DNA from: Natronospira bacteriovora
GTDB lineage: Bacteria > Pseudomonadota > Gammaproteobacteria > Natronospirales > Natronospiraceae
Assembly: GCF_030848495.1 (NCBI RefSeq)
Contig: NZ_JAVDDT010000001.1
Coordinates: forward strand, 310,001-374,000
DNA: 64,000 nucleotides
Direction of reading: 5' to 3'
Under the pieces are notes generated by a model. That model worked only from the letters and a program-made list of their open reading frames with translations, was not told where the DNA came from and did no database searches. This document shows positions 1-64,000 of this stretch, piece after piece. Positions within the stretch are counted from its first letter, which is position 1; each line of letters starts with the position of its first letter. The position numbers and the translations under genes were made by a program.

Positions 1-294
1 CTCCGCCAGGGCCACGCAGCAGGGGCCGGTCCGGCCCTGGTGGGCGCAGGGCTCCAGGGTCACATAGGCAGTCGCCCCCCTGGCCCGATCACCGGCTGCC
101 GCCAGGGCATGAACCTCGGCATGGGCTTCGCCCGGTCGCTCGTGCCAGCCTTCACCCACGACTTCACCGTCGCGGACAATGACGCAGCCCACCCGGGGAT
201 TGGGATCGGTACTGAATCGCCCCCGCGCCGCCAGCGACAGGGCACGACGCATGTGGCGCAGGTCATCGGCTGTAAAGACCTGATTATCAGTCAC
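1..294 (-). CDS. ribD: Riboflavin biosynthesis deaminase/reductase RibD, N-terminal part (runs off window)
   Basis: RibD deaminates the pyrimidine intermediate of riboflavin synthesis with its N-terminal zinc deaminase domain and reduces the product with its C-terminal domain. Only the first 98 codons are present. They contain the deaminase signatures HAEVHAL and [14 protein letters not shown], which supply the zinc ligands. The start is a GTG at 294 whose bases overlap the nrdR stop (GTGA), implying translational coupling. No ATG lies near the expected N-terminus except an internal Met 14 codons in. The nrdR-ribD order is typical of gammaproteobacteria. The family call is firm; the reductase half cannot be seen. 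Confidence 0.93.
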
Positions 295-818
295 TTCTTG
301 CGCCTTCGGCCCTTGCCGTCGGCCTCGGGCAGGAGGGTCATCTGCTGACGTTTCAACGCCGGATCCGGCGTTGAGCGCAGACGCCGGATTTCCTCGCTGA
401 AGGCATCCACATCCTGGAAGCTGCGATAGACCGAGGCAAAGCGCACATAGGCGACTTCGTCCAGGGCGCGCAGCTCTTCCATCACCCACTCACCGATCTG
501 GCGGGAAGCCACCTCCCGCTCACCGGTGGCCCGGATGTTCTGCATGATGCGGGCCAGGCCGGCGTCCACCGCCTCGGTGTCCACCGGGCGCTTTTCCAGT
601 GCCCGGGTGATGCCCGCCCGCAGCTTTTCCTCGTCGAACGGCACCCGGGAGCCGTCCTGCTTGACCACCCTCGGCATGACCAGCTCGGCCGACTCGAAGG
701 TGGTGAAGCGCTCTCCGCAGCGGGCGCATTCCCGGCGACGCCGCACCTGACTGCCCTCCCCGGCCAGGCGGGAATCGATGACCCGGGTGTCGTCGTGACT
801 GCAGAAGGGACAGTGCAT
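291..818 (-). CDS. nrdR: Transcriptional repressor NrdR
   Basis: NrdR is a nucleotide-sensing repressor of ribonucleotide reductase genes. The 175-residue product opens with a zinc ribbon ([10 protein letters not shown], then CARCGERF near residue 31), followed by an ATP-cone domain at about residues 49-139 ([19 protein letters not shown]). Length is slightly above the usual 150-160 because of a basic tail ending GKGRRRKK. It starts 18 bp after the glyA stop and overlaps ribD by 4 bp, so glyA-nrdR-ribD probably form one operon. The Shine-Dalgarno sequence before the ATG is poor, which suggests coupling to glyA. No NrdR boxes were found in this window. Confidence 0.96.
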
Positions 819-836
819 GGGACGCCCGGTCTCGGA

Positions 837-2102
837 TCAGGCCCCGCCGTCGCCGTAGACGGGGAAACGGGCGCACAGCTCGGTGACTTCCTGGCGCACG
901 GCCTCGATGCGTTTCTCGTCTTCCACATCGTCCAGGATCCGCGAAATCCAGGCGGCGAGCTGCTTCATTTCCGTCTCGCCCATGCCACGGGTGGTCACCG
1001 CCGGCGTACCGATGCGCAGGCCACTGGTCACGAAGGGCGAACGCGGATCGTTGGGCACGGTGTTCTTGTTCACCGTAATGTGGGCGCGTCCCAGCGCAGC
1101 GTCCGCGTCCTTGCCGCTGATGCCCTTGTCGATGAGGTCGAGCAGGAAGAGGTGGTTGTCCGTGCCGCCGGAGACGATCTTGTGGCCCTGCCCGGCCAGG
1201 CTGTCGGCCAGGGTGCGGGCGTTGTTCAGTACCTGCTGCTGGTAGGTTTTGAACTCTGGCTGCAGGGCCTCCAGGAAGGCCACCGCCTTGGCGGCAATCA
1301 CATGCATGAAGGGCCCGCCCTGGGTGCCGGGGAAGATCAGGGACTGCAGCTTCTTGGTGATTTCCTCGTTTTCGCGCGCCAGGATGATGCCACCGCGCGG
1401 GCCGCGCAGGGTCTTGTGAGTGGTGCTGGTGACCACGTCCGCATAGGGCACGGGATTGGGGTACAGGCCGGCCGCCACGAGACCCGAGACATGGGCCATG
1501 TCCACCACCAGGTAGGCGCCCACACTGTCGGCGATGTCACGGAAACGGGCCCAGTCCATGATCCGGGAATAGGCGGAGAAGCCGGCCACGATGACCTTGG
1601 GCTTCTGCTTTTTGGCCAGCTCGGCCACCTGCTCGTAATCCACTTCACCGGTCGCGGGGTCAAGGCCGTACTGCTCCACCTGGAACAGCTTGCCGGAGAA
1701 GTTGGGCTTGGCACCGTGGGTAAGGTGGCCGCCGTGATCCAGACTCATGCCCAGCAGACCGTCCCCCGGCTTCATCAGGGCCAGATAGGCGGCGGCGTTG
1801 GCCTGGGAGCCCGAATGGGGCTGCACATTGGCGTAATCGGCGCCGAACAGCTTCTTGACCCGTTCAATGGCCAGGTTCTCGGCCACGTCCACATGCTCGC
1901 AGCCACCGTAATAGCGCTTGCCCGGATAGCCTTCGGCGTACTTGTTGGTCAGCACCGAACCCTGGGCCGCCATGACCCGCGGACTGGTGTAGTTCTCGGA
2001 GGCAATCAGCTCGATGTGTGCTTCCTGACGGCGGCGCTCGGCCTCCATCGCCTGGTGCAGCTCGGCATCGAATCCGGCAATCGTCATGTCGTTGCTGAAC
2101 AT
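837..2102 (-). CDS. glyA: Serine hydroxymethyltransferase
   Basis: GlyA interconverts serine and glycine with tetrahydrofolate, using PLP in the cytosol; it is the main source of one-carbon units. The 421-residue protein has the usual length and shows [15 protein letters not shown] near the N-terminus, [15 protein letters not shown], and the PLP-lysine motif [14 protein letters not shown] longer frame begins at 2147, but the ATG at 2102 ([11 protein letters not shown]) has AGGGGA 8 bp upstream and matches family N-termini, so it is preferred. It is the first gene of a probable glyA-nrdR-ribD operon. Its upstream region holds the inverted tandem-repeat element at 2207-2496. Confidence 0.97.
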
Positions 2103-2206
2103 GGGGCGATCCCCTGTCTGGTCTGGGCGTGAACGGAAAAGGGGCATTGTAACCGACCCACCGCCCCAGCCCCAGAGGCGGCGGGCAAATGGGCTGTTAA
2201 TTCAAA

Positions 2207-2496
2207 GGCGCCGCGAAATGGACGCGAAATGAACGCAAAATATTCAAATAGCCACAGATGAACACAGATAAACACAGATGAATGCGAAAATGCCGGCCAG
2301 GCTGCCCTGGCGGCCCCGTGTGGCGCAGCGGGATATCCGCCATTCAATAGTGGTTGAAATCAGAGGTTTTGAAGCAAATCCTTTCCGAAGCCGCACGGCC
2401 GTCCACCAGGCACGGCCCCACATCTGTGTCCATCTGTGTTCATCTGTGGCTGATTATTTTTTATTTCGCGTGCATTTTGCGTCCATTTCGCGGCGC
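2207..2496. repeat. Inverted element with 10-bp tandem-unit arms (copy 1)
   Basis: Two arms, 2207-2280 and 2421-2496, are imperfect reverse complements. Each has an outer block of GCGCCGCGAAATGGACGC type and an inner block of three 10-bp units related to CACAGATGAA. The spacer is about 140 bp with no credible gene. Arm 2 ends 8 bp from the stop of the HDAC-fold gene. The 401 bp gap 2103-2503 otherwise holds only the glyA leader. A second copy lies at 10510-10834. Confidence 0.9.
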
Positions 2497-2503
2497 TTTT
2501 TTC

Positions 2504-3475
2504 TCATTTCACGCTGTCAATGAGGGCTTCGAGGACGGCGTTCCAGGCGAGGCCGATGTTCTTGCGGTTGTAGCCGCCGCCACCTGTGGCGAGCAGGCGG
2601 CCGTCGGCGTGGCGGTCGGCGATGCTGGCCAGGCTCAGGGTGGCTTCGCGGTGGGGCTGGTCGGAGTAGCGCAGGTGGGTGATGGGGTCACCCATGAGGG
2701 GGTCGGCACCACACTGCAGGATGATGAACTCCGGCCGGTGGCGTTCCAGGAAATCCTCGACCTCGCCCCAGACCTCGAAGAATTCCCGGTCACCGGCACC
2801 GGGCGTCAGGGGAATATTCAGCTTGGTGCCCGCGGCCGGGCCGTCACCGGTCTCCTCGGCGGCGCCGGTTCCGGGGAAGAGAAATCGGCCGTCTTCATGG
2901 ATGTCGGCGAAGATCAGGCCGGGGTCATCGGCAAAACCGAAATACACGCCGTCCCCGTGATGGGCATCAATGTCCACGTAGGCCACCCGTTCCAGCCCGT
3001 ACTGCCGGCGGACATGCTCGACCACCACGCCGCAGTCATTGAATACGCAGAACCCCGAGGCCGTCTCCCGTCCCGCATGGTGCAGGCCGGCAATGGGCTG
3101 GAAGGCGCGGCGGCATTCCCCGTGCATGATGGCATCGGCAGCGGCCACAGCCGTGCCCACCACCGTCAGGGCGGCCTCGTAGGTTCCGGACTCGGCGGGG
3201 GTGTCGCCCCCGTCCAGATAGCCACTGCCTTCACGGCAGCGGCTCTCCACGAACTCGACGTATTCCGGTGTATGGAAGAGACGGGCCTGGAAAGCATCCC
3301 CCATGACCGGCTCGACACAGCTCACCCGCTCGAGCAGGTCCCGCTCACGAGCGACGGACAGAAAAGCCTCCTGCCGATCCCGTCCAAAGGGGTGACCATC
3401 CGAGAAGCCGTAGCGAGCCAGGGCATCGCCAACATGGAGTTGAACCGCTTGCCGGGCTTTGGAATCCGTCATCAT
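2504..3475 (-). CDS. Histone-deacetylase-fold hydrolase (AcuC/acetylpolyamine amidohydrolase-like)
   Basis: This belongs to the zinc-dependent deacetylase family that includes bacterial acetoin-utilisation AcuC-like proteins and acetylpolyamine amidohydrolases. Visible motifs are the active-site GLHHAGRETASGFCVFND, the zinc-binding VDIDAHHGDGV, and QCGADPLMGDP followed by LLATGGGGYN. The 323-residue length fits. The start is the first of two adjacent ATGs at 3475; AGGAG lies 7 bp upstream, whereas the longer open frame to 3580 has no such support. It is transcribed alone, away from the rim cassette that starts 123 bp further on. The true substrate cannot be read from the sequence; an acetyl-lysine or acetylpolyamine role is family knowledge. 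Confidence 0.88.
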   Translation of the reverse strand: MMTDSKARQAVQLHVGDALARYGFSDGHPFGRDRQEAFLSVARERDLLERVSCVEPVMGDAFQARLFHTPEYVEFVESRCREGSGYLDGGDTPAESGTYEAALTVVGTAVAAADAIMHGECRRAFQPIAGLHHAGRETASGFCVFNDCGVVVEHVRRQYGLERVAYVDIDAHHGDGVYFGFADDPGLIFADIHEDGRFLFPGTGAAEETGDGPAAGTKLNIPLTPGAGDREFFEVWGEVEDFLERHRPEFIILQCGADPLMGDPITHLRYSDQPHREATLSLASIADRHADGRLLATGGGGYNRKNIGLAWNAVLEALIDSVK

Positions 3476-3597
3476 GCTGCTCCTGTTGAGGCCGTTGCGC
3501 TGTATGATGCCCCTGCGCGAGTGGTTCCACCGGCAGGGGCTGGCCAGTATAGTGGGGGGCTTCCGGCCCTGACCAGACAAGGGTCGCCAGGACGTGC

Positions 3598-4116
3598 ATG
3601 CAGAATCGGGAGATTGGCCGCGTGAGTAATGATCGGGGCAATAAGAATGATCTGCTGATGGTGGGCTGGCGGGAATGGGTTGCCTTGCCGGAATTGGGGC
3701 TGAATCGCATCAAGGCCAAGGTCGATACCGGTGCCCGCACCTCCTGTCTGCATGCCTTCGACCTGTCAACGTTCGAGCGGGACGGCCGAACCTGGGTGCG
3801 ATTTGGCATGCACCCCCTGCAGCAGAGCACCGATAAGGAAATCTACTGTGAAGCGATGGTGGTGGATCAGCGCCCGGTCACGGACTCCGGCGGCCATCGC
3901 GAGGATCGCTTCGTCATTCAGACGCCGATCATGCTGGGTGGCCAGATCTGGCCCGTGGAAGTGACGCTGACCGGACGGGACAACATGCGCTTTCGCATGC
4001 TGCTTGGCCGCACCGCCATGCAAGGTCGCATGACCGTCGATCCGGCCCGCTCCTTCCTGACCGGCGACATCGAGACCCGGGCCGACCCGGAAGAAGAAAT
4101 CGTGGAAGAAGACTGA
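3598..4116 (+). CDS. Retropepsin-like protease, RimB/ATP-dependent zinc protease family
   Basis: A 172-residue protein of the family annotated as ATP-dependent zinc protease, now regarded as retropepsin-like. The key motif is [15 protein letters not shown], with the DTGA of aspartic proteases, and the later [21 protein letters not shown]. It precedes rimK by 33 bp and then an AstE-like deacylase, a trio conserved in gammaproteobacteria; in Pseudomonas the comparable RimB is reported to act on the RimK pathway. The start is uncertain: ATG 3598 has AGGA 5 bp upstream, and an in-frame GTG at 3622 has GGGAG 9 bp upstream. It has no signal peptide, so it is probably cytosolic. The C-terminus is acidic (EEEIVEED). 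Confidence 0.85.
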
Positions 4117-4149
4117 ACCCACTCCAGACATAAAGAAGAAAGCACACTC

Positions 4150-5055
4150 ATGAAGATAGGTCTGCTCTCACGCAATTCGAAACTGTATTCCTCGCGCCGC
4201 CTGGTGGAAGCGGCGCGTGAACGGGGACATGAAATCCGGGTCGTGGATCCACTGCGTTGCTACATGAGCATCGCTGGCCATAACCCGGAGATTCACTACA
4301 AGGGCGCCAAGCTGGATCCGGTGGACGCGGTAATTCCGCGCATCGGGGCATCCATCACCTTCTACGGCACGGCCGTGCTGCGCCAGTTCGAGATGATGGG
4401 CGTCTTCCCGCTGAATGAATCCGTCGCCATCAGCCGCTCCCGCGACAAACTGCGTTCCCTGCAACTGCTTTCTCGACGGGGCATCGGCATGCCGGTGACC
4501 GGCTTTGCCCATTCCCCGGACGATACCCAGGATCTGTTGCAGCTGGTGGGTGGCCACCCGGTGGTGATCAAGCTGACCGAAGGCACCCAGGGTGTAGGGG
4601 TGGTGCTGGCCGAAACCCGCAAGGCGGCGGAATCGGTCATTGACGCCTTCCGCGGGCTCAATGCCCACTTTTTGGTGCAGGAGTTCATCAAGGAAGCCGG
4701 CGGCGCGGACATTCGCTGCTTCGTCATCGGCAACAAGGTGGTGGCTTCCATGAAGCGCCAGGCGAAGGAAGGGGAGTTTCGTTCCAACCTGCACCGTGGT
4801 GGGCAGGCGGAACTGATCAAGATCACCCCCGAGGAACGCTCCACCGCCGTGCGGGCGGCCCGCATCATGGGCCTCAACGTGGCCGGCGTGGACCTGCTGC
4901 GTTCCAATCATGGCCCGGTGGTGATGGAAGTGAATTCCTCGCCTGGCCTGGAAGGCATCGAGCGGGCCACCGGAAAGGATATTGCCACCAAGATCATCGA
5001 GTTCATGGAAAAGACCGCCAAGGCCGGCAAGACCAAAACCCGGGGCCGGGGCTGA
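4150..5055 (+). CDS. rimK: ATP-grasp glutamate ligase RimK
   Basis: RimK adds glutamate residues to the C-terminus of ribosomal protein S6 and can make poly-glutamate. The 301-residue product starts MKIGLLSRN and carries an ATP-grasp core: [20 protein letters not shown] (lysine plus glycine-rich loop) at about residues 135-155, [18 protein letters not shown], and the metal-binding [14 protein letters not shown] near residue 258. Length matches the E. coli enzyme (300). It sits between the RimB-like protease and the AstE-like deacylase, all in one direction with 33-34 bp gaps, so an operon is likely. The short basic tail ends KTKTRGRG. Confidence 0.95.
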
Positions 5056-5089
5056 CAGGCAAGGCGACCGCTGCAACGAGGATCAGCGC

Positions 5090-6133
5090 ATGGCCAGAGA
5101 ATCGATTCGGATCGGGGGCAAGGACGTTGCCCCCGGCCATCGCCAGACCATCAACGTGCCGCTGGGCCATCTCTATACCCACAACCCCATCACCATGCCC
5201 GTACACGTGGTACACGGCCGCCGCAGCGGCCCGGTGCTGTTCGTCAGCGCCGCCGTGCACGGTGACGAACTCAACGGCATCGAGATCATCCGCCGGGTGC
5301 TGCTGCGTAAGAACCTGCAGCGCCTGCGTGGCACCCTGATCGCCGTACCGATCGTCAACGTGATGGGCGTGCTGCACATGTCACGCTACCTGCCCGACCG
5401 GCGAGACCTGAACCGCAACTTTCCCGGCAGCACATCCGGCTCCCTGGCCGCCCGTCAGGCCCACATCTTCATGCGCGAGATTGTCTCCAAGGCCAACTAC
5501 GGCATCGACCTGCACACTGCCGCCATCCATCGCTCCAACCTGCCTCAGATCCGGGCCGACCTGGACGACCCGGAGGTGCAGGAACTGGCCGAAGCTTTTG
5601 GCGCGCCGGTGATGATGAGCTCGGACCTGCGGGAAGGCTCTCTGCGTGAACAGGCATCAGCCAAGGGCATCAAGACCCTGCTCTACGAGGCCGGCGAGGC
5701 GCTGCGGTTCGATGAAGTCTGCATTCGCGCCGGCGAACGCGGCGTGATCAACGTCATGCGCAAGCTGGGCATGCTTCCCGCTTCCCGCAGCCGCAAGCCC
5801 AGGAAGGAACCCGTCATGGCACGCTCCAGCCTCTGGGTTCGCGCCCCAGCCAGTGGCATCGTGCGCATGAACGTCGCCCTGGGGGCCCACGTCAAGAAAG
5901 ACCAGTATCTGGGGCGTATCGCCGACCCCTTTGGCGAAAGCGAAACGGCCATCCGCTCGCCCGCATCCGGTGTCATCATCGGACGATCGGAACTGCCGCT
6001 GGCCTATGAAGGCGAAGCCCTGTTCCACGTTGCCCGCTTCGAAAGCGCGAAGGAAGCGGCTGCCAGCGTGGAAGCCTTCCAGAACACCTGGGACCCGGAC
6101 GCGAATGAGTATGGGGAACCACCGATTCGGTAG
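5090..6133 (+). CDS. Succinylglutamate desuccinylase/aspartoacylase family protein
   Basis: A 347-residue zinc carboxypeptidase-like deacylase. Zinc ligands are visible in AAVHGDELNGIEI and DLHTAAIHR. The last 70 residues form a separate beta domain (RAPASGIVRMNVALGAHVKK, then PASGVIIG) resembling a barrel-sandwich fold. The ATG at 5090 has GAGGA 7 bp upstream; a longer frame from 4982 overlaps rimK and is rejected. There is no ast operon nearby, so a role in arginine catabolism is unlikely. The fixed position after rimK suggests removal or trimming of glutamyl or N-acyl-amino-acid groups, but that is inference. A hairpin at 6135 probably ends the operon. Confidence 0.88.
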   Translation: MARESIRIGGKDVAPGHRQTINVPLGHLYTHNPITMPVHVVHGRRSGPVLFVSAAVHGDELNGIEIIRRVLLRKNLQRLRGTLIAVPIVNVMGVLHMSRYLPDRRDLNRNFPGSTSGSLAARQAHIFMREIVSKANYGIDLHTAAIHRSNLPQIRADLDDPEVQELAEAFGAPVMMSSDLREGSLREQASAKGIKTLLYEAGEALRFDEVCIRAGERGVINVMRKLGMLPASRSRKPRKEPVMARSSLWVRAPASGIVRMNVALGAHVKKDQYLGRIADPFGESETAIRSPASGVIIGRSELPLAYEGEALFHVARFESAKEAAASVEAFQNTWDPDANEYGEPPIR

Positions 6134-6134
6134 G

Positions 6135-6168
6135 GCCTTTTTCAGGCCCGGTGAGGCCTGAAAAGGCC
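6135..6168 (+). terminator. Hairpin after the rim cassette
   Basis: The segment pairs GGCCTTTTTCAGGCC with GGCCTGAAAAGGCC around a short loop, directly after the deacylase stop codon. There is no long T-run after it, so termination strength is uncertain. It abuts the 7-bp-unit repeat that begins at 6169. Confidence 0.55.
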
Positions 6169-6316
6169 AGCTACAAGCTACAAGCTACAAGCTGCAAGCT
6201 GGCCCTGCCCGTTTGGCACCTGGTGCTTATCGCTCCACTCTCAGCCAGCTCCCGGGCTGGTAAAGACAAATGGCCATAATCTGGCGCGGCCAGCTTGTGG
6301 CTTGGAGCTTGTAGCT
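6169..6316. repeat. Inverted element with 7-bp tandem-unit arms (AGCTACA family)
   Basis: Arm 1 (6169-6204) is AGCTACA three times, AGCTGCA once, then AGCTGGCC. Arm 2 (6288-6316) is the reverse-complement type: GGCCAGCT followed by TGTGGCT, TGGAGCT and TGTAGCT. The spacer is 83 bp. The ettA leader follows directly. No gene is visible inside. Confidence 0.88.
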
Positions 6317-6379
6317 GAATTCCTAGTCCGGGATAATCCGCATCCAATAACCATTTCCCCCACTTTTCTGGCGAGAACC

Positions 6380-8047
<1,668 letters not shown>

Positions 8048-8091
8048 ACGGCGACATCCATTCTCGGAGGGAGACGGAAGCGGAGACCAGA

Positions 8092-8601
8092 ATGATGAAG
8101 ACACATCTGTCGTTTTGCGTGGCTGCCCTTCTGCTGACTGTGGCGACGCCTGCCATGGCCTTCTTTGGCGATGCTGACGGCGACCGCTATTACGTGGCCA
8201 AGGGCAGCAGTATCGAGTTGGACGCTGATGACAGCGCCAACGCCACCAGTGTCGCCTTTGCCTTTGGCCAATACCTGGGGGATCGCAAGGTGGCAGCTTC
8301 GGAGTCGGAGATCGGCATCACCGTCTCAAATGGACGAGTTCGCAGCGGCAGCTTCCTCGGTGAAAGCAATACCGACTGGGAGCTGCTGCATCTGGGCAGC
8401 TTCGTCGCCTTCCAGAACCCGGGGCCGTTCAAGATCAAGGGTAAACTGGGCTTCGCCTTCACCCAGCTGGACGTGGGTGGCCGGAGCGAACAGGACTTTG
8501 GCGCCGCCTATGGCGTGGGCGGCGTGTTCGGCCCGGTGGAAGTGGAACTGACCCAGCTGGGCAGTGACTTTACCCAGTTTTCGGTGGGCTTTCGCTTCTA
8601 G
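8092..8601 (+). CDS. Small outer-membrane beta-barrel-like protein, function unknown
   Basis: The 169-residue product begins with a clear signal peptide (MMKTHLSFCVAALLLTVATP, cleavage near AMA-FF). The mature part alternates polar and hydrophobic residues in short strands (KIKGKLGFAFTQLDVGG, AAYGVGGVFGPVEVELTQLG) and ends FSVGFRF, the terminal aromatic signature of outer-membrane barrels. The size suits an eight-stranded barrel such as an OmpW/OmpX-sized protein, but no specific family is recognised. It follows ettA by 44 bp on the same strand and may be co-transcribed. The gene ends 40 bp before a hexamer-arm inverted repeat. Confidence 0.72.
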   Translation: MMKTHLSFCVAALLLTVATPAMAFFGDADGDRYYVAKGSSIELDADDSANATSVAFAFGQYLGDRKVAASESEIGITVSNGRVRSGSFLGESNTDWELLHLGSFVAFQNPGPFKIKGKLGFAFTQLDVGGRSEQDFGAAYGVGGVFGPVEVELTQLGSDFTQFSVGFRF

Positions 8602-8640
8602 CACAAGGTCAATATCAGGCAGCGGCCTGTCTACTGCCTT

Positions 8641-8751
<111 letters not shown>

Positions 8752-8780
8752 AAATACCTCCACGGCAACGCCTTCCCGCC

Positions 8781-9518
8781 TTAATTCGAGGAAATGTATT
8801 TTTCCCGCCGGATGTTCTGGACCGGGAATCCCTGTTCCTTCAGTTTCATCGCGGCCAGGTCGATCATTTCCGGGTTGCCACAGAGATAGACGATGTCCCG
8901 ATCCGGGTTCGGCTTGATGCTGTCGATGTAATCCTGAACATAGCCCCGGTGCTCCCAGGGGGCGGCATCTTCGGGCAGCACACGACTGTAACAGGCATGA
9001 AAGCTGAAGCCCGGGTGGCGCTCGGCAACCGCCTGGAAATCCTCGCCATATAGCAGCTCTTCCCGCATGCGAACCCCCAGAAACAGCTCCACCTGGAAGT
9101 CCTCGAGATCAATACGCCGTTCCAGCTCGGGCAACATGGCGCGATAGGGTGTCACCCCGGTGCCGGTGCCAATCAGGACATAGCGGCAGGGGGAGTCGTC
9201 GCGAAGAATGAAACGACCGAAGGGCCCCACGGCGTCGACACCCTCCCCCGGCTCCATGGAAAACAGACGCTGGGTGGCACGACCTCCGTCCACATGGGTC
9301 ACGGCGATGCTGATGGCTCCGGAATCACCATCGGGAATGGTGGCGATGCTGTAACTGCGACGCAGCACATCCCCCTCGTGGGGCATGTGTAGCGTTACGA
9401 ACTGCCCGGGGATATAGTCGATGTCCTCGCCGTCCTCGCGCACGAAGGTGAGTTCACGCACCCGAGGGGTTACCATGCGGGCAGACTGAAGGATCAGCTT
9501 GAATTTTCGGATCGCCAT
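8781..9518 (-). CDS. fpr: Ferredoxin/flavodoxin-NADP+ reductase
   Basis: A 245-residue FAD enzyme moving electrons between NADPH and ferredoxin or flavodoxin. Visible motifs are the FAD-binding RRSYSIAT near residue 54, the NADP-binding IGTGTGVTPYRAMLPEL near residue 119, and YLCGNPEMIDL near the C-terminus. Length is close to E. coli Fpr (248). The ATG at 9518 has GGGAG 7 bp upstream. It is divergent from the lipoprotein methyltransferase gene with 117 bp between them. A wider reductase role (CDP-6-deoxy reductase-like) cannot be excluded from sequence alone. Confidence 0.88.
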   Translation of the reverse strand: MAIRKFKLILQSARMVTPRVRELTFVREDGEDIDYIPGQFVTLHMPHEGDVLRRSYSIATIPDGDSGAISIAVTHVDGGRATQRLFSMEPGEGVDAVGPFGRFILRDDSPCRYVLIGTGTGVTPYRAMLPELERRIDLEDFQVELFLGVRMREELLYGEDFQAVAERHPGFSFHACYSRVLPEDAAPWEHRGYVQDYIDSIKPNPDRDIVYLCGNPEMIDLAAMKLKEQGFPVQNIRREKYISSN

Positions 9519-9635
9519 TGCTGCGCTCCCGGCGCGATTTCTGGTGACAGACAGTGCCTCATACGGTCAATACCCCGGACAGGCACCTGAAGGCCGCTAT
9601 CCTAACAAAACACCGCCATGACGGAGGAATGAATC

Positions 9636-10502
9636 ATGACCGAGAGCCGATTTATCTGGCTGGCCACTGCCATGGCCGCCCTCCTGCTGGGCTGCGCCCC
9701 GACCCAGCCCGATCCCCGGGATCGGGAAGCCGTCCGCGATGCCATCGCCCAGGCGGCAGAGGGCGAATACCGCTCCGACGCCAACCGCGCCCGCAATCAG
9801 TACCGCAACCCGGTGGAGACCCTGGACTTCTTCGGCCTGGATCAGGACATGACCGTGGTCGAGCTTTGGCCGGGTGGCGGCTGGTATACCGAGATTCTGG
9901 CCCCGGTCATGGCCGATAACGGCAAACTGATCGCCGCCAACTTCGATCCGGACTCGGACGTGGACTACCAGGCGCGCATCGGCAAGGCCTACCTGGAACG
10001 GCTGGCGACGGAACCCGGAATCTTCGGCAAGGTGGAGACCGTTCCCTTCGATCCGCCGCGCAAGGCCCGCCTGGGTGAGCCCAACAGTGCCGACCTGGTG
10101 GTGAGCTTCCGCAGCCTGCATGGCTGGGTCAACGCCGGTGTCGCCGATGACGTCTTCCGGTCGGCCATGGAAGTCCTGCGCCCGGGTGGCCATTTCGGCA
10201 TCGTCCAGCATCGGGCTCCCAGCGGCGCCGATACCGAGGAATGGGCACGACAGGGTTACGTCCCGGAGGATTACGTCGTCCGCATTGCCCGCAATGCCGG
10301 CTTCCATCTGGCCGAAAGCAGCGAGATCAATGCCAACCCGCGCGACACCCGAGACCATGAATACGGCGTATGGACCCTGCCCCCCTCTTTCCGCGCCTGC
10401 CGCGACATCCGCGACGAGGCCGAGAAACAGAGCTGCATGGATCATTACCGGGCCATTGGCGAATCCGACCGCATGACCCTGTTGTTCGTCAAACCCGAAT
10501 GA
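9636..10502 (+). CDS. Predicted lipoprotein with class I methyltransferase fold (COG4798-like)
   Basis: The 288-residue product begins with a lipoprotein signal (hydrophobic stretch, then LLLGC lipobox at about residues 17-21). The mature part has a Rossmann-type methyltransferase core: motif I VVELWPGGGWYTEIL at about residues 69-83, followed by KLIAANFDPDS, SADLVVSFRSLHGW and VLRPGGHFGIVQHRA. The ATG has GGAGGA 7 bp upstream. A SAM-type fold behind a lipobox is odd because SAM is cytosolic; this combination is nevertheless found in the family. The substrate is unknown. Four cysteine residues are visible, including the lipobox one and CRDIRDEAEKQSC. Confidence 0.8.
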   Translation: MTESRFIWLATAMAALLLGCAPTQPDPRDREAVRDAIAQAAEGEYRSDANRARNQYRNPVETLDFFGLDQDMTVVELWPGGGWYTEILAPVMADNGKLIAANFDPDSDVDYQARIGKAYLERLATEPGIFGKVETVPFDPPRKARLGEPNSADLVVSFRSLHGWVNAGVADDVFRSAMEVLRPGGHFGIVQHRAPSGADTEEWARQGYVPEDYVVRIARNAGFHLAESSEINANPRDTRDHEYGVWTLPPSFRACRDIRDEAEKQSCMDHYRAIGESDRMTLLFVKPE

Positions 10503-10509
10503 GGGAAAA

Positions 10510-10834
10510 GCGCCGCGAGATGGACGCAAAATGAACGCAAAATAAAAGAATATTAGCCACAGATGGACACAGATGAACACGGATGTGGGGCCGTGCCGGG
10601 TTACAGGGCGGTGCTGCTGCGGGAATGCCTGGGCTTGATTGAGTGATCGGCAGAAGCCGTATTACCAGCTGTTGGCAACGAGTCAGTATCGGGCTACGCA
10701 GAAACATCAGGTTCTTCGCGCCGTCCTGCGCAACCCGACCACTCAGCTCTCTGCAATCGATTTATCTGTGTTTATCTGTGTCTAGATGTGGCTAATCAGT
10801 ATTTCGCGTTCATTTTGCGTCCATCTCGCGGCGC
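10510..10834. repeat. Inverted element with 10-bp tandem-unit arms (copy 2)
   Basis: Arm 1 (10510-10586) begins GCGCCGCGAGATGGACGC and carries CACAGATGGA/CACAGATGAA units. Arm 2 (10761-10834) is the reverse-complement type, ending CCATCTCGCGGCGC. The spacer is about 175 bp with no credible gene. It fills the 338 bp gap between two convergent genes. Its edge GGATGTGGGGCCGTGCC is the reverse complement of the corresponding edge in copy 1, so the two copies lie in opposite orientation. Confidence 0.9.
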
Positions 10835-10840
10835 ATCTAA

Positions 10841-11650
10841 TCAAAGACTTTTCACTACGTCCTGGATGACGGCACGGAGAATCTGGCGGGTTCGGTCGAA
10901 GCGTTCGTGGTCGGGGCCGTTGATGGGATCGGCTTCGTTCATGTAGGTACGCTGGGTCATTTCGATCTGCACGGCATCCACGTTTTCCATGGCGCCGTAA
11001 TGGCGTGTGATGTAGCCGCCCTTGAAGGGATAGTTGCGCACAACCTTCAGGCCGGCCGCCTGGAATCCGGCTTCGAGACCACCAATCAGCCATTCCTCGC
11101 AGGTCTTGCCTTCCTGATCCCCCAGGTAGATGTCGTTGAGCAACTCGTCATTGATGCGGGTGGGCACCGAGGCGATGCTGTGGGCATCGATGAGTACGGC
11201 ACGACCATGCCGCTCCCGAATCCGTTCCAGCATGGCCTTGAGCTGGGCATGGTAGGGCGCATGGTAGAGCTGGCGGCGGCGTTCGATTTCCTCGGCATCC
11301 GGCTCGTGGGACCAGACCGGCTCGCCGCTGAAGGTATGAGTGGGCACCAGGCCGGTCTCGAAACGGCCCGGATAGAGGGGCTGGTTTTCCGGAGCCCGAT
11401 TGAGGTCGATGACGAAACGGCTGTAGACCGCGTGCAGTGTGGTGACGCCCAGTTCCGGCAGAAAATCGTAAAGCTCGTGAAGGTGCCAGTCGGTGTTGGG
11501 CAGACTGTGCATGGCCTCGCTGGCGAAGAAGCGCGAAATTCCCTCGGGCACCCGGGTTCCGGTGTGCGGAATGTTAACCAGCACCGGCAGGGCCTCACCC
11601 TGCGGGTCACGGATGACGAACGGTTCCTCGTGGCCCTGACTTTCCTGCAT
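10841..11650 (-). CDS. hutG: N-formylglutamate amidohydrolase
   Basis: HutG hydrolyses N-formylglutamate to glutamate and formate, the last step of the five-step histidine pathway. The 269-residue protein has the family signatures NIPHTGTRVPEG near the N-terminus, SRFVIDLNRAPENQPLYP, VLIDAHSIAS and RNYPFKGGYITRHYG, with histidines and acids suited to zinc binding. It lies 51 bp downstream of hutF on the same strand, and the two together convert formiminoglutamate to glutamate through formylglutamate. Its 3' end abuts the 10-bp-unit repeat arm (7 bp apart). The start ATG at 11650 has AAGGGGAATGAC before it. Confidence 0.95.
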   Translation of the reverse strand: MQESQGHEEPFVIRDPQGEALPVLVNIPHTGTRVPEGISRFFASEAMHSLPNTDWHLHELYDFLPELGVTTLHAVYSRFVIDLNRAPENQPLYPGRFETGLVPTHTFSGEPVWSHEPDAEEIERRRQLYHAPYHAQLKAMLERIRERHGRAVLIDAHSIASVPTRINDELLNDIYLGDQEGKTCEEWLIGGLEAGFQAAGLKVVRNYPFKGGYITRHYGAMENVDAVQIEMTQRTYMNEADPINGPDHERFDRTRQILRAVIQDVVKSL

Positions 11651-11700
11651 GTCATTCCCCTTGTCTGTCTGTGTCGTTTCCCTGGCAGCGCGGATAGCCG

Positions 11701-13050
11701 CTAGCGTCCGTACACGGCCCTGACCACCTCGGCAAAGGCACGGCGGCTTTCCAGGTCACCCGGCTGCTCACCGTTGCTGACGCGCTTGCGCCCGGCCACG
11801 TAGACATCCGCGATGTCGGCCCGCCCGCCGCCAATGATCAGCGCGTCCAGGACGGTTTCCACGGAATGCCCGGCCAGGGCGGGGCTGTGTTCATCCAGCA
11901 CCACCATATCCGCCCAGGCGCCGGGCTGGATACCCGCGTAGTCCGGCTCCCCGAGGGCGGCGGCCCCCGCCTCCACGGCCATGGGCCACAGGGCACTGCC
12001 AAGACCGTCCTCGCCGGCCAGCAGCAGGCGACGCTCCCGGCGCAGGCGCTGACCATACTCCAGCAGCCGCAGTTCCTCCACCGCATCGATGCGGCAGTTG
12101 CTGTCCGAGCCAATGGCCAGCCCCCCCTGCATGCGGCGCCAGGCCTCGGCCGGAAACAGGCCATCTCCGAGATAGGCCTCGGTGATCGGACAGATCACGA
12201 CCCGGGCGCCGGCTTCGGCCACCCGCCGCAATTCGTCGGGGGAAACGTGTGTGGCATGGACCAGATTCCAGTGCGCATCCAGTGAGACATGATCCGCCAG
12301 CACCCCCACGGGAGCCTGACCATAGCGGGATTGGCAATCCATGACCTCCTGGCGCTGCTCGGCCACATGGATGTGGATCGGGGTGGCCGGGCCCAGGCGC
12401 TCGCGCACGGCCAAAACCAGATCATTCAGCTCTTCCGGTGGCACCGCCCGCAGTGAATGGGGGGCAACACCGGGCTCCAGGTCCGCGAGGCGGTCAATCA
12501 GGCCCATGAAATCGTCCAGATCCCGGTGGATGAAGCGCCGCTGGCCTTCGCCGGGTTCACGACCGAAGCCGCCCTTGCGGTAATAGACTGGCAGCAGCCG
12601 CAGGCCGATCCCCACCGCCTCGGCCGCCTCTGCCACGGCGCGGGCCATTTCCTCCCCGGCGCTGCCATCCGGCAGATGGTGCAGATAATGGAATTCCGCC
12701 ACGCGGGTGAAGCCGGCGGCCAGCATTTCCCGGAAGCCCTGCTCGGCGACCACCCGCATCTGCTCGGGGGTGAGCGCAGCGGCCAGGCGGTACATGTGCT
12801 CGCGCCAGCTCCAGAAGGAATCTTCCCCGGCCGGCTTCTCGCCGAAGCCGCTCATGGCGCGCTGAAAGACATGGCTGTGGGCATTGGGCATGCCCGGGAG
12901 GGCCAGCCAGCCGTCATAATCCAGTGGGCCACGGCTGGCATCCAGGGCATCAATGGCCTGAATTCGACCGCTTGAGCTGACGACGACGGCGCAGTCGTTT
13001 ACCATCCCTTGCGGTGTCATGACATGGCGAAAGGTAAATCGCTGGGTCAT
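11701..13050 (-). CDS. hutF: Formimidoylglutamate deiminase
   Basis: HutF deaminates formimino-glutamate to formylglutamate and ammonia. The 449-residue amidohydrolase-superfamily protein shows the metal site NAHSHVFQRAM near residue 58, IHIHVAEQRQEV, NLVHATHVSPDE and GLAIGSDSNCRIDA, which distinguish HutF from generic deaminases. The ATG at 13050 has AAGGA 6 bp upstream; an open frame continues to 14256 but runs antisense through hutI and is not coding. It forms a hutF-hutG unit, divergent from hutI-hutH with only 30 bp between start codons. Confidence 0.95.
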   Translation of the reverse strand: MTQRFTFRHVMTPQGMVNDCAVVVSSSGRIQAIDALDASRGPLDYDGWLALPGMPNAHSHVFQRAMSGFGEKPAGEDSFWSWREHMYRLAAALTPEQMRVVAEQGFREMLAAGFTRVAEFHYLHHLPDGSAGEEMARAVAEAAEAVGIGLRLLPVYYRKGGFGREPGEGQRRFIHRDLDDFMGLIDRLADLEPGVAPHSLRAVPPEELNDLVLAVRERLGPATPIHIHVAEQRQEVMDCQSRYGQAPVGVLADHVSLDAHWNLVHATHVSPDELRRVAEAGARVVICPITEAYLGDGLFPAEAWRRMQGGLAIGSDSNCRIDAVEELRLLEYGQRLRRERRLLLAGEDGLGSALWPMAVEAGAAALGEPDYAGIQPGAWADMVVLDEHSPALAGHSVETVLDALIIGGGRADIADVYVAGRKRVSNGEQPGDLESRRAFAEVVRAVYGR

Positions 13051-13080
13051 ATCCTTCCTTTTCGGATTGCAGGAGTGATC

Positions 13081-14265
13081 GTGTACGACCTGATCATCAG
13101 GAATGCGAGAGTATATCCAATGAACGGCTCGGCCCGTCAGGCCGATGTGGACAGCATTGCCGTTCAGGACGGGCGGATTGCCGCCCTTGGCGTGCCCGAT
13201 GACGCTTCGGCGGTGGATACCATTGATGCCGACGGACGGGTGCTGATGCCCGGTCTGGTGGACTGTCACACCCATGTCCTCTACGCCGGCCACCGCATGG
13301 ACGAACACACTCGCAAGCTGGAAGGCGCCAGTTACGAGGAAATCGCCCGCGCCGGCGGCGGCATCCTGTCCACGGTCAATTCGGTGCGCGCAGCGGACGA
13401 AGAGCAACTGGTTCAGGAAAGCCTGCCCCGGGTACGCGCCCTGCTCAAGGAAGGCGTGACCACCCTCGAGGTCAAGAGCGGCTACGGTCTGGATACGGCC
13501 AGCGAGCTCAAGATGCTGCGTGCCATCCGGCACCTGGACCGGGAAAGCCCCATTCGCATCTCCCCGACCTTCCTGGGCGCCCACTCCATCCCGAAGGATC
13601 GCGGGCGCGAGGCCTACATGGAAGAGCTGCTCAGGGAGACCCTGCCGGAGGTGGTTAAACAGGGGCTGGCCGATACCTGTGACATCTATGTGGAAAAGAT
13701 TGCCTTCACCGTCGCGGACATGGAACGGCTGTTCGCGCAGGCCGCGGAGGCCGGGCTGCGCCTGCGCGCCCATACCGACCAGCTGTCCAACATGGGCGCG
13801 ACGCGGCGGGCCGCCGAGCTGGGCGCCCTGTCCTGTGACCATCTCGAATACACCGAAGCCGAGGACATCCGCGCCATGGCCGAACACGGCACGGCGGCGG
13901 TGATTCTGCCGGGTGCCTTCTATTTCCTGCGTGAGACGAAAAAACCGCCCATTGCCGGTTTCCGCGAAGCCGGCATCCCCATGGCCGTGTCCACGGACAT
14001 CAACCCCGGCTCCTCGCCGGTGGTGAGCCTGCAGGCCGCCATGCACATGGCCGCCATCTTCTTCGGCATGACCGCCGAGGAAATCCTGCTGGGCGTCACC
14101 CAGCATGCCGCCCGTGCCATGGGTGAAGGGGAGGAGCGCGGCAGCATTGAAATCGGCAAGTGGGCCGACCTCACCCTCTGGGACATGCCGGCCCCGGAAT
14201 TCCTGATCTATCAACTGGGCGGCATTCGCCCGGACATCGTATTTGCTGGAGGACAAGCCGCGTGA
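13081..14265 (+). CDS. hutI: Imidazolonepropionase
   Basis: HutI opens the ring of imidazolone propionate to give formimino-glutamate. The 394-residue amidohydrolase shows the metal motif DCHTHVLYAGHRMDE at about residue 60, VKSGYGLD, and VSTDINPGSSP near residue 305. The start is chosen as GTG 13081 (VYDLIIRNAR) with AGGAG 5 bp upstream, since homologues begin at this position; a longer frame to 13009 overlaps the 5' end of hutF. Its stop overlaps the GTG of hutH by 4 bp. Any promoter must lie inside the 5' end of hutF or in the 30 bp gap. Confidence 0.94.
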   Translation: MYDLIIRNARVYPMNGSARQADVDSIAVQDGRIAALGVPDDASAVDTIDADGRVLMPGLVDCHTHVLYAGHRMDEHTRKLEGASYEEIARAGGGILSTVNSVRAADEEQLVQESLPRVRALLKEGVTTLEVKSGYGLDTASELKMLRAIRHLDRESPIRISPTFLGAHSIPKDRGREAYMEELLRETLPEVVKQGLADTCDIYVEKIAFTVADMERLFAQAAEAGLRLRAHTDQLSNMGATRRAAELGALSCDHLEYTEAEDIRAMAEHGTAAVILPGAFYFLRETKKPPIAGFREAGIPMAVSTDINPGSSPVVSLQAAMHMAAIFFGMTAEEILLGVTQHAARAMGEGEERGSIEIGKWADLTLWDMPAPEFLIYQLGGIRPDIVFAGGQAA

Positions 14266-15761
14266 GCGACGAGAAACTGATTCTGGACGGCGAAAGCCTG
14301 AGTCTGAACACCCTGGCTGGCTGGGAAGCGCAGCCGCGACCGGTGACGCTGTCGGAAGGCGCGAAGAAGCGCATGCAGACTTCGGTGGATGCCGTGGCCC
14401 GCGTCATCGACGAAGAACGGGTGAGCTACGGCATCAATACCGGCTTCGGCGCCCTGGCCCGGGAACGCATTTCCCGGGACAAGGTGGTCCAGCTGCAATA
14501 CAACCTGGTGCGCAGCCATGCCTGCGGCGTGGGGGATGCCCTGTCGCCGGCCCTGACCCGCCGCCTGATGCTGCTCAAGGCCAATGCCCTGGCGGTTGGC
14601 TGCTCCGGCATTCGCGCCGAGGTGGTGGAAACCCTGCTCGCCCTGCTCAATGCCGACGTGCTGCCCATGATCCCGGAACAGGGCTCGGTGGGGGCCTCCG
14701 GCGACCTTGCCCCCCTGGCCCATCTGGCCCTGGCCCTGATCGGTGAGGGCGAAGCCCTGCACGATGGCGAGGTCCTCGAAGGCCGTGACGTGCTGGCCGC
14801 CGTGGACCGGGAACCGGTGGTGCTGCAGGCCAAGGAAGGGCTGGCTCTGCTCAACGGCACCCAACTCTCCGCGACCCTGGCCATTGACGGCCTGTTCCGC
14901 CTGGAACAGCTGTGGCGGGCCTCCATCGCCGCCGGGGCGCTTTCGGTGGAAGCCCTTGCGGGCAGTTACAGCCCCTTTGATGCCCGCGTCCACCAGGTGC
15001 GTCGCATGCCCGGCCAGATCCGTGCCGCGGAAGGGCTGCGTGCCTGGCTGACCGAAAGCGAGATTCGTGAGAACCATCGCGACTGCACGCGAGTACAGGA
15101 CCCCTACGCCCTGCGCTGCATGCCCCAGGTACTGGGCGCGGTCCGCGACACCCTGGATCATGCCCGCAACATGCTTGAGCATGAACTCAATGGTGTCTCG
15201 GACAATCCGCTGATCTTCGATGATGAAATCATCTCCGGCGGTAATTTCCACGCCGAGCCCATTGCCATGATTTCCGATTTTCTCGCCATCGCCGGCGCCG
15301 AGATGGGTTCCATTTCTGAACGCCGGACCGATTGCCTGGTGCGGGGCGTCAATCCCGCCCTGCCCCTGTTCCTGACGGAGGAAGCCGGGGTGGAAAGCGG
15401 CTTCATGATCGCCCATGTCACCGCCGCTGCCCTGGCCTCGGAGAACAAAACCCTGGCCCATCCGGCCTCGGTGGATTCCATCTCCACCTCCGCCGGCCAG
15501 GAAGATCATGTCAGCATGGCGCCCTGGGCGGGCCTCAAACTGCATCGCCTGTGCGACAACCTGGCGCGAATCCTCGCCGTGGAATTGATGGCGGCATCCC
15601 GGGGTGTGGAACTGCAGGCGCCACTGAAGACCACGGCGGAACTGCAGCAGCTGTTGTCATGGATTCGCGACACGGTGCCCGCGCACAAGGGTGACCGGCG
15701 TCTTGACGGCGACATAGAAGCCCTGGCCGAGGCGCTGCGGGAACCTCTTCCCGCGGTCTGA
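14262..15761 (+). CDS. hutH: Histidine ammonia-lyase
   Basis: HutH removes ammonia from histidine to give urocanate, the first pathway step. The 499-residue protein carries the ASG triad that cyclises into the MIO prosthetic group in GSVGASGDLAPLAHLAL (about residue 140), plus YGINTGFGALA, NGTQLSATLA and the C-terminal TSAGQEDHVSMAPWAG. The GTG start at 14262 overlaps the hutI TGA (GTGA), indicating coupling. A TonB-dependent receptor starts 12 bp after its stop and may be in the same transcript. Length is close to the usual 500-510. Confidence 0.96.
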   Translation: MSDEKLILDGESLSLNTLAGWEAQPRPVTLSEGAKKRMQTSVDAVARVIDEERVSYGINTGFGALARERISRDKVVQLQYNLVRSHACGVGDALSPALTRRLMLLKANALAVGCSGIRAEVVETLLALLNADVLPMIPEQGSVGASGDLAPLAHLALALIGEGEALHDGEVLEGRDVLAAVDREPVVLQAKEGLALLNGTQLSATLAIDGLFRLEQLWRASIAAGALSVEALAGSYSPFDARVHQVRRMPGQIRAAEGLRAWLTESEIRENHRDCTRVQDPYALRCMPQVLGAVRDTLDHARNMLEHELNGVSDNPLIFDDEIISGGNFHAEPIAMISDFLAIAGAEMGSISERRTDCLVRGVNPALPLFLTEEAGVESGFMIAHVTAAALASENKTLAHPASVDSISTSAGQEDHVSMAPWAGLKLHRLCDNLARILAVELMAASRGVELQAPLKTTAELQQLLSWIRDTVPAHKGDRRLDGDIEALAEALREPLPAV

Positions 15762-15773
15762 CTCACAGGGAAC

Positions 15774-17855
15774 ATGCAACGCACGAGAACAACGCTCTGG
15801 CTGGCTGGCCTGGCCCTGCTCTGTGCCCCGCCCGGCTTCGCGAACAACGAAGCGGTCAACGACAATGACACGCCTTTCGAACTGGAACCGGTGGTCACCA
15901 CGACCACCGGTCAGGCGCGTCTGTTGTCACGCGAACCCGCCTCGGTCTCCCGCCTGGAGCAGGACGAGATCGAGCGGGTGGCGCACACCCACCCCAGTGA
16001 GCTGCTGTTTCGGGTACCCGGGAGCTGGATCACCCGCAACAGCGGACAGGAACACCTGACGGCCATCCGTTCGCCCGTGCTGTCCGGTCCGGGCGCCTGC
16101 GGCGCCTTTCAGTTTCTCGAGGACGGCATCCCCATCCGTGCCGCCGGGTTCTGCAACGTCAATGCCCTGTTCGAGATCAACATGGAGCAGGCGGCCGGTC
16201 TTGAAGTCGTGCGTGGCCCGGCCAATGCCCTGTATGGCTCCAATGCCCTGCACGGCACCATCAATGTCTTCAGCCGCACACCCGAGCAGTCGCCACGCCA
16301 GCAGGGCTTTCTGGAAGCCGGCCCCGATGATTATTACCGGACCGGCCTCTCGGGCTCGGACGGCGAACGCTGGCGTGTCAGCGCCCTGCTGACCGAGGAC
16401 GGTGGCTGGCGCGATGACAGCGGCGTCAGTCAACAGAAGATCAATGCCCGACACCACGGCGCGCTGGCCGGTGGCGAGCTGCAATGGCTGTTCTCGGGCA
16501 GCTGGCTGGATCAGGACACCGCCGGTTACCTTCAGGGCCGCGATGCCTACCGGGACAATCCCCGGGAGAACCAGAACCCGGAGGCCTATCGCAAGGCCGA
16601 GGCCCAGCGACTGGCCGCTCGATGGGACAGGGTGCTGCCCTCGGGCAATCATCTGAGCATCACCCCCTACTTTCGTCGTCAGGAAATGGAATTCCTGCAG
16701 CACTTCCTGCCCGGACAACCACTGGAAGAGAACGGTCAGATCAGCCTGGGGCTGATCAATCGCTGGCGGGGCACCATCGGCGGCGGTGAACTGACACTGG
16801 GCGCCGACCTGGAGTTCACCGAGGCCTGGCTCAGCCAGTACCAGGACGGTGAAGTCGAGGGCGACAACGACTTTCTGCGCGAAACCCGGCCACCCGGCGG
16901 GCATTACGATTACGCAGTGGATGCCCGGCAGTTTGCCCTTTACGGCCAGCACGAACAGCCCCTGAGCGAACGCCTGGCCCTGGAAGGCGGTTTACGGATC
17001 GAATCCATCGAATACGACTACCGTACGCTTCTGCCTCCCGGCAATCTGCGCGAGGACGGTGAGCCCTGTGGCATGGGCGGCTGCCTCTACACCCGCCCGG
17101 AAGACCGGCGGGATCGTTTCACCACCACCACCGCCAACCTGGGCCTGACCCTGGCCGTGAGCGAGTGGCACAGCCTCTTCGGCCGCCTCGCCCAGGGCTA
17201 CCGGGCACCTCAGGCCACCGAGCTGTATCGCCTGCAGAGCGGCCAGACCGTGGCGGATCTGGAACCCGAGGAACTGGATTCGGTGGAGATCGGCAGCCGC
17301 GGGCGCCTGGGCGAAGGCCGCTATGAGCTGGTGGCCTACTACATGGAAAAGGACAATTTCATCTACCGGGATGCCGAGGGCTTCAACATCAGCAATGGGG
17401 CCACCCGCCACCGCGGCCTGGAGCTGGACCTGAGCCACCCCCTGGGCGATCAATGGAGCATCGCTCTCAATGCCAGCCACGCCCGCCACACCTGGGCCTT
17501 CGATCGCCGGGATGGCAGCCCCATCCGGCGGGGCGATGAAGTGGATCAGGCCCCGAGAACCCTGGGTTCGGCCCGCCTGCTCTGGTCGCCCTCCCCTGGC
17601 CGCCAGCTGGAACTGGGCGCGGACTACGTGGGCAGTCATTATCTGGAAGCCGCGAATGAACACCGCTACCACGGCCACACCATCTTCGCCCTGCGCGGCC
17701 GTCAGCAACTGACCGGGCCATGGTGGCTGCATGCCCGGCTGCGGAACCTCACCGACCGGCCCTACGCCGAACGCGCCGACCACGCCTTCGGCAACTACCG
17801 CTACTTCCCGGGGCGCGGACGCAGTCTCTTCCTGATGCTCGAATACCGCCCCTGA
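15774..17855 (+). CDS. TonB-dependent outer-membrane receptor
   Basis: A 693-residue receptor with a signal peptide ending near GFA-NN. A TonB-box-like stretch ELEPVVTTTT follows, then the plug domain (PSELLFRVPGSWITRN, LEVVRGPANALYGSNALHGT at about residues 142-163) and a 22-strand-type barrel ending LFLMLEYRP. The plug contains cysteines GACGAF and GFCNVN. It begins 12 bp after hutH with CAGGG before the ATG, so it may serve uptake connected with histidine or peptide use; no ligand can be assigned. Metal-chelate or cobalamin-type receptors are alternatives. The following gene is separated by 150 bp. Confidence 0.92.
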   Translation: MQRTRTTLWLAGLALLCAPPGFANNEAVNDNDTPFELEPVVTTTTGQARLLSREPASVSRLEQDEIERVAHTHPSELLFRVPGSWITRNSGQEHLTAIRSPVLSGPGACGAFQFLEDGIPIRAAGFCNVNALFEINMEQAAGLEVVRGPANALYGSNALHGTINVFSRTPEQSPRQQGFLEAGPDDYYRTGLSGSDGERWRVSALLTEDGGWRDDSGVSQQKINARHHGALAGGELQWLFSGSWLDQDTAGYLQGRDAYRDNPRENQNPEAYRKAEAQRLAARWDRVLPSGNHLSITPYFRRQEMEFLQHFLPGQPLEENGQISLGLINRWRGTIGGGELTLGADLEFTEAWLSQYQDGEVEGDNDFLRETRPPGGHYDYAVDARQFALYGQHEQPLSERLALEGGLRIESIEYDYRTLLPPGNLREDGEPCGMGGCLYTRPEDRRDRFTTTTANLGLTLAVSEWHSLFGRLAQGYRAPQATELYRLQSGQTVADLEPEELDSVEIGSRGRLGEGRYELVAYYMEKDNFIYRDAEGFNISNGATRHRGLELDLSHPLGDQWSIALNASHARHTWAFDRRDGSPIRRGDEVDQAPRTLGSARLLWSPSPGRQLELGADYVGSHYLEAANEHRYHGHTIFALRGRQQLTGPWWLHARLRNLTDRPYAERADHAFGNYRYFPGRGRSLFLMLEYRP

Positions 17856-18005
17856 CTGCGATTCTGGCCGACTGTCAACATTGCGTGACCGCCCATCACC
17901 GAATCACTGCTTTCGCCGGTTCAATGTCAACCGGACAAACGCCTTTCCCGTTATGGCTCATACGGGGGGTTGGAATCGATACCAACCAACATGCGGAGCG
18001 TCATC

Positions 18006-18899
18006 ATGTACAACAGCAAGCACATCGGATTCGCAGCAGTAGCTGCCGCAGGCACCCTTGCCCTGAGCGGCTGCCTGAGCAGCAGCGATGATTTCGGCAA
18101 TTTCTCTCTCTCGGTCACGGATGCCCCCGTTGACGATGCCACGGCCGTGGTGGTCGAGTTCACGGGCGTCTCCATCAAGCCGGCCGATGGTCAGGCGGAA
18201 GTCTTCACTTTCGACGAGCCGCGTACCATCAACCTGCTGGATCTGCAGGGCACGGCCAGTGAAGCCCTGCTGGAAGATGAACTGGTGCCGGCTGGTGAGT
18301 ACGAGTGGATTCGCCTGCATGTGAATGCGCTTAATGGCCAGATGGACTCCTACATCGAATTCGACGATGGCGGCCAGCATTCACTGTTCATACCCAGTGG
18401 CGCAGAGACCGGTCTCAAGCTGGTCAGCGGTTTCGTGGTTCCAGCCAATGGCTCCGCGGATTTCACCATTGATTTCGACCTGAGAAAGTCCATTGCCAAT
18501 CCGCAGTCACCAACGGTGGACTATATCCTCAAACCGGCACTGCGCCTGGTGGACAACGCTGAAGTCGGTCACATCAGCGGAACCGTTGCCGCCGAGTGGG
18601 CAGCTGATGCGGACTGCGCTGCCGCCGTCTATGTCTATGAAGGCCACAATGCCGAAACCGGCAGCGTGGGCAGCGACAACGAGCCGGTCACTTCCGCTCT
18701 GGTCGCCCTCAACGGCGAGAGTGGCGAATACGAGTACACCGCCGGCTTCCTGCTGGAAGGTGACTACACTGCCGCCTTTACCTGCGAGGCCGACCAGGAC
18801 GAGCCGGAGGAAGACAACGAAATCGACTTCCTGCAGAGCCTCAACACCAGCGTCAGCGTGGATGAGACCACCGAGCTGAACTTCGGCCCTGACGCCTGA
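18006..18899 (+). CDS. DUF4382-type secreted lipoprotein
   Basis: The 297-residue product has a lipoprotein signal (GTLALSGC lipobox at about residue 22) and then the DUF4382 pattern FSLSVTDAPVDDATAVVVEF, LLDLQG and LPAGEY-like VPAGEYEWIRLHV. The C-terminal third is very acidic (EPEEDNEIDF), with two cysteines that could form a disulfide. The ATG at 18006 has GGAG 7 bp upstream; nearby upstream ATGs in frame at 17970 and 17991 lack one. Function of the family is unknown; it is carried on the cell surface or in the periplasm. A strong terminator follows 40 bp later. Confidence 0.82.
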   Translation: MYNSKHIGFAAVAAAGTLALSGCLSSSDDFGNFSLSVTDAPVDDATAVVVEFTGVSIKPADGQAEVFTFDEPRTINLLDLQGTASEALLEDELVPAGEYEWIRLHVNALNGQMDSYIEFDDGGQHSLFIPSGAETGLKLVSGFVVPANGSADFTIDFDLRKSIANPQSPTVDYILKPALRLVDNAEVGHISGTVAAEWAADADCAAAVYVYEGHNAETGSVGSDNEPVTSALVALNGESGEYEYTAGFLLEGDYTAAFTCEADQDEPEEDNEIDFLQSLNTSVSVDETTELNFGPDA

Positions 18900-18939
18900 T
18901 ACGCTGAACCTCAGGACGGCCACTCGGGTGGCCACTACA

Positions 18940-18966
18940 GCCCGGCCCTTGTGGCCGGGCTTTTTT
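18940..18966 (+). terminator. Rho-independent terminator after the DUF4382 gene
   Basis: A GCCCGGCC / GGCCGGGC stem with a 5-base loop is followed directly by six T residues. This is a textbook intrinsic terminator for the upstream + strand gene. Confidence 0.92.
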
Positions 18967-18967
18967 G

Positions 18968-19012
18968 ATTCTTCGCGAAAATGCGGGGAGCGGATTCGGG
19001 CGGGGTTGCCGT
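18968..19012. repeat. Single arm related to the 26-kb nested palindrome
   Basis: The stretch reads TTCTTCGCGAAAATGCGG and continues through TCGGGCGGGGTTGCC. It closely resembles 26046-26085, the outer left arm of the palindromic element at 26043-26635. No matching right arm is visible downstream, so this looks like a solitary or decayed end. Confidence 0.6.
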
Positions 19013-19096
19013 GGCGAGGCCGACCGGAACGGGGTCGAGACGAGCCGACAAGACGTTACAATAGCGGCCAGCCCGCGACTCAGACAGGAGAGATTG

Positions 19097-19801
19097 ATGC
19101 GCCTGATGCTGCTTTCCAGCTCCCGCACCGACGGCACCGGATTCCTCGAGCACGCCCGTGAGCCCCTGCAGGACTTCCTTGCCGATGCGCCGGCCGGACC
19201 ACTGCTCTTTGCGCCCTTTGCCGGCATTGCCATCGGTTACCAGAGCTACACCCGGCGTGTCGCCGACTTCATGGCGGGACTGGATCGCGACGTCATCGGC
19301 CTGGATGAACAGCCGGAACGACTGGCGGAGGCGGCTGCCATCGTGGTGGGTGGCGGCAACAGCTTTCACCTGCTCAAGGAGATGCGCGAACGCGGCCTGC
19401 TGAACCCGGTGCGTGAACAGGTGCGGGCCGGAACGGCCTACATCGGCTGGAGCGCCGGCAGCAACCTGGCCTGCCCCACCATCCGGACCACCAATGACAT
19501 GCCCATTGTCGATCCTGGCGGATTCGACGCTTTGAACCTGATCGATTTCCAGATCAACCCCCACTACATCGAAGGCAACCCGCCCGGGCACCAGGGCGAG
19601 ACCCGGGCGGAACGCCTCAATGAATTCCTGCTGGCCAACCCGGGCAAAGGGGTGCTGGGTCTGCCCGAGGGCTGCCGGGTGGTCCGGGAAGGCCAGGCGG
19701 TTCGCATGGAGGGCGAAAGAACGGCCTGGTGGTTTACCGAGCCCGGCGTCGCCCCCGAGTCGGTACCGCACGGGGGCAGCCTGCCCAGCGCCAACGGCTG
19801 A
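19097..19801 (+). CDS. pepE: Dipeptidase E (alpha-aspartyl dipeptidase)
   Basis: PepE is a cytosolic serine peptidase that cleaves dipeptides with N-terminal aspartate. The 234-residue protein starts MRLMLLSSSR and shows IVVGGGNSFHLL, the nucleophile elbow YIGWSAGSNLACPTI near residue 120, and NPHYIEGNPPGHQGETR, which carries the family His. The E. coli enzyme is 229 residues. The ATG at 19097 has AGGAG 6 bp upstream; longer in-frame starts lack support. It begins just after a terminator and the solitary repeat arm, so it probably has its own promoter. Confidence 0.93.
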   Translation: MRLMLLSSSRTDGTGFLEHAREPLQDFLADAPAGPLLFAPFAGIAIGYQSYTRRVADFMAGLDRDVIGLDEQPERLAEAAAIVVGGGNSFHLLKEMRERGLLNPVREQVRAGTAYIGWSAGSNLACPTIRTTNDMPIVDPGGFDALNLIDFQINPHYIEGNPPGHQGETRAERLNEFLLANPGKGVLGLPEGCRVVREGQAVRMEGERTAWWFTEPGVAPESVPHGGSLPSANG

Positions 19802-19853
19802 CTGAATTGTCAATCTAGGGTAATATCCGCCCTTTTCCGCCCAGAGAGTTCGC

Positions 19854-20444
19854 ATGTCGCATCGCACGAGCCATCTTCCCAAGCCCCGCAACGCCGTTCA
19901 CGCCTTCATTCGTGAACTGCGTTACCACGAATCCTCCCGCCAGCTGCTCGCCCTGGCTTACATTCTGGTGTTGGCCATCTTCGCCGAACCGGGCGGCCTG
20001 CCGGCCCTGTACGCTGTCGGCTTTGCCATTGCTGGCCTGGGCATGCTGATCCGCCTGTGGGCATCGGGTCATGTGAAGAAGAATCAGGAACTGGCCACTG
20101 ACGGGCCCTACGCCTATGTGCGCCACCCCCTCTACGTGGGCAACATCCTGATGCTGGCCGGCTTCTGCATCGCCTCGCAGCTGTGGTGGTCCATCCCGGT
20201 CATGCTGGCCTTCCTGTGGTTCTATTACCCCACGGCCATCGACTACGAGGATCTCAAGCTCAGCCGCCTGTTCGGTGAACGCTGGAAGAAGTGGGCCGAG
20301 AATACCCATGCCCTGATGCCGCGCTTCCGTGGCCGCGACTTCAAGTTCGGCGGCTGGTCCTTCCGCCAGAGCCTGATGGGCAACGGCGAACCCCTGATCC
20401 TGGTCTATGCCATCTACTGCGCCTGGCATCTGGTCGCGCTGTAA
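19854..20444 (+). CDS. Isoprenylcysteine carboxyl-methyltransferase family membrane protein
   Basis: A 196-residue membrane protein with about four or five hydrophobic segments (LLALAYILVLAIFAEPGG, LYAVGFAIAGLGMLIRLWA, WWSIPVMLAFLWFYY). The conserved catalytic region reads DGPYAYVRHPLYVGNILM and later DYEDLKLSRLFGERWKKW, typical of the ICMT/PEMT-like family that uses SAM at the membrane face. The substrate in bacteria is generally unknown. It lies 52 bp after pepE and 41 bp before the kinase-like gene, all on the + strand, so the three may be one transcript. Confidence 0.85.
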   Translation: MSHRTSHLPKPRNAVHAFIRELRYHESSRQLLALAYILVLAIFAEPGGLPALYAVGFAIAGLGMLIRLWASGHVKKNQELATDGPYAYVRHPLYVGNILMLAGFCIASQLWWSIPVMLAFLWFYYPTAIDYEDLKLSRLFGERWKKWAENTHALMPRFRGRDFKFGGWSFRQSLMGNGEPLILVYAIYCAWHLVAL

Positions 20445-20485
20445 TCGCGTCCGCGAGGCGGGACACCCGCGGCGAGTAGACTTCC

Positions 20486-21181
20486 ATGAGCAGGTCGGCA
20501 CTCACAGAACGGTTCAGGGAAGAGCTGGTTCACTGGGCCCGTGAAGCCGAGCGAACGGATCGCCATTACCTGTCCAAGGGCTATCAGGGGCGTGTTCTGC
20601 TCTACGAATCGGAGTCGCATCGCCTGGTCATCAAGACGCCACCCGCCTGGTGGCCCTACCGCTGGCTTTCCCGCCGCATGCTGCGCCACGAAGCCGCCGT
20701 CTACCAGCACCTTGAAGGGCTCGACGGCATCCCCGTTTGCCATGGGCTGCTGGATGACGCCTACCTGGTTCTGGATTACATCGATGGGCCCTGCCTGCGG
20801 GACACGGACATCCAGAACCGGGATGCTTTCTACCGCGCCTTCATCGGCATCATCCGGCGCATGCACGCCGCCGGTGTGGGCCATGCGGATCTCAAGCGCA
20901 AGGACAACATTCTCGTCGGCCCTGGCGAAAAGCCCTGGCTGATTGACTTTGGCGTCGCTGTCATTCGCAAGCGTGGCTTTCATCCGATCAACCACTTTCT
21001 GTTCAACACGGCGCGCCGCTTCGACCTCAACGCCTGGATCAAGCACAAGTATCGTCGAAACTTCAGAGAGGTCAGTGACAGGGATCGCCGTTTCCTGCAG
21101 CTCACCTGGATGGAGCGTGCCGGGCGGCGCATCAAGCGAAGTTACCGCAAGCTCTGGCCGAGAAAGCGTCGCCAGTCCTGA
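20486..21181 (+). CDS. RIO/BUD32-like serine kinase-fold protein
   Basis: A 231-residue protein with a minimal protein-kinase fold: a VIKTPP lysine near residue 51, HEAAVYQHLEGL, a hinge YLVLDYIDGPCL, the catalytic loop GHADLKRKDNILV near residue 130 and a DFG metal-binding motif in WLIDFGVAVIRK. These place it among RIO1, BUD32 and lipopolysaccharide-core kinase-like proteins. The C-terminus is strongly basic (RRIKRSYRKLWPRKRRQS), which could bind membrane or nucleic acid. Its substrate is unknown; association with the preceding membrane methyltransferase hints at an envelope role, which is inference. The next 113 bp hold nothing recognisable. Confidence 0.75.
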   Translation: MSRSALTERFREELVHWAREAERTDRHYLSKGYQGRVLLYESESHRLVIKTPPAWWPYRWLSRRMLRHEAAVYQHLEGLDGIPVCHGLLDDAYLVLDYIDGPCLRDTDIQNRDAFYRAFIGIIRRMHAAGVGHADLKRKDNILVGPGEKPWLIDFGVAVIRKRGFHPINHFLFNTARRFDLNAWIKHKYRRNFREVSDRDRRFLQLTWMERAGRRIKRSYRKLWPRKRRQS

Positions 21182-21294
21182 TCCATCCCCTGTCATCGAG
21201 TCATTCGGCAGGACGGTGGCATGGCCGGCTACCGCTGGGGACTGGATCGCAAGGCGGCCCTGCTGGCCAGGGAGTCCGACGAGAACGAGACGAC

Positions 21295-21882
21295 TCAGTG
21301 GAAGCGGCCGGCTCCGGCGAAGCGGGAGGCCCAGTAGCCGTTCTCCAGACTGGCCCAGGAGACCGTGCGCCCGGGAGATGGCGAATGCAGGAATCGGCCC
21401 TCACCGCCGTACAGACCCACATGGCTGATACTGATGCCATCCACCGCGAAGAAGATCACGTCCCCTTCCCTCAGTTGGCCGCGATCCACGGGCCGGGCGG
21501 ATCGGAACTGGCGGGTGGTGGTGCGTGGCACATCAATCCCCGCCCGGCGATGGGCGTACTGAACCAGACCACTGCAATCGAAGGCATTGGGCCCGGCCGC
21601 ACCGAGGCGGTAAGGCCGTCCCTTGACCTGCAGGGCGGCCTGCAGCACGGGCGTGGAAAAACCGCCGGCACCATTTTCCCCGCTCGGCGCATCGGATTCC
21701 GGTCCGTCAGGCCAGCTCAGGGCTCGGTTGCGGGACACCTCATGGCTGTCCACCACCGGGCCCGGCCAGTTGAGCCAGCCACCGCCGTTTCCGGACGATG
21801 ACGCTCCCTCCTCCTCCGGCCAGCTGGCGCAGGCCAGTAACGCGAGCAGGCACGGCAGGAGGAGGAAGGGGCGCAACGTCAT
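21295..21882 (-). CDS. NlpC/P60 family cell-wall peptidase, lipoprotein
   Basis: A 195-residue protein with a lipoprotein signal ([11 protein letters not shown] lipobox at about residue 18) and an NlpC/P60 domain. The catalytic cysteine lies in [13 protein letters not shown], the histidine in ISHVGLYGG, and the supporting polar position near FLHSP. Such enzymes cut gamma-D-glutamyl-diaminopimelate bonds in murein peptides. Its ATG overlaps the hutU stop (ATGA), so it is translated with urocanate hydratase, an unusual pairing. The 50-residue linker after the lipobox is rich in Ser, Gly and Pro. Confidence 0.9.
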
Positions 21883-23558
21883 TTGCCGGCACCGTCCTTC
21901 AGCATTGGCAGATCCAGCCCGCGATCGCGGGCAACCTGGCGTGCCAGTTCATAGCCGGCATCGGCATGCCGCATGACGCCCGTGCCCGGGTCATTGACCA
22001 GAACCCGTGACAGGCAGGCCTCGGCGCGCTCCGTACCGTCGGCCACGATGACAACGCCGGAATGGATGGAATAGCCCATGCCAACGCCGCCACCGTGATG
22101 CAGGCTGACCCAGGAGGCACCACCGGCGGTGTTCAGCATGGCATTGAGCAAGGGCCAGTCGGCCACCGCGTCGCTGCCATCCCGCATGCCCTCGGTTTCA
22201 CGGTTGGGCGAAGCGACCGAGCCCGAATCCAGGTGATCCCGCCCGATGACGATGGGGGCTTTCAGCTCGCCCTTGCGCACCATTTCATTGAAGGCCAGGC
22301 CCAGCTGGTCACGTTCGCGGTAACCCACCCAGCAGATGCGCGAGGGCAGACCCTGAAACTGGATGCGCTCGGCGGCGGCATCCATCCAGCGCATCAGCTC
22401 GGTGTTTTCCGGGAACAGCTCCTTGACCTTCTGGTCGGTCTTGTAGATGTCTTCCGGGTCGCCGGACAGGGCTGCCCAGCGGAAGGGCCCCACTCCTTCA
22501 CAGAAGCGCGGCCGAATGTAGAGGGGGACAAAGCCCTTGAAGTCAAAGGCATTCTCCACGCCGGCATCCTGGGCCATGGCACGGATGTTGTTGCCGTAAT
22601 CGAAGGTGGGAATGCCGCGCTCATGGAACCCCAGCATGGCGCGTACCTGGATGGCCATGGAGGCCTTGGATTTCGCCACATAGGCCCTGGGATCCCGTTC
22701 GCGGAGTTCGGCGGCCTGGTCCAGAGTGAAGCCGACGGGAATGTAGCCATTGAGCGGGTCATGGGCCGAGGTCTGGTCCGTGACCAGATCCGGGTGACGG
22801 TCGCCGTCCAGAATCTCGCCAAAGACGTCCGCGGCGTTGCCCAGCAGTCCGATCGAGGTGGCCTCGCCCTTTTCCAGGGCCTCGTCGAGCAGGCGGAAGG
22901 CCTCCTCCAGGCTGTCCGCACGTTTGTCCAGGTAGCCGGTCTCCAGGCGCTTCTCGATCCGACTCGGATCCACCTCCACGGAAATAGAAGCCAGACCGGC
23001 AATGGACGCCGCCAGAGGCTGGGCACCGCCCATGCCGCCGAGGCCACCCGTTAGCAGCCAACGGCCACGGGGATTGCCATTGAAATGCTGGCGCACGGCT
23101 TCGGCAAAAGTCTCGTAGGTACCCTGCACGATGCCCTGGGAGCCGATGTAGATCCAGGAGCCGGCCGTCATCTGGCCGTACATCATCAGCCCTTTCTTAT
23201 CCAGCTCGTGGAAGTGGTCCCAGTTGGCCCAGTTGGGCACCAGGTTGGAATTGGCGATCAGAACCCTGGGTGCCTGCTCATGGGTGCGAAACACCCCCAC
23301 CGGCTTGCCGGACTGGACCAGCAGGGTTTCATCATCTTCCAGGCGACGCAGCGTGTCGACAATGGCATCGAAGCACTCCCAGTCCCGGGCCGCACGGCCG
23401 ATGCCCCCGTAAACCACGAGTTCCTTCGGGTTCTCGGCCACCGCCGGATCGAGGTTGTTGTGCAGCATGCGCAGGGCGGCCTCCTGAACCCAGCCCTTGC
23501 AGCTCTTCTCACTGCCCGTGGGCGCATGCAGCTCGATGTCACGAAAACGCTGACTCAC
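21879..23558 (-). CDS. hutU: Urocanate hydratase
   Basis: HutU adds water to urocanate using tightly bound NAD+ as an electrophile, giving imidazolone propionate. The 559-residue protein has normal length and the NAD-binding [14 protein letters not shown] at about residue 170, [20 protein letters not shown], and [15 protein letters not shown] near the C-terminus. The start is GTG 23558 with AGGGGAGA upstream. It stands 6 kb from hutH/hutI and is followed by an overlapping NlpC/P60 gene. The intergenic region to the divergent BlaI gene is 168 bp; no HutC operator was recognised. Confidence 0.97.
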
Positions 23559-23671
23559 CTTTCATCTCCCCTGTCTTGAATGTCATGGCAATGCTGAAAC
23601 GGAATTGTACCAGCGCCGGAGAGCGCTCAGGCAGCAGAAGCAGGCAACTTGAACTATACTGGCCGTTGTTG

Positions 23672-23689
23672 GTACGATCACCTGCGTAC
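23672..23689. promoter_or_regulatory. Possible BlaI-type operator
   Basis: An inverted repeat GTACG-N8-CGTAC lies 38 bp before the blaI-like start, with TATACT at 23655-23660 as a possible -10 just upstream. BlaI/MecI repressors usually autoregulate through such dyads. The match to the classic TACA-N-TGTA core is only partial. Confidence 0.35.
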
Positions 23690-23726
23690 GAACAGACTCG
23701 TAATCTGCCGAGGCTACCTTCAGGCC

Positions 23727-24140
23727 ATGAAGAAACCATCCGCACCAACCCGTTCGGAACTCAGACTGCTCCAGCAGCTGTGGGCGCACGGCCCATCCAC
23801 GGTGCGGGACGTTCATGAGCGGGTGAAAGACGAGACCGATGTCAGCTACACCACGGTTCTCAAGCAGCTGCAGATCATGCACGAGAAGGGCCTGGTGAGC
23901 CGCGAGACCAGCAGCCGGGCCCACTGCTACAAGGCGGCCGTCGAACAACAGGCCACCCGGCAGAACATGCTGGACGATTTCCTGAACCGGGTGTATCAGG
24001 GTTCGGCGGCCGAGCTGGTGGTTCAGGCGCTGGGTCTGTCACGCCCGGCCAGCCGTGAAGAGCTGGAGGAGATCGAGAAAACCATCCAGCTCATGAAGGC
24101 CCAGTCAGACTCAGGTGACAAGACGCCCCGGGAGAACTAG
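23727..24140 (+). CDS. BlaI/MecI/CopY family transcriptional repressor
   Basis: A 137-residue winged-helix regulator. Visible features are SELRLLQQLWAHGPSTVRDV (helices 1-2), VSYTTVLKQLQIMHEKGLV (recognition helix and wing) and a C-terminal dimerisation part with FLNRVYQGSAAELVVQAL. Family members repress their own operon and are cleaved by a partner M56 membrane protease, here the next gene 26 bp downstream. The ATG at 23727 is preferred because the family begins about here; an in-frame start at 23649 adds an unrelated tail. No beta-lactamase gene is adjacent, so the sensed signal is unknown. Confidence 0.9.
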   Translation: MKKPSAPTRSELRLLQQLWAHGPSTVRDVHERVKDETDVSYTTVLKQLQIMHEKGLVSRETSSRAHCYKAAVEQQATRQNMLDDFLNRVYQGSAAELVVQALGLSRPASREELEEIEKTIQLMKAQSDSGDKTPREN

Positions 24141-24166
24141 GGGGCGCGGACGGCAGGGAACAGGCC

Positions 24167-26017
24167 ATGATCGAAGCGCAGGTCATCCATACCCTCGGAT
24201 TCACGCTCTTGCACTTTCTGTGGCAAGGGCTGCTGCTCGGTGCCGTCTATGGCAGCGGCCGCTGGCTGCTGCGATCGGCTTCGCCGGCAAGCCGGTATGG
24301 CTGGGCCCTGGGCGCGCTGATGCTGCTCGCCCTGACGCCGATCATGACCTTCATCCATCTTTTGCCGTCGGCGTCGAATGCCCCGCTGGCCGTCCCTGAT
24401 TCACTCCGGTACACGGCCGACACGGTCTCGGCCACCTCGGCGGCCGCCGGCTTTGATGTCGGGCTGCTGCTCCCCTGGGTCGTAACCGCCTGGCTGCTGG
24501 GGGTTGCCCTCATGTCCTTCCGGCTGGGGCTGGGCTGGTGGTACATCCATCAATTGCGCAGGACGGCGGATTACGCCATTCCGGAACGCTGTCAGCGCAT
24601 CCTGGACGACATGCGCCATCGTCTCGGAGTGATGCAGCGGGCCGGACTGGCAATGAGCGAACGTATCCACGGCCCCATGCTGGTGGGCGTCTTCCGCCCC
24701 CTGGTTCTGATGCCGGCCAGCCTGGCAACGGGCCTGACACCCAGGCAGCTGGAAATGGTGCTGGCTCATGAACTGGCCCATCTCAAGCGCTTTGATCATG
24801 TCATCAACTTCCTGCAGACACTGACCGAAACCCTGTTTTTCTACCAGCCGGTGGTGCGCTGGGTATCCCGTGACATCCGGGTGGAACGTGAACTGGTCAG
24901 TGATCAGCTGGCCGTGGCCACCACCGGGGATCGGGTTGCCTATGCGGAGACGCTGCTGGCCCTGGAGAAACGCCGGGGTGACCGTCTGTCCCTGGCCATC
25001 AGCATGGCCGATCGGCAGATCGCGGCACGGGTCAAACGCCTGCTCATGTCCCCGCGACAGCAATCCGGCAGCGTGATTGCGAGCATGGCCACGCTGGTTC
25101 TGGTGGTGGCTTCCCTGTCCGCCGGTGTCGGCCTTCATCTCCAGGAAGAAGCCGAGCCCCAGGTCGAAACACCGGCCACGACCTCGCCCGCCACGCTGGA
25201 TGACGCAGCGATTGAGGATGCCATGGTCGGCGACGACCGGATCACCGAGCTGGCCACTGAATCCCTGACGGAAGAAACGCCTGACACCGCCGTGGCCGAG
25301 CCGGTGGAGCCGGCTGGTTCTGCGCCGCTCGATGATGACGGGGTTCAGGAGGAAGAAGTGCAGCTGGCGGCATTGAGCGACGTGAGCCAGACAGACACTC
25401 TCGGCGAAAGCAGCCACCTCAGCGATGAGTCGCCGGCGCTCTCCCGTGAAGCGGTCGAGAATGCCAACACGGGCACGGAAGGCACTGAAGCAGAGAGGCC
25501 TCTGATTGACGACACGGCCGGTGACGAGGCCACGGAAGGTGTGGCAGAGCGCGAGGAAGAGGAGGCGGTGGACACGGCCGTTCCGTTGCTTGCGCTGGCC
25601 GACGTGGAGAGTGATGCCACGGCGATTCCGAACAACCGTCCCCGTCCGAGGGACGCTCGAATGACGGAAGAAGCAACTCGCGAATCAAGGCCGGAGCCCC
25701 GCATTGACGGTGGTGAGGTGATCGAACAACACGCTCCCCACTATCCCTCCATGGCCAAGCGCCAGGGTCTCGAAGGCCGTGTGGAACTCAGCCTGACCGT
25801 CGACCGGAATGGCCGGGTGAGCGAAGTCTGGATCATCGAGGAGTCTCCCCGGGGATACGGGTTCGGCCGTGAAGCGATCCGTGCGGCCCAGCAATGGCGC
25901 TTCGAACCTTTCACACGCGATGGCGAACCGGTGCCCCGCGAAATCCGCACCGGCTTCGACTTCGAGGAACCCACTGACTGCAGCCGCATGACCGGCTCGA
26001 ACATCCCGCGCTGCTGA
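24167..26017 (+). CDS. M56/BlaR1-like membrane metallopeptidase fused to a TonB C-terminal domain
   Basis: The 616-residue protein has four N-terminal membrane segments around a cytosolic zinc protease loop with HELAHLKRFDH near residue 201, and a fifth segment at about residues 304-326 (MATLVLVVASLSAGVGL). A long acidic, Thr/Glu-rich linker follows at about 328-510. The end is a TonB-type domain (HYPSMAKRQGLEGRVELSLT, then RAAQQWRFEPF). There is no penicillin-binding sensor domain as in BlaR1. It pairs with the BlaI repressor upstream. An envelope-stress or peptide sensor with a TonB-like periplasmic arm is a reasonable guess, not a demonstrated role. Confidence 0.9.
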   Translation: MIEAQVIHTLGFTLLHFLWQGLLLGAVYGSGRWLLRSASPASRYGWALGALMLLALTPIMTFIHLLPSASNAPLAVPDSLRYTADTVSATSAAAGFDVGLLLPWVVTAWLLGVALMSFRLGLGWWYIHQLRRTADYAIPERCQRILDDMRHRLGVMQRAGLAMSERIHGPMLVGVFRPLVLMPASLATGLTPRQLEMVLAHELAHLKRFDHVINFLQTLTETLFFYQPVVRWVSRDIRVERELVSDQLAVATTGDRVAYAETLLALEKRRGDRLSLAISMADRQIAARVKRLLMSPRQQSGSVIASMATLVLVVASLSAGVGLHLQEEAEPQVETPATTSPATLDDAAIEDAMVGDDRITELATESLTEETPDTAVAEPVEPAGSAPLDDDGVQEEEVQLAALSDVSQTDTLGESSHLSDESPALSREAVENANTGTEGTEAERPLIDDTAGDEATEGVAEREEEEAVDTAVPLLALADVESDATAIPNNRPRPRDARMTEEATRESRPEPRIDGGEVIEQHAPHYPSMAKRQGLEGRVELSLTVDRNGRVSEVWIIEESPRGYGFGREAIRAAQQWRFEPFTRDGEPVPREIRTGFDFEEPTDCSRMTGSNIPRC

Positions 26018-26042
26018 ACGCCAAAAACCGGGTTGCATAAAA

Positions 26043-26635
26043 AGGTTCTTCGCGGAAAAGCGGAGAGGGAACTCGGGCGTGGTTGCCGGGGCGGGTCTTG
26101 GTGGCCCTGACCAGAACACGCCGTGAATACGTCCCTGTAGGCTCGAGGGAAACATCCCTGTTTCCCACGGTTCTGGTCAGGGCCACCAAGACCCTTTCCA
26201 GAGCGGTGATTCGTCGGGTTGGTGGGGGCGTGCCCGGAAGCGTAAGGGGAACCACTGCCCGCTCCCTTTGTACCCGCAGCCAACGGGATTTCTCCTCTCG
26301 CGAGGCGCGACGAACGTCGTGTAGCCACTGCGCTACATGAGTGAGGAGCAACGACGTCGAGAGGAAGAATCCCGTCGGCCCGAAGGGTTGGTGCTGAGAG
26401 CGGCTGTCTCTGCGTTGCATCGCTTGCCCGTAGCACAGAGGCTACTGTGCGGCGCAATGCGCCTTGAGTCAGCCACTCTCAGCGCCAACTGCGGGTACAA
26501 AGGGAGTGGGCAGTGGTTCCAAACAGGACGTTGATTTCGCAGCCTACAGGGACGTACTTGCGGCGGTTCCGGGCACGCCCCCACCAACCCGACGCCCCCT
26601 AACCGCCCGGCCCTCCCCGCTTTTCCGCGAAGAGC
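26043..26635. repeat. Nested palindromic element, about 593 bp, non-coding
   Basis: This stretch consists almost wholly of inverted repeats nested in each other. Outer arms 26043-26068 and 26610-26635 match at 24 of 26 positions. Inside are a hairpin of two perfect 25-bp arms (26092-26116 with 26169-26193), a perfect 28-bp pair (26211-26238 with 26566-26593), a 29 of 30 pair (26248-26277 with 26489-26518), an 18-bp pair (26282-26299 with 26357-26374) and a 20-bp pair (26386-26405 with 26469-26488). A 16-bp segment at 26127-26142 also complements 26539-26554. Small open frames cross it on both strands but look like nothing known. It lies between convergent genes. Confidence 0.92.
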
Positions 26636-26637
26636 CA

Positions 26638-26668
26638 TAAAAAAAGCCCACCCGATTCGGGTGGGCTT
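26638..26668 (-). terminator. purL: Rho-independent terminator of purL
   Basis: An 8-bp stem GCCCACCC / GGGTGGGC with a 5-base loop is followed, on the minus strand, by seven T residues (the A-run at 26638-26644). On the + strand only three T residues follow, so it mainly serves purL. Confidence 0.92.
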
Positions 26669-26689
26669 TCTGCGTTCACCGCGGGGCGA

Positions 26690-29600
26690 TCAGCCCAACC
26701 AGCGTCGGGCGTTGCGGAACATGCGCAGCCAGGGGCCATCATCCCCGGGCCAGTCGGCCGGCGCCCAGGAATGGTTCACGGTACGGGTGATGCGTTCCGG
26801 GTGAGGCATCATGATGGTGGCCCGGCCATCCGGCGTGGTCAGGCCCGTGATGCCGGCCGGGGAGCCGTTGGGATTGGCCGGATATTGTTCCGCCACCTGG
26901 CCGCGGTTATCCACGTAGCGCAGGCTGACCAGGCCACCCCGTTCCACGGCCTGCTGATCCGTGGCTGACGCAAAGGCCGCCCGGCCCTCCCCGTGGGCAA
27001 TCGCAATGGGCAGACGGGAACCGGCCATGCCGCCCAGGAACAGCGAAGGGCTGTCCATGACTTCCACCAGACTGTAGCGGGCCTCGAACTGCTCGGAGCG
27101 GTTGCGCAGGAAGCGAGGCCAGTTCTCCGCTCCGGGGATGATGTCGCGCAGTGTGGCCAGCATCTGGCAGCCATTGCAGACGCCCAGGGCAAAATGATTC
27201 TCGTCGGCGAAGAAGCGGGCAAAGATCTCCCGGGCCTGGTCGTTGAAGAGGATCGACTTGGCCCAGCCCTGACCGGCACCGAGTACGTCGCCATAGGAGA
27301 AGCCGCCGCAGGCCACCAGGCCCTGCATGGCCTCCAGTTTTTCGCGCCCCCCGACGATATCCTGCATATGCACATCCACCGCCTCGAAACCGGCGCGGTG
27401 GAAGCTGGCCGCCATTTCCACATGACCGTTGACGCCCTGCTCGCGCAGGATGGCCACCCGCGGGCGGGCACCGGTTCCGATCATGGGCGCGGCAATGTCC
27501 TCGGCGGGATCGAAACTCAATACCGGGCTCAGACCGGGGTCTTGCCGATCCAGGATGTCTTCCAGTGCCTCGTCCGCACAGGCCGGGTTGTCACGCAACC
27601 GCTGCATGCGGTGGCTGACCCGGCTCCAGGGGGCGAGCCAGTCGAACAGGGAAGCTGCCAGCAGGGTATCGCCGTCCCGGCTGATGCGGACACGGTCATC
27701 GGACTGCGGGCGCCCCAGCCAGTGCAGGGCCTGGTCAAGACCGGCCTCGGCGAAGGCCGCCATCACGGCTTCACGATCGGCATCCGCCACCTGAAGCACG
27801 GCGCCCAGCTCTTCGTTGAACAGCACCGCCGCCGCGTCATCGCCCAGGCCATCCAGGTTCACGTCGAAACCGCAGCGACCGGCGAAGGCCATTTCAGCCA
27901 GGGTGGCGAGCAGACCGCCATCGGAACGATCGTGGTAGGCCAGCACACGACCCTCGGCCAGCAGCGCCTGTACCGCCTGGAAGAAGCCGGACAGCAAGGC
28001 CGGCTCATCCAGGTCCGGCGCGGTATCGCCAAAGCCCTGTTCCACCTGGGCGAGAATGGAACCCGCCAGGCGGTTCTGGCCACGGCCAAGATCCACCAGC
28101 AGCAGCTCCGAATCGCCACGCGGCAGAAGCTGCGGAGTGACCGAAAGGCGGACATCGCTGACCGGCGCAAAGGCGGAAACGATCAGCGACACCGGCGAGA
28201 CCACGGCCTTGTCACCGTTCTCGTCCTGCCACTGGGTCTTCATGGACAGGGAGTCCTTGCCCACCGGGATGGTCAGGCCCAACTCACTGCACAGTTCGTG
28301 GCCCACGGCCTTGACGGTGTCAAAGAGGATGGCGTCCTCGTTCCCGTGATTGGCGGCGGCCATCCAGTTGGCGGACAGGCGCACGGTTCTGAGATTGCCG
28401 ATGTGGGCCGACGCGATATTGGTGATGGCCTCGCCCACCGCCATGCGCCCGGAGGCCGGGCCGTTGATGACGGCCAGCGGGGTGCGCTCGCCCATGGCCA
28501 TGGCCTCGCCGGTGAAACCCTCGTAGCCGGACAGGGTCACGGCGCAATCGGCCACCGGCACCTGCCAGGGACCGACCATCTGATCGCGCACGCTCAGCCC
28601 GCCCACACTGCGATCACCGATGGTGATCAGGAAACGCTTGTCAGCGACCGTGGGGTGCGCCAGTACCTTCTCCACCGCCGACGCCAGATCCACGCCTTCC
28701 GTACTGAAAGGCCTGGGGCGGGCGACGGGCCGTCGGGTGTCACGGGACATCTTCGGCGGCTTGCCCAGCAGCACCTCCATGGGCATGTCGACCGGCTGGT
28801 TGTTGAAGTGCGGATCCACCACCGTCAGCTGCGGCTCCACGGTGGCCTCGCCCACGTCGGCGAAGGGGCAGCGCTCACGCTCGCAGATGGCCTCGAAACG
28901 GGGCAGATCCTCCGCGGCAATGGCGAGTACATAGCGTTCCTGGGCCTCGTTGCACCAGATGCCCATGGGCGACATGCCCGGTTCGGCATTGGGTATGCGG
29001 CGCAGATCGATGCGACCGCCCCGGCCGGCATCGTCAAGAATCTCGGGGATGGCATTGGAAAGGCCGCCGGCGCCCACGTCATGGATGGAGAGAATCGGGT
29101 TGCCCTCGCCCAGGGCCCAGCAGCGATCGATCACTTCCTGACAGCGACGCTCGATCTCCGGGTTCTCCCGCTGCACGGAGGCAAAATCCAGTTCCGCTTC
29201 GCTGGCACCGCTGGCCATGGACGAAGCCGCCCCGCCACCCAGACCGATCAGCATGGCCGGCCCGCCCAGCACGATGACCCGCGCACCGGCCGGCACTTCC
29301 CGCTTTTCCACATGGCCGTCGCGGATATTGCCCATGCCGCCGGCGATCATGATCGGCTTGTGATAGCCGCGTACCGGCGCATCTCCTTCCTCCGCCTGCT
29401 GTTCATAGCTGCGGAAGTAACCGGCCAGGTTGGGCCGGCCGAATTCGTTGTTGAAGGCGGCCCCGCCAATGGGGCCTTCCAGCATGATATCCAGGGCCGA
29501 GGCGATGCGATCGGGACGGCCGGTGTCGGGTTCCCAGTCGGCGGTGGCGCCGGGGATCCGCAGGGCGGACACGGAAAAACCGGTCAGGCCCGCCTTGGGC

Positions 29601-30580
29601 TTGGCACCAATGCCGGTGGCACCCTCGTCGCGGATCTCGCCGCCGGAGCCGGTGGCCGCTCCCGGGTAGGGTGAGATGGCGGTGGGATGATTGTGGGTCT
29701 CGACCTTCATGATGATGTTGGCCGGTTCCTGAACCATGCGATAGACCCGTTCCCCATCCGGGAAGAAACGCCCGGCGGCATGCCCCGCCACGGCGGCGGC
29801 ATTGTCGCGATAGGCCGACAGCACGCCCTCACTGTTGGCCCGGTAGGTGTCACGGATCATGTCGAACAGGCTCTGGGCCTGGGCCTCGCCATCCACCGTC
29901 CAGTCGGCGTTGAAGATCTTGTGTCGGCAATGCTCGGAATTGGCCTGGGCGAACATCATCAGTTCCACGTCAGCCGGGTCGCGGCCGAGGCGCTGGAAGT
30001 TCTCCACCAGGTAATCGACTTCATCGTCCGAAAGCGCCAGGCCAAGGCGCTGATTGGCCGCATCCAGCGCCTGACGCCCCTCGCCCATCACCGGCACGGT
30101 TTCCAGCGGCGCCGGCCGGGCGTGGCTGAACAGGGCGGCTGCCTCGGCGGGTGCCTTCAGCACCGATTCGGTCATGCGGTCATGCAGGGCCGCCGCCAGA
30201 GTCCGCCACTGGCCCTCGTCCACCTCCCCGTCCAGAAAGACGCGATAGCGGATGCCGCGCTCGATTCGCTGGATGTGACTGAGACCACAGCGATGCAGGA
30301 TATCCGTGGCCTTGCTCGACCAGGGGGAAATGGTGCCGATACGGGGCGTGACCCAGACATCCAGGCTGTGGTTGCTGCGCCCGTCAGCGGCCGGGGATCC
30401 ATCGTCCAGCAGACGGCCCAGCAGGGCCCGCTCATCCTCCGGCAGCGCCCCCTCCAGATCCGCCAGGTAGAACCACTCGGCGGTCAGGTCCCGAACGCCG
30501 GGATGAAGGTCTCGCAACGCGAGGAGGAGTTTTTCCAACCGGAAATCGGAAAGGGCCTTGCCGCCGGGGAAGTGCTGCAT
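26690..30580 (-). CDS. purL: Phosphoribosylformylglycinamidine synthase (large single-chain type)
   Basis: PurL converts FGAR to FGAM with glutamine and ATP in purine synthesis. The 1296-residue length matches the single-chain gammaproteobacterial form (E. coli 1295). Visible signatures are [14 protein letters not shown] in the N-terminal half, [32 protein letters not shown], and a C-terminal glutamine amidotransferase with the nucleophile in [10 protein letters not shown] and the His/Glu pair in MMPHPERI. It starts at 30580, 175 bp from the YycJ-like gene upstream on the same strand, with a 9-bp-unit repeat between. A strong terminator follows its stop. Confidence 0.97.
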
Positions 30581-30672
30581 GTCGGGTTCTCTGGCTTTCG
30601 GGAAACGAGGGGGAGCAGAAAGGTGGCAATTTTACCGGAGGGGGCGACTTCCGGCCAGTGGGCGAAACCGCG

Positions 30673-30748
30673 GAACCACCGAATACACCGAAATCACCGA
30701 AGAAATCCATGAATCGTTTTCGGTGTTTTCGGCGTCTTCGGTGGTTTC
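30673..30748. repeat. Inverted element with 9-bp tandem-unit arms (CACCGAANN family)
   Basis: Arm 1 (30673-30707) holds CACCGAATA, CACCGAAAT and CACCGAAGA units after GAAC. Arm 2 (30717-30748) is the reverse-complement type TTTTCGGTG, TTTTCGGCG, TCTTCGGTGG. The loop is about 10 bp, so the whole could form one long hairpin. It ends 8 bp before the stop of the YycJ-like gene, lying just beyond that gene's 3' end. Confidence 0.88.
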
Positions 30749-30755
30749 CCTGTTT

Positions 30756-31523
30756 TCAAACCTCATACCAGTCCGAGGCACTGTCCTGAACCGCGACTTC
30801 GACCCGGCTTGCGGTCCAGCCGATGCCGTCGGCCAGGGTATCCCGAGCCAGGGTCGCGTCATTGTTCTTTTCACTGATGTGGGCGGCAATCAGGCGCTCC
30901 AGGGTGCCGGTATCGGCCCGTTCCAGGAATTCGGCGGACTGGCGGTTGTTCAGGTGGCCGAAGTCGCCGCCGACCCGCTGCTTGAGCGACGGCGGATATG
31001 GCCCCGTGGCCAGCATGCCCAGGTCATGATTCGCTTCCAGCACCAGGGCATGGCAGGCGGAGTATTTGCGGATGACATGAGGGGTGACATGGCCGAGATC
31101 CGTGAGCAGCCCGAAACGGCGAAGCCCGTCTTCGACAATGAACTGAACCGGCTCGCGTGCATCATGGGGAACGGCCACCGGGGTGATGGCCAGGTCACCG
31201 ATGGCAAAACCTTCGTGGGCGGAAATCAGGCGCCAGTCGAGACCGTTGTCGTCATTGATGGCCGCGCGGGTTCCGTGGGTGGCGTAGACGGGCAAGCCGA
31301 AACGCCGGGCCAGACGAGCCACGCCACTGGCATGGTCACTGTGTTCATGGGTGACCAGAATCCCGTCCAGGGCCTCCGGGCTACGATCCAGTGCGGCCAT
31401 GCGCCGGGCGATTTCGCGGGTGGAAAAGCCACAGTCAATCAGAAGGCGCTGTCCGGCGGCTTCCAGCAACAGGGCGTTACCCTTGCTGCCACTGCCGAGA
31501 AAGGCAAAGCGCAGCCCCTTCAC
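30756..31523 (-). CDS. MBL-fold metallohydrolase, YycJ-like
   Basis: A 255-residue metallo-beta-lactamase-fold protein. The metal motif is THEHSDHASG near residue 60, with further ligands in TPVAVPHDA, LLTDLGHV and EANHD, and a C-terminal HISEKNN. The opening FAFLGSGSKGNALLLEA is characteristic of the YycJ group, some of which are 5'-to-3' exonucleases. The start is GTG 31523, overlapping the DUF1820 stop (GTGA), so the two genes are coupled. A nuclease role is family inference; a general phosphodiesterase is possible. Confidence 0.9.
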   Translation of the reverse strand: MKGLRFAFLGSGSKGNALLLEAAGQRLLIDCGFSTREIARRMAALDRSPEALDGILVTHEHSDHASGVARLARRFGLPVYATHGTRAAINDDNGLDWRLISAHEGFAIGDLAITPVAVPHDAREPVQFIVEDGLRRFGLLTDLGHVTPHVIRKYSACHALVLEANHDLGMLATGPYPPSLKQRVGGDFGHLNNRQSAEFLERADTGTLERLIAAHISEKNNDATLARDTLADGIGWTASRVEVAVQDSASDWYEV

Positions 31524-31858
31524 TTTCCGCTGCCCGGCCCCATCTGCCCGCCCGGGCCGTAGACCGGGAAGGGGGTGACATTGCTGCCATCCCGTTCGGT
31601 GATGCGGGCCGCACCGCGGCGTTCCACCTGGTCGATGCGGATCACCGAATGCATGGGGATCTGGGTAGCCTCAACGCCCTCGAATTCGTCTCGCAATTTC
31701 TCTTCGCTGGGATCCACCACCACCGAAGTGCGCTCGCCGAACAGAAAACCGGCGATCTGCACGAAACCGAACATGGGCGCGGGATCCACGAAGCGCGCAT
31801 AGACCTCGTAGACCTTGTCCTGATTGTTGAAAATGATCCGGTAGATGCTCTCGGACAT
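31520..31858 (-). CDS. DUF1820 family protein
   Basis: A 112-residue cytosolic protein with the DUF1820 pattern: IYRIIFNNQDKVYEVYARFV at the N-terminus, then GFVQIAGFLFGERTSVVVDP, and LRDEFEGVEATQIPMHSVIR with ERRGAARI. The family is common in gammaproteobacteria and has no settled function. It overlaps the YycJ-like gene by 4 bp and is the first gene of the pair. The C-terminus (VYGPGGQMGPGSGK) is glycine-rich and probably disordered. Confidence 0.88.
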   Translation of the reverse strand: MSESIYRIIFNNQDKVYEVYARFVDPAPMFGFVQIAGFLFGERTSVVVDPSEEKLRDEFEGVEATQIPMHSVIRIDQVERRGAARITERDGSNVTPFPVYGPGGQMGPGSGK

Positions 31859-32036
31859 AGCTCGATTCCGCTTGCGGCGTGGCGCGGCATTCTATCACGG
31901 CCATCCCACTGGGATGGCAAAGCCTGATATGCTCAATCCCGGAGACAGCCCCGCCGGGGCTGAATGAAAGGAATCCTGAAAGCCGCGACGGAACGCCCGG
32001 AATTGCCGACGACGCCATTCGAGGGGGGCCATCAAC

Positions 32037-35000
32037 GTGACAGGATTCCGCCATTCGGGTTCGAGCCCGCGGCCTGCCACCTTTCTTCTTTCCCTGATCA
32101 TGCCAGCCCTGCTGTTCCCGGCAGTGGCATCGGCGCTGCCACCGGAAATCCCGCCACACCAGCTGCTGGAACAGCGATGGGCTGTCCCGGAGGGGATGCC
32201 CCAGACCACGGCACAGGTGGTCATCGAATCCCGCAGCGGTGCACTCTGGATCGGGACCCAGAACGGCCTGGCCCGCTTCGACGGCATCCGCTTTGATCGC
32301 TTCCGTGCCGAAGACCACCCGGGGCTGAGTCATGACTACATCAACGCCCTGCACGAAGATGCCTCCGGCCGCCTGTGGCTGGCCACCGAACAGGGCCTGA
32401 GCCTTTTCGAGCACGGTCGCTTTGATGCCCCCGAAGGTCACGACATGACCGGACCGATACGCAGCCTGGTCGCCACGGGAGACGGCTCCGGGGTCTGGCT
32501 GGCCAGTGAGAACGGCCTGTTCCTCGCGACGCCGGAACGCGTTGAACGCCACCCCACCATCCAGTCGCCCCTGTTCAGCGTGACTGCCAATGACGATGGC
32601 CGTGTCATCGTCGGCGGGCGCGGAGAAATCTGGGTTCTGCAGGAAGACCGATCGCGACAGTTCTCCTTCCCTGCCGCCGACCGGGATCTGGAGGTCCGCA
32701 CCCTGCTCGTTCACGAGGGGCAGCTCTATCAGGGTCTGTCCAACGGACTGAGACGGGCACCGCTGGATCACCCCCTGGACTGGGAATGGAGCGCATTGAC
32801 CGACCGGGAACTGGAAAGCCTGCTGGTCGATGACGCGGGCAGCCTCTGGATTGCCACCGAGTCCGGCCTGTTCCGGCAAACGCCCGCCGACCAACAGCCA
32901 CGCAATGTCCGCACCCGCGACCTGACCGAGCGGGAATGGTTGCGACACCTGATGCAGGATTCACAAGGCAATCTCTGGATCGGCACCCAGGCCCGTGGCG
33001 TGGTGCGCCTTTCGACAGGCGCCTTCCGCCGGCATGGCGAGCTTGACGGATTGGTGGACGACATCATCTGGAGTCTGTTCGAGGATCCGGACGGCGCAGT
33101 CTGGGCCGGCACCAACGAGTTTGGTGCCTTTCGCATGCAGGATGGCCAATGGAGCCAGTTTGCCGACGCCGACGAACTGCCCCACGGCATGGTGATGGGG
33201 TTTCTCCTCGACCGCACGAACCGCTTCTGGATTGCCACCCGCGGCGGGCTGGCCTGGTACCACTGGCCCAGCCTCGAGCCCATGCCGACACCGGCGGATT
33301 TGCCGAGAGGTGGCGTCTTCGGCATCACGGAGGATCGTGATGGCCGCATCTGGATCGCGACCCGTGAAGGGCTGTTCTGGTGGCAGGCAGGGCACCTGGA
33401 GCGTATCCGCGATGATCAGGGCCTGACCCAGCAGCGGACACGTGATGTTCTCGAGGATCAGGAAGGGCGCATCTGGGTTGCCACCGACACCGGCATCTTC
33501 CGGGGTGGGGTGGACAGTTTCGAGGCCATGGGCAAGGGCAGTGGTCTTGATGACTACAGCGCCTCGGCCCTGTTCGAACTGAATGGCACCGTCTGGGGCA
33601 TGCTGCAGGGTGCCCTGGTCCGATTCGTCAACGATGAGGCAAGGATCTATCCGGACGGGCACGGCCTGAGAGCAACGGTCAGTTCCTACATGATTCTGGA
33701 TGAGGATGACTACATCTGGACAACCACCCACGAAGGCATTCAACGTCTGCCCCTGAGTCAGTTCGACGAATACGACCGGGACGAACGGGATACCTTCGAG
33801 GCCGACCTCTTCGGCCGCCTGACCGACCCGGAGCCGGCCCAGTGCAATGGTGGACACGGGCAGGCCGGACTTTTCCAGCCGTCACTGAAACTGTTCTGGT
33901 GCCCCAGTCTGAACGGTGCACTCAGCCTGAACCTGGCCGCTGCCATGTCCGTGACCGAAGCGCCCAGCCCCCGTCTGCGCACCCTTCGCTCCGGTGGCGA
34001 GATCCACGACCTTGGGCTAAGCCGTCATGGCGAAGTAACCTTGCCGCCACACGCCCGGGATCTGGAAATCGATTTCATCGGACTCCATTTCCGCTACCCC
34101 GAAGGCGTGAGCTATCGCTACCGGCTGACCGGCTTCGACAGCGACTGGCAGGCGGTGGGTGATCGCCGTACCGCCTTCTACACCAATCTGCCGCCGGGTG
34201 AATACCGTTTTGAATTGCAGGCCCTGAATGAGCGTGGCCGGGTATCGGATGAAACGGCGATTCTGGGCATTCGCATGACCCCCCGTTTCCATGAAACCGT
34301 CGGCTTTCGCCTGCTCATGGGCGTTGTCATGCTGCTCGCTGCCTACGGCGCCTGGCGTTACAGTGTGCGCCAGCTGCATCGGCGCCGGGCACTGCTGGAA
34401 CAGATGGTGCGCAAGCGCACCCGCCAGCTGGACGAGCTCAACCGCCAGCTGCATCAGGCCAGTGTCACCGACCCGCTGACCGGGCTGCGAAACCGCCGCT
34501 ACCTCAGCAACCAGCTACCTCATGATGTAGCCCAGGTGGAGCGGGCCTACACCCGTGCCAGTGACTTCCCCAACCGGGACATCACCTTCCTCATGGTCGA
34601 CCTGGATCACTTCAAGCGCATCAATGACGTCTGCGGCCACCGGGTGGGGGATCAGGTACTGAGCCAGTTTGCGGAAATCCTCGCCAGCCAGGTGCGTGAC
34701 TCGGACTACGTCATTCGCTGGGGCGGTGAGGAGTTCCTGATCGTCGCCCGCAACAGCGAGCGCGACAAGGCGTCGGCCTGTGCGGCACGCATCATCGCGG
34801 CCGTGCGGGCACACCGTTTCATGACGGACCAGGGCGAACTGGAATGCAGTTGCTCGATCGGTGTGACCTGCTACCCGGCGCTGGCTGAATACCCGGATGC
34901 CATCAACTGGGAAGAAGTGATCGAACTGGCCGATGCGGCCAACTACATTGCCAAGGACGAGGGCCGTGATCGCTGGGTGGAGATCACGGTTCTGCCCGAC

Positions 35001-35117
35001 GTGGAGCGGCCCGGCTTCATGCAACGCTTCCGACAGCAAGGAGCCATGGCCGTCAGCGAGGCGGGAGAAATCAGCCTGCGCCGGGAAAAACCGGCGTCAG
35101 ACGCCGGAAACCCGTGA
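32037..35117 (+). CDS. Membrane diguanylate cyclase with periplasmic beta-propeller sensor (Reg_prop-YYY-GGDEF)
   Basis: The 1026-residue protein starts at GTG 32037 after GAGGGGGG. A signal peptide (about residues 1-33) leads to two-component-type propeller repeats at about 50-590 (LWIGTQNGLARFDG, LWLATEQGLSLFE, IWIATREGLFWW). A triple-tyrosine domain follows at about 670-740 (LEIDFIGLHFRYPEGVSYRY), then one membrane segment at about 756-778 and a short coiled coil. The C-terminal GGDEF domain has an intact WGGEEF site near residue 895 and VDLDHFKRINDVCGH. It should make cyclic-di-GMP in response to a periplasmic ligand. No RxxD inhibitory site was verified. It stands alone, followed by a terminator-like hairpin. 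Confidence 0.92.
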   Translation: MTGFRHSGSSPRPATFLLSLIMPALLFPAVASALPPEIPPHQLLEQRWAVPEGMPQTTAQVVIESRSGALWIGTQNGLARFDGIRFDRFRAEDHPGLSHDYINALHEDASGRLWLATEQGLSLFEHGRFDAPEGHDMTGPIRSLVATGDGSGVWLASENGLFLATPERVERHPTIQSPLFSVTANDDGRVIVGGRGEIWVLQEDRSRQFSFPAADRDLEVRTLLVHEGQLYQGLSNGLRRAPLDHPLDWEWSALTDRELESLLVDDAGSLWIATESGLFRQTPADQQPRNVRTRDLTEREWLRHLMQDSQGNLWIGTQARGVVRLSTGAFRRHGELDGLVDDIIWSLFEDPDGAVWAGTNEFGAFRMQDGQWSQFADADELPHGMVMGFLLDRTNRFWIATRGGLAWYHWPSLEPMPTPADLPRGGVFGITEDRDGRIWIATREGLFWWQAGHLERIRDDQGLTQQRTRDVLEDQEGRIWVATDTGIFRGGVDSFEAMGKGSGLDDYSASALFELNGTVWGMLQGALVRFVNDEARIYPDGHGLRATVSSYMILDEDDYIWTTTHEGIQRLPLSQFDEYDRDERDTFEADLFGRLTDPEPAQCNGGHGQAGLFQPSLKLFWCPSLNGALSLNLAAAMSVTEAPSPRLRTLRSGGEIHDLGLSRHGEVTLPPHARDLEIDFIGLHFRYPEGVSYRYRLTGFDSDWQAVGDRRTAFYTNLPPGEYRFELQALNERGRVSDETAILGIRMTPRFHETVGFRLLMGVVMLLAAYGAWRYSVRQLHRRRALLEQMVRKRTRQLDELNRQLHQASVTDPLTGLRNRRYLSNQLPHDVAQVERAYTRASDFPNRDITFLMVDLDHFKRINDVCGHRVGDQVLSQFAEILASQVRDSDYVIRWGGEEFLIVARNSERDKASACAARIIAAVRAHRFMTDQGELECSCSIGVTCYPALAEYPDAINWEEVIELADAANYIAKDEGRDRWVEITVLPDVERPGFMQRFRQQGAMAVSEAGEISLRREKPASDAGNP

Positions 35118-35124
35118 CAGCATC

Positions 35125-35160
35125 GGGCCGGGGAGCGTGCAGGCAATCGCTTCCCGGCCC
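35125..35160. terminator. Hairpin between convergent genes
   Basis: GGGCCGGGGAGCG (35125-35137) pairs with CGCTTCCCGGCCC (35148-35160) at 12 of 13 positions, loop 10 bases. No T-run follows, but the place between two converging stops suggests a bidirectional terminator. Confidence 0.55.
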
Positions 35161-35172
35161 GCGGGTCTTCAG

Positions 35173-36123
35173 CTACTCATCCTTGAGTTTTTCGTAGTCA
35201 CTGACAAATCCGTCCGGCTTCACGGCCAGCACATCACATTTCACCCGGTCGAGGATGGCCTCGGCGGTACTGCCGATGACGGCCCGCTTGAGACCACTGC
35301 GGTTCACGGTGCCGAGTACCAGCAGATCCGCCCGAATGTCCTCCACGATGGATGGGATCACTACTTCCGGGGTGCCTTCTCTCTGGTGAACATGGTTGCT
35401 GTCCACCTCGCCTTCGGCACAGGCCTTCTCCAGCGCCTGTGCCTGGGTGGTGAGAAACTCCCGCCGGGCGGCTTCCACCGACTCACTCCCCTGCCCCGCG
35501 TCCTGGCTCATATGCTGGCCCAGCAGGGCCGGCAGCGGCTCCATGGCATGACCCACATGCAGTTCGGCCTGGTAGATCGCCGACACCGCCCGGGCTGCTT
35601 CCAGAATGGTACCGTCCAGGCTTTCCGGCTTGCCCCAGGCATGCATGGGATCCAGCGCTGCCAGCACACGGGTGATTCCCGGCGCCGGCCGTGGCTGCAC
35701 CAGCATGAGCGGAGCCGGGCAATGGCGAAGCAGGCGCCAGTCGGCCGGAGCCCAGCCGGCACGCGGCCCCATCTCGGCATCCTTGACCACCAGATCCGGC
35801 TCAAGAGCCAGCGCCATCTTGATGACCTCCCGGGACAGGGAATCCGCCCATATGACCTCCGTGTGCACGGCAATACCCTCCGCCTTGAGGGGAGCGGCAC
35901 GCTCGTTCAGCCACTCGCGCCGCTCCGCCACATGGTCGGCAATGGCCCGATCCACGGTTTCCCGGCGAAAGAAAGGATTGCGACTCATGGCCTTGTCCCA
36001 GGCGAACACGAAGAGACTGAGACGGGCGCCCGAACGCCGGGCGATGTCCGTGGCACGATCGAAGGCGCCGCCTTCGGGCAAATCATCACGAATGGCCGCG
36101 GCCACATGCCGAATACCTTGCAT
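35173..36123 (-). CDS. Tandem universal stress protein (UspE-like)
   Basis: A 316-residue protein with two Usp domains. The first (about 1-150) contains RHVAAAIRDDLP and LVVKDAEMGPRAG; the second (about 155-305) contains VLAALDPMHAWG, LLVLGTVNRSGLKRAVIGST and VLAVKPDGF, where the GxxxRxG-type nucleotide loop is seen. UspE-type proteins act in stress and motility control, often under anaerobiosis. GGGAG lies 8 bp before the ATG. An FNR-like box at 36219-36232 is centred about 42 bp before the inferred transcription start, arguing for low-oxygen induction. It is divergent from a second stress-protein gene. Confidence 0.9.
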   Translation of the reverse strand: MQGIRHVAAAIRDDLPEGGAFDRATDIARRSGARLSLFVFAWDKAMSRNPFFRRETVDRAIADHVAERREWLNERAAPLKAEGIAVHTEVIWADSLSREVIKMALALEPDLVVKDAEMGPRAGWAPADWRLLRHCPAPLMLVQPRPAPGITRVLAALDPMHAWGKPESLDGTILEAARAVSAIYQAELHVGHAMEPLPALLGQHMSQDAGQGSESVEAARREFLTTQAQALEKACAEGEVDSNHVHQREGTPEVVIPSIVEDIRADLLVLGTVNRSGLKRAVIGSTAEAILDRVKCDVLAVKPDGFVSDYEKLKDE

Positions 36124-36189
36124 GAGTCAGACTCCCTGTTGGTAAATCATGACCGGCATCATGTCATTTCTGCCCGGCCCGAGAATTTC

Positions 36190-36232
36190 AGTCTAGCTTG
36201 GTATCATGACCAATTGAGATGATCTGAATCAA
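36190..36232 (-). promoter_or_regulatory. FNR/ANR-type promoter of the UspE-like gene
   Basis: The box ATGATCTGAATCAA (36219-36232) differs from TTGAT-N4-ATCAA at one base. On the minus strand TAGACT at 36195-36190 makes a fair -10 element. The implied start near 36183 gives a box-to-start distance of about 42 bp, the class II FNR spacing. The box could also serve the divergent usp gene, where spacing is less suitable. Confidence 0.65.
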
Positions 36233-36270
36233 ATGGCTGGATGATCCCCAGGATACGTGAGGAAACCGCA

Positions 36271-36753
36271 ATGACGAGCCGAAGGCCGCACCCCGGCGTC
36301 GACCGAATCGCCGTCGCCCTGGACCACTCCGAGCATGCCCTGGCGGCCGCATCCATGGCGGCGTCCCTGGCCCGTGCCTGCGGCCACCCCCTGGTTCTCC
36401 TGCATGTCTTTGAAGGGCACCCGGAGGAGCTCAGCGAGCTGGACGCCCTCAGTGAGCGCTTCCAGGATCGAATACGAATGCCCACCGACGCCCTGCAGGA
36501 GGCCATGTCGGCCGGTAGCCGCAAGCTGTTCAATCGGGTACGCGAGCACCTCGACCTTGATTCTCTCGCCCCGGAAGAAGTCAGTCTGGACGGTGACCCG
36601 GCCGAGGCGCTGCTCGATTACTGCCGCCAGCACCCCGACACATTGCTCATCGTCGGCCGTCGCGGCCTCTCCCCCACCCGTTCGATCCTGATGGGCAGCG
36701 TCTCCACCCGCCTGGTCCATGAAGCGGCCTGCCCGGTGCTGGTGCATCATTGA
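36271..36753 (+). CDS. Single-domain universal stress protein
   Basis: A 160-residue Usp-fold protein: VDRIAVALDHSEHALAAASM at the N-terminus (the first strand and helix of the fold), HVFEGHPEEL, and the nucleotide-loop region LLIVGRRGLSPTRSILMGSV followed by CPVLVHH. The ATG at 36271 has GAGGA 7 bp upstream and is preferred to the in-frame ATG at 36241, which has weak support. It is divergent from the UspE-like gene across an FNR-like box. Probable role: survival under oxygen or energy limitation, by analogy with the family. Confidence 0.9.
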   Translation: MTSRRPHPGVDRIAVALDHSEHALAAASMAASLARACGHPLVLLHVFEGHPEELSELDALSERFQDRIRMPTDALQEAMSAGSRKLFNRVREHLDLDSLAPEEVSLDGDPAEALLDYCRQHPDTLLIVGRRGLSPTRSILMGSVSTRLVHEAACPVLVHH

Positions 36754-36813
36754 AAACAACCCCGGGACGCATCACGACAGCCCATTCATCCGCACTTTCC
36801 TGCCATCCATTCA

Positions 36814-36861
36814 TTGATCCATGTTAATTCCCTACTTGATTTCGGCTTTATTCAGTATGAT
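36814..36861 (+). promoter_or_regulatory. FNR-like box and -10 before the globin chemoreceptor
   Basis: TTGATCCATGTTAA (36814-36827) matches the FNR/Dnr half-site pattern with one change. TATGAT at 36856-36861 is a good -10 element. The box centre is about 47 bp from the implied start, longer than the usual 41.5, so its use by FNR is less certain than for ubiU or uspE. Confidence 0.45.
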
Positions 36862-36930
36862 CTAAAGCAATTAGCTGGCCGGCCGATAGGACAGGTCAGA
36901 CAACGGAAACCGGGATCGTGAAACATCGCA

Positions 36931-38250
36931 ATGGCAATAACCGAAAAGCTGCGCCTGAACGGCCACAATCTCGCTGAACGCCTGTCATTCCTCAAGCTGG
37001 GGGACGGGGAAGTCCAATTTCTGGGACGACTGGATGCCTGGATGACACGGCGCGCCCCGTTGATGGCCCGACACTTCTACGATTTCCAGTTTTCACACCC
37101 CGCTTCCCGGCGCTTCTTCGAGCACTACGCCGGGCAACGAATGATGTCGCTGGACAAGCTCCGGCTCAACCTGGAAAGCGCACAGGCGGACTATCTGCGG
37201 GACATCACCGCTCACGCGGCCGCTGGCGGCTTCGACATGGCCTACATGGAGAAACGCCTGCGAATCGGCCAGCTGCACAATGATATTGGCCTGCCCATGA
37301 AACTCTATCTGGGCTCCTACTCCCTGCACTTCGAACTGATCGATCGTCAACTGCGCCGGGATTTCTGGTATCGCCCGTTCTTCCGGCGACGTGCCAGAGC
37401 ACTGCTCGAACGGGTGTTGCTGCTGGATATCCAGGCGGTCACCGACGGTTTCATGATCGATATGCTCGAGACGCTGGAGTTGAGCGACAGCATTGCCATT
37501 GACAATGCCCAGGAAGACGTCACCGACCATGTGTCGGCCTACAAGCAGGCCATGCGTGACATGCTCGGCGGCATCCGGGAAACCGCGGGGGATCTGGGTG
37601 ACAACACCCGCACACTGGGAGGCATGATCGAAAGCCTTTCCAGCGCCTCGCAGCAAGAGGCCGCCGCCATCGAGGAAATGAACGCCACCCTGGAAGGCAT
37701 CGAAAACATGACCCGCGACAACCTGGACCGCGCCCGTCACGCGGCCAACACCGCCACGGGGGAAAACGACGAGCGCCACAGCGCCGTGGGCGCCATGCGT
37801 GAGATCAGCCGATCCTCCCAGGAGATCACCTCCATTGTCGACATGATCAACGATATTGCCTTCCAGACCAACCTCCTCGCCCTGAACGCGGCGGTGGAAG
37901 CCGCCCGGGCCGGGCACGAGGGCCGCGGCTTTGCCGTGGTGGCGGCGGAGGTCAAACAGCTCTCCGACCGAACCACGGAATCCGCCGCACGGATTCGCCA
38001 CCTCATCGATGAGTCCACGCAACTCATCGACGAAGGCAACGGTTACGTGGAGCAGGTCTCGGAACAGATCCGCGAGATCGCGCGCGCCCTGCAGGATCAA
38101 AGCACGAGCATTGGCGAGATTTCAGCCGCCGCCCGGGAAATCGACAAAACTGCCCAATCCAATGCCAGCGAATCCGAATCCCTGTCCCGCCTGGCCTCGG
38201 ACCTTGGCGCTCGCGCCGAAAAACTCCGCATGATCGTCGACCGACACTGA
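36931..38250 (+). CDS. Soluble globin-coupled chemoreceptor (HemAT-like aerotaxis transducer)
   Basis: The 439-residue protein has no membrane segment. Residues about 10-165 form a protoglobin domain; the motif [19 protein letters not shown] places the heme-binding histidine at residue 116. Residues about 195-439 are a methyl-accepting signalling domain with the conserved tip [20 protein letters not shown] and flanking methylation-helix heptads. It should sense O2, NO or CO and signal to CheA from the cytosol. No other che genes lie nearby. An FNR-like box upstream and stress-protein neighbours fit a low-oxygen role. Confidence 0.92.
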
Positions 38251-38422
38251 ACCCGCCTGTCACCGCGCTGTCCACAGGGGCGCCGGGACTTGATCCGTAT
38301 CAATGCACCCGGAAACCGCCAGCGGCATTCTTTGCGGACAAAATGCCGGGCGTGGGCGGCGGGCGAGCCTCCGCTTGAGGTAAAATGGCGTCCCGGACAG
38401 TTCAGGCAAGGTGAAGAACGAC

Positions 38423-39451
38423 ATGACTCAGCATTCAGGACAGGCACTGCCCGAAGTGACCCCGGCGCTGCTGGAAAGCCTGCGCCCGGTGTACGAAAAG
38501 GTACGCCACGTCATTCCCGAAGTGGAATGGGCGGTGCATGCCCCCTATGTGGCCCGCATCAACGAGCTCAAGAAGGAACGCGGGGCGGTGATTCTGGCGC
38601 ACAACTACCAGACACCGGACATTTTCTACGGCGTGGCCGACATCACCGGGGACTCCCTGGGCCTGGCCCGTGACGCCGCCCGGGTCGATGCCGATGTGAT
38701 CGTGCAGTGCGGCGTGCACTTCATGGCCGAGACCTCCAAGATCCTGGCGCCGGAGAAGACCGTGCTGCTGCCGGACATGGACGCGGGCTGTTCCCTGGCC
38801 GAAGGCATCACCGGTGCGGATGTGCGCCTGCTCAAGGAGCGCTACCCCGGTGTACCGGTGGTGGTCTACGTCAACACCTCGGCCGAGGTGAAGGCGGAAG
38901 CCGATATCTGCTGCACCTCCTCCAATGCCGTGGAGGTGGTGGAATCCCTGGGCGTGGATCGGGTCATCTTTGCCCCGGACAAGTACCTGGGCCAGTGGGT
39001 GGCCTCCCAGACCGATGTGGAGATCATCCTCTACGAAGGTTCCTGCGAGGTGCACGAGCGCTTCACCGGCGCCGAGATCGAGACCTACCGCCGCCAGCAC
39101 CCGGGGGTCTATGTCCTCGCCCATCCGGAGTGCCCGCAGGACGTGCTCAAGGCGGCGGACTATGTCGGGTCCACCGGCCACATGATCAAGCACCTGGACG
39201 AAACGCCCGCGAAACAGGTGGTGATGATCACCGAGTGCTCCATGAGCGATAACGTGGCCTCGGAACATCCGGAAAAGGAATTCATCCGCCCCTGCAATCT
39301 CTGCCCGCACATGCAGCGCATCACCCTGCCCAAGATCCTGGCCGCGCTGGAAAACATGGCCCCCGAGGTGACCGTTCCCGAAAAGGTCATCGCCGGCGCC
39401 CGGGATTCCCTGCAGCGCATGCTGGATGTGGGGCGGAAGAAGGCGGCCTAG
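38423..39451 (+). CDS. nadA: Quinolinate synthase A
   Basis: NadA condenses iminoaspartate with dihydroxyacetone phosphate to make quinolinate for NAD. The 342-residue protein shows AVILAHNYQTPDIFYGVADI, the three iron-sulfur cysteines in VIVQCGVHFMAETSKIL, DICCTSSNAVEVV and RPCNLCPHMQRI, and GSCEVHERFT. The ATG at 38423 has AAGGTGA about 8 bp upstream; GTG 38411 in the same frame is the alternative. The stop codon lies next to a GGCGGCC/GGCCGCC palindrome and then a 7-bp-unit repeat. Confidence 0.95.
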   Translation: MTQHSGQALPEVTPALLESLRPVYEKVRHVIPEVEWAVHAPYVARINELKKERGAVILAHNYQTPDIFYGVADITGDSLGLARDAARVDADVIVQCGVHFMAETSKILAPEKTVLLPDMDAGCSLAEGITGADVRLLKERYPGVPVVVYVNTSAEVKAEADICCTSSNAVEVVESLGVDRVIFAPDKYLGQWVASQTDVEIILYEGSCEVHERFTGAEIETYRRQHPGVYVLAHPECPQDVLKAADYVGSTGHMIKHLDETPAKQVVMITECSMSDNVASEHPEKEFIRPCNLCPHMQRITLPKILAALENMAPEVTVPEKVIAGARDSLQRMLDVGRKKAA

Positions 39452-39507
39452 GCGGCCAAAGGCCGCCAGGAGCAAGGAGCAAGGAGCAAAATTCCTTGGT
39501 GGCTACG

Positions 39508-39539
39508 AAAAAGCCCTGCCAGTTGGCAGGGCTTTTTTG
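39508..39539 (+). terminator. nadA: Rho-independent terminator after nadA
   Basis: AAGCCCTGCC pairs with GGCAGGGCTT around a 4-base loop, followed by a T-run (and preceded by an A-run, so it can also work on the minus strand). It lies inside the spacer of the AGGAGCA element. Confidence 0.9.
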
Positions 39540-39570
39540 ATTGGCGGGTGGCGTGCCAGGGGAAGGATTG

Positions 39571-39597
39571 TCATCGCGGCTAAAGCCGCTCCCACGG
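39571..39597. repeat. REP-like hairpin
   Basis: ATCGCGGCTAAAGCCGCTCC contains a GCGGCT/AGCCGC stem and matches the widespread gammaproteobacterial REP type seen here again at 61111-61206. Confidence 0.7.
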
Positions 39598-39718
39598 TGC
39601 CATTCCGAAGCCCGGGGTTTTGCTCCTTGCTCCTTGCTCCTTGCTCCTTGCTCCTTGCTCCTTGCTCCTTGCTCCTTGCTCCTTGCTCCTTGCTCCTTGC
39701 TCCTGCCGCCTCCGGCGG

Positions 39719-39916
39719 CTAAGCCGCCTGGGTCTCCATGCTTTCGCGGATGCGGTCGGCAATGTAGCCGTTGACCTCGGTCACGCCGTGCTCCTTGACC
39801 AGGGCGAAGTACTCGCGCATGAGCACCGGATCGCTCTGGATGCGGATGAATACCTGCTGGGAAATGGGGCCGGAAAAGCGCTCCAGCAGTCGGTTGGTGA
39901 ACTGGTTCAGGTTCAT
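39719..39916 (-). CDS. Small hypothetical protein, 65 residues
   Basis: A short helical protein, MNLNQFTNRLLERFSGPI through RIRESMETQAA, with no signal peptide or membrane segment. The ATG is preceded by AAGGAG 8 bp upstream, which is the main evidence that it is real. Sequence composition (amphipathic helices, few glycines) suits a small regulatory or oligomerising protein. I do not recognise a family. It converges on nadA, and its last codons run into the GGCGGC palindrome at the edge of the AGGAGCA repeat. The next 128 bp upstream hold an AT-rich stretch that probably contains its promoter. Confidence 0.65.
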   Translation of the reverse strand: MNLNQFTNRLLERFSGPISQQVFIRIQSDPVLMREYFALVKEHGVTEVNGYIADRIRESMETQAA

Positions 39917-40044
39917 GCCTCACTCCTTAACCCACAGCGGATTGATCTGGGAATTATTGGGCTGACATCCCCAGAATAGCCGCAAATGGCAAAAAGTCAA
40001 TAATTTCCTGAGCTTGGCCAATACTCCTAAAAAATCACTACAGA

Positions 40045-40926
40045 CTATCTCTTATCAAAACACTCTATAAGTGACTGAAATTCCTTGATTTGATTTCCGT
40101 CGAGCGGGAGCAGCGGCTGGCGCACCTCCCCCACATCGATGCCCAGGCGAAGGCGCACGCCGAGCTTCGCCTTCTGGTTGTAACCACCCCCCTCCATGTG
40201 CCGAATGAGGGGCAGCATGGCCTGCATTTGCTCGCGCACGGCACCGAAGTCCCGCTGGCGGGCGGCATCCACCATGGCCACCTGCTCGGCGGCCAGCAGA
40301 TTGGCGGAGCCGCTGATCCAGGCCTCGGCACCCCACCAGAGGTGATCCGCGGCCTGGTCGTCACAGCCGCAGATGAGCTGGAAATCGCCAAGATCCTGAT
40401 CCCGCAGGGCGAGCAGGCGACTGAAATCACCGCTGCTCTCCTTGATGCCGACGATCGTGTCCACTTCAGCCAGGGCAAGGACGGTTTCCACCTCGATCTG
40501 GACACCGGCCCGCACCGGAAAGTCGTACAGCACCAAGGGCAGGGTCGTGGCCGCCGCCACGCCCTTGAAGTGGGCCAGAATCTCGTGCTGCTCCGGCAGG
40601 CTGTAGGCCGGTGGCGACATCATCAGGCCATCACAGCCCAGATCCCGGGCCTGCTCGGCTCGACGAATGCCCTCGGCGGTGTTGAGGGCATTGATGCCGG
40701 CCAGCACCGGCACCCGTCCGTCCACCTGACGAACCACCCGCCGGATGAGCTTGTCCCGCTCCGTCTCGTTCAGGGTGTAGTACTCGCCGGTGGTGCCACA
40801 GGCGATCAGGCCACCCACCCCGGCCTCGATCTGGGCCTCGATCAGGGCATCCAGGGCCGCGGTATGGAGGGCATCATCGGCGTCAAAGGGGGTCACGAGG
40901 GGGGTGAATACGCCCTTCAGTTCCAT
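40045..40926 (-). CDS. DapA-family lyase, probable 1-pyrroline-4-hydroxy-2-carboxylate deaminase
   Basis: A 293-residue member of the dihydrodipicolinate synthase family: GVFTPLVTPFDADDALH, GLIACGTTGEYYTLNETER, the catalytic tyrosine in LVLYDFPVRAG and the Schiff-base lysine in VGIKESSGDF. Lysine biosynthesis DapA is a possible reading, but the gene overlaps a D-amino-acid-oxidase-like gene and faces a 4-hydroxyproline epimerase gene, as in lhp clusters, where this family deaminates the pyrroline product to alpha-ketoglutarate semialdehyde. GGGAGGA lies just before the ATG. The substrate is inferred from context. Confidence 0.82.
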   Translation of the reverse strand: MELKGVFTPLVTPFDADDALHTAALDALIEAQIEAGVGGLIACGTTGEYYTLNETERDKLIRRVVRQVDGRVPVLAGINALNTAEGIRRAEQARDLGCDGLMMSPPAYSLPEQHEILAHFKGVAAATTLPLVLYDFPVRAGVQIEVETVLALAEVDTIVGIKESSGDFSRLLALRDQDLGDFQLICGCDDQAADHLWWGAEAWISGSANLLAAEQVAMVDAARQRDFGAVREQMQAMLPLIRHMEGGGYNQKAKLGVRLRLGIDVGEVRQPLLPLDGNQIKEFQSLIECFDKR

Positions 40927-42191
40927 GCTGTCCTCCCGAAACGTTGCAGACGATAGGGTTCAATGGAGACCGGTGGCTCCTGATCATTGGCCAGCGCAGT
41001 CAGGATTCGGGCGGTAAAGGCGGACTGTGTCAGCCCCAGATGATGGTGCCCGAAGGCCATCAACAGACGCCCCCCAGGCCCCACGCGGTCAATTACCGGC
41101 AGGCAATCCGGCAGGGTCGGGCGAAATCCCATCCACGGCCGGGCACGCGCGTCGTCCAGTGCGGGCTGCAGCAGGGCATTGGCATGCTCGCGCAGCACCC
41201 AGGCCCGGCGCCAGTTCTCCGGCCGCTCCAGCCCGCCAAACTCCACGGTGCCCGCCAGCCGAAGGCCGCCGTCCATTGGGGTCATGATGAAACGTCGTTC
41301 GGCCGAGGCAATGGCCATGGGCAGGCGCTGTTGCTCGGCCGGCAGCATGAGGTGGTAGCCACGCTCGGTATCCAGGGGCGCCTTCACGCCCGTCGCATCA
41401 CGCACCAGGGGCCGGGAGTGGGCACCACAGGCAATCAGGACCTGCCCGGCGTGAATATCGCCCTGCTCCGTGGCGACGACCACACCGTCGTCGGACACCC
41501 GAACCCGCCTGGCTTCGGCGCGGCGGAATTGCGCGCCGGCCTGGCGCGCATGGCCCCAGACGTGCTCCAGCACCTTGAGCGGATCCGCCACATGCCCCGT
41601 GGCCGTGAAATGCAGGGCCCCGACCACGCGGTCGCTGAGGGCCGGCACCCGCTCCCGAGCCTCGTCACCGCCGATGGCGGAAACGGGTACACCATGGGCC
41701 TGCATTTGTTTCATATCCCGTTCGAGGCGGCGCCCGGTGGCCGTGTGCTCGAAAACGGTGAGGGATTCCCGGCTGCGAATCAGCGACAGTCCGCCGCTGC
41801 GACCAAGAAGATCCTGCCAGGCGGCCAGGCTGCCACCACTGAGGGCGGCCAGGGCCTCGGTGGTTCGCCGCACCTGGGCGGGGCGCATGTTCCAGAGGAA
41901 ACGCAGTAGCCAGGGCGTGATGCGGTGGGCATAGCGCCAGTCGATGGCCAGCGGCCCCAGGGGATCCAGCAACAGCCTTGGCACCTTCCAGAGAATACTG
42001 GCATCGGCGATGGGAAAGATCTGCTCGGTGGCAAAATGGCCGGCATTGCCCTGGGAGGCGCCGGCGCCGGGTGCATCCCGGTCGATCAGCAGCACCCGCC
42101 GACCGGCCGTCTGCAATTCGTGGGCCGCCGTTACTCCGACAATGCCGGCACCGATAATGAGAAAATCGGTGTCTGTTGTGGATTCAGTCAT
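40917..42191 (-). CDS. FAD-dependent D-amino-acid dehydrogenase, probable D-hydroxyproline dehydrogenase
   Basis: A 424-residue DadA/DAO-family flavoprotein. The FAD Rossmann motif is FLIIGAGIVGVTAAHELQ at residues 10-27; HFATEQIF and the C-terminal GHHHLGLTQSAFTA are typical. It should oxidise cis-4-hydroxy-D-proline, made by the epimerase encoded by the divergent gene, to the pyrroline. Its 3' end overlaps the DapA-family gene by 10 bp, so they are one transcript. The general D-amino-acid dehydrogenase activity is sure by family; the hydroxyproline specificity is from context. The Shine-Dalgarno region is weak. Confidence 0.85.
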   Translation of the reverse strand: MTESTTDTDFLIIGAGIVGVTAAHELQTAGRRVLLIDRDAPGAGASQGNAGHFATEQIFPIADASILWKVPRLLLDPLGPLAIDWRYAHRITPWLLRFLWNMRPAQVRRTTEALAALSGGSLAAWQDLLGRSGGLSLIRSRESLTVFEHTATGRRLERDMKQMQAHGVPVSAIGGDEARERVPALSDRVVGALHFTATGHVADPLKVLEHVWGHARQAGAQFRRAEARRVRVSDDGVVVATEQGDIHAGQVLIACGAHSRPLVRDATGVKAPLDTERGYHLMLPAEQQRLPMAIASAERRFIMTPMDGGLRLAGTVEFGGLERPENWRRAWVLREHANALLQPALDDARARPWMGFRPTLPDCLPVIDRVGPGGRLLMAFGHHHLGLTQSAFTARILTALANDQEPPVSIEPYRLQRFGRTAWN

Positions 42192-42295
42192 TGATCTTGT
42201 CGTGAATGTCCTGGGGAAGAGCGGAAGAACGGCTTGCCCGTCTCGCCGACAGCTGTAATCCTACCGCTTTCCACACCATAAACCGACCCGAGGCC

Positions 42296-43297
42296 ATGCT
42301 AAAAGGCACCTTTTTCTGCATCGACGCCCACACCTGTGGCAACCCCGTTCGCCTGGTGACCAGTGGTTATCCAGTGCTGAACGGACAGACCATGAGCGAG
42401 AAACGACAGGATTTTCTCGCCCGCCATGACTGGATTCGCCAATCCCTCATGTACGAACCCCGCGGGCATTCAGTCATGTCCGGCTCCCTGCTGCTGCCGC
42501 CCTGCTCGGACAATGCCGACGCCTCGATTCTCTTCATCGAGACCAGTGGCTGTCTGCCCATGTGCGGTCACGGCACCATCGGCACCGTCACGGCGGCCAT
42601 TGAGGCCGGACTGCTGCAACCGGGAACACCCGGTCAGGTGACATTGGATGTTCCGGCCGGTCAGGTGAAGGCCGAATACCGGATGGAGAATGGTCGCGTC
42701 AGCAGTGTGCGCATCCGCAATGTGGCCAGCTTCCTGGCCCATCGGGACGTGGCAATCGAGGTGCCGGGCCTTGGCCGGCTGAGTGTGGACATTGCCTATG
42801 GTGGCAATTTCTACGCCATCGTGGAACCACAGACGAACTGGCCCGGCATGGAGGGAATGAGCGCGGACGATATTCTCAATCTGTCACCGAAGGTGCGTCA
42901 GGCCGCCCATGAAGCGGTGGAATGCATCCATCCCGACGATTCCACGGTACGCGGCGTTTCCCACACCATGTGGACCGACATGCCCCGCAGCCGGGAGGCG
43001 CATGCCCGCAACGCCGTATTCTATGGCGAGCGCGCCATCGACCGCTCTCCCTGTGGCACCGGAACCAGTGCGCGCATGGCCCAGCTGGCCGCCCGCGGCC
43101 GCCTGGATGACGGTGAGGAGTTCGTCCACGAGAGCATCATCGGCAGCCTCTTCCGCGGCCGCATCGAGGGCCGAACCCGCGTGGGTGATCACGACGCCAT
43201 CCTCCCCAGCGTGGAAGGCTGGGCCAGGGTGATCGGGCATAACACGATTTTCGTGGATGACGAGGATCCTTACTGGAACGGTTTTGAAGTGAAATAA
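42296..43297 (+). CDS. 4-hydroxyproline 2-epimerase (proline racemase family)
   Basis: A 333-residue proline-racemase-fold enzyme. Both catalytic cysteines are present: one in LPMCGHGTIGTV, the other in SPCGTGTSARMAQLAA. Together with the neighbours this favours 4-hydroxyproline epimerase over trans-3-hydroxyproline dehydratase, in which the first cysteine is replaced. It turns trans-4-hydroxy-L-proline into cis-4-hydroxy-D-proline, the first step of the pathway. The ATG at 42296 gives the usual N-terminus MLKGTFFCIDAHTCGNPVR; its GAGG is only 2 bp away, so the ribosome site is odd. A longer frame from 42206 is not supported. No transporter or final dehydrogenase gene is nearby. Confidence 0.86.
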   Translation: MLKGTFFCIDAHTCGNPVRLVTSGYPVLNGQTMSEKRQDFLARHDWIRQSLMYEPRGHSVMSGSLLLPPCSDNADASILFIETSGCLPMCGHGTIGTVTAAIEAGLLQPGTPGQVTLDVPAGQVKAEYRMENGRVSSVRIRNVASFLAHRDVAIEVPGLGRLSVDIAYGGNFYAIVEPQTNWPGMEGMSADDILNLSPKVRQAAHEAVECIHPDDSTVRGVSHTMWTDMPRSREAHARNAVFYGERAIDRSPCGTGTSARMAQLAARGRLDDGEEFVHESIIGSLFRGRIEGRTRVGDHDAILPSVEGWARVIGHNTIFVDDEDPYWNGFEVK

Positions 43298-43419
43298 CCC
43301 CCCCCCCCAAAACCTTCGGCGCCGCCAACCCTCGTAATCGTAGTCGTAATCGGCCTTTTGCCTGCGTCTCTGAAGTTCCGATTACGATTACGACTACGAG
43401 GGGGGGGGGTACCCCCCCC
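43298..43419. repeat. Inverted element with 6-bp units, bounded by C and G homopolymers (TCGTNN family, copy 2)
   Basis: Arm 1 (43332-43353) is TCGTAATCGTAGTCGTAATC; arm 2 (43378-43399) is its reverse-complement type. Outside are a run of 11 C (43298-43308) and a run of 10 G (43400-43409), themselves an inverted pair, then TA and 8 C. It fills the gap between the convergent epimerase and nnrS genes. The homopolymers may be slippage-prone or variable in length. Confidence 0.9.
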
Positions 43420-43422
43420 GCT

Positions 43423-44628
43423 TTAACCCGGACGACCGTCCACGCGGGGACTGAGCAGCACCGGCAAATAACTCACTGCGAACAGCAGCCAGGCCAGGAT
43501 CCAGCTCAGGGCCGAGAGGCCGAACAGCCACTGCATGGGCAGGCCGGTGGGGAAGCCAGTCAGCATGCGCAGAATGGCGGCGACCGTGACCAGAACGAAG
43601 GCCAGCACCATCCAGCCGCTGGCGCGGATTTCACGCCCGGTATGGCCAAGGGAGACCCGGGCCAGCATGCCCAGGCCCAGGGCACCCAGGGCACCCACGC
43701 TAACCGCATGGCCGGCGGTGGAATACGGCATCCAGCCAAAGCCGAGACTGCCGGCACGGAAGATCAGGGAAACCACCAGCCACAGGTAGCCGATGTGGAG
43801 AATCCACAGCATGGGTTCGCGCCAGCTGCCCCAGCTGCGCCATAGGGTCATCTGCATGCAGAGGACGACAGCGGAAACCAGCATCAGGCTCATGGCCAGC
43901 ATCGGCTGCTGAAGGTGGTAAGCAAGCACAGCGAGGAGTACGCTCAGGGGCGCGGCAACCATCAATGCGCGCGACTGACGCACAGCGAGGGTGGGCAGTC
44001 GGCGGTCGGTAAAGAAGGGGATGATGCGCTGCCCCATCAGGATCATCAGCAGAAGCATGAGATCCAGGCCCACCCGGAGCAGGCCGAAGCGGATATCGGC
44101 CACCAGACCGATCTCGGCGAACACGAAAAAGGTGGCGGCTGACGCCAGTGCCGCCAAGACCGCAATGAACATGTAATTGCGCCGGTTGTCCGATTTCAAG
44201 AGTGCATAAGCGAGCGCGACCGTAGCTCCCCAGAGGGCCAGGGCATCGCAGACCTGGGCCAGCAACGGCGAGATCGGGCTGGTAAAGAAACCGGCCATAC
44301 GCGCCACCAGCCAGCACAGAAACAGGGTCAGCGTCAGCAGCGGGGGAGAAACCCGCCTCCCCGTCCAGTTGGCCGAGGCGGTCAGCAGGAAGCCGATGAC
44401 GATGGCCACGGCAAAACCGAAGACCATGTGATAGCCATGCCACAGGAAAGGATTACCCTCGATACCCATGCTGCCACTGGCCAGCATGCCACCCCACCAG
44501 GCCGCGTGCAGTACGGCAAACCAGGCGGCGGCCAGAAAGAACAGTCGAAACGGCTGTTGCAGAACCACGGGCCATGATGTCCCGTCCCGGTTTGCGGATT
44601 TGCCGAGGCTCATTTTGACAGCACTCAT
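43423..44628 (-). CDS. nnrS: NnrS family heme-copper membrane protein
   Basis: NnrS proteins are membrane heme/copper proteins linked with protection from nitric oxide. The 401-residue protein has about 12 hydrophobic segments, with conserved early WPVVLQQPFRLFFLAAAWFA, LWHGYHMVFGFAVAIVIGFL and GHTGREI motifs, and histidines that could bind metal. AAGGAG stands 7 bp before the ATG at 44628 (MSAVKMSLGK); an in-frame ATG at 44652 is less supported. It is divergent from the nsrR-like gene with 35 bp between starts, as expected for NsrR control. Its 3' end abuts a repeat. Confidence 0.93.
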   Translation of the reverse strand: MSAVKMSLGKSANRDGTSWPVVLQQPFRLFFLAAAWFAVLHAAWWGGMLASGSMGIEGNPFLWHGYHMVFGFAVAIVIGFLLTASANWTGRRVSPPLLTLTLFLCWLVARMAGFFTSPISPLLAQVCDALALWGATVALAYALLKSDNRRNYMFIAVLAALASAATFFVFAEIGLVADIRFGLLRVGLDLMLLLMILMGQRIIPFFTDRRLPTLAVRQSRALMVAAPLSVLLAVLAYHLQQPMLAMSLMLVSAVVLCMQMTLWRSWGSWREPMLWILHIGYLWLVVSLIFRAGSLGFGWMPYSTAGHAVSVGALGALGLGMLARVSLGHTGREIRASGWMVLAFVLVTVAAILRMLTGFPTGLPMQWLFGLSALSWILAWLLFAVSYLPVLLSPRVDGRPG

Positions 44629-44663
44629 GTCAGGCTCCTTTTCGTCACTCATGCAGGTCCATC

Positions 44664-45101
44664 ATGCAACTCACCAAACAGACCGACTTTGCCCTGCGTC
44701 TCCTGATGCTGCTCAGCGAGCATCCGGAGCAGCGAATTCCCGCCAGCGCGGCAGCCCGGGAACTCGACGTCTCCTGGCATCATCTGCGCAAGATCGTGGC
44801 GCGCCTGGTCCGACTGGGCTATGTACAAAGCAGCCGCGGCCGCCATGGCGGACTGTTGCTGGCCCGTGCCCCCGAGGCCATCATCATTGGTCAGGTGGTA
44901 CGCGACCTCGAGCCCACGCTGCGCCCGGTCAACTGCCTTGAACCACGCTGCCCTCTCCTCAGGCGCTGCCGCCTGAAATCCATGCTCGGCGAAGCCATGG
45001 AGGGCTTCCTGTCGCACCTGGACGGCTTCACCCTGGCCCAGAGCCTGGACAATCCGGTCGACAGCGGCTCACCACCTGCCAGAGCGCATTCTCCGGGATA
45101 G
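44664..45101 (+). CDS. nsrR: Rrf2-family NO-sensing repressor NsrR
   Basis: NsrR carries an iron-sulfur cluster that NO destroys, releasing repression. The 145-residue protein starts MQLTKQTDFALRLLMLLSE, the usual NsrR N-terminus, with HTH VSWHHLRKIVARLVRLGYV and wing SRGRHGGLLLAR. The three cluster cysteines occur in NCLEPRCPLLRRC with C-X4-C-X5-C spacing, exactly as in E. coli NsrR and unlike IscR. It is divergent from nnrS across only 35 bp, so it probably controls that gene directly. The tail after residue 125 is not conserved. Confidence 0.95.
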   Translation: MQLTKQTDFALRLLMLLSEHPEQRIPASAAARELDVSWHHLRKIVARLVRLGYVQSSRGRHGGLLLARAPEAIIIGQVVRDLEPTLRPVNCLEPRCPLLRRCRLKSMLGEAMEGFLSHLDGFTLAQSLDNPVDSGSPPARAHSPG

Positions 45102-45115
45102 TGACTCGGCGAAAC

Positions 45116-45129
45116 ATGACCTCGGTCAA
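45116..45129. promoter_or_regulatory. FNR/Dnr-like box between nsrR and fabA
   Basis: ATGACCTCGGTCAA has the form of a Dnr-type dyad (TTGAC-N4-GTCAA with one change). It is 173 bp before fabA, so its target is unclear. Confidence 0.35.
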
Positions 45130-45301
45130 GGTATGAGTCGGCGTGGGGTCAACCCCGACGCGGATACTGGCACGCCGACTGTCGCGACCGTGCCCACCTT
45201 AAATTGACGCGGCGGCAGGGATTGGGGAACATACGCGGCTTTGCGGGCCAATCGGCCCGACGGCCATCCGGCCGCCCTGACAGCCAGCACGAGCGAGACC
45301 C

Positions 45302-45817
45302 ATGACAGACCGACCCAACAGCCTTGATTACGACCAGCTCATCGAGTGCGCCGAAGGCAAGATGTTCGGCCCCGGCAACGGCCGACTGCCCCTGCCCCCC
45401 ATGCTCATGTTCGACCGTATCGACGAGATTCGCGACGAGGGTGGTGAATACGGCAAGGGCATCATCCGGGCCACGCTGAACATCAATCCGGACCTCTGGT
45501 TCTTCCAGTGTCATTTCAAGGATGATCCCGTGATGCCGGGCTGCCTGGGCCTGGATGCCCTGTGGCAGTTGGTGGGCTTCTACCTGGTCTGGGAAGGCAA
45601 CCCGGGCCGCGGCCGCGCCCTGGGCGTGGGCGAAGTGAAGTTCACCGGCCAGGTGATGCCGGATGCCAAGGTGGTGGAATACCGCATCGACATGCGCCGG
45701 GTGATTCGCCGCGGCCTGAAAATGGCCATCGCAGACGGCCAGATGAGTGTGGATGGTGAAGTAATCTACACGGCCAAGAATCTGCGGGTTGGCCTGTTCG
45801 GCGCCGACGAAGTCTAG
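45302..45817 (+). CDS. fabA: 3-hydroxydecanoyl-ACP dehydratase/isomerase
   Basis: FabA introduces the double bond of unsaturated fatty acids. The 171-residue protein equals the E. coli length (172) and shows [20 protein letters not shown] with the active-site histidine (near residue 70), [10 protein letters not shown], and [13 protein letters not shown]. It lies 200 bp downstream of nsrR with its own probable promoter and is followed by a hairpin. It has no clear link to the nitrogen genes around it. The 200 bp gap 45102-45301 contains only a weak FNR-like box. Confidence 0.96.
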
Positions 45818-45839
45818 CCAAGACCCCGGAAACAGGAAA

Positions 45840-45869
45840 CGCCGGGTTGATCAGTACTTCAACCCGGCG
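45840..45869. terminator. Bidirectional hairpin between fabA and the H1-like gene
   Basis: CGCCGGGTT (45840-45848) and AACCCGGCG (45861-45869) form a perfect 9-bp stem with a 12-base loop, located between converging genes. No long T-run follows. Confidence 0.6.
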
Positions 45870-45894
45870 TCCTCCTCGCGGTCAATGAAAGGCC

Positions 45895-46479
45895 TCAGGC
45901 GCGGCCGGACGTCTTCTTTCGCGCCGTTTTCTTGCGGGCCGTCTTCTTCCGGCTCACTTTTTTCCGGGCCACTTTCTTCGCCACTTTCTTCTTGCCGGTC
46001 TTTTTCTTGCTCACCTTCCGTGTCGCCGTTTTCTTGCGCGCCTTTTTCTTTTTACCCTTCTTGCGGGCGGCCTTCTTCTTCGCCTTCTCCACGGCCTTCT
46101 CGAAGGCGGACGTGGTCTTGTCGATGGCCTTGTCGAGTTTCTCACCCAGGGTCAGGGAAATCTTCGCCTCGGCCTTCTGATCACGCAGGCGGGCCGCTTC
46201 CGCGCGCGCCAGCTTCTGCTCGCGACGCAAATCCTCGATGGCATCCTGCGCCTTCTGCAAGGCATTGCGATTGGCCACGGTATTGGCTTTATCAATTTTG
46301 CGCTTGGCCTGATCCCGCGCACGCATCTCGCGCTTGATGGCCGTCTGGCGCTTCTTCGCCTCACGGGCAAGCTTCTTGATCTCACGATCAAGCGTCTTGT
46401 ACTCACGACTGACGGTCTTGACCAGGTTCTTTCTCGCCTGGTTGAAAGACTTTTCCGCCTCTTTGATCAGCTTGGTCAT
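45895..46479 (-). CDS. Histone H1-like lysine/alanine-rich protein
   Basis: A 194-residue DNA-binding-type protein. The first 120 residues are charged helical coil (EAEKSFNQARKNLVKTVSRE, with many Arg/Lys/Glu), the last 75 are Lys-Lys-x repeats like KKTARKKTARKKTSG, as in eukaryotic H1 tails and Pseudomonas AlgP. AAGGAG lies 6 bp before the ATG at 46479; longer in-frame starts to 46701 overlap the ubiU promoter and gene. It probably binds DNA nonspecifically and may compact or regulate chromatin. The tail repeats are prone to length variation. It is divergent from ubiU. Confidence 0.8.
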   Translation of the reverse strand: MTKLIKEAEKSFNQARKNLVKTVSREYKTLDREIKKLAREAKKRQTAIKREMRARDQAKRKIDKANTVANRNALQKAQDAIEDLRREQKLARAEAARLRDQKAEAKISLTLGEKLDKAIDKTTSAFEKAVEKAKKKAARKKGKKKKARKKTATRKVSKKKTGKKKVAKKVARKKVSRKKTARKKTARKKTSGRA

Positions 46480-46590
46480 TATCGACTCCTTAATGGGTGA
46501 CAAGAACGAGTCTAGTGCATTCATTGCAGAAGGCAAAAACTTCGCTAACGACTGGCGCGTATTCGGTCGGTGGTACGCGGGGTTTTGTCC

Positions 46591-46632
46591 TTGATGGCCA
46601 TCAAGGATGGCATTGCCTGGAAGCCATACGCT
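46591..46632 (+). promoter_or_regulatory. FNR-type promoter of ubiU-ubiV
   Basis: TTGATGGCCATCAA (46591-46604) is a perfect FNR/ANR dyad. A weak -10 TACGCT sits at 46627-46632, giving a start near 46639 and a centre distance of about 41.5 bp, the class II spacing. In E. coli ubiUV are known FNR targets. Confidence 0.85.
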
Positions 46633-46660
46633 TCGGTGAATCTTTGCGATGGAGTGAGTC

Positions 46661-47656
46661 ATGGACCTGGTATGTCCGGCGGGCAGCCTGCCTGCACTCA
46701 AGGCTGCGGTGGATGAAGGTGCCGACGTGGTTTATCTCGGCTTGAAGGATGCCACCAATGCGCGTCACTTTGCCGGCCTCAACTTTACACCGGACCGCAT
46801 ACGGGAAGCCGTTCGCTACGCCCATGCCCGTAACAGCAAGGTGTATATGGCCATTAACACCTATGCCCATGCGGACGGCATCAGGCGCTGGCGCTCGGCC
46901 GTGGATCAGGCTGCCGATCTGGGTGCCGACGCCCTGATCCTGGCGGATGTGGGTGTCCTGGATTACGCCGCGAAAAAACATCCCGACCTGACTCGCCACC
47001 TGTCGGTCCAGGCATCGGCCACCACACGCGAAGCCCTGATTTTCCATCATCGCCACTTCGGCATTCGACGAGCCGTCCTTCCACGGGTGCTGGCAGTGCA
47101 GCAGGTGCGTGCTCTGGCCGAAGACAGCCCGGTGGAATTGGAGGTGTTTGCCTTCGGCAGCCTCTGCATCATGGCCGAAGGCCGCTGCCAGCTTTCTTCC
47201 TATGTTACGGGGCAATCGCCGAATACCGCCGGGGTCTGCTCACCGGCTTCCCATGTCCGTTGGGAGGACAAAGGCGAGGTGCTGGAATCACGGCTGAACG
47301 GGAAGATGATCGACCGTTTCGGCAAACAGGAAAGGGCCGGTTACCCCACTCTCTGCAAGGGGCGGTTCTTCACTGGCGCGCGCCTTCATCATGCCCTGGA
47401 AACACCCACCAGCCTGAATACGGCGGAATTGTTGCCGGAGTTGAAGGCCATGGGCATCTCGGCAGTGAAGATCGAAGGTCGCCAGAGAAGCCCCGCGTAT
47501 GTGGCGGCGGTGGCTCGTGTCTGGCGCCAGCTGCTGGACTCGCTGGAACGCAATCCGGAGGGTTTCAAGCCGGAAGCCGAAGGCCAGAAGACACTGTCCC
47601 GCCTGTCGGAAGGGAGTCAGACCACTCTGGGCGCCTATGCCAGGACGTGGCAATGA
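46661..47656 (+). CDS. ubiU: O2-independent ubiquinone hydroxylation protein UbiU
   Basis: UbiU is a U32-peptidase-fold protein that with UbiV binds 4Fe-4S clusters and hydroxylates ubiquinone precursors without oxygen, using prephenate as oxygen donor. The 331-residue protein starts MDLVCPAGSLPALKAAVDEG. Cluster cysteines appear in FGSLCIMAEGRCQLSSY, GVCSPASHV and TLCKGRFF; the U32 motif KIEGRQRSPAYVA is present. Length matches E. coli UbiU (331). A perfect FNR box lies upstream and ubiV follows 57 bp later. Confidence 0.95.
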   Translation: MDLVCPAGSLPALKAAVDEGADVVYLGLKDATNARHFAGLNFTPDRIREAVRYAHARNSKVYMAINTYAHADGIRRWRSAVDQAADLGADALILADVGVLDYAAKKHPDLTRHLSVQASATTREALIFHHRHFGIRRAVLPRVLAVQQVRALAEDSPVELEVFAFGSLCIMAEGRCQLSSYVTGQSPNTAGVCSPASHVRWEDKGEVLESRLNGKMIDRFGKQERAGYPTLCKGRFFTGARLHHALETPTSLNTAELLPELKAMGISAVKIEGRQRSPAYVAAVARVWRQLLDSLERNPEGFKPEAEGQKTLSRLSEGSQTTLGAYARTWQ

Positions 47657-47713
47657 CAACAGTTTGCTGCCCTGTTTCGGCCATGTGACATCGACTTTGC
47701 CGGGGAGAATGTA

Positions 47714-48604
47714 ATGCGTATCAGTCTGGGCCCGATCCTATACTTCTGGCCGCGCCAGGAGACACTGGATTTCTATCACCGGGTCAGGCACTGGCCGGTG
47801 GATCGGGTCTATCTCGGGGAGACCGTTTGTTCCAAGCGTCGGGAATTGCGGGTGGACGACTGGCTGGAGATTGGTGCTGAATTGATTGATGCCGGCAAGG
47901 AAGTACTGCTTTCCTCCCTGACCCTGATCGAAGCCCGTTCGGAAGCCGGGGCCTTGAAGCGGCTCTGTGATCGTGGCCTGCACATCGAGGCCAATGACTA
48001 TTCGGCCGTTTCAGTGGCGGAGGACAAGGGCCTGCCATTCGTGGGCGGCAGCGGTCTGAACCTCTACAACCGAGCCGCAATCCAGGTACTGAGAAAAGCG
48101 GGCATGTTTGGCTGGGTGCCGCCGCTGGAGATGCCTGCCAGCCAGTTGGCTGAAATCCTCGGTGAGGATATCGGCATCGAAACGGAGGTGTTCGCCTTCG
48201 GACGCATGCCCCTGGCCTGGTCGGCCCGTTGCTTCGCGGCCCGCGCCCATGACCGGCCCAAGGACGACTGTGGTTTCGTCTGCATGGAGTACCCGGATGG
48301 CCTGGCCATGACCACCCAGGAAGATGAAGACTTTCTGGTGATCAACGGCATTCAGACCCAATCCCATCACTGCATGAACCTGATCGGCCATCTGCCGGAA
48401 ATGAATCGCATGGGCGTGGACCGCGTCCGCCTCAGCCCTCAATCCCGGGACATGGACAAGATCACAAGCCGCTGGAGGCAGGCCATTGATGGCGACGCCC
48501 CCATGACACTGGAGGATGACTGGCTCATCGCCCCGTCGGCTGATGGTTACTGGCGTGGAGAACCCGGTTTGCTGGAAACGACATCAACCGCCTCCTGCCG
48601 GTGA
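47714..48604 (+). CDS. ubiV: O2-independent ubiquinone hydroxylation protein UbiV
   Basis: The 296-residue partner of UbiU, also of U32 fold with its own cluster. MRISLGPILYFWPRQETLDF is the family start; the first cysteine is in YLGETVCSKRREL, others in WSARCFAARAHDRPKDDCGF and VCMEYP. Length is close to the E. coli protein (292). It follows ubiU directly and ends 17 bp from the converging ubiT, so all three quinone factors are at one locus. The FNR box ahead of ubiU most likely drives both. Confidence 0.95.
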   Translation: MRISLGPILYFWPRQETLDFYHRVRHWPVDRVYLGETVCSKRRELRVDDWLEIGAELIDAGKEVLLSSLTLIEARSEAGALKRLCDRGLHIEANDYSAVSVAEDKGLPFVGGSGLNLYNRAAIQVLRKAGMFGWVPPLEMPASQLAEILGEDIGIETEVFAFGRMPLAWSARCFAARAHDRPKDDCGFVCMEYPDGLAMTTQEDEDFLVINGIQTQSHHCMNLIGHLPEMNRMGVDRVRLSPQSRDMDKITSRWRQAIDGDAPMTLEDDWLIAPSADGYWRGEPGLLETTSTASCR

Positions 48605-48621
48605 AAATGATGAATCGGGCA

Positions 48622-49083
48622 TCACCTTGAGGAAGCAGCAACCCAGGAAGCGCCCAGATCCACGGCACGACGCAGGGGAAGCGGGAGCTCATCAAGCTCG
48701 ATGCCGTCGAGCAGATTCTTCACCAGCAGGCCAAGTTCGGTGTCACCCTCAACCGTCAACCGGCGCTCGAAGAACAGGGTATCCGGATCTTCACGACGAC
48801 TGGCCAACAGCAGGAACTCGCGTACGCCTCCAGCGACAGTGACTGCCGGCTTGCCTCTCGAGATCAGGCGCAGTCGGCCTTCCTCCAGAGTGATGAACCA
48901 GTGCAGAGCGAGGTCCGTGATGGCAATCTCGATTACCTCGCCCCGAAGAAAGTCCAGATCACCGTCCGCCATGCGTTCACGAAATACCCGCTCCAGCAAC
49001 GGCTCCATGGCCAATGCCTGCATACGAACCGGGGTCAGATTCAGGGGCATCTTCACGAGGCTCAGTAGCCAGGCGGTTGGCAT
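48622..49083 (-). CDS. ubiT: Lipid-binding ubiquinone accessory factor UbiT
   Basis: UbiT is an SCP2-fold lipid carrier that holds quinone intermediates in the anaerobic pathway. The 153-residue protein has the SCP2 core at about residues 35-130: FRERMADGDLDFLRGEVIEI, LHWFITLEEGRLRL and RRLTVEGDTELGLLVKNLLDG. GGAG lies 8 bp before the ATG at 49083. It converges on ubiV and is divergent from an aroQ-like operon. An FNR box at 49144-49157 stands between and could serve both directions. Confidence 0.92.
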   Translation of the reverse strand: MPTAWLLSLVKMPLNLTPVRMQALAMEPLLERVFRERMADGDLDFLRGEVIEIAITDLALHWFITLEEGRLRLISRGKPAVTVAGGVREFLLLASRREDPDTLFFERRLTVEGDTELGLLVKNLLDGIELDELPLPLRRAVDLGASWVAASSR

Positions 49084-49143
49084 GACGGCGTTCTCCGGGT
49101 GACATCAGACGCCAGAGCATGCACGGCAACGCCTTCGCCTTCC

Positions 49144-49157
49144 TTGACCGGCATCAA
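49144..49157. promoter_or_regulatory. FNR-type box between ubiT and the aroQ-hemerythrin operon
   Basis: TTGACCGGCATCAA matches the FNR dyad with one change. Toward aroQ, TAGCAT at 49181-49186 gives a -10 and a start about 41.5 bp from the box centre. Toward ubiT, CATGCT at 49121-49116 (minus) fits the same spacing but is a weaker -10. Confidence 0.75.
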
Positions 49158-49241
49158 GTACCTCGAAAAGCCCGACGCAGTAGCATCCGGGCGTGAATCG
49201 GATCCCTTGCGAGGATCCCTTGCAAGGATCAGGGGCATGTC

Positions 49242-49526
49242 ATGAGAGAGACGGATCTGAACCACATTCGGACACAGATCGACCGGCTTGATGAACAACT
49301 GCTCAACCTGCTGGTGGAACGCCTTGCACTCGCACGCAAGGCCCAGGCCTGCAAGCAACTGGCCGGTCTCCCCCCCCACTCACCGGAGCGGGAGTCTGAA
49401 ATCCTGCAACAGCTGCTTCGGCTTGCCCGTTCCAGCGGTATCGACGGCGAGCTGATCGAAGCCATCTACCAGCCTATTCTCACAGCCGGCCGGAGTGCCG
49501 GCCAGAATGAACGGAGTACCCCATGA
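49242..49526 (+). CDS. Chorismate mutase-type (AroQ fold) protein
   Basis: A 94-residue all-helical protein of the AroQ class: LNHIRTQIDRLDEQLLNLL at the N-terminus (with the active-site Arg), VERLALARKAQACKQ with the conserved Lys, and a C-terminal helix GELIEAIYQPIL. It should convert chorismate to prephenate. It is placed at the head of a hemerythrin-DGC-dnr operon and next to ubiT, not in an aromatic amino acid operon. Prephenate is the reported oxygen donor of UbiUV, so this could supply it; that is inference. AGGGG precedes the ATG. A repeated GATCCCTTGC lies just upstream. Confidence 0.85.
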   Translation: MRETDLNHIRTQIDRLDEQLLNLLVERLALARKAQACKQLAGLPPHSPERESEILQQLLRLARSSGIDGELIEAIYQPILTAGRSAGQNERSTP

Positions 49527-49978
49527 AGCGGAGTGCCGAACTGCAGCCCCTGTCCCGGGAGCACAATGTTGCCCTGAAACTGGCGCGGGACGCTCGGCGT
49601 GCCGCTGCCGATGGCAGCGAGAAGGATGTTTCCGAGGCCTGGCGCAAACTGTCACGGATCTGGTACACGGAAATGGCGGTACACTTCCGTGCCGAGGAGC
49701 AACTCCTGTTTCCCATACTGCGCGACAATGGCGATCATGAACTGGTCAGCGAGCTGGAGCGGGAACACCGGGCCATGCAGAAGGCACTGGAAGACCCACG
49801 GCGACAGGATCGCGCGCGACTCTCGGCCATCGGTCACGTGCTCAACGACCACATCCGCCGCGAAGAGCGGGAGGTATTCCCCCGTCTCGAACGACTGATG
49901 AACGATGCCGCACGACGGCAGGTACAGGTGGGGCTTGACCGCATGCTTGAATCCATGAAGGAACGGGAGGCCTCATGA
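49523..49978 (+). CDS. Hemerythrin-domain protein
   Basis: A 151-residue four-helix protein with the di-iron ligand pattern: LSREHNVALKLA (first His), MAVHFRAEEQLLFPIL (HxxxE with Glu), LEREHRAMQKAL (second His pair) and LNDHIRREEREVFPRLE (HxxxxE with Asp/Glu). Hemerythrins of this group handle O2 or NO or repair iron centres. The ATG overlaps the aroQ stop by 4 bp and its own stop overlaps the DGC gene, so translation is coupled. Location before a Dnr regulator suggests NO scavenging or sensing. Confidence 0.9.
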   Translation: MKRSAELQPLSREHNVALKLARDARRAAADGSEKDVSEAWRKLSRIWYTEMAVHFRAEEQLLFPILRDNGDHELVSELEREHRAMQKALEDPRRQDRARLSAIGHVLNDHIRREEREVFPRLERLMNDAARRQVQVGLDRMLESMKEREAS

Positions 49979-50382
49979 GCCGACGTCCGGACAAGCCCAT
50001 TGTCTACTCCTGCTCCGGCTGCTCCAGTGCGGCCCAGTTGGCCAATGAGCTCGCCGTTCGCCTTGACCGCCAGGATGAAGCAGAGATGTCATGCATTGCC
50101 GGTGTGGGCGGGAACGTGAAGAAACTGGTGCGAACGGCCCAATCCCGCCGGCCGATCCTCGCCCTGGACGGCTGCCAGCTGGCCTGCGTGAAGGCCTGCC
50201 TGTCAGAGCGCGGGGTGACAGCCAGCCACCATGTGGTACTCTCCGATTTCGGCGTCAAAAAGCGTTACCGGGCGGATTTTGACCCGAATGAGGCGGACGC
50301 CCTTTATGAACGCATGGCGGAAGCCGCTCGCTCCTTGTCTGCAGGTACGACCCAGGAAACCTTCAACGATGCAGGATCGTGA
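49975..50382 (+). CDS. DGC-domain putative zinc-binding protein
   Basis: A 135-residue protein of the DGC family, named for its Asp-Gly-Cys motif. Cysteines are clustered: VYSCSGCSSAAQLANEL at the N-terminus, CIAGVGGNVKKLV in the middle, and LALDGCQLACVKACL, enough for one or two metal centres. No activity is established for the family. It overlaps the hemerythrin gene (ATGA) and also the dnr start by 14 bp. DGC proteins are often encoded beside denitrification genes, which fits here, but the role is unknown. Confidence 0.85.
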   Translation: MSRRPDKPIVYSCSGCSSAAQLANELAVRLDRQDEAEMSCIAGVGGNVKKLVRTAQSRRPILALDGCQLACVKACLSERGVTASHHVVLSDFGVKKRYRADFDPNEADALYERMAEAARSLSAGTTQETFNDAGS

Positions 50383-51055
50383 CCATGACATGCTGAAAGG
50401 CCACGAGGTTTTCGGGCCGATTGGGGACAAGACACGCCAGGCGGTGCTCGAAGACGCCTTCGAACTGGACATGCCGGCGGGAACCACTCTGTTTCGACAG
50501 GGAGAGGATGCGAAATTCCTTCACCTGGTTCTCGAAGGTCGTGTGGCCCTGATCGGCAGTTCCGATGGCAAGGACGAGACCGTGGTGGAGTTCTTTCAGG
50601 CCGGTGATGTATTCATCATGCCGGCCGTGATCCTGCAACTGCCTTTCCTGATGTCGGCCCGCACTGTGGACGACTCCCGGATTCTCATGATTCCCGCCCA
50701 GCGTTTTCGCGAGGAGATCAGCAGCAACGGCGCCCTGAGTCTTGCCTGCAGCCGGGAATTGTCCCGTCATTGGCGGTTGCTCATTAGACAGGTCAAGGAT
50801 CTCAAGCTGCGGTCGGCACCCCAGCGCCTCGGTTCCTACCTGCTCAGCCTTGCGGACACCCATAGCGACCACGCAGAGATCGAACTGGAAGAACAGCGTG
50901 GAATGCTCGCTCGTCGCCTGGGCATGACGCCGGAAAACCTGTCCCGGGCTTTCTCACGGCTGAGCGACAGTGGCGTAAAGTCGCGTGGCCGCAAGATCGA
51001 GCTCAGCGATATCCCGGCACTGCGCGCATTCTGCGCCTACGACGATCTCACCTGA
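50369..51055 (+). CDS. Crp/Fnr-family regulator, Dnr-like
   Basis: A 228-residue regulator with a cyclic-nucleotide-fold sensor at about residues 10-125 (LFRQGEDAKFLHLVLEGRVAL, FFQAGDVFIMPAVILQL) and a winged HTH at about 150-210 (RRLGMTPENLSRAFSRLSD). The recognition helix has E-x-x-S-R, as in FNR, so it should bind TTGAT-type boxes. It lacks the FNR N-terminal cysteine cluster, as Dnr does, and so may sense NO through heme. The ATG at 50369 overlaps the DGC gene; an alternative Met lies 7 codons on. Four matching boxes lie just downstream before narK1. Confidence 0.9.
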   Translation: MQDRDHDMLKGHEVFGPIGDKTRQAVLEDAFELDMPAGTTLFRQGEDAKFLHLVLEGRVALIGSSDGKDETVVEFFQAGDVFIMPAVILQLPFLMSARTVDDSRILMIPAQRFREEISSNGALSLACSRELSRHWRLLIRQVKDLKLRSAPQRLGSYLLSLADTHSDHAEIELEEQRGMLARRLGMTPENLSRAFSRLSDSGVKSRGRKIELSDIPALRAFCAYDDLT

Positions 51056-51127
51056 ATTACCGGCTCTCCTCCTCCCCGATCAGGTGACCGGCATTTCCCA
51101 CCGCCGCGCCTTGTGACCGCCTTCCGC

Positions 51128-51141
51128 TTGATCTGGGTCAA
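51128..51141. promoter_or_regulatory. FNR/Dnr box 1 of the narK1 control region
   Basis: TTGATCTGGGTCAA differs from TTGAT-N4-ATCAA in one half-site base. It lies 171 bp before narK1, upstream of the other boxes. The 257 bp between dnr and narK1 are otherwise non-coding. Confidence 0.75.
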
Positions 51142-51185
51142 GCGTGCTTGAATCAACGTTCGACCGATCTTCCCTGCGTAAAAAT

Positions 51186-51199
51186 TTGATCTAGGTTAA
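51186..51199. promoter_or_regulatory. FNR/Dnr box 2 of the narK1 control region
   Basis: TTGATCTAGGTTAA matches the dyad with two changes in the right half. Its centre is 58 bp after box 1 and 49 bp before the last box. Confidence 0.7.
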
Positions 51200-51207
51200 T
51201 GCTTGTA

Positions 51208-51248
51208 ATGACCTGTATCAAAGCTTGTACATTTTTGATACAGGTCAA
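51208..51248 (+). promoter_or_regulatory. Paired inverted FNR/Dnr boxes nearest narK1
   Basis: ATGACCTGTATCAA (51208-51221) and TTGATACAGGTCAA (51235-51248) are reverse complements at 13 of 14 positions, 13 bp apart, so the pair is itself a palindrome. From the second box, TAAGCT at 51271-51276 is a plausible weak -10 and the implied start is about 42 bp from the box centre, 30 bp before the ATG. Confidence 0.8.
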
Positions 51249-51312
51249 GGCTGGGCCTATGCGCCTTCCTTAAGCTGCACCTGTGCATGATCAACCAAGG
51301 GGAGATCCACCG

Positions 51313-52590
51313 ATGGCCTCGGCCCGCTTCAAGCAGTATTCCGTTCTCAGCGCCAACACCATTGCCTTCACCATCTGCTTCATGGTCTGGACCATGTTCG
51401 GTGAGATAGGTGTGCCCATTGCCGATGAACTGGGCCTGAATGAAACCCAGTTCGGGATTCTCACGGCCGTGCCCATCCTGATCGGCTCTCTGGTACGCCT
51501 TCCCCTGGGCGCCTGGACGGACAGGTTTGGCGGCCGGCCGGTGTTCTTCATTCTCATGCTGACCACGGTGCCAGCCATCTGGCTGGTGCAGTTCGCCACC
51601 GAATACTGGCAGCTTCTGGTCCTTGGCGCCTTCGTGGGCCTCGCCGGTGGCTCCTTTTCAGTGGGCATCAGCTACACCGCCAAGTGGTTCCCGCGCAAGC
51701 AGCAGGGAACGGCCATGGGCATCTTCGGTGCCGGCAACGCCGGTGCGGCGGTCACCAAATACGTTGCGCCCACGGTCATCGTGGTTCTGAGCTGGCAACA
51801 TGTGGCCAATATCTACGCCGCTATCATGTTGATCACGGCAATTCTCTTCTGGTTCTTCACCTACTCCAACCCGGAGCACAAGAACCCGAGTTCGGTCAGC
51901 CTCAGGGAACAATTCAAGGTTCTCAATGACCCCAAGGTCTGGAAGTACTGCCAGTACTACTCGGTGGTCTTCGGCGGCTATGTGGGCGTCTCTCTCTATC
52001 TCACCCGCTACTACATGATGGAATATGGCGTGGGCATTCAGCTGGCCGCCCTGATCGCCACCATCTTCGTGCTGCCGTCAGGCGTCATCCGCGCCTTCGG
52101 TGGCTGGCTGTCGGACAAGTTTGGCGCCCACAACGTCACCTGGTGGTGCATGTGGTCGAGCCTGATCTGTTTCTTCTTCATGTCCTATCCGCATACCGAG
52201 TATGCGATCCATACCCGGGATGGCGGTGCCATCGAATTCTCCTTCGGTCTGCCCATGTGGCTGTTCACGGTGCTGCTGTTCATTGTCGGTATCGCCTGGG
52301 GCCTGGGCAAGGCATCGGTCTTCAAGTATCTGTCCGACGATTATGACAGGAATCTCGGGCTCGTCTCCGGCATGGTGGGTCTGGCCGGCGGTATTGGCGG
52401 CTTTATGCTGCCGATCATGTTCGGTGCCCTGATCGACCTCACCGGCGTCACCACCACCATCTGGATGCTCTGCTTCGGCTTCACCGGGGTATCCGTCATC
52501 TGGATGTGGTGGACAGAGCGTCGCGTACCGATTCTTACCCGGGACCGCTACCACCAGCCGAGTGTGCGTATGACGGAACCCGAACAGTAA
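51313..52590 (+). CDS. narK1: Nitrate/nitrite transporter, NarK1 type
   Basis: A 425-residue major-facilitator protein with 12 membrane segments. The nitrate-porter signatures are present: AFVGLAGGSFSVGISYTAKW (signature 1) and GMVGLAGGIGGFMLPIMFGA (signature 2), plus LVRLPLGAWTDRFGGRP with the substrate arginine. NarK1 types are proposed to import nitrate with protons. The ATG at 51313 has AAGGGGAG 8 bp upstream; an in-frame ATG at 51283 is less likely. It is the first gene of the nar cluster, 70 bp before narK2. Confidence 0.94.
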   Translation: MASARFKQYSVLSANTIAFTICFMVWTMFGEIGVPIADELGLNETQFGILTAVPILIGSLVRLPLGAWTDRFGGRPVFFILMLTTVPAIWLVQFATEYWQLLVLGAFVGLAGGSFSVGISYTAKWFPRKQQGTAMGIFGAGNAGAAVTKYVAPTVIVVLSWQHVANIYAAIMLITAILFWFFTYSNPEHKNPSSVSLREQFKVLNDPKVWKYCQYYSVVFGGYVGVSLYLTRYYMMEYGVGIQLAALIATIFVLPSGVIRAFGGWLSDKFGAHNVTWWCMWSSLICFFFMSYPHTEYAIHTRDGGAIEFSFGLPMWLFTVLLFIVGIAWGLGKASVFKYLSDDYDRNLGLVSGMVGLAGGIGGFMLPIMFGALIDLTGVTTTIWMLCFGFTGVSVIWMWWTERRVPILTRDRYHQPSVRMTEPEQ

Positions 52591-52659
52591 ACCATCGATA
52601 ATCGAAATGACGGCGGGTCTTGCGAGGTTCGTCGATCCACAAACGCAGGAGATGGCATT

Positions 52660-54273
52660 GTGAAGAACAATCAGGACATTGACCGCTGGGATCCCGAAGA
52701 CACTACGCTTTGGGAGTCCGAAGGCAAGCGCATTGCCAACCGCAACCTCTGGATATCCATCCCCAATCTGCTGCTGGCTTTTGCCGTATGGATGATGTGG
52801 GGCATGATAGCGGTCCAGATGCTGAATCTGGGTTTTCCCTTCAGTGAGGCCCAGCTGTTCACGCTGGCCGCCATTGCCGGTCTGACCGGGGCCACCCTGC
52901 GGATACCCGCCTCGTTCATGATCCGGATTGCCGGCGGCCGCAACACCATCTTCTTTACCACGGCGCTAATGATCATTCCCTGCGTGGGGGCCTGGATCTC
53001 ATTGCAGAATCCGGATACCCCACTATGGGTGTTTCAGCTCTACGCCTTCCTCTCGGGTATCGGCGGTGGCAACTTTGCCGCGTCCATGAGCAACATCTCC
53101 AACTTCTTTCCCAAGCGCCAGCAGGGTCTGGCCCTGGGCCTGAACGCAGGCCTGGGTAATTTCGGTGTCACCACCATGCAGATCCTGATCCCGCTGGTGA
53201 TGATAGCGCCGGTCTTCTGGTTCCTGTCCGGTGATCCCATGATTCTGGAACGGGCGAGTGGAACGCTCATTGGACGAATTGAGGCCGGTACGGAGACATG
53301 GATTCAGAATGCCCCCCTGGTCTGGGCGCTGCTTCTGATTCCAGCCTGTATCTTTGCCTGGTTCGGCATGAACAACCTCAGAACGGTGACGCCAAATCCA
53401 GGCCATCCCCTGCGGGCCTTTGGCACGCTGGTCGGTCTTTATGGTGTGGGCTTTCTGACTGCCGCCATTGGCCTCTACCTCTTCCTTCCCGCACCGGTGG
53501 GTCTGGGCGTACTCAACATGTGGCTGGCCCTGCCCTTGATCATTGTGCTTACCCTGGGGTTTCTTCGCATCCTTCCAGGTGAGGTCATCCGGCCCGGTAT
53601 CAAACGACAGTTCACGATCTTCAAGGACAAGCACACCTGGTCCATGACCGTGCTTTACATCCTGACCTTCGGTTCCTTCATTGGCTTCTCGGCAGCACTG
53701 CCGCTCTCCATCGAGGTCATTTTCGGCTACATGAATCAGGTTCAGGCCGATGGCTCCGTGGAGCGGGTGGCGAACCCCGATGGCCCCAGTGCCCTCACAT
53801 TCGCCTGGATCGGCCCCTTCATCGGCGCATTGATCCGGCCTATCGGTGGCTGGCTTTCCGACAAGGTGGGCGGCTCCATCGTGACCCAGGTGATTTCCGT
53901 GGTCATGGTGCTTGCCTCCGTCGCCGTGGGCTATGTAATGATGCTGGCCTACGCTGCCGAAGCACCCCAGGACTACTTCCCGGCCTTCCTCATACTCTTC
54001 CTCGTGATCTTCGCCGCCTGCGGCATCGGTAACGGATCCACCTTCCGCACCATCGGCGTGGTATTCAGCCAGGAGCTGAAGGGCCCCGTGCTGGGCTGGA
54101 CTTCCGCCGTGGCGGCTTATGGCGCCTTCATCGCGCCCCGCGTCATGGGAGAGCAGATACAGGCCGGCAGTCCCGAAATTGCCATGTATGCCTTCGCCGC
54201 CTTCTATGCCATCTGCCTGGTGGTGAACTGGTGGTTCTATCTACGTAAAAACGCCTACATCAAGAATCCGTAA
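52660..54273 (+). CDS. narK2: Nitrate/nitrite antiporter, NarK2 type
   Basis: A 537-residue nitrate porter with the longer NarK2-type N-terminus (RWDPEDTTLWESEGKRIANR). Signatures include LSGIGGGNFAASMSNISNFF, GLNAGLGNFGVTTMQ and the C-terminal ACGIGNGSTFRTIGVVF. NarK2 types exchange external nitrate for internal nitrite, so both steps of nitrate entry and nitrite exit are covered by the pair. The start is GTG 52660 with AGGAG 8 bp upstream. It precedes narG by 92 bp. The two genes remain separate, unlike the fused NarK1-NarK2 of Paracoccus. Confidence 0.94.
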   Translation: MKNNQDIDRWDPEDTTLWESEGKRIANRNLWISIPNLLLAFAVWMMWGMIAVQMLNLGFPFSEAQLFTLAAIAGLTGATLRIPASFMIRIAGGRNTIFFTTALMIIPCVGAWISLQNPDTPLWVFQLYAFLSGIGGGNFAASMSNISNFFPKRQQGLALGLNAGLGNFGVTTMQILIPLVMIAPVFWFLSGDPMILERASGTLIGRIEAGTETWIQNAPLVWALLLIPACIFAWFGMNNLRTVTPNPGHPLRAFGTLVGLYGVGFLTAAIGLYLFLPAPVGLGVLNMWLALPLIIVLTLGFLRILPGEVIRPGIKRQFTIFKDKHTWSMTVLYILTFGSFIGFSAALPLSIEVIFGYMNQVQADGSVERVANPDGPSALTFAWIGPFIGALIRPIGGWLSDKVGGSIVTQVISVVMVLASVAVGYVMMLAYAAEAPQDYFPAFLILFLVIFAACGIGNGSTFRTIGVVFSQELKGPVLGWTSAVAAYGAFIAPRVMGEQIQAGSPEIAMYAFAAFYAICLVVNWWFYLRKNAYIKNP

Positions 54274-54365
54274 TCCGTGAATCCGGGAAACCATGAGATG
54301 AGTCAATCAATGTTGAAAACCAGAGTCGCGCCTGACGGGCAAACCGGCCTGCAAGGAGTCAAAGC

Positions 54366-57300
54366 ATGAGTCACTTTCTCGACAATCTGACCTTTTTCAG
54401 AAGGGAAAAGGAAACCTTTTCCGAAGACCATGGCGTCAAGACCGACGAGAACCGGCGCTGGGAAGACAGCTACCGGGCCCGCTGGCAGCATGACCGCATC
54501 GTGCGCTCCACCCACGGAGTGAACTGCACCGGTTCCTGCTCCTGGAAGATCTACGTCAAGAACGGGCTGGTGACCTGGGAAACCCAGCAGACCGACTACC
54601 CACGCACCCGCCCGGGCCTGCCCAACCACGAGCCGCGCGGTTGTGCCCGTGGTGCCAGTTATTCCTGGTACATCTACAGTGCCAACCGGGTGAAGTACCC
54701 CATGATCCGCCGCCGCCTGCTGGAGCTGTGGCGGGAAGCAAAGCAGAGTCACAGTGACCCCGTGAATGCCTGGCAGTCCATCGTGGAAGACCCGGAGAAA
54801 GCGAGAAGCTACAAGTCCCGGCGCGGCCTGGGTGGTTTCCTGCGCGCCGACTGGAACGAAGTCAACGAGATCATTGCGGCGGCCAATGTCTATACCGCCA
54901 AGCAGTTCGGCCCGGACCGGATCATTGGCTTCTCCCCCATTCCCGCCATGTCCATGGTGAGCTACGCCGCCGGCACCCGTTATCTGTCTCTGATCGGCGG
55001 CACCTGCATGAGCTTTTATGACTGGTACTGCGACCTGCCGCCGGCCTCGCCCCAGACCTGGGGTGAGCAGACCGACGTGCCCGAGTCCGCCGACTGGTTC
55101 AATTCCACCTTCCTCATGATGTGGGGCTCCAACGTGCCACAGACCCGCACGCCAGATGCCCACTATATGACCGAGGCCCGCTATCGCGGCACCAAGACGG
55201 TGACGGTGACTCCGGACTACTCCGAGGCCTCCAAGTTCGGTGACATCTGGCTCAACCCGAAGCAGGGCACTGACTCCGCCCTGGCCATGGCCATGGGGCA
55301 TGTGATCCTCAGGGAATGGCATGTGGACGGCAAGAGCGAGTACTTCGACGACTATGTGCGCAGGTACACCGACCTGCCCGGCCTGGTCATGCTGGACGAG
55401 CAGGACGGTCGCGTGGTGCCGGGCCGCTATCTGCGCGCCTCGGATCTCGACAGCAACATGGGTCAGGAAAACAACCCCGAGTGGAAGACACTGGTCCGCG
55501 ACGAAAAGACCGGCAACATCGTGGTGCCCCGTGGCTCCATCGGCTTCCGCTGGGGTGAGGAAGACCGCCGCTGGAACCTGGAGACCCTGGATGCCGATGG
55601 CAAGGAAATTCGGCCGCAGCTGAGTGAAATCGACAGCAGGGACGAGGTGGTCACCGTGGCCTTTCCCTACTTCGGGGGTGGCGGCAACGCCCACTGGAGC
55701 CACACCGAGCATGACCCCATCCAGCTTCGCAATGTACCCGCCCGCAAGGTCAAGCTGGCTGACGGCAGCGAAGTCAGCGTGGCCACGGTCTTCGACCTGA
55801 TGGTCGCCAACTACGGCATCGACCGGGGCCTCGGCGGTGGCAATGTGGCCGCCAGCTACGATGATGACATTCCCTACACCCCGGCCTGGCAGGAAGCCAT
55901 TACCGGCGTGCCCCGGGAGAAAGTCATCGCCGTGGCCCAGCAATTCGCCGAGAATGCCCACAAGACCAGGGGCAAGTCCATGATCATCATTGGTGCCGCC
56001 ATGAACCACTGGTACCACATGGACATGAACTACCGCGGCGTCATCAAGATGCTGATGATGTGCGGCTGCATCGGTGTCTCCGGCGGTGGCTGGGCCCATT
56101 ATGTGGGGCAGGAAAAACTGCGCCCGCAGCCGGGCTGGACACCGCTGGCCTTTGCCCTGGACTGGAACCGTCCGCCACGGCACATGAACTCCACTTCCTT
56201 CTTCTACAACCACACCAGTCAGTGGCGGCATGAGAAGCTGGAGATCGGTGAAGTGCTCTCGCCGCTGGCCAAGGCGGCCGACTTCCAGGGCCACATAATT
56301 GATTTCAACGTACGCGCCGAGCGCATGGGCTGGCTGCCGTCCGCGCCCCAGCTCAGCCGCAACCCCCTGGAGATCGGCAAGGCCGCCAAGGCCGCCGGCC
56401 AGGAGCCCAAGGACTATGTGGTTGAACAATTGAAATCCGGCGATCTGGGCTTCGCCTGTGAAGACCCGGACAACCCGGCCAACTTCCCGCGCAACATGTT
56501 CGTCTGGCGTTCCAACCTGCTGGGATCTTCCGGCAAGGGCCACGAGTACTTCCTCAAGTACCTGCTGGGCACCGAGAACGGCCTGCAGAACAAGGATCTG
56601 GGCGAGGAGACGGACAAGCATCCCCAGGAAGTGAAGTGGCGCGAAGCCGCCACCGGCAAGCTGGACCTGCTGACCACCCTGGACTTCCGCATGTCCACCA
56701 CCTGCATGTATTCGGACATCGTCCTGCCCACGGCCACCTGGTACGAGAAGGACGATCTCAACACCTCCGACATGCATCCCTTCATCCACCCGCTTACCGC
56801 GGCCGTGGATCCGGCCTGGGAATCGCGCTCCGACTGGGACATCTACAAGGGCATCGCCAGGCGCTTCTCGGAACTGGTTCCCGGTCACCTGGGAACCGAG
56901 ACCGATGTGGTGACCCTGCCCCTGCTGCATGACTCCCCGGCCGAGCTGGCCCAGGCTCTGGACGTGAAGGACTGGAAGAAGGGTGAATGTGAGCCCATCC
57001 CGGGCAAGACCATGCCCAACATCGTGCCGGTGGAGCGGGATTACCCCGCCACCTATGAGCGATTCACGGCCCTGGGACCGCTGATGGAAAAGGCCGGCAA
57101 CAACGGCAAGGGCATGCAGTGGGATACCAGTGAGGAAGTACAAGCCCTGCGCGACCTCAACGGCGTTCAGAACAAGGGCTCCGCCAAGGGGCAGCCAAAG
57201 ATCGAGACAGCCGTCCACGCCGCGGAGATGATTCTCATGCTGGCCCCGGAGACCAACGGCAAGGTGGCCATGAAGTCCTGGCAGTCCCTGTCCGAAAAGA

Positions 57301-58115
57301 CCGGGCGCGAGCACACCCACCTGGTGGCCGGTCATGCCGCCGAAAAGATCCGCTTCAACGATCTCAAGGCCCAGCCACGCAAGATCTTCACCTCGCCCAC
57401 CTGGTCCGGGATCGAATCGGAGAAAGTGAGCTACAACGCCGGCTGGACCAATGTGAACGAGCTGATCCCCTGGCGCACCCTCACCGGCCGCCAACAGTTC
57501 TATCAGGATCACCTCTGGATGCGGGCCTTCGGTGAACAGCTTTGCGTGTACAAGCCACCGGTGGATCTCAAGACCACCGATGCCATGGAGGGCAAGCGCT
57601 CCAACGGCAACAAGGAAGTGGTGCTGAACTTCATCACGCCTCACCAGAAGTGGGGTATTCACAGCACCTACACCGACAACCTGCTCATGCTGACCCTGTC
57701 ACGCGGCGGCCCCATCATCTGGATAAGCGAGGTGGATGCGGCCAAGGCGGACATCAAGGACAACGACTGGATCGAGGCCTTCAATATCAACGGTGCCATC
57801 ACCGCCCGCGCGGTGGTGAGCCAGCGGGTACCGGAAGGCATGTCCATGATGTATCACGCGCAGGAAAAGATCGTGAATACCCCCGGGTCGGAGATCACCG
57901 GCATGCGAGGCGGCATTCACAACTCCGTTACGCGCGCGGTGCTCAAGCCCACCCACATGATCGGGGGCTACGCCCAGCAGAGTTATTTCTTCAATTACCA
58001 CGGAACCGTCGGCGCCAACCGTGACGAGTTCATCATCGTCCGCAAGATGGACAAGGTGGACTGGATGGACAACGACGATGTCGGTGACGCCATGTATGTG
58101 GAGGCTGCCAAATGA
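54366..58115 (+). CDS. narG: Respiratory nitrate reductase alpha subunit
   Basis: NarG is the cytosol-facing catalytic subunit, holding the molybdenum bis-MGD cofactor and the FS0 cluster. The 1249-residue length matches E. coli NarG (1247). The FS0 site is HGVNCTGSCSWKIYVKNG, with His50, Cys54 and Cys58, and GCARGASYSW carries the fourth cysteine. There is no Tat signal with twin arginines followed by a hydrophobic stretch; a remnant FRREKETF sits at about residues 11-18, as in NarG generally. Its stop overlaps narH by 4 bp. Confidence 0.97.
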   Translation: MSHFLDNLTFFRREKETFSEDHGVKTDENRRWEDSYRARWQHDRIVRSTHGVNCTGSCSWKIYVKNGLVTWETQQTDYPRTRPGLPNHEPRGCARGASYSWYIYSANRVKYPMIRRRLLELWREAKQSHSDPVNAWQSIVEDPEKARSYKSRRGLGGFLRADWNEVNEIIAAANVYTAKQFGPDRIIGFSPIPAMSMVSYAAGTRYLSLIGGTCMSFYDWYCDLPPASPQTWGEQTDVPESADWFNSTFLMMWGSNVPQTRTPDAHYMTEARYRGTKTVTVTPDYSEASKFGDIWLNPKQGTDSALAMAMGHVILREWHVDGKSEYFDDYVRRYTDLPGLVMLDEQDGRVVPGRYLRASDLDSNMGQENNPEWKTLVRDEKTGNIVVPRGSIGFRWGEEDRRWNLETLDADGKEIRPQLSEIDSRDEVVTVAFPYFGGGGNAHWSHTEHDPIQLRNVPARKVKLADGSEVSVATVFDLMVANYGIDRGLGGGNVAASYDDDIPYTPAWQEAITGVPREKVIAVAQQFAENAHKTRGKSMIIIGAAMNHWYHMDMNYRGVIKMLMMCGCIGVSGGGWAHYVGQEKLRPQPGWTPLAFALDWNRPPRHMNSTSFFYNHTSQWRHEKLEIGEVLSPLAKAADFQGHIIDFNVRAERMGWLPSAPQLSRNPLEIGKAAKAAGQEPKDYVVEQLKSGDLGFACEDPDNPANFPRNMFVWRSNLLGSSGKGHEYFLKYLLGTENGLQNKDLGEETDKHPQEVKWREAATGKLDLLTTLDFRMSTTCMYSDIVLPTATWYEKDDLNTSDMHPFIHPLTAAVDPAWESRSDWDIYKGIARRFSELVPGHLGTETDVVTLPLLHDSPAELAQALDVKDWKKGECEPIPGKTMPNIVPVERDYPATYERFTALGPLMEKAGNNGKGMQWDTSEEVQALRDLNGVQNKGSAKGQPKIETAVHAAEMILMLAPETNGKVAMKSWQSLSEKTGREHTHLVAGHAAEKIRFNDLKAQPRKIFTSPTWSGIESEKVSYNAGWTNVNELIPWRTLTGRQQFYQDHLWMRAFGEQLCVYKPPVDLKTTDAMEGKRSNGNKEVVLNFITPHQKWGIHSTYTDNLLMLTLSRGGPIIWISEVDAAKADIKDNDWIEAFNINGAITARAVVSQRVPEGMSMMYHAQEKIVNTPGSEITGMRGGIHNSVTRAVLKPTHMIGGYAQQSYFFNYHGTVGANRDEFIIVRKMDKVDWMDNDDVGDAMYVEAAK

Positions 58116-59662
58116 GAATTCGAGCGCAAATCGGCAAGGTTCTGAATCTGGACAAGTGCATCGGTTGCCACACCTGTTCGGTAACCTGCAAGAACGTGTG
58201 GACCTCCCGTGAGGGCATGGAATACGCCTGGTTCAACAACGTGGAAACCAAGCCCGGCATCGGTTATCCCAAGGAATGGGAAAACCAGGATCGCTGGAAC
58301 GGTGGCTGGGTTCGCAAATCCAATGGCAGCATCCAGCCCAAGATCGGCGGGCGCTGGCGGATTCTGGCGAACATTTTCGCCAATCCGGACATGCCGGGTA
58401 TTGATGATTACTACGAGCCCTGGGACTACGACTACGGCTTCCTGCAGAACGCGCCGGATACCAAGACCATGCCCACGGCCCGGCCGCGTTCCGCCCTCAC
58501 CGGCAAGCGCATGGAGAAGATCGAGTGGGGCCCCAACTGGGAGGAAATCCTGGGCACGGAGTTCGAGCACCGATCCAGGGACTACAACTTCGAGGGCGTA
58601 CAGAAGGAAATCTACGGGCAGTTCGAGAACACCTTCATGATGTATCTGCCCCGTCTCTGTGAGCACTGCCTCAACCCCACCTGCGTGGCTTCCTGCCCCT
58701 CGGGTGCGATCTACAAGCGGGAAGAGGACGGCATTGTCCTGATCGACCAGGAGAAGTGCCGCGGCTGGCGCATGTGCGTCTCCGGCTGCCCCTACAAGAA
58801 GATCTACTACAACTGGAAAACCGGCAAATCCGAGAAGTGTATCTTCTGCTACCCGCGCATCGAGGTGGGCGAGCCCACCGTCTGCTCCGAAACCTGCGTT
58901 GGCCGGATCCGCTATCTGGGTGTGCTGCTCTACGATGCCGACCGCATCGAGGAAGCGGCCAGCGTGCCCAATGAACAGGATCTTTACGAAGCCCAGCTGG
59001 ATGTCTTCCTGGATCCCAATGATCCGGAGATCATCGCCGAGGCCCGCAAGCAGGGAATTCCGGACAACTGGATCGAAGCGGCCCAGCAATCACCGGTCTA
59101 CAAGATGGCCATGGACTGGAAGGTGGCCTTTCCCCTGCATCCGGAGTACCGCACCCTGCCCATGGTCTGGTACTGCCCGCCTCTGTCGCCCATCCAGTCG
59201 GCGGCGGATGCCGGCAAGATCGGCTTCAACGGCGAGATTCCAGATGTGGACGCCCTGCGTATTCCGGTTCGCTATCTCGCCAACATGCTCACGGCCGGCG
59301 AGGAAGAGCCGGTGGTGCTGGCCATGGAGCGCATGCTGGCCATGCGCGCCTTCATGCGGGCCCGCCACGTGGACGGCGTGGAAAAGCCGGAAGTCCTGGA
59401 GCGAGTCAGTCTGGACGTGGAGACGGTGGAGGACATGTACCGCTACATGGCCATTGCCGACTACGAGGATCGCTTCGTGATCCCCACCAACCAGCGTGAG
59501 AACTCCGAGTCCATCTACGACGGCATCAGCGAGCGGGGTGGCTGCGGCTTCAGCTTCGGTGGCGGTTGTGATGCCGGCTCCAGTGATCCGGACGTGTTCG
59601 GCGGCAAGCCGCTGGCACAGCGCAAGTTCTTCCCCATCAAGGCAGACCGGGAGAAGGCCTGA
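58112..59662 (+). CDS. narH: Respiratory nitrate reductase beta subunit
   Basis: NarH passes electrons from NarI hemes to NarG through four iron-sulfur clusters. The 516-residue protein (E. coli 512) has cysteine groups CIGCHTCSVTCKNVW near residue 16, LCEHCLNPTCVASCPSGAI, CRGWRMCVSGCPYKK (where Trp replaces a cysteine in the 3Fe-4S site) and CIFCYPRIEVGEPTVCSETC. The start overlaps the narG stop (ATGA) and the stop overlaps the narJ start (TGATG), showing tight coupling. The C-terminus has an unusual cysteine-glycine patch (GGCGFSFGGGCDAG). Confidence 0.97.
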   Translation: MRIRAQIGKVLNLDKCIGCHTCSVTCKNVWTSREGMEYAWFNNVETKPGIGYPKEWENQDRWNGGWVRKSNGSIQPKIGGRWRILANIFANPDMPGIDDYYEPWDYDYGFLQNAPDTKTMPTARPRSALTGKRMEKIEWGPNWEEILGTEFEHRSRDYNFEGVQKEIYGQFENTFMMYLPRLCEHCLNPTCVASCPSGAIYKREEDGIVLIDQEKCRGWRMCVSGCPYKKIYYNWKTGKSEKCIFCYPRIEVGEPTVCSETCVGRIRYLGVLLYDADRIEEAASVPNEQDLYEAQLDVFLDPNDPEIIAEARKQGIPDNWIEAAQQSPVYKMAMDWKVAFPLHPEYRTLPMVWYCPPLSPIQSAADAGKIGFNGEIPDVDALRIPVRYLANMLTAGEEEPVVLAMERMLAMRAFMRARHVDGVEKPEVLERVSLDVETVEDMYRYMAIADYEDRFVIPTNQRENSESIYDGISERGGCGFSFGGGCDAGSSDPDVFGGKPLAQRKFFPIKADREKA

Positions 59663-60396
59663 TGATTACATTGCGAATCCTTTCAAGACTCATGGCCTAC
59701 CCCACCGCCGAATTGGTGGAGGCCGGCGCGGACATGCGCCAGGCACTGGCGCAGGAAGGCCGCCTCTCCCCCCGGCGGAGGGAGGCGGTAACGGCCTTCA
59801 TCGAGCAGCTCGAGTCCACACCACTGATGAAACTGCAGGAAGATTATGTGGCCCTGTTCGACCGCGGCCGTCATCTCTCCCTGCATCTCTTCGAGCATGT
59901 GCATGGTGAATCCCGTGACCGGGGCCAGGCCATGGTGGAGCTGATCAACTATTACCGTGAAGCCGGCCTGGAGCTGGATGCCCGGGAACTGCCGGATTAC
60001 CTGCCCCTGCTGCTGGAGTTTCTCTCCACCCGGCCGGAAGAGGAAATCCACGCCATGCTCAACGACGCCATGGCGGTGATCGTCCTTCTGGGCGCTCGCC
60101 TGCGCGAGAAGGGCTCGACCCATGCCGAACTGTTCGAGGCCCTGGTGGAGATCGGAGGCGAACCCGCTGAAGCCGGCGCCATGCGCAAGCAGGCAGCCAC
60201 CGAAGGCCCGGATGAAACCATCACCAGAATGGATGAGATCTGGGAAGAAGAGCAGGTGACCTTCATGGCCAACAACAACCCGGCCGAAGGTGGCGGCTGC
60301 CCGGTCAGTCAGGATACCGGGCAGAAGCAGGAGATCCCCATCCAGTGGATGGAGAAACCCGGCAAGGCATCCCACAACCCGGCCGGACGCGGCTGA
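59662..60396 (+). CDS. narJ: Nitrate reductase assembly chaperone
   Basis: NarJ is a cytosolic helical chaperone that binds the NarG N-terminus and aids cofactor insertion; it is not part of the final enzyme. The 244-residue protein shows LRILSRLMAYPTAELVEAG at the N-terminus and the conserved DYVALFDRGRHLSLHLFEHVHGESRDR (around residue 55), with DYLPLLLEFL. It overlaps narH by 1 bp. The C-terminal 50 residues (WEEEQVTFMANNNPAEGGG onward) are not conserved. It is followed 16 bp later by narI. Confidence 0.95.
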   Translation: MITLRILSRLMAYPTAELVEAGADMRQALAQEGRLSPRRREAVTAFIEQLESTPLMKLQEDYVALFDRGRHLSLHLFEHVHGESRDRGQAMVELINYYREAGLELDARELPDYLPLLLEFLSTRPEEEIHAMLNDAMAVIVLLGARLREKGSTHAELFEALVEIGGEPAEAGAMRKQAATEGPDETITRMDEIWEEEQVTFMANNNPAEGGGCPVSQDTGQKQEIPIQWMEKPGKASHNPAGRG

Positions 60397-60412
60397 CAGT
60401 CGGAGGACAATC

Positions 60413-61096
60413 ATGGAAATCTATTGGAATCAGTTGATCTTCGGCGTCTTTCCCTACATCGCCGGGTCCATCTTCATCTTTGGCTCCCTGCTGCGTTACG
60501 AGCGGGGTCAGTACACCTGGCGGGCCATGTCCAGCCAGACCCTGAACAACACCCGGGCCTTCCGCTGGGGCAGCGTGATGTTTCATGTGGGCATCCTTCT
60601 GCTCTTCTTCGGCCATCTGTTCGGGCTGCTGACACCGCCGGAGGTCTACCAGGCCATCGGCATCACCACCGCGGCCAAGCAGCAGATCGCCATCTGGGCT
60701 GGCGGCATCTTCGGCACCCTCTGCCTGTTCGGCATGACCATCCTGGTCTGGCGGCGACTGTTCAATGAACGGGTGCGTGCCAACAGCGCGCCGGCGGATA
60801 CCTTCATTCTGGTGCTGCTCTACCTGCAGCTGCTGACCGGCCTGGCCACCATTGCCGTGTCCGTGGATCATCCCGATGGCTATGTCATGGTTCAGCTCGG
60901 CGCCTGGGCCCAGTCCATCGTCACCTTCCAGGCCGGTGCCTGGGAGTATGTGGTGGATGTTCACTGGATCTACAAGCTGCACATGTTCCTGGGCATGATC
61001 ATGTTCACCGCCTTCCCCTTCAGTCGTCTGGTACATATCTGGAGCTGGCCGGTGGCCTATGTTCGCCGGGCCTATCAGGTCGTTCGGGCTCGCTGA
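60413..61096 (+). CDS. narI: Respiratory nitrate reductase gamma subunit
   Basis: NarI is the membrane diheme cytochrome b that oxidises quinol. The 227-residue protein has five membrane segments (IFGVFPYIAGSIFIFGSLL, MFHVGILLLFFGHLFGLL, WAGGIFGTLCLFGMTILVW, FILVLLYLQLLTGLATIAV, IYKLHMFLGMIMFTAFPF). Heme histidines lie in MFHVGILLLFFGH and in the last two segments (VHWIYKLHMF and RLVHIW). GGAGGACAATC precedes the ATG at 60413. The stop codon falls in the loop of a long hairpin (61078-61108). Confidence 0.96.
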   Translation: MEIYWNQLIFGVFPYIAGSIFIFGSLLRYERGQYTWRAMSSQTLNNTRAFRWGSVMFHVGILLLFFGHLFGLLTPPEVYQAIGITTAAKQQIAIWAGGIFGTLCLFGMTILVWRRLFNERVRANSAPADTFILVLLYLQLLTGLATIAVSVDHPDGYVMVQLGAWAQSIVTFQAGAWEYVVDVHWIYKLHMFLGMIMFTAFPFSRLVHIWSWPVAYVRRAYQVVRAR

Positions 61097-61108
61097 GCCC
61101 GAACGACC
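61078..61108 (+). terminator. 14-bp perfect stem-loop over the narI stop
   Basis: GGTCGTTCGGGCTC (61078-61091) and GAGCCCGAACGACC (61095-61108) are perfect reverse complements with a 3-base loop; the narI TGA (61094-61096) is at the loop. No T-run follows, so it may slow decay or attenuate rather than terminate. Confidence 0.6.
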
Positions 61109-61110
61109 TG

Positions 61111-61206
61111 CGTAGGAGCGGATTTATCCGCGATTGCCCCAGCGATGACTAATGGGAAACCGTACGGCATCGCATCGTGAATATCGCGAATGAATTCGCT
61201 CCTACG
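61111..61206. repeat. REP-like inverted pair
   Basis: CGTAGGAGCGGATTTATCCG (arm from 61111) and AATTCGCTCCTACG (arm to 61206) are reverse-complement ends of a REP-type sequence, with GCGGATTTATCCGC forming its own small stem. A related single copy lies at 39571. Confidence 0.8.
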
Positions 61207-61236
61207 GCACGCTGAATTACCGGAGGTTTTTCCGAA

Positions 61237-62052
61237 ATGACAATCCAAATGCATGACCCCCGCGCCGGTTCGGCGGATATTCTCGTCAATGGCCGGGTGA
61301 TCAGTGAAGACAGCATCAACCGGGAAGTGCAGTACCACCCGGCGGCCAATCTGCGAACGGCGCGGCGTAACGCGGCGACGGCGCTCGTGGTGCGGGAGCT
61401 GTTGCTGGACGAGGCCGAGCGACAGGGTCTGAACGACATTACGCCGGAGGGGGGCGAGACCCGCGAGGAGGCCATGATCCGGGAACTGCTGGATCGCAAC
61501 GTGGACCGGCCGGAGCCCACCGAGGCGGATTGCCGGCAGTGGTTCGAGGCCAATCGCGACAAACTGCGCACCCCTGACCAGCATGAGGTTTCCCACATCC
61601 TGCTCCCGGCACCGCCGGATGATGACGAACTGCGTGATCAGGCCAGAAAGCAGTCAAGGGAACTGATCCGTCAATTGCGGGAAGCGGATGCCAGCTTCCT
61701 GACCTTGGCCCGTGAACATTCCCGTTGCCCCTCGGCGGAAGACGGCGGGCACCTGGGCATCATCACGCGCGGCCAGACCACACCCGAGTTCGAACGCGCC
61801 CTGTCCCGCCTGCCGGTGGGCGAAGTGGCCGAGCATGCCGTGGAAAGCCGCTATGGTTTCCACATCGTGCTGATACACAAGCGCGAGGAGGGCCGCCCCC
61901 TGAGTTTCGACGAGGCGCGCCCGCAGATCGAAAGCTATCTGGTGGAGTCAGTCTACCGCCGGGGTGTGAGCCAGTACATTTCCATCCTGGCCGGCCAGGC
62001 GGAGATTCAGGGCATTGATCTGGACGCCGCCACCTCGCCACTTGTTCAGTGA
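61237..62052 (+). CDS. Parvulin-type peptidyl-prolyl isomerase (nar-associated PpiC)
   Basis: A 271-residue protein with a parvulin domain at about residues 115-220: HEVSHILLPAPPDD, TLAREHSRCPSAEDGGHLG and FERALSRLPVGEVAEHAVES, ending YGFHIVLIHKR. There is no signal peptide, so it should fold cytosolic targets, possibly NarG or NarH. PpiC genes are common directly after narGHJI in pseudomonads and relatives. It begins 140 bp after narI, the gap holding a REP pair. Its TGA (62050-62052) is part of the first GTGAACA unit of the repeat that follows. Confidence 0.9.
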   Translation: MTIQMHDPRAGSADILVNGRVISEDSINREVQYHPAANLRTARRNAATALVVRELLLDEAERQGLNDITPEGGETREEAMIRELLDRNVDRPEPTEADCRQWFEANRDKLRTPDQHEVSHILLPAPPDDDELRDQARKQSRELIRQLREADASFLTLAREHSRCPSAEDGGHLGIITRGQTTPEFERALSRLPVGEVAEHAVESRYGFHIVLIHKREEGRPLSFDEARPQIESYLVESVYRRGVSQYISILAGQAEIQGIDLDAATSPLVQ

Positions 62053-62220
62053 ACAGTTCCCAGTTCCCAGTGAACAGCAGGCCATGCCAACCGAGCGGCC
62101 TTCTGTTTCCTGATGGCTTGGTGTCACACTGAGCGCTAGGCTGTCGGGGCTTATCCGAAGCAGTACGGCGTTTATCTTCTGCACGGCCGGCTGTTCACTG
62201 GGAACTGTTCACTGTTCACT
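62049..62220. repeat. Inverted element with 7-bp tandem-unit arms (GTGAACA family, copy 1)
   Basis: Arm 1 (62049-62076) is GTGAACA, GTTCCCA, GTTCCCA, GTGAACA. Arm 2 (62188-62220) carries the reverse-complement units TGTTCAC, TGGGAAC, TGTTCAC, TGTTCAC. The spacer includes TGCCAACCGAGCGGCC and TCTGTTTCCTGATGG, which recur in copy 2 at 63906-64000. The first unit contains the ppiC stop codon. Confidence 0.93.
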
Positions 62221-62241
62221 AACCCTCTGCTGGGGCTAAAT

Positions 62242-62682
62242 ATGAATAGATCACAGATTAGAGAGAGAACAATCCACGGCTTCGACGACATGATCGCCAT
62301 TGCCGCCGCCGAGCCGCAGCCGCACAAGCTGCTGACGGTGCTCTTGCGGATTGATCATGCCTACGCCCAGGGTGATGATGGCAAGACACGGCCCATCGAG
62401 AATGAGGGCGAGCTGGTGCCGATTGCCATCAAGAGCTTCGATATCGATGAAAAGCTGGACTTTGCCAGCCTCAAGGAGGATGCCGATGCCGGGGCGCCGG
62501 GCTGGGGCCTGATGATGATGGCCGTCCTGCCCGGCCAGGGGCCGAATCCGCCCTCCGAAGAGGATGTGGACAATCACCTCAAGCGCATGGCACAGACCAT
62601 CCTGTCTGGTGGCAGTCTGGATCGCTTCCTGTTCATCGATCGTGAAGGCAATGCGGTGAGCATGGAGTCCCAGCATGGCTGA
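62242..62682 (+). CDS. Uncharacterised protein between ppiC and moeA
   Basis: A 146-residue cytosolic protein, acidic overall, with no signal or membrane segment. It reads MNRSQIRERTIHGFDDMIAI, then PHKLLTVLLRIDHAYAQ, PIAIKSFDIDEKLDFASLKE, GWGLMMMAVLPGQGP and DRFLFIDREGNAVSME. The compact alternation of helices and strands suggests a single folded domain. I do not recognise a family. Its 3' end overlaps moeA by 8 bp, so the two are translated together, and it lies within the nitrate cluster; a role in nitrate reductase assembly or molybdenum cofactor handling is possible. The Shine-Dalgarno sequence is weak. Confidence 0.8.
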   Translation: MNRSQIRERTIHGFDDMIAIAAAEPQPHKLLTVLLRIDHAYAQGDDGKTRPIENEGELVPIAIKSFDIDEKLDFASLKEDADAGAPGWGLMMMAVLPGQGPNPPSEEDVDNHLKRMAQTILSGGSLDRFLFIDREGNAVSMESQHG

Positions 62683-63916
62683 AGCCGTCAGCTGTGACAG
62701 CAACGCCCACAAGCTGCTCTCCGTCGAGGACGCCCGTGCCCGATTGCTGGAGACCGCTGCCCCCCTGGACGGCGCAGAAACGCTGCCCCTGATTGATTGC
62801 CTGGGGCGGACACTGGCCGTCGATGTCATTGCCGAAAGCCCGACACCACCGGCGGATAACAGCGCCATGGATGGTTACGCCTTTCGTGCGAAGGAACTGC
62901 GAGAGGGTGAAGGCCTGCCCTTGAGTCAGCGCATTCCTGCCGGCCATGCGCCCTCACCGCTGAAGCCAGGCACTGCGGCGCGGATCTATACCGGTGCCGT
63001 CATTCCGGACGGCGCGGATACCGTGGTCATGCAGGAGCGCTGCCGCGAAAACGAGGGCCAGGTCTTCGTGGACGGGCCAGTCAAGGTGGGTGACAACATT
63101 CGTCGCGCAGGCGAGGACATTGCGGCCGGTGACACGGTCCTTTCGGCCGGGCAACGCCTTCGGCCACAGGATATCGGCGTTGCCGCCGGCTCCGGACGGG
63201 ACGCGCTGAGCGTCCGCCGTCGCCCGGTGGTCGCCATTCTCTCCACCGGGGATGAACTGGTTCAGCCCGGCCAGCCCTTGGGCCCGGCACAGATTTACAA
63301 CAGCAACGAGAGCATGCTGACCGGCCTGCTCTCATCCATGGGCTGTGAAGTCCTGCCGGCCTGGCGCGTTGAAGACACCGCCGACGCCACACGCAATGCT
63401 CTAAATGAAGCGGCCGCCCAGGCCGACCTGATCATTTCCAGCGGTGGTGTCTCCGTCGGCGATGAGGATCACGTCAAGGCCGCCGTCCAGGCCCTGGGAT
63501 CCCTGGATCTCTGGCGTATTGCCGTCAAGCCGGGCAAGCCCGTGGCCTTCGGGCATGTGAACCATCAAGACCGCAAGGTGGCTTTCCTGGGCCTGCCCGG
63601 CAATCCGGTCTCCCTGTTCGTCACCTTTCTCCTGTTTGGCGCTCCCCTGTTGCGCCATCTGCAGGGCCGGGACAGGATCGTCCCGGCACCTGTCCTGCTG
63701 CCCGCAAACTTCGAACGGCCGAAACCCGGCAAGCGCGAGGAATACCTGCGGGTTCGTGTCGAAGACGGCCGACTCCAGACCTACCCCCACCAGGGTTCGG
63801 GTGTACTGAGCTCCGCCAGTTGGGCGGATGGGCTGGCGAGGGTGCCCGCCGGAGAGACGGTGGCTTTGGGGGATTCCGTGGAATATTTTGGTTTTGACAA
63901 GTTAAGTGAACAGTGA
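62675..63916 (+). CDS. moeA: Molybdopterin molybdenumtransferase
   Basis: MoeA inserts molybdate into adenylylated molybdopterin to make the cofactor used by NarG. The 413-residue protein has TPPADNSAMDGYAFRA near residue 55, TGAVIPDGADTVVMQE, VAILSTGDELVQPGQPLGPA with the substrate-binding SNESML, and SSGGVSVGDEDHVKAA, followed by FLGLPGNPVSLFVTF. It overlaps the unknown gene by 8 bp. Its stop codon (TGA 63914-63916) belongs to a GTGAACA repeat unit, so the last residues LSEQ are repeat-encoded. Confidence 0.96.
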   Translation: MAEAVSCDSNAHKLLSVEDARARLLETAAPLDGAETLPLIDCLGRTLAVDVIAESPTPPADNSAMDGYAFRAKELREGEGLPLSQRIPAGHAPSPLKPGTAARIYTGAVIPDGADTVVMQERCRENEGQVFVDGPVKVGDNIRRAGEDIAAGDTVLSAGQRLRPQDIGVAAGSGRDALSVRRRPVVAILSTGDELVQPGQPLGPAQIYNSNESMLTGLLSSMGCEVLPAWRVEDTADATRNALNEAAAQADLIISSGGVSVGDEDHVKAAVQALGSLDLWRIAVKPGKPVAFGHVNHQDRKVAFLGLPGNPVSLFVTFLLFGAPLLRHLQGRDRIVPAPVLLPANFERPKPGKREEYLRVRVEDGRLQTYPHQGSGVLSSASWADGLARVPAGETVALGDSVEYFGFDKLSEQ

Positions 63917-64000
63917 ACAGTTCCCAGTGAACAGCTGGTCGTGCCAACCGAATGGCCCTCTGTTTCCTGATTGATCGGTGCCACCCTGAGTGCGAAGTTG
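63906..64000. repeat. Inverted element, GTGAACA family, copy 2 (truncated by window end)
   Basis: Units GTGAACA, GTGAACA, GTTCCCA and GTGAACA run from 63906 to 63933. The spacer then reads TGCCAACCGAATGGCC and TCTGTTTCCTGATTG, homologous to copy 1. The second arm would lie beyond the window. Confidence 0.85.

Follow-up and report, generated by a model that had tools for sequence, protein, structure and literature searches.

The window, by which we mean the whole 64,000-nucleotide stretch of the Natronospira bacteriovora genome that was analysed (contig NZ_JAVDDT010000001.1, positions 310,001 to 374,000), contains a 593-nt palindrome at 26044-26636, between an M56-peptidase/TonB gene and a convergent purL. 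The computed fold of the palindrome has a minimum free energy of -412 kcal/mol, versus -250 +/- 6.7 kcal/mol in shuffles (z -24.4), and no shuffle folded as well. An initial annotation had seen neither a gene nor transposase-like coding here, and the open reading frames that cross the palindrome were indeed without a match in a Pfam search. The features of the locus are as follows.

24167-26017, plus strand: M56-peptidase/TonB gene
26037-26043, no strand: target-site direct repeat, left copy, ATAAAAA, identical to 26637-26643, with similar A/T-run repeats at other copies
26044-26069, plus strand: left terminal inverted repeat of element A, GGTTCTTCGCGGAAAAGCGGAGAGGG, with an ISL3-like GG.TCTTCGCG start; homology ends here in many dispersed copies
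26093-26194, plus strand: H unit 1, with outer stem 26093-26117/26170-26194, conserved motif with hairpin 1 at about 26118-26143, and inner hairpin at about 26145-26165
26212-26594, minus strand: H unit 2, interrupted by element B, with outer stem 26212-26242/26564-26594, motif at about 26541-26566, and inner hairpin split around 26241-26247 and 26521-26540
26248-26520, no strand: element B, 32-bp terminal inverted repeats 26248-26279/26489-26520 around two long hairpins (about 26281-26378 and 26387-26488)
26611-26636, minus strand: right terminal inverted repeat of element A, an inverted pair and the homology limit of copies
26637-26643, no strand: direct repeat, right copy, ATAAAAA, within the U-tract of the purL terminator
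26639-26666, minus strand: intrinsic terminator of purL (GCCCACCCG AAT CGGGTGGGC, then seven T), identified by sequence and the hairpin 26643-26669; the insertion target, intact
26690-30580, minus strand: purL

The inverted pairs within the palindrome are these.

26044-26069/26611-26636: 26 nt, 92%
26093-26117/26170-26194: 25 nt, 100%
26119-26143/26541-26565: 25 nt, 88%
26212-26242/26564-26594: 31 nt, 97%
26248-26279/26489-26520: 32 nt, 97%
inside 26281-26488: two long terminal hairpins, from the fold computation

The six inverted pairs that the initial annotation had described, two of them as perfect (25 and 28 bp), correspond to nested stems that we also found, but only the 25-nt stem is perfect across its whole reported length, the 28-nt one being a sub-run of a 97% stem. 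An alternative pairing that it placed at 26127-26142/26539-26554 was recovered as 26119-26143/26541-26565, and is explained by the presence of the conserved H motif in inverted orientation in H unit 2.

A lack of homologous copies had been named beforehand as grounds for doubting a functional structure, and when the palindrome was searched against the genome that contains the window, 96 matching pieces came back. These form blocks, in which the outer ends occur without the middle and the middle (26248-26520) stands alone. Contigs C2 and C3 of this genome begin inside copies, as expected at repeat-caused assembly breaks, which would suit a palindrome produced by chance, sequencing or assembly error, but many unlinked copies with clean flanks, their presence in independent genomes and the z of -24 leave an artefact with a negligible probability.

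The outermost layer, shell A, has ISL3-like terminal repeats (GGTTCTTCGCGGAAAAGCGGGGAGG). Its end, TCTTCGCGGAAAAGCGGGGAG, was found with at most 3 mismatches at 37 sites, distributed over 26 loci, in the window's genome, and a reversed control pattern at none. Copies span from about 80 bp to 593 bp, and two pairs of loci have identical internal deletion junctions (L027/L028, at CACGCC, and L010/L011), indicating, since the junctions are common to different loci, that shortened copies themselves moved. Counting the final C of the right end lengthens the direct repeat around the window copy to 8 bp (CATAAAAA, starting at 26036). Duplication lengths are ambiguous inside homopolymers, with A/T-run repeats in 10 of the 11 two-ended copies; the opposite side has a run of at least four T in 10 of 11, as expected from duplication of a U-tract. 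The locus was also compared with a relative lacking the element, as had been suggested at the outset: in the congener G001 the same two genes have a short spacer between them and no element, and G002 has a different gene order. Judged as a MITE of any DDE transposon, shell A has terminal inverted repeats that bound its dispersed copies, no transposase gene, and an empty site in a relative. Beyond the window's genome, a 21-bp shell A end had one site in a congener (Natronospira sp. MAG contig PWMQ01000058.1), also adjoining a terminator, and was absent from the other relatives searched; a 19-bp end, sought in 369 genomes of the class, occurred in one other genome only, once, with a mismatch and apparently in coding sequence.

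Two further observations concern individual copies. A second, truncated shell A copy lies in the window at 18962-19030 (terminal repeat 18970-18990, 2 mismatches), directly after a terminator T-run (GGCCGGGCTTTTTTGATTCTTCGCG). The copies L028 (G000:C1 about 181300-181500) and L010 (G000:C1 about 467800-468300) adjoin tRNA-Ser genes or tRNA 3'-end fragments, and L028 also has an inverted copy of the tRNA-Ser 3' end, past the far end of the element.

Shell A adjoins the U-tract of an intrinsic terminator at 19 of the 21 loci evaluable in the window's genome, the other five of 26 being truncated or contig-cut on the relevant side; the scorer used for this adjacency passes 0.06% of window positions as background. 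Viewed from the U-tract side, the arrangement runs from the A end (GAAGAACC or GAAGAGCC) to an A-run and then a GC-rich hairpin. The exceptions are C1:467816, with a weak hairpin, and C3:249173, with none. Because their sequences vary by locus, the terminator hairpins are host targets that lie outside the element. The purL terminator was left intact, as follows from the repetition of ATAAAAA at 26037-26043 and 26637-26643; a simple terminator scan missed it, probably because A/T pairs lengthen its stem. Group IIC introns insert just downstream of intrinsic terminators, and shell A is like them in this siting; unlike them, it has DNA inverted repeats at its ends and flanking direct repeats, and an Rfam search of the palindrome, with E values up to 5 allowed, returned no group II intron.

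The closest resemblance of shell A is to ISL3-family insertion sequences and possible MITEs, with which it has in common GG(C/T)TCTTC... ends and A/T-rich direct repeats. In other Gammaproteobacteria, ISL3-family elements have GG(C/T)TCTTC-type ends, for example GGCTCTTCGCGTAATCGAATGGGT, and 8-bp, often A/T-rich duplications, for example CATTTTTC and TTTTTTTA; the nearest to shell A, L136, combines the end GGTTCATCGCAGAAGTCCGGGGAG with the duplication TTTTTTTA, a partial likeness. Shell A differs from these insertion sequences in having no transposase, no autonomous copy that we could find, and a near-exclusive siting at intrinsic terminators. No autonomous ISL3 element with its ends was found in the window's genome (a draft of 15 contigs) or in the relatives searched, which counts against the mobile-element reading; for want of a partner with matching ends we call shell A ISL3-like and do not file it as an ISL3 member. 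An ISL3-type enzyme is our best guess, from sequence likeness, for what would move it. The sole match to PF01610 (ISL3 transposase) in the window's genome was rejected as a partner, since it overlaps an acyl-CoA desaturase-like ORF (L044, G000:C8:554-904), part of which it matches with a moderate score above the cut-off. Weak PF01610 matches of this kind recur in many genomes of the class and are a trap for automated IS annotation.

Element B, the innermost layer, has stand-alone copies elsewhere in G000, G001 and G002; those of the Natronospira genomes have ends of 31-38 bp, most starting GGAACC. Its duplications, CTAG/CTAG or CTAA/CTAA in the clearest cases, are YTAR-like and clear in L017 and L086, and not clear in the window copy. 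GGAA... ends with a 4-bp YTAR duplication are the IS5-group pattern, and B is like IS5-group elements in its ends and, in these clearest cases, in its duplication; unlike them it is non-coding and carries two large hairpins. Its arms differ between subfamilies at up to 13 of 32 positions, yet they stay complementary at 29-32 of 32. The window copy of B splits H unit 2 within its inner hairpin, and at L021 it is H unit 1 that is split, by a related B. The two hairpins of B (window 26281-26488) have a similar loop, one inverted relative to the other (GTAGCCACTGCGCTAC / GTAGCACAGAGGCTAC); they may be a second conserved hairpin family, with weak matches in two distant genomes of the class.

The palindrome is thus a composite, non-autonomous mobile element of shell A, two H units and element B. 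These three layers, and the reading of them as a layered mobile element, are well supported, and as an explanation of the whole palindrome a nested, MITE-like element is very probably correct. Two suggestions of the initial annotation, a non-autonomous mobile element and inverted repeats nested by insertion, are both supported here by the dispersed copies, the terminal repeats, the direct repeats, the common deletion junctions, a second element that stands alone elsewhere, and the empty orthologous site. The enzymes that moved A and B we infer. An ISL3-family transposase preferring T-tracts would have moved A in trans, inserting it into the U-tract immediately beyond the terminator hairpin; this would have spared the terminator as well as the two convergent genes and duplicated about 6-8 bp of the U-tract. 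An IS5-group transposase would have moved B. We see no evident role of the element for the two flanking host genes. Small non-autonomous elements inserted into each other are also described in the BOX/RUP/SPRITE clusters of Streptococcus pneumoniae and in other bacterial MITEs, to which the palindrome is alike in its nesting by insertion (PMC10969869); unlike them, it has other ends and another structure, and its H motif is common to differently ended elements across the class.

The payload of the palindrome is two convergent H units. Each is a three-way-junction (Y-shaped) palindrome with the layout outer stem, ACGCCGYRARTACRTCCCTGTAGGCT, inner hairpin, outer stem. The covariance model R1 matches H unit 1 at 26104-26183 on the plus strand (72.3 bits, E 8.6e-17) and H unit 2 at 26503-26579 on the minus strand (33.9 bits, E 1.4e-6), and uninterrupted versions of H unit 2 occur at L013 and L016. 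A search of related genomes with a covariance model had been proposed with the initial annotation, and it found H units in 46 of 274 gammaproteobacterial genomes, with up to 29 copies per genome, copy numbers from the class-wide survey being minima because at most 17 candidates per genome were scored there. Four Natronospiraceae genomes have 26-29 copies each, some of which are pieces of A copies. An alignment of 28 H units, most of them the sole representative of their genome, has changes on both sides at 26 of 30 pairs and scores 0.78 for covariation, versus about 0.1 for slid partners. The alignment was fitted to the covariance model and leans towards structure, a bias that is minor considering how much lower the slid controls score and that the stem sequences are unrelated. 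Conserved in H units are the NTCCNT loops of both hairpins and a 26-nt strand, beside stems whose sequences are free.

The initial annotation had held that nothing in the usual lists explains the palindrome. This no longer applies to its outer ends, which look ISL3-like, or to its inner ones, which look IS5-like, but it stands for the H palindromes, for which we could find no match. An Rfam search of the palindrome gave sub-threshold matches only, none at the gathering score, and in the literature on the H motif, terminator-targeting ISL3 elements and three-way-junction repeats we found no description. The H family is apparently unnamed, looks new and recurs across the Gammaproteobacteria.

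H units occur in more than one carrier. In G002 they lie in a multi-copy palindromic element of roughly 560 bp with other ends and the opposite order, and in G003 and other copies in the window's genome they lie between GGTGAC...GTCACC ends, so the H unit is a common cargo or core of several elements. The G002 element, on contigs C1 and C2 (e.g. L310, L318 and L302), holds two H units in (-,+) order between ends like ATCGAAGCCAAAGCCAGCTCAC. A search for plasmid and phage carriers gave no match. H positions mostly differ between species; the few H-bearing intergenic positions that are common to species count against the mobile-element reading. In G265 (contig C1, L226-L232) at least seven H units of equal model score (66.5 bits) and 44% GC are spread over one chromosome, which looks like a recently amplified H family and a good place to seek a mobilising enzyme.

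Dispersed intergenic palindromes, often in inverted pairs, are also typical of REP/REPIN sequences with their RAYT (Y1) transposases, and GTAG/GGAG precedes hairpin 2 of the H unit. H units differ, however, in their three-way junction, their long variable outer stem and the lack of a Y1 association: none of 30 Y1-transposase loci in H-bearing genomes had an H unit within 1.5 kb, and two H-bearing genomes had no Y1 match, making mobilisation by RAYT very improbable.

Strong covariation with conserved loops would ordinarily suggest a structured RNA (a 3'-UTR element, say, or a decoy that binds CsrA/RsmA), with the palindrome kept by selection on the transcript. The reverse-complement strand of both H loops reads ANGGAN closed by C-G, which is like a CsrA/RsmE site. 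H units are also co-oriented with the upstream gene (at most 300 bp upstream) in 49 of 69 cases (49:20, p = 6e-4, from simple gene calls of our own and H units that are not fully independent), a sense-downstream bias that an RNA role predicts as well. With this co-orientation, transcripts would carry the UCC strand and not the GGA loops. The pairing itself points elsewhere. Selection that acts on a structure through RNA should let G-U pass far more readily than A-C, but across 89 distinct H units 2,415 of 2,590 cells were Watson-Crick, 21 G-U, 30 A-C and 124 other, while eight tRNAs from the same loci, used as a control, had 13 G-U versus no A-C. Because G-U is as rare as A-C, H pairing looks kept at the DNA level. 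A CsrA decoy was rejected, the GGA loops being antisense to most neighbouring genes and RNA-type G-U tolerance lacking. Together with the absence of an Rfam match at the gathering score and positions mostly not common to species, this makes the structured RNA, which the initial annotation had entertained, an unlikely explanation; the orientation bias leaves an RNA role a low probability.

Symmetric mismatches imply equal importance of the two DNA strands, or else copying between the arms. The stems might be passive, descending from a single origin, spread inside several mobile elements and complementary only through template switching at hairpins. Such copying would fit the strand-symmetric mismatch spectrum, the compensated stem changes at a site common to two species (L369/L359), and the complementary B arms, in which 34 changes between subfamilies are two-sided versus 12 one-sided. 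It leaves unexplained the class-wide conservation of the loops and the 26-nt motif beside free stems, and we regard it as a possible, if somewhat improbable, account. Within the main reading, complementarity of the H stems is probably kept at the DNA level, either through an enzyme that would recognise the folded single strand or a cruciform, or through template switching at hairpins. More boldly, we would propose, tentatively and with considerable doubt, that a folded DNA shape (three-way junction, two NTCCNT loops, free-sequence stem) is what defines H units as a family throughout the class, read as single-stranded or cruciform DNA by an enzyme and hitch-hiking in several unrelated miniature transposons.

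Shell A is a clean case of a mobile element parked in a terminator U-tract, a low-damage insertion site, and the count of G-U against A-C pairs is a simple test that separates DNA palindromes from RNA structures where covariation alone suggests RNA. The biology of the H family is the interesting part of the palindrome. Should the family prove real, a dispersed and so far uncatalogued palindrome is present in many genomes of Gammaproteobacteria, drifting in sequence but retaining its shape as folded DNA, and the question of what reads this shape would be directly testable.
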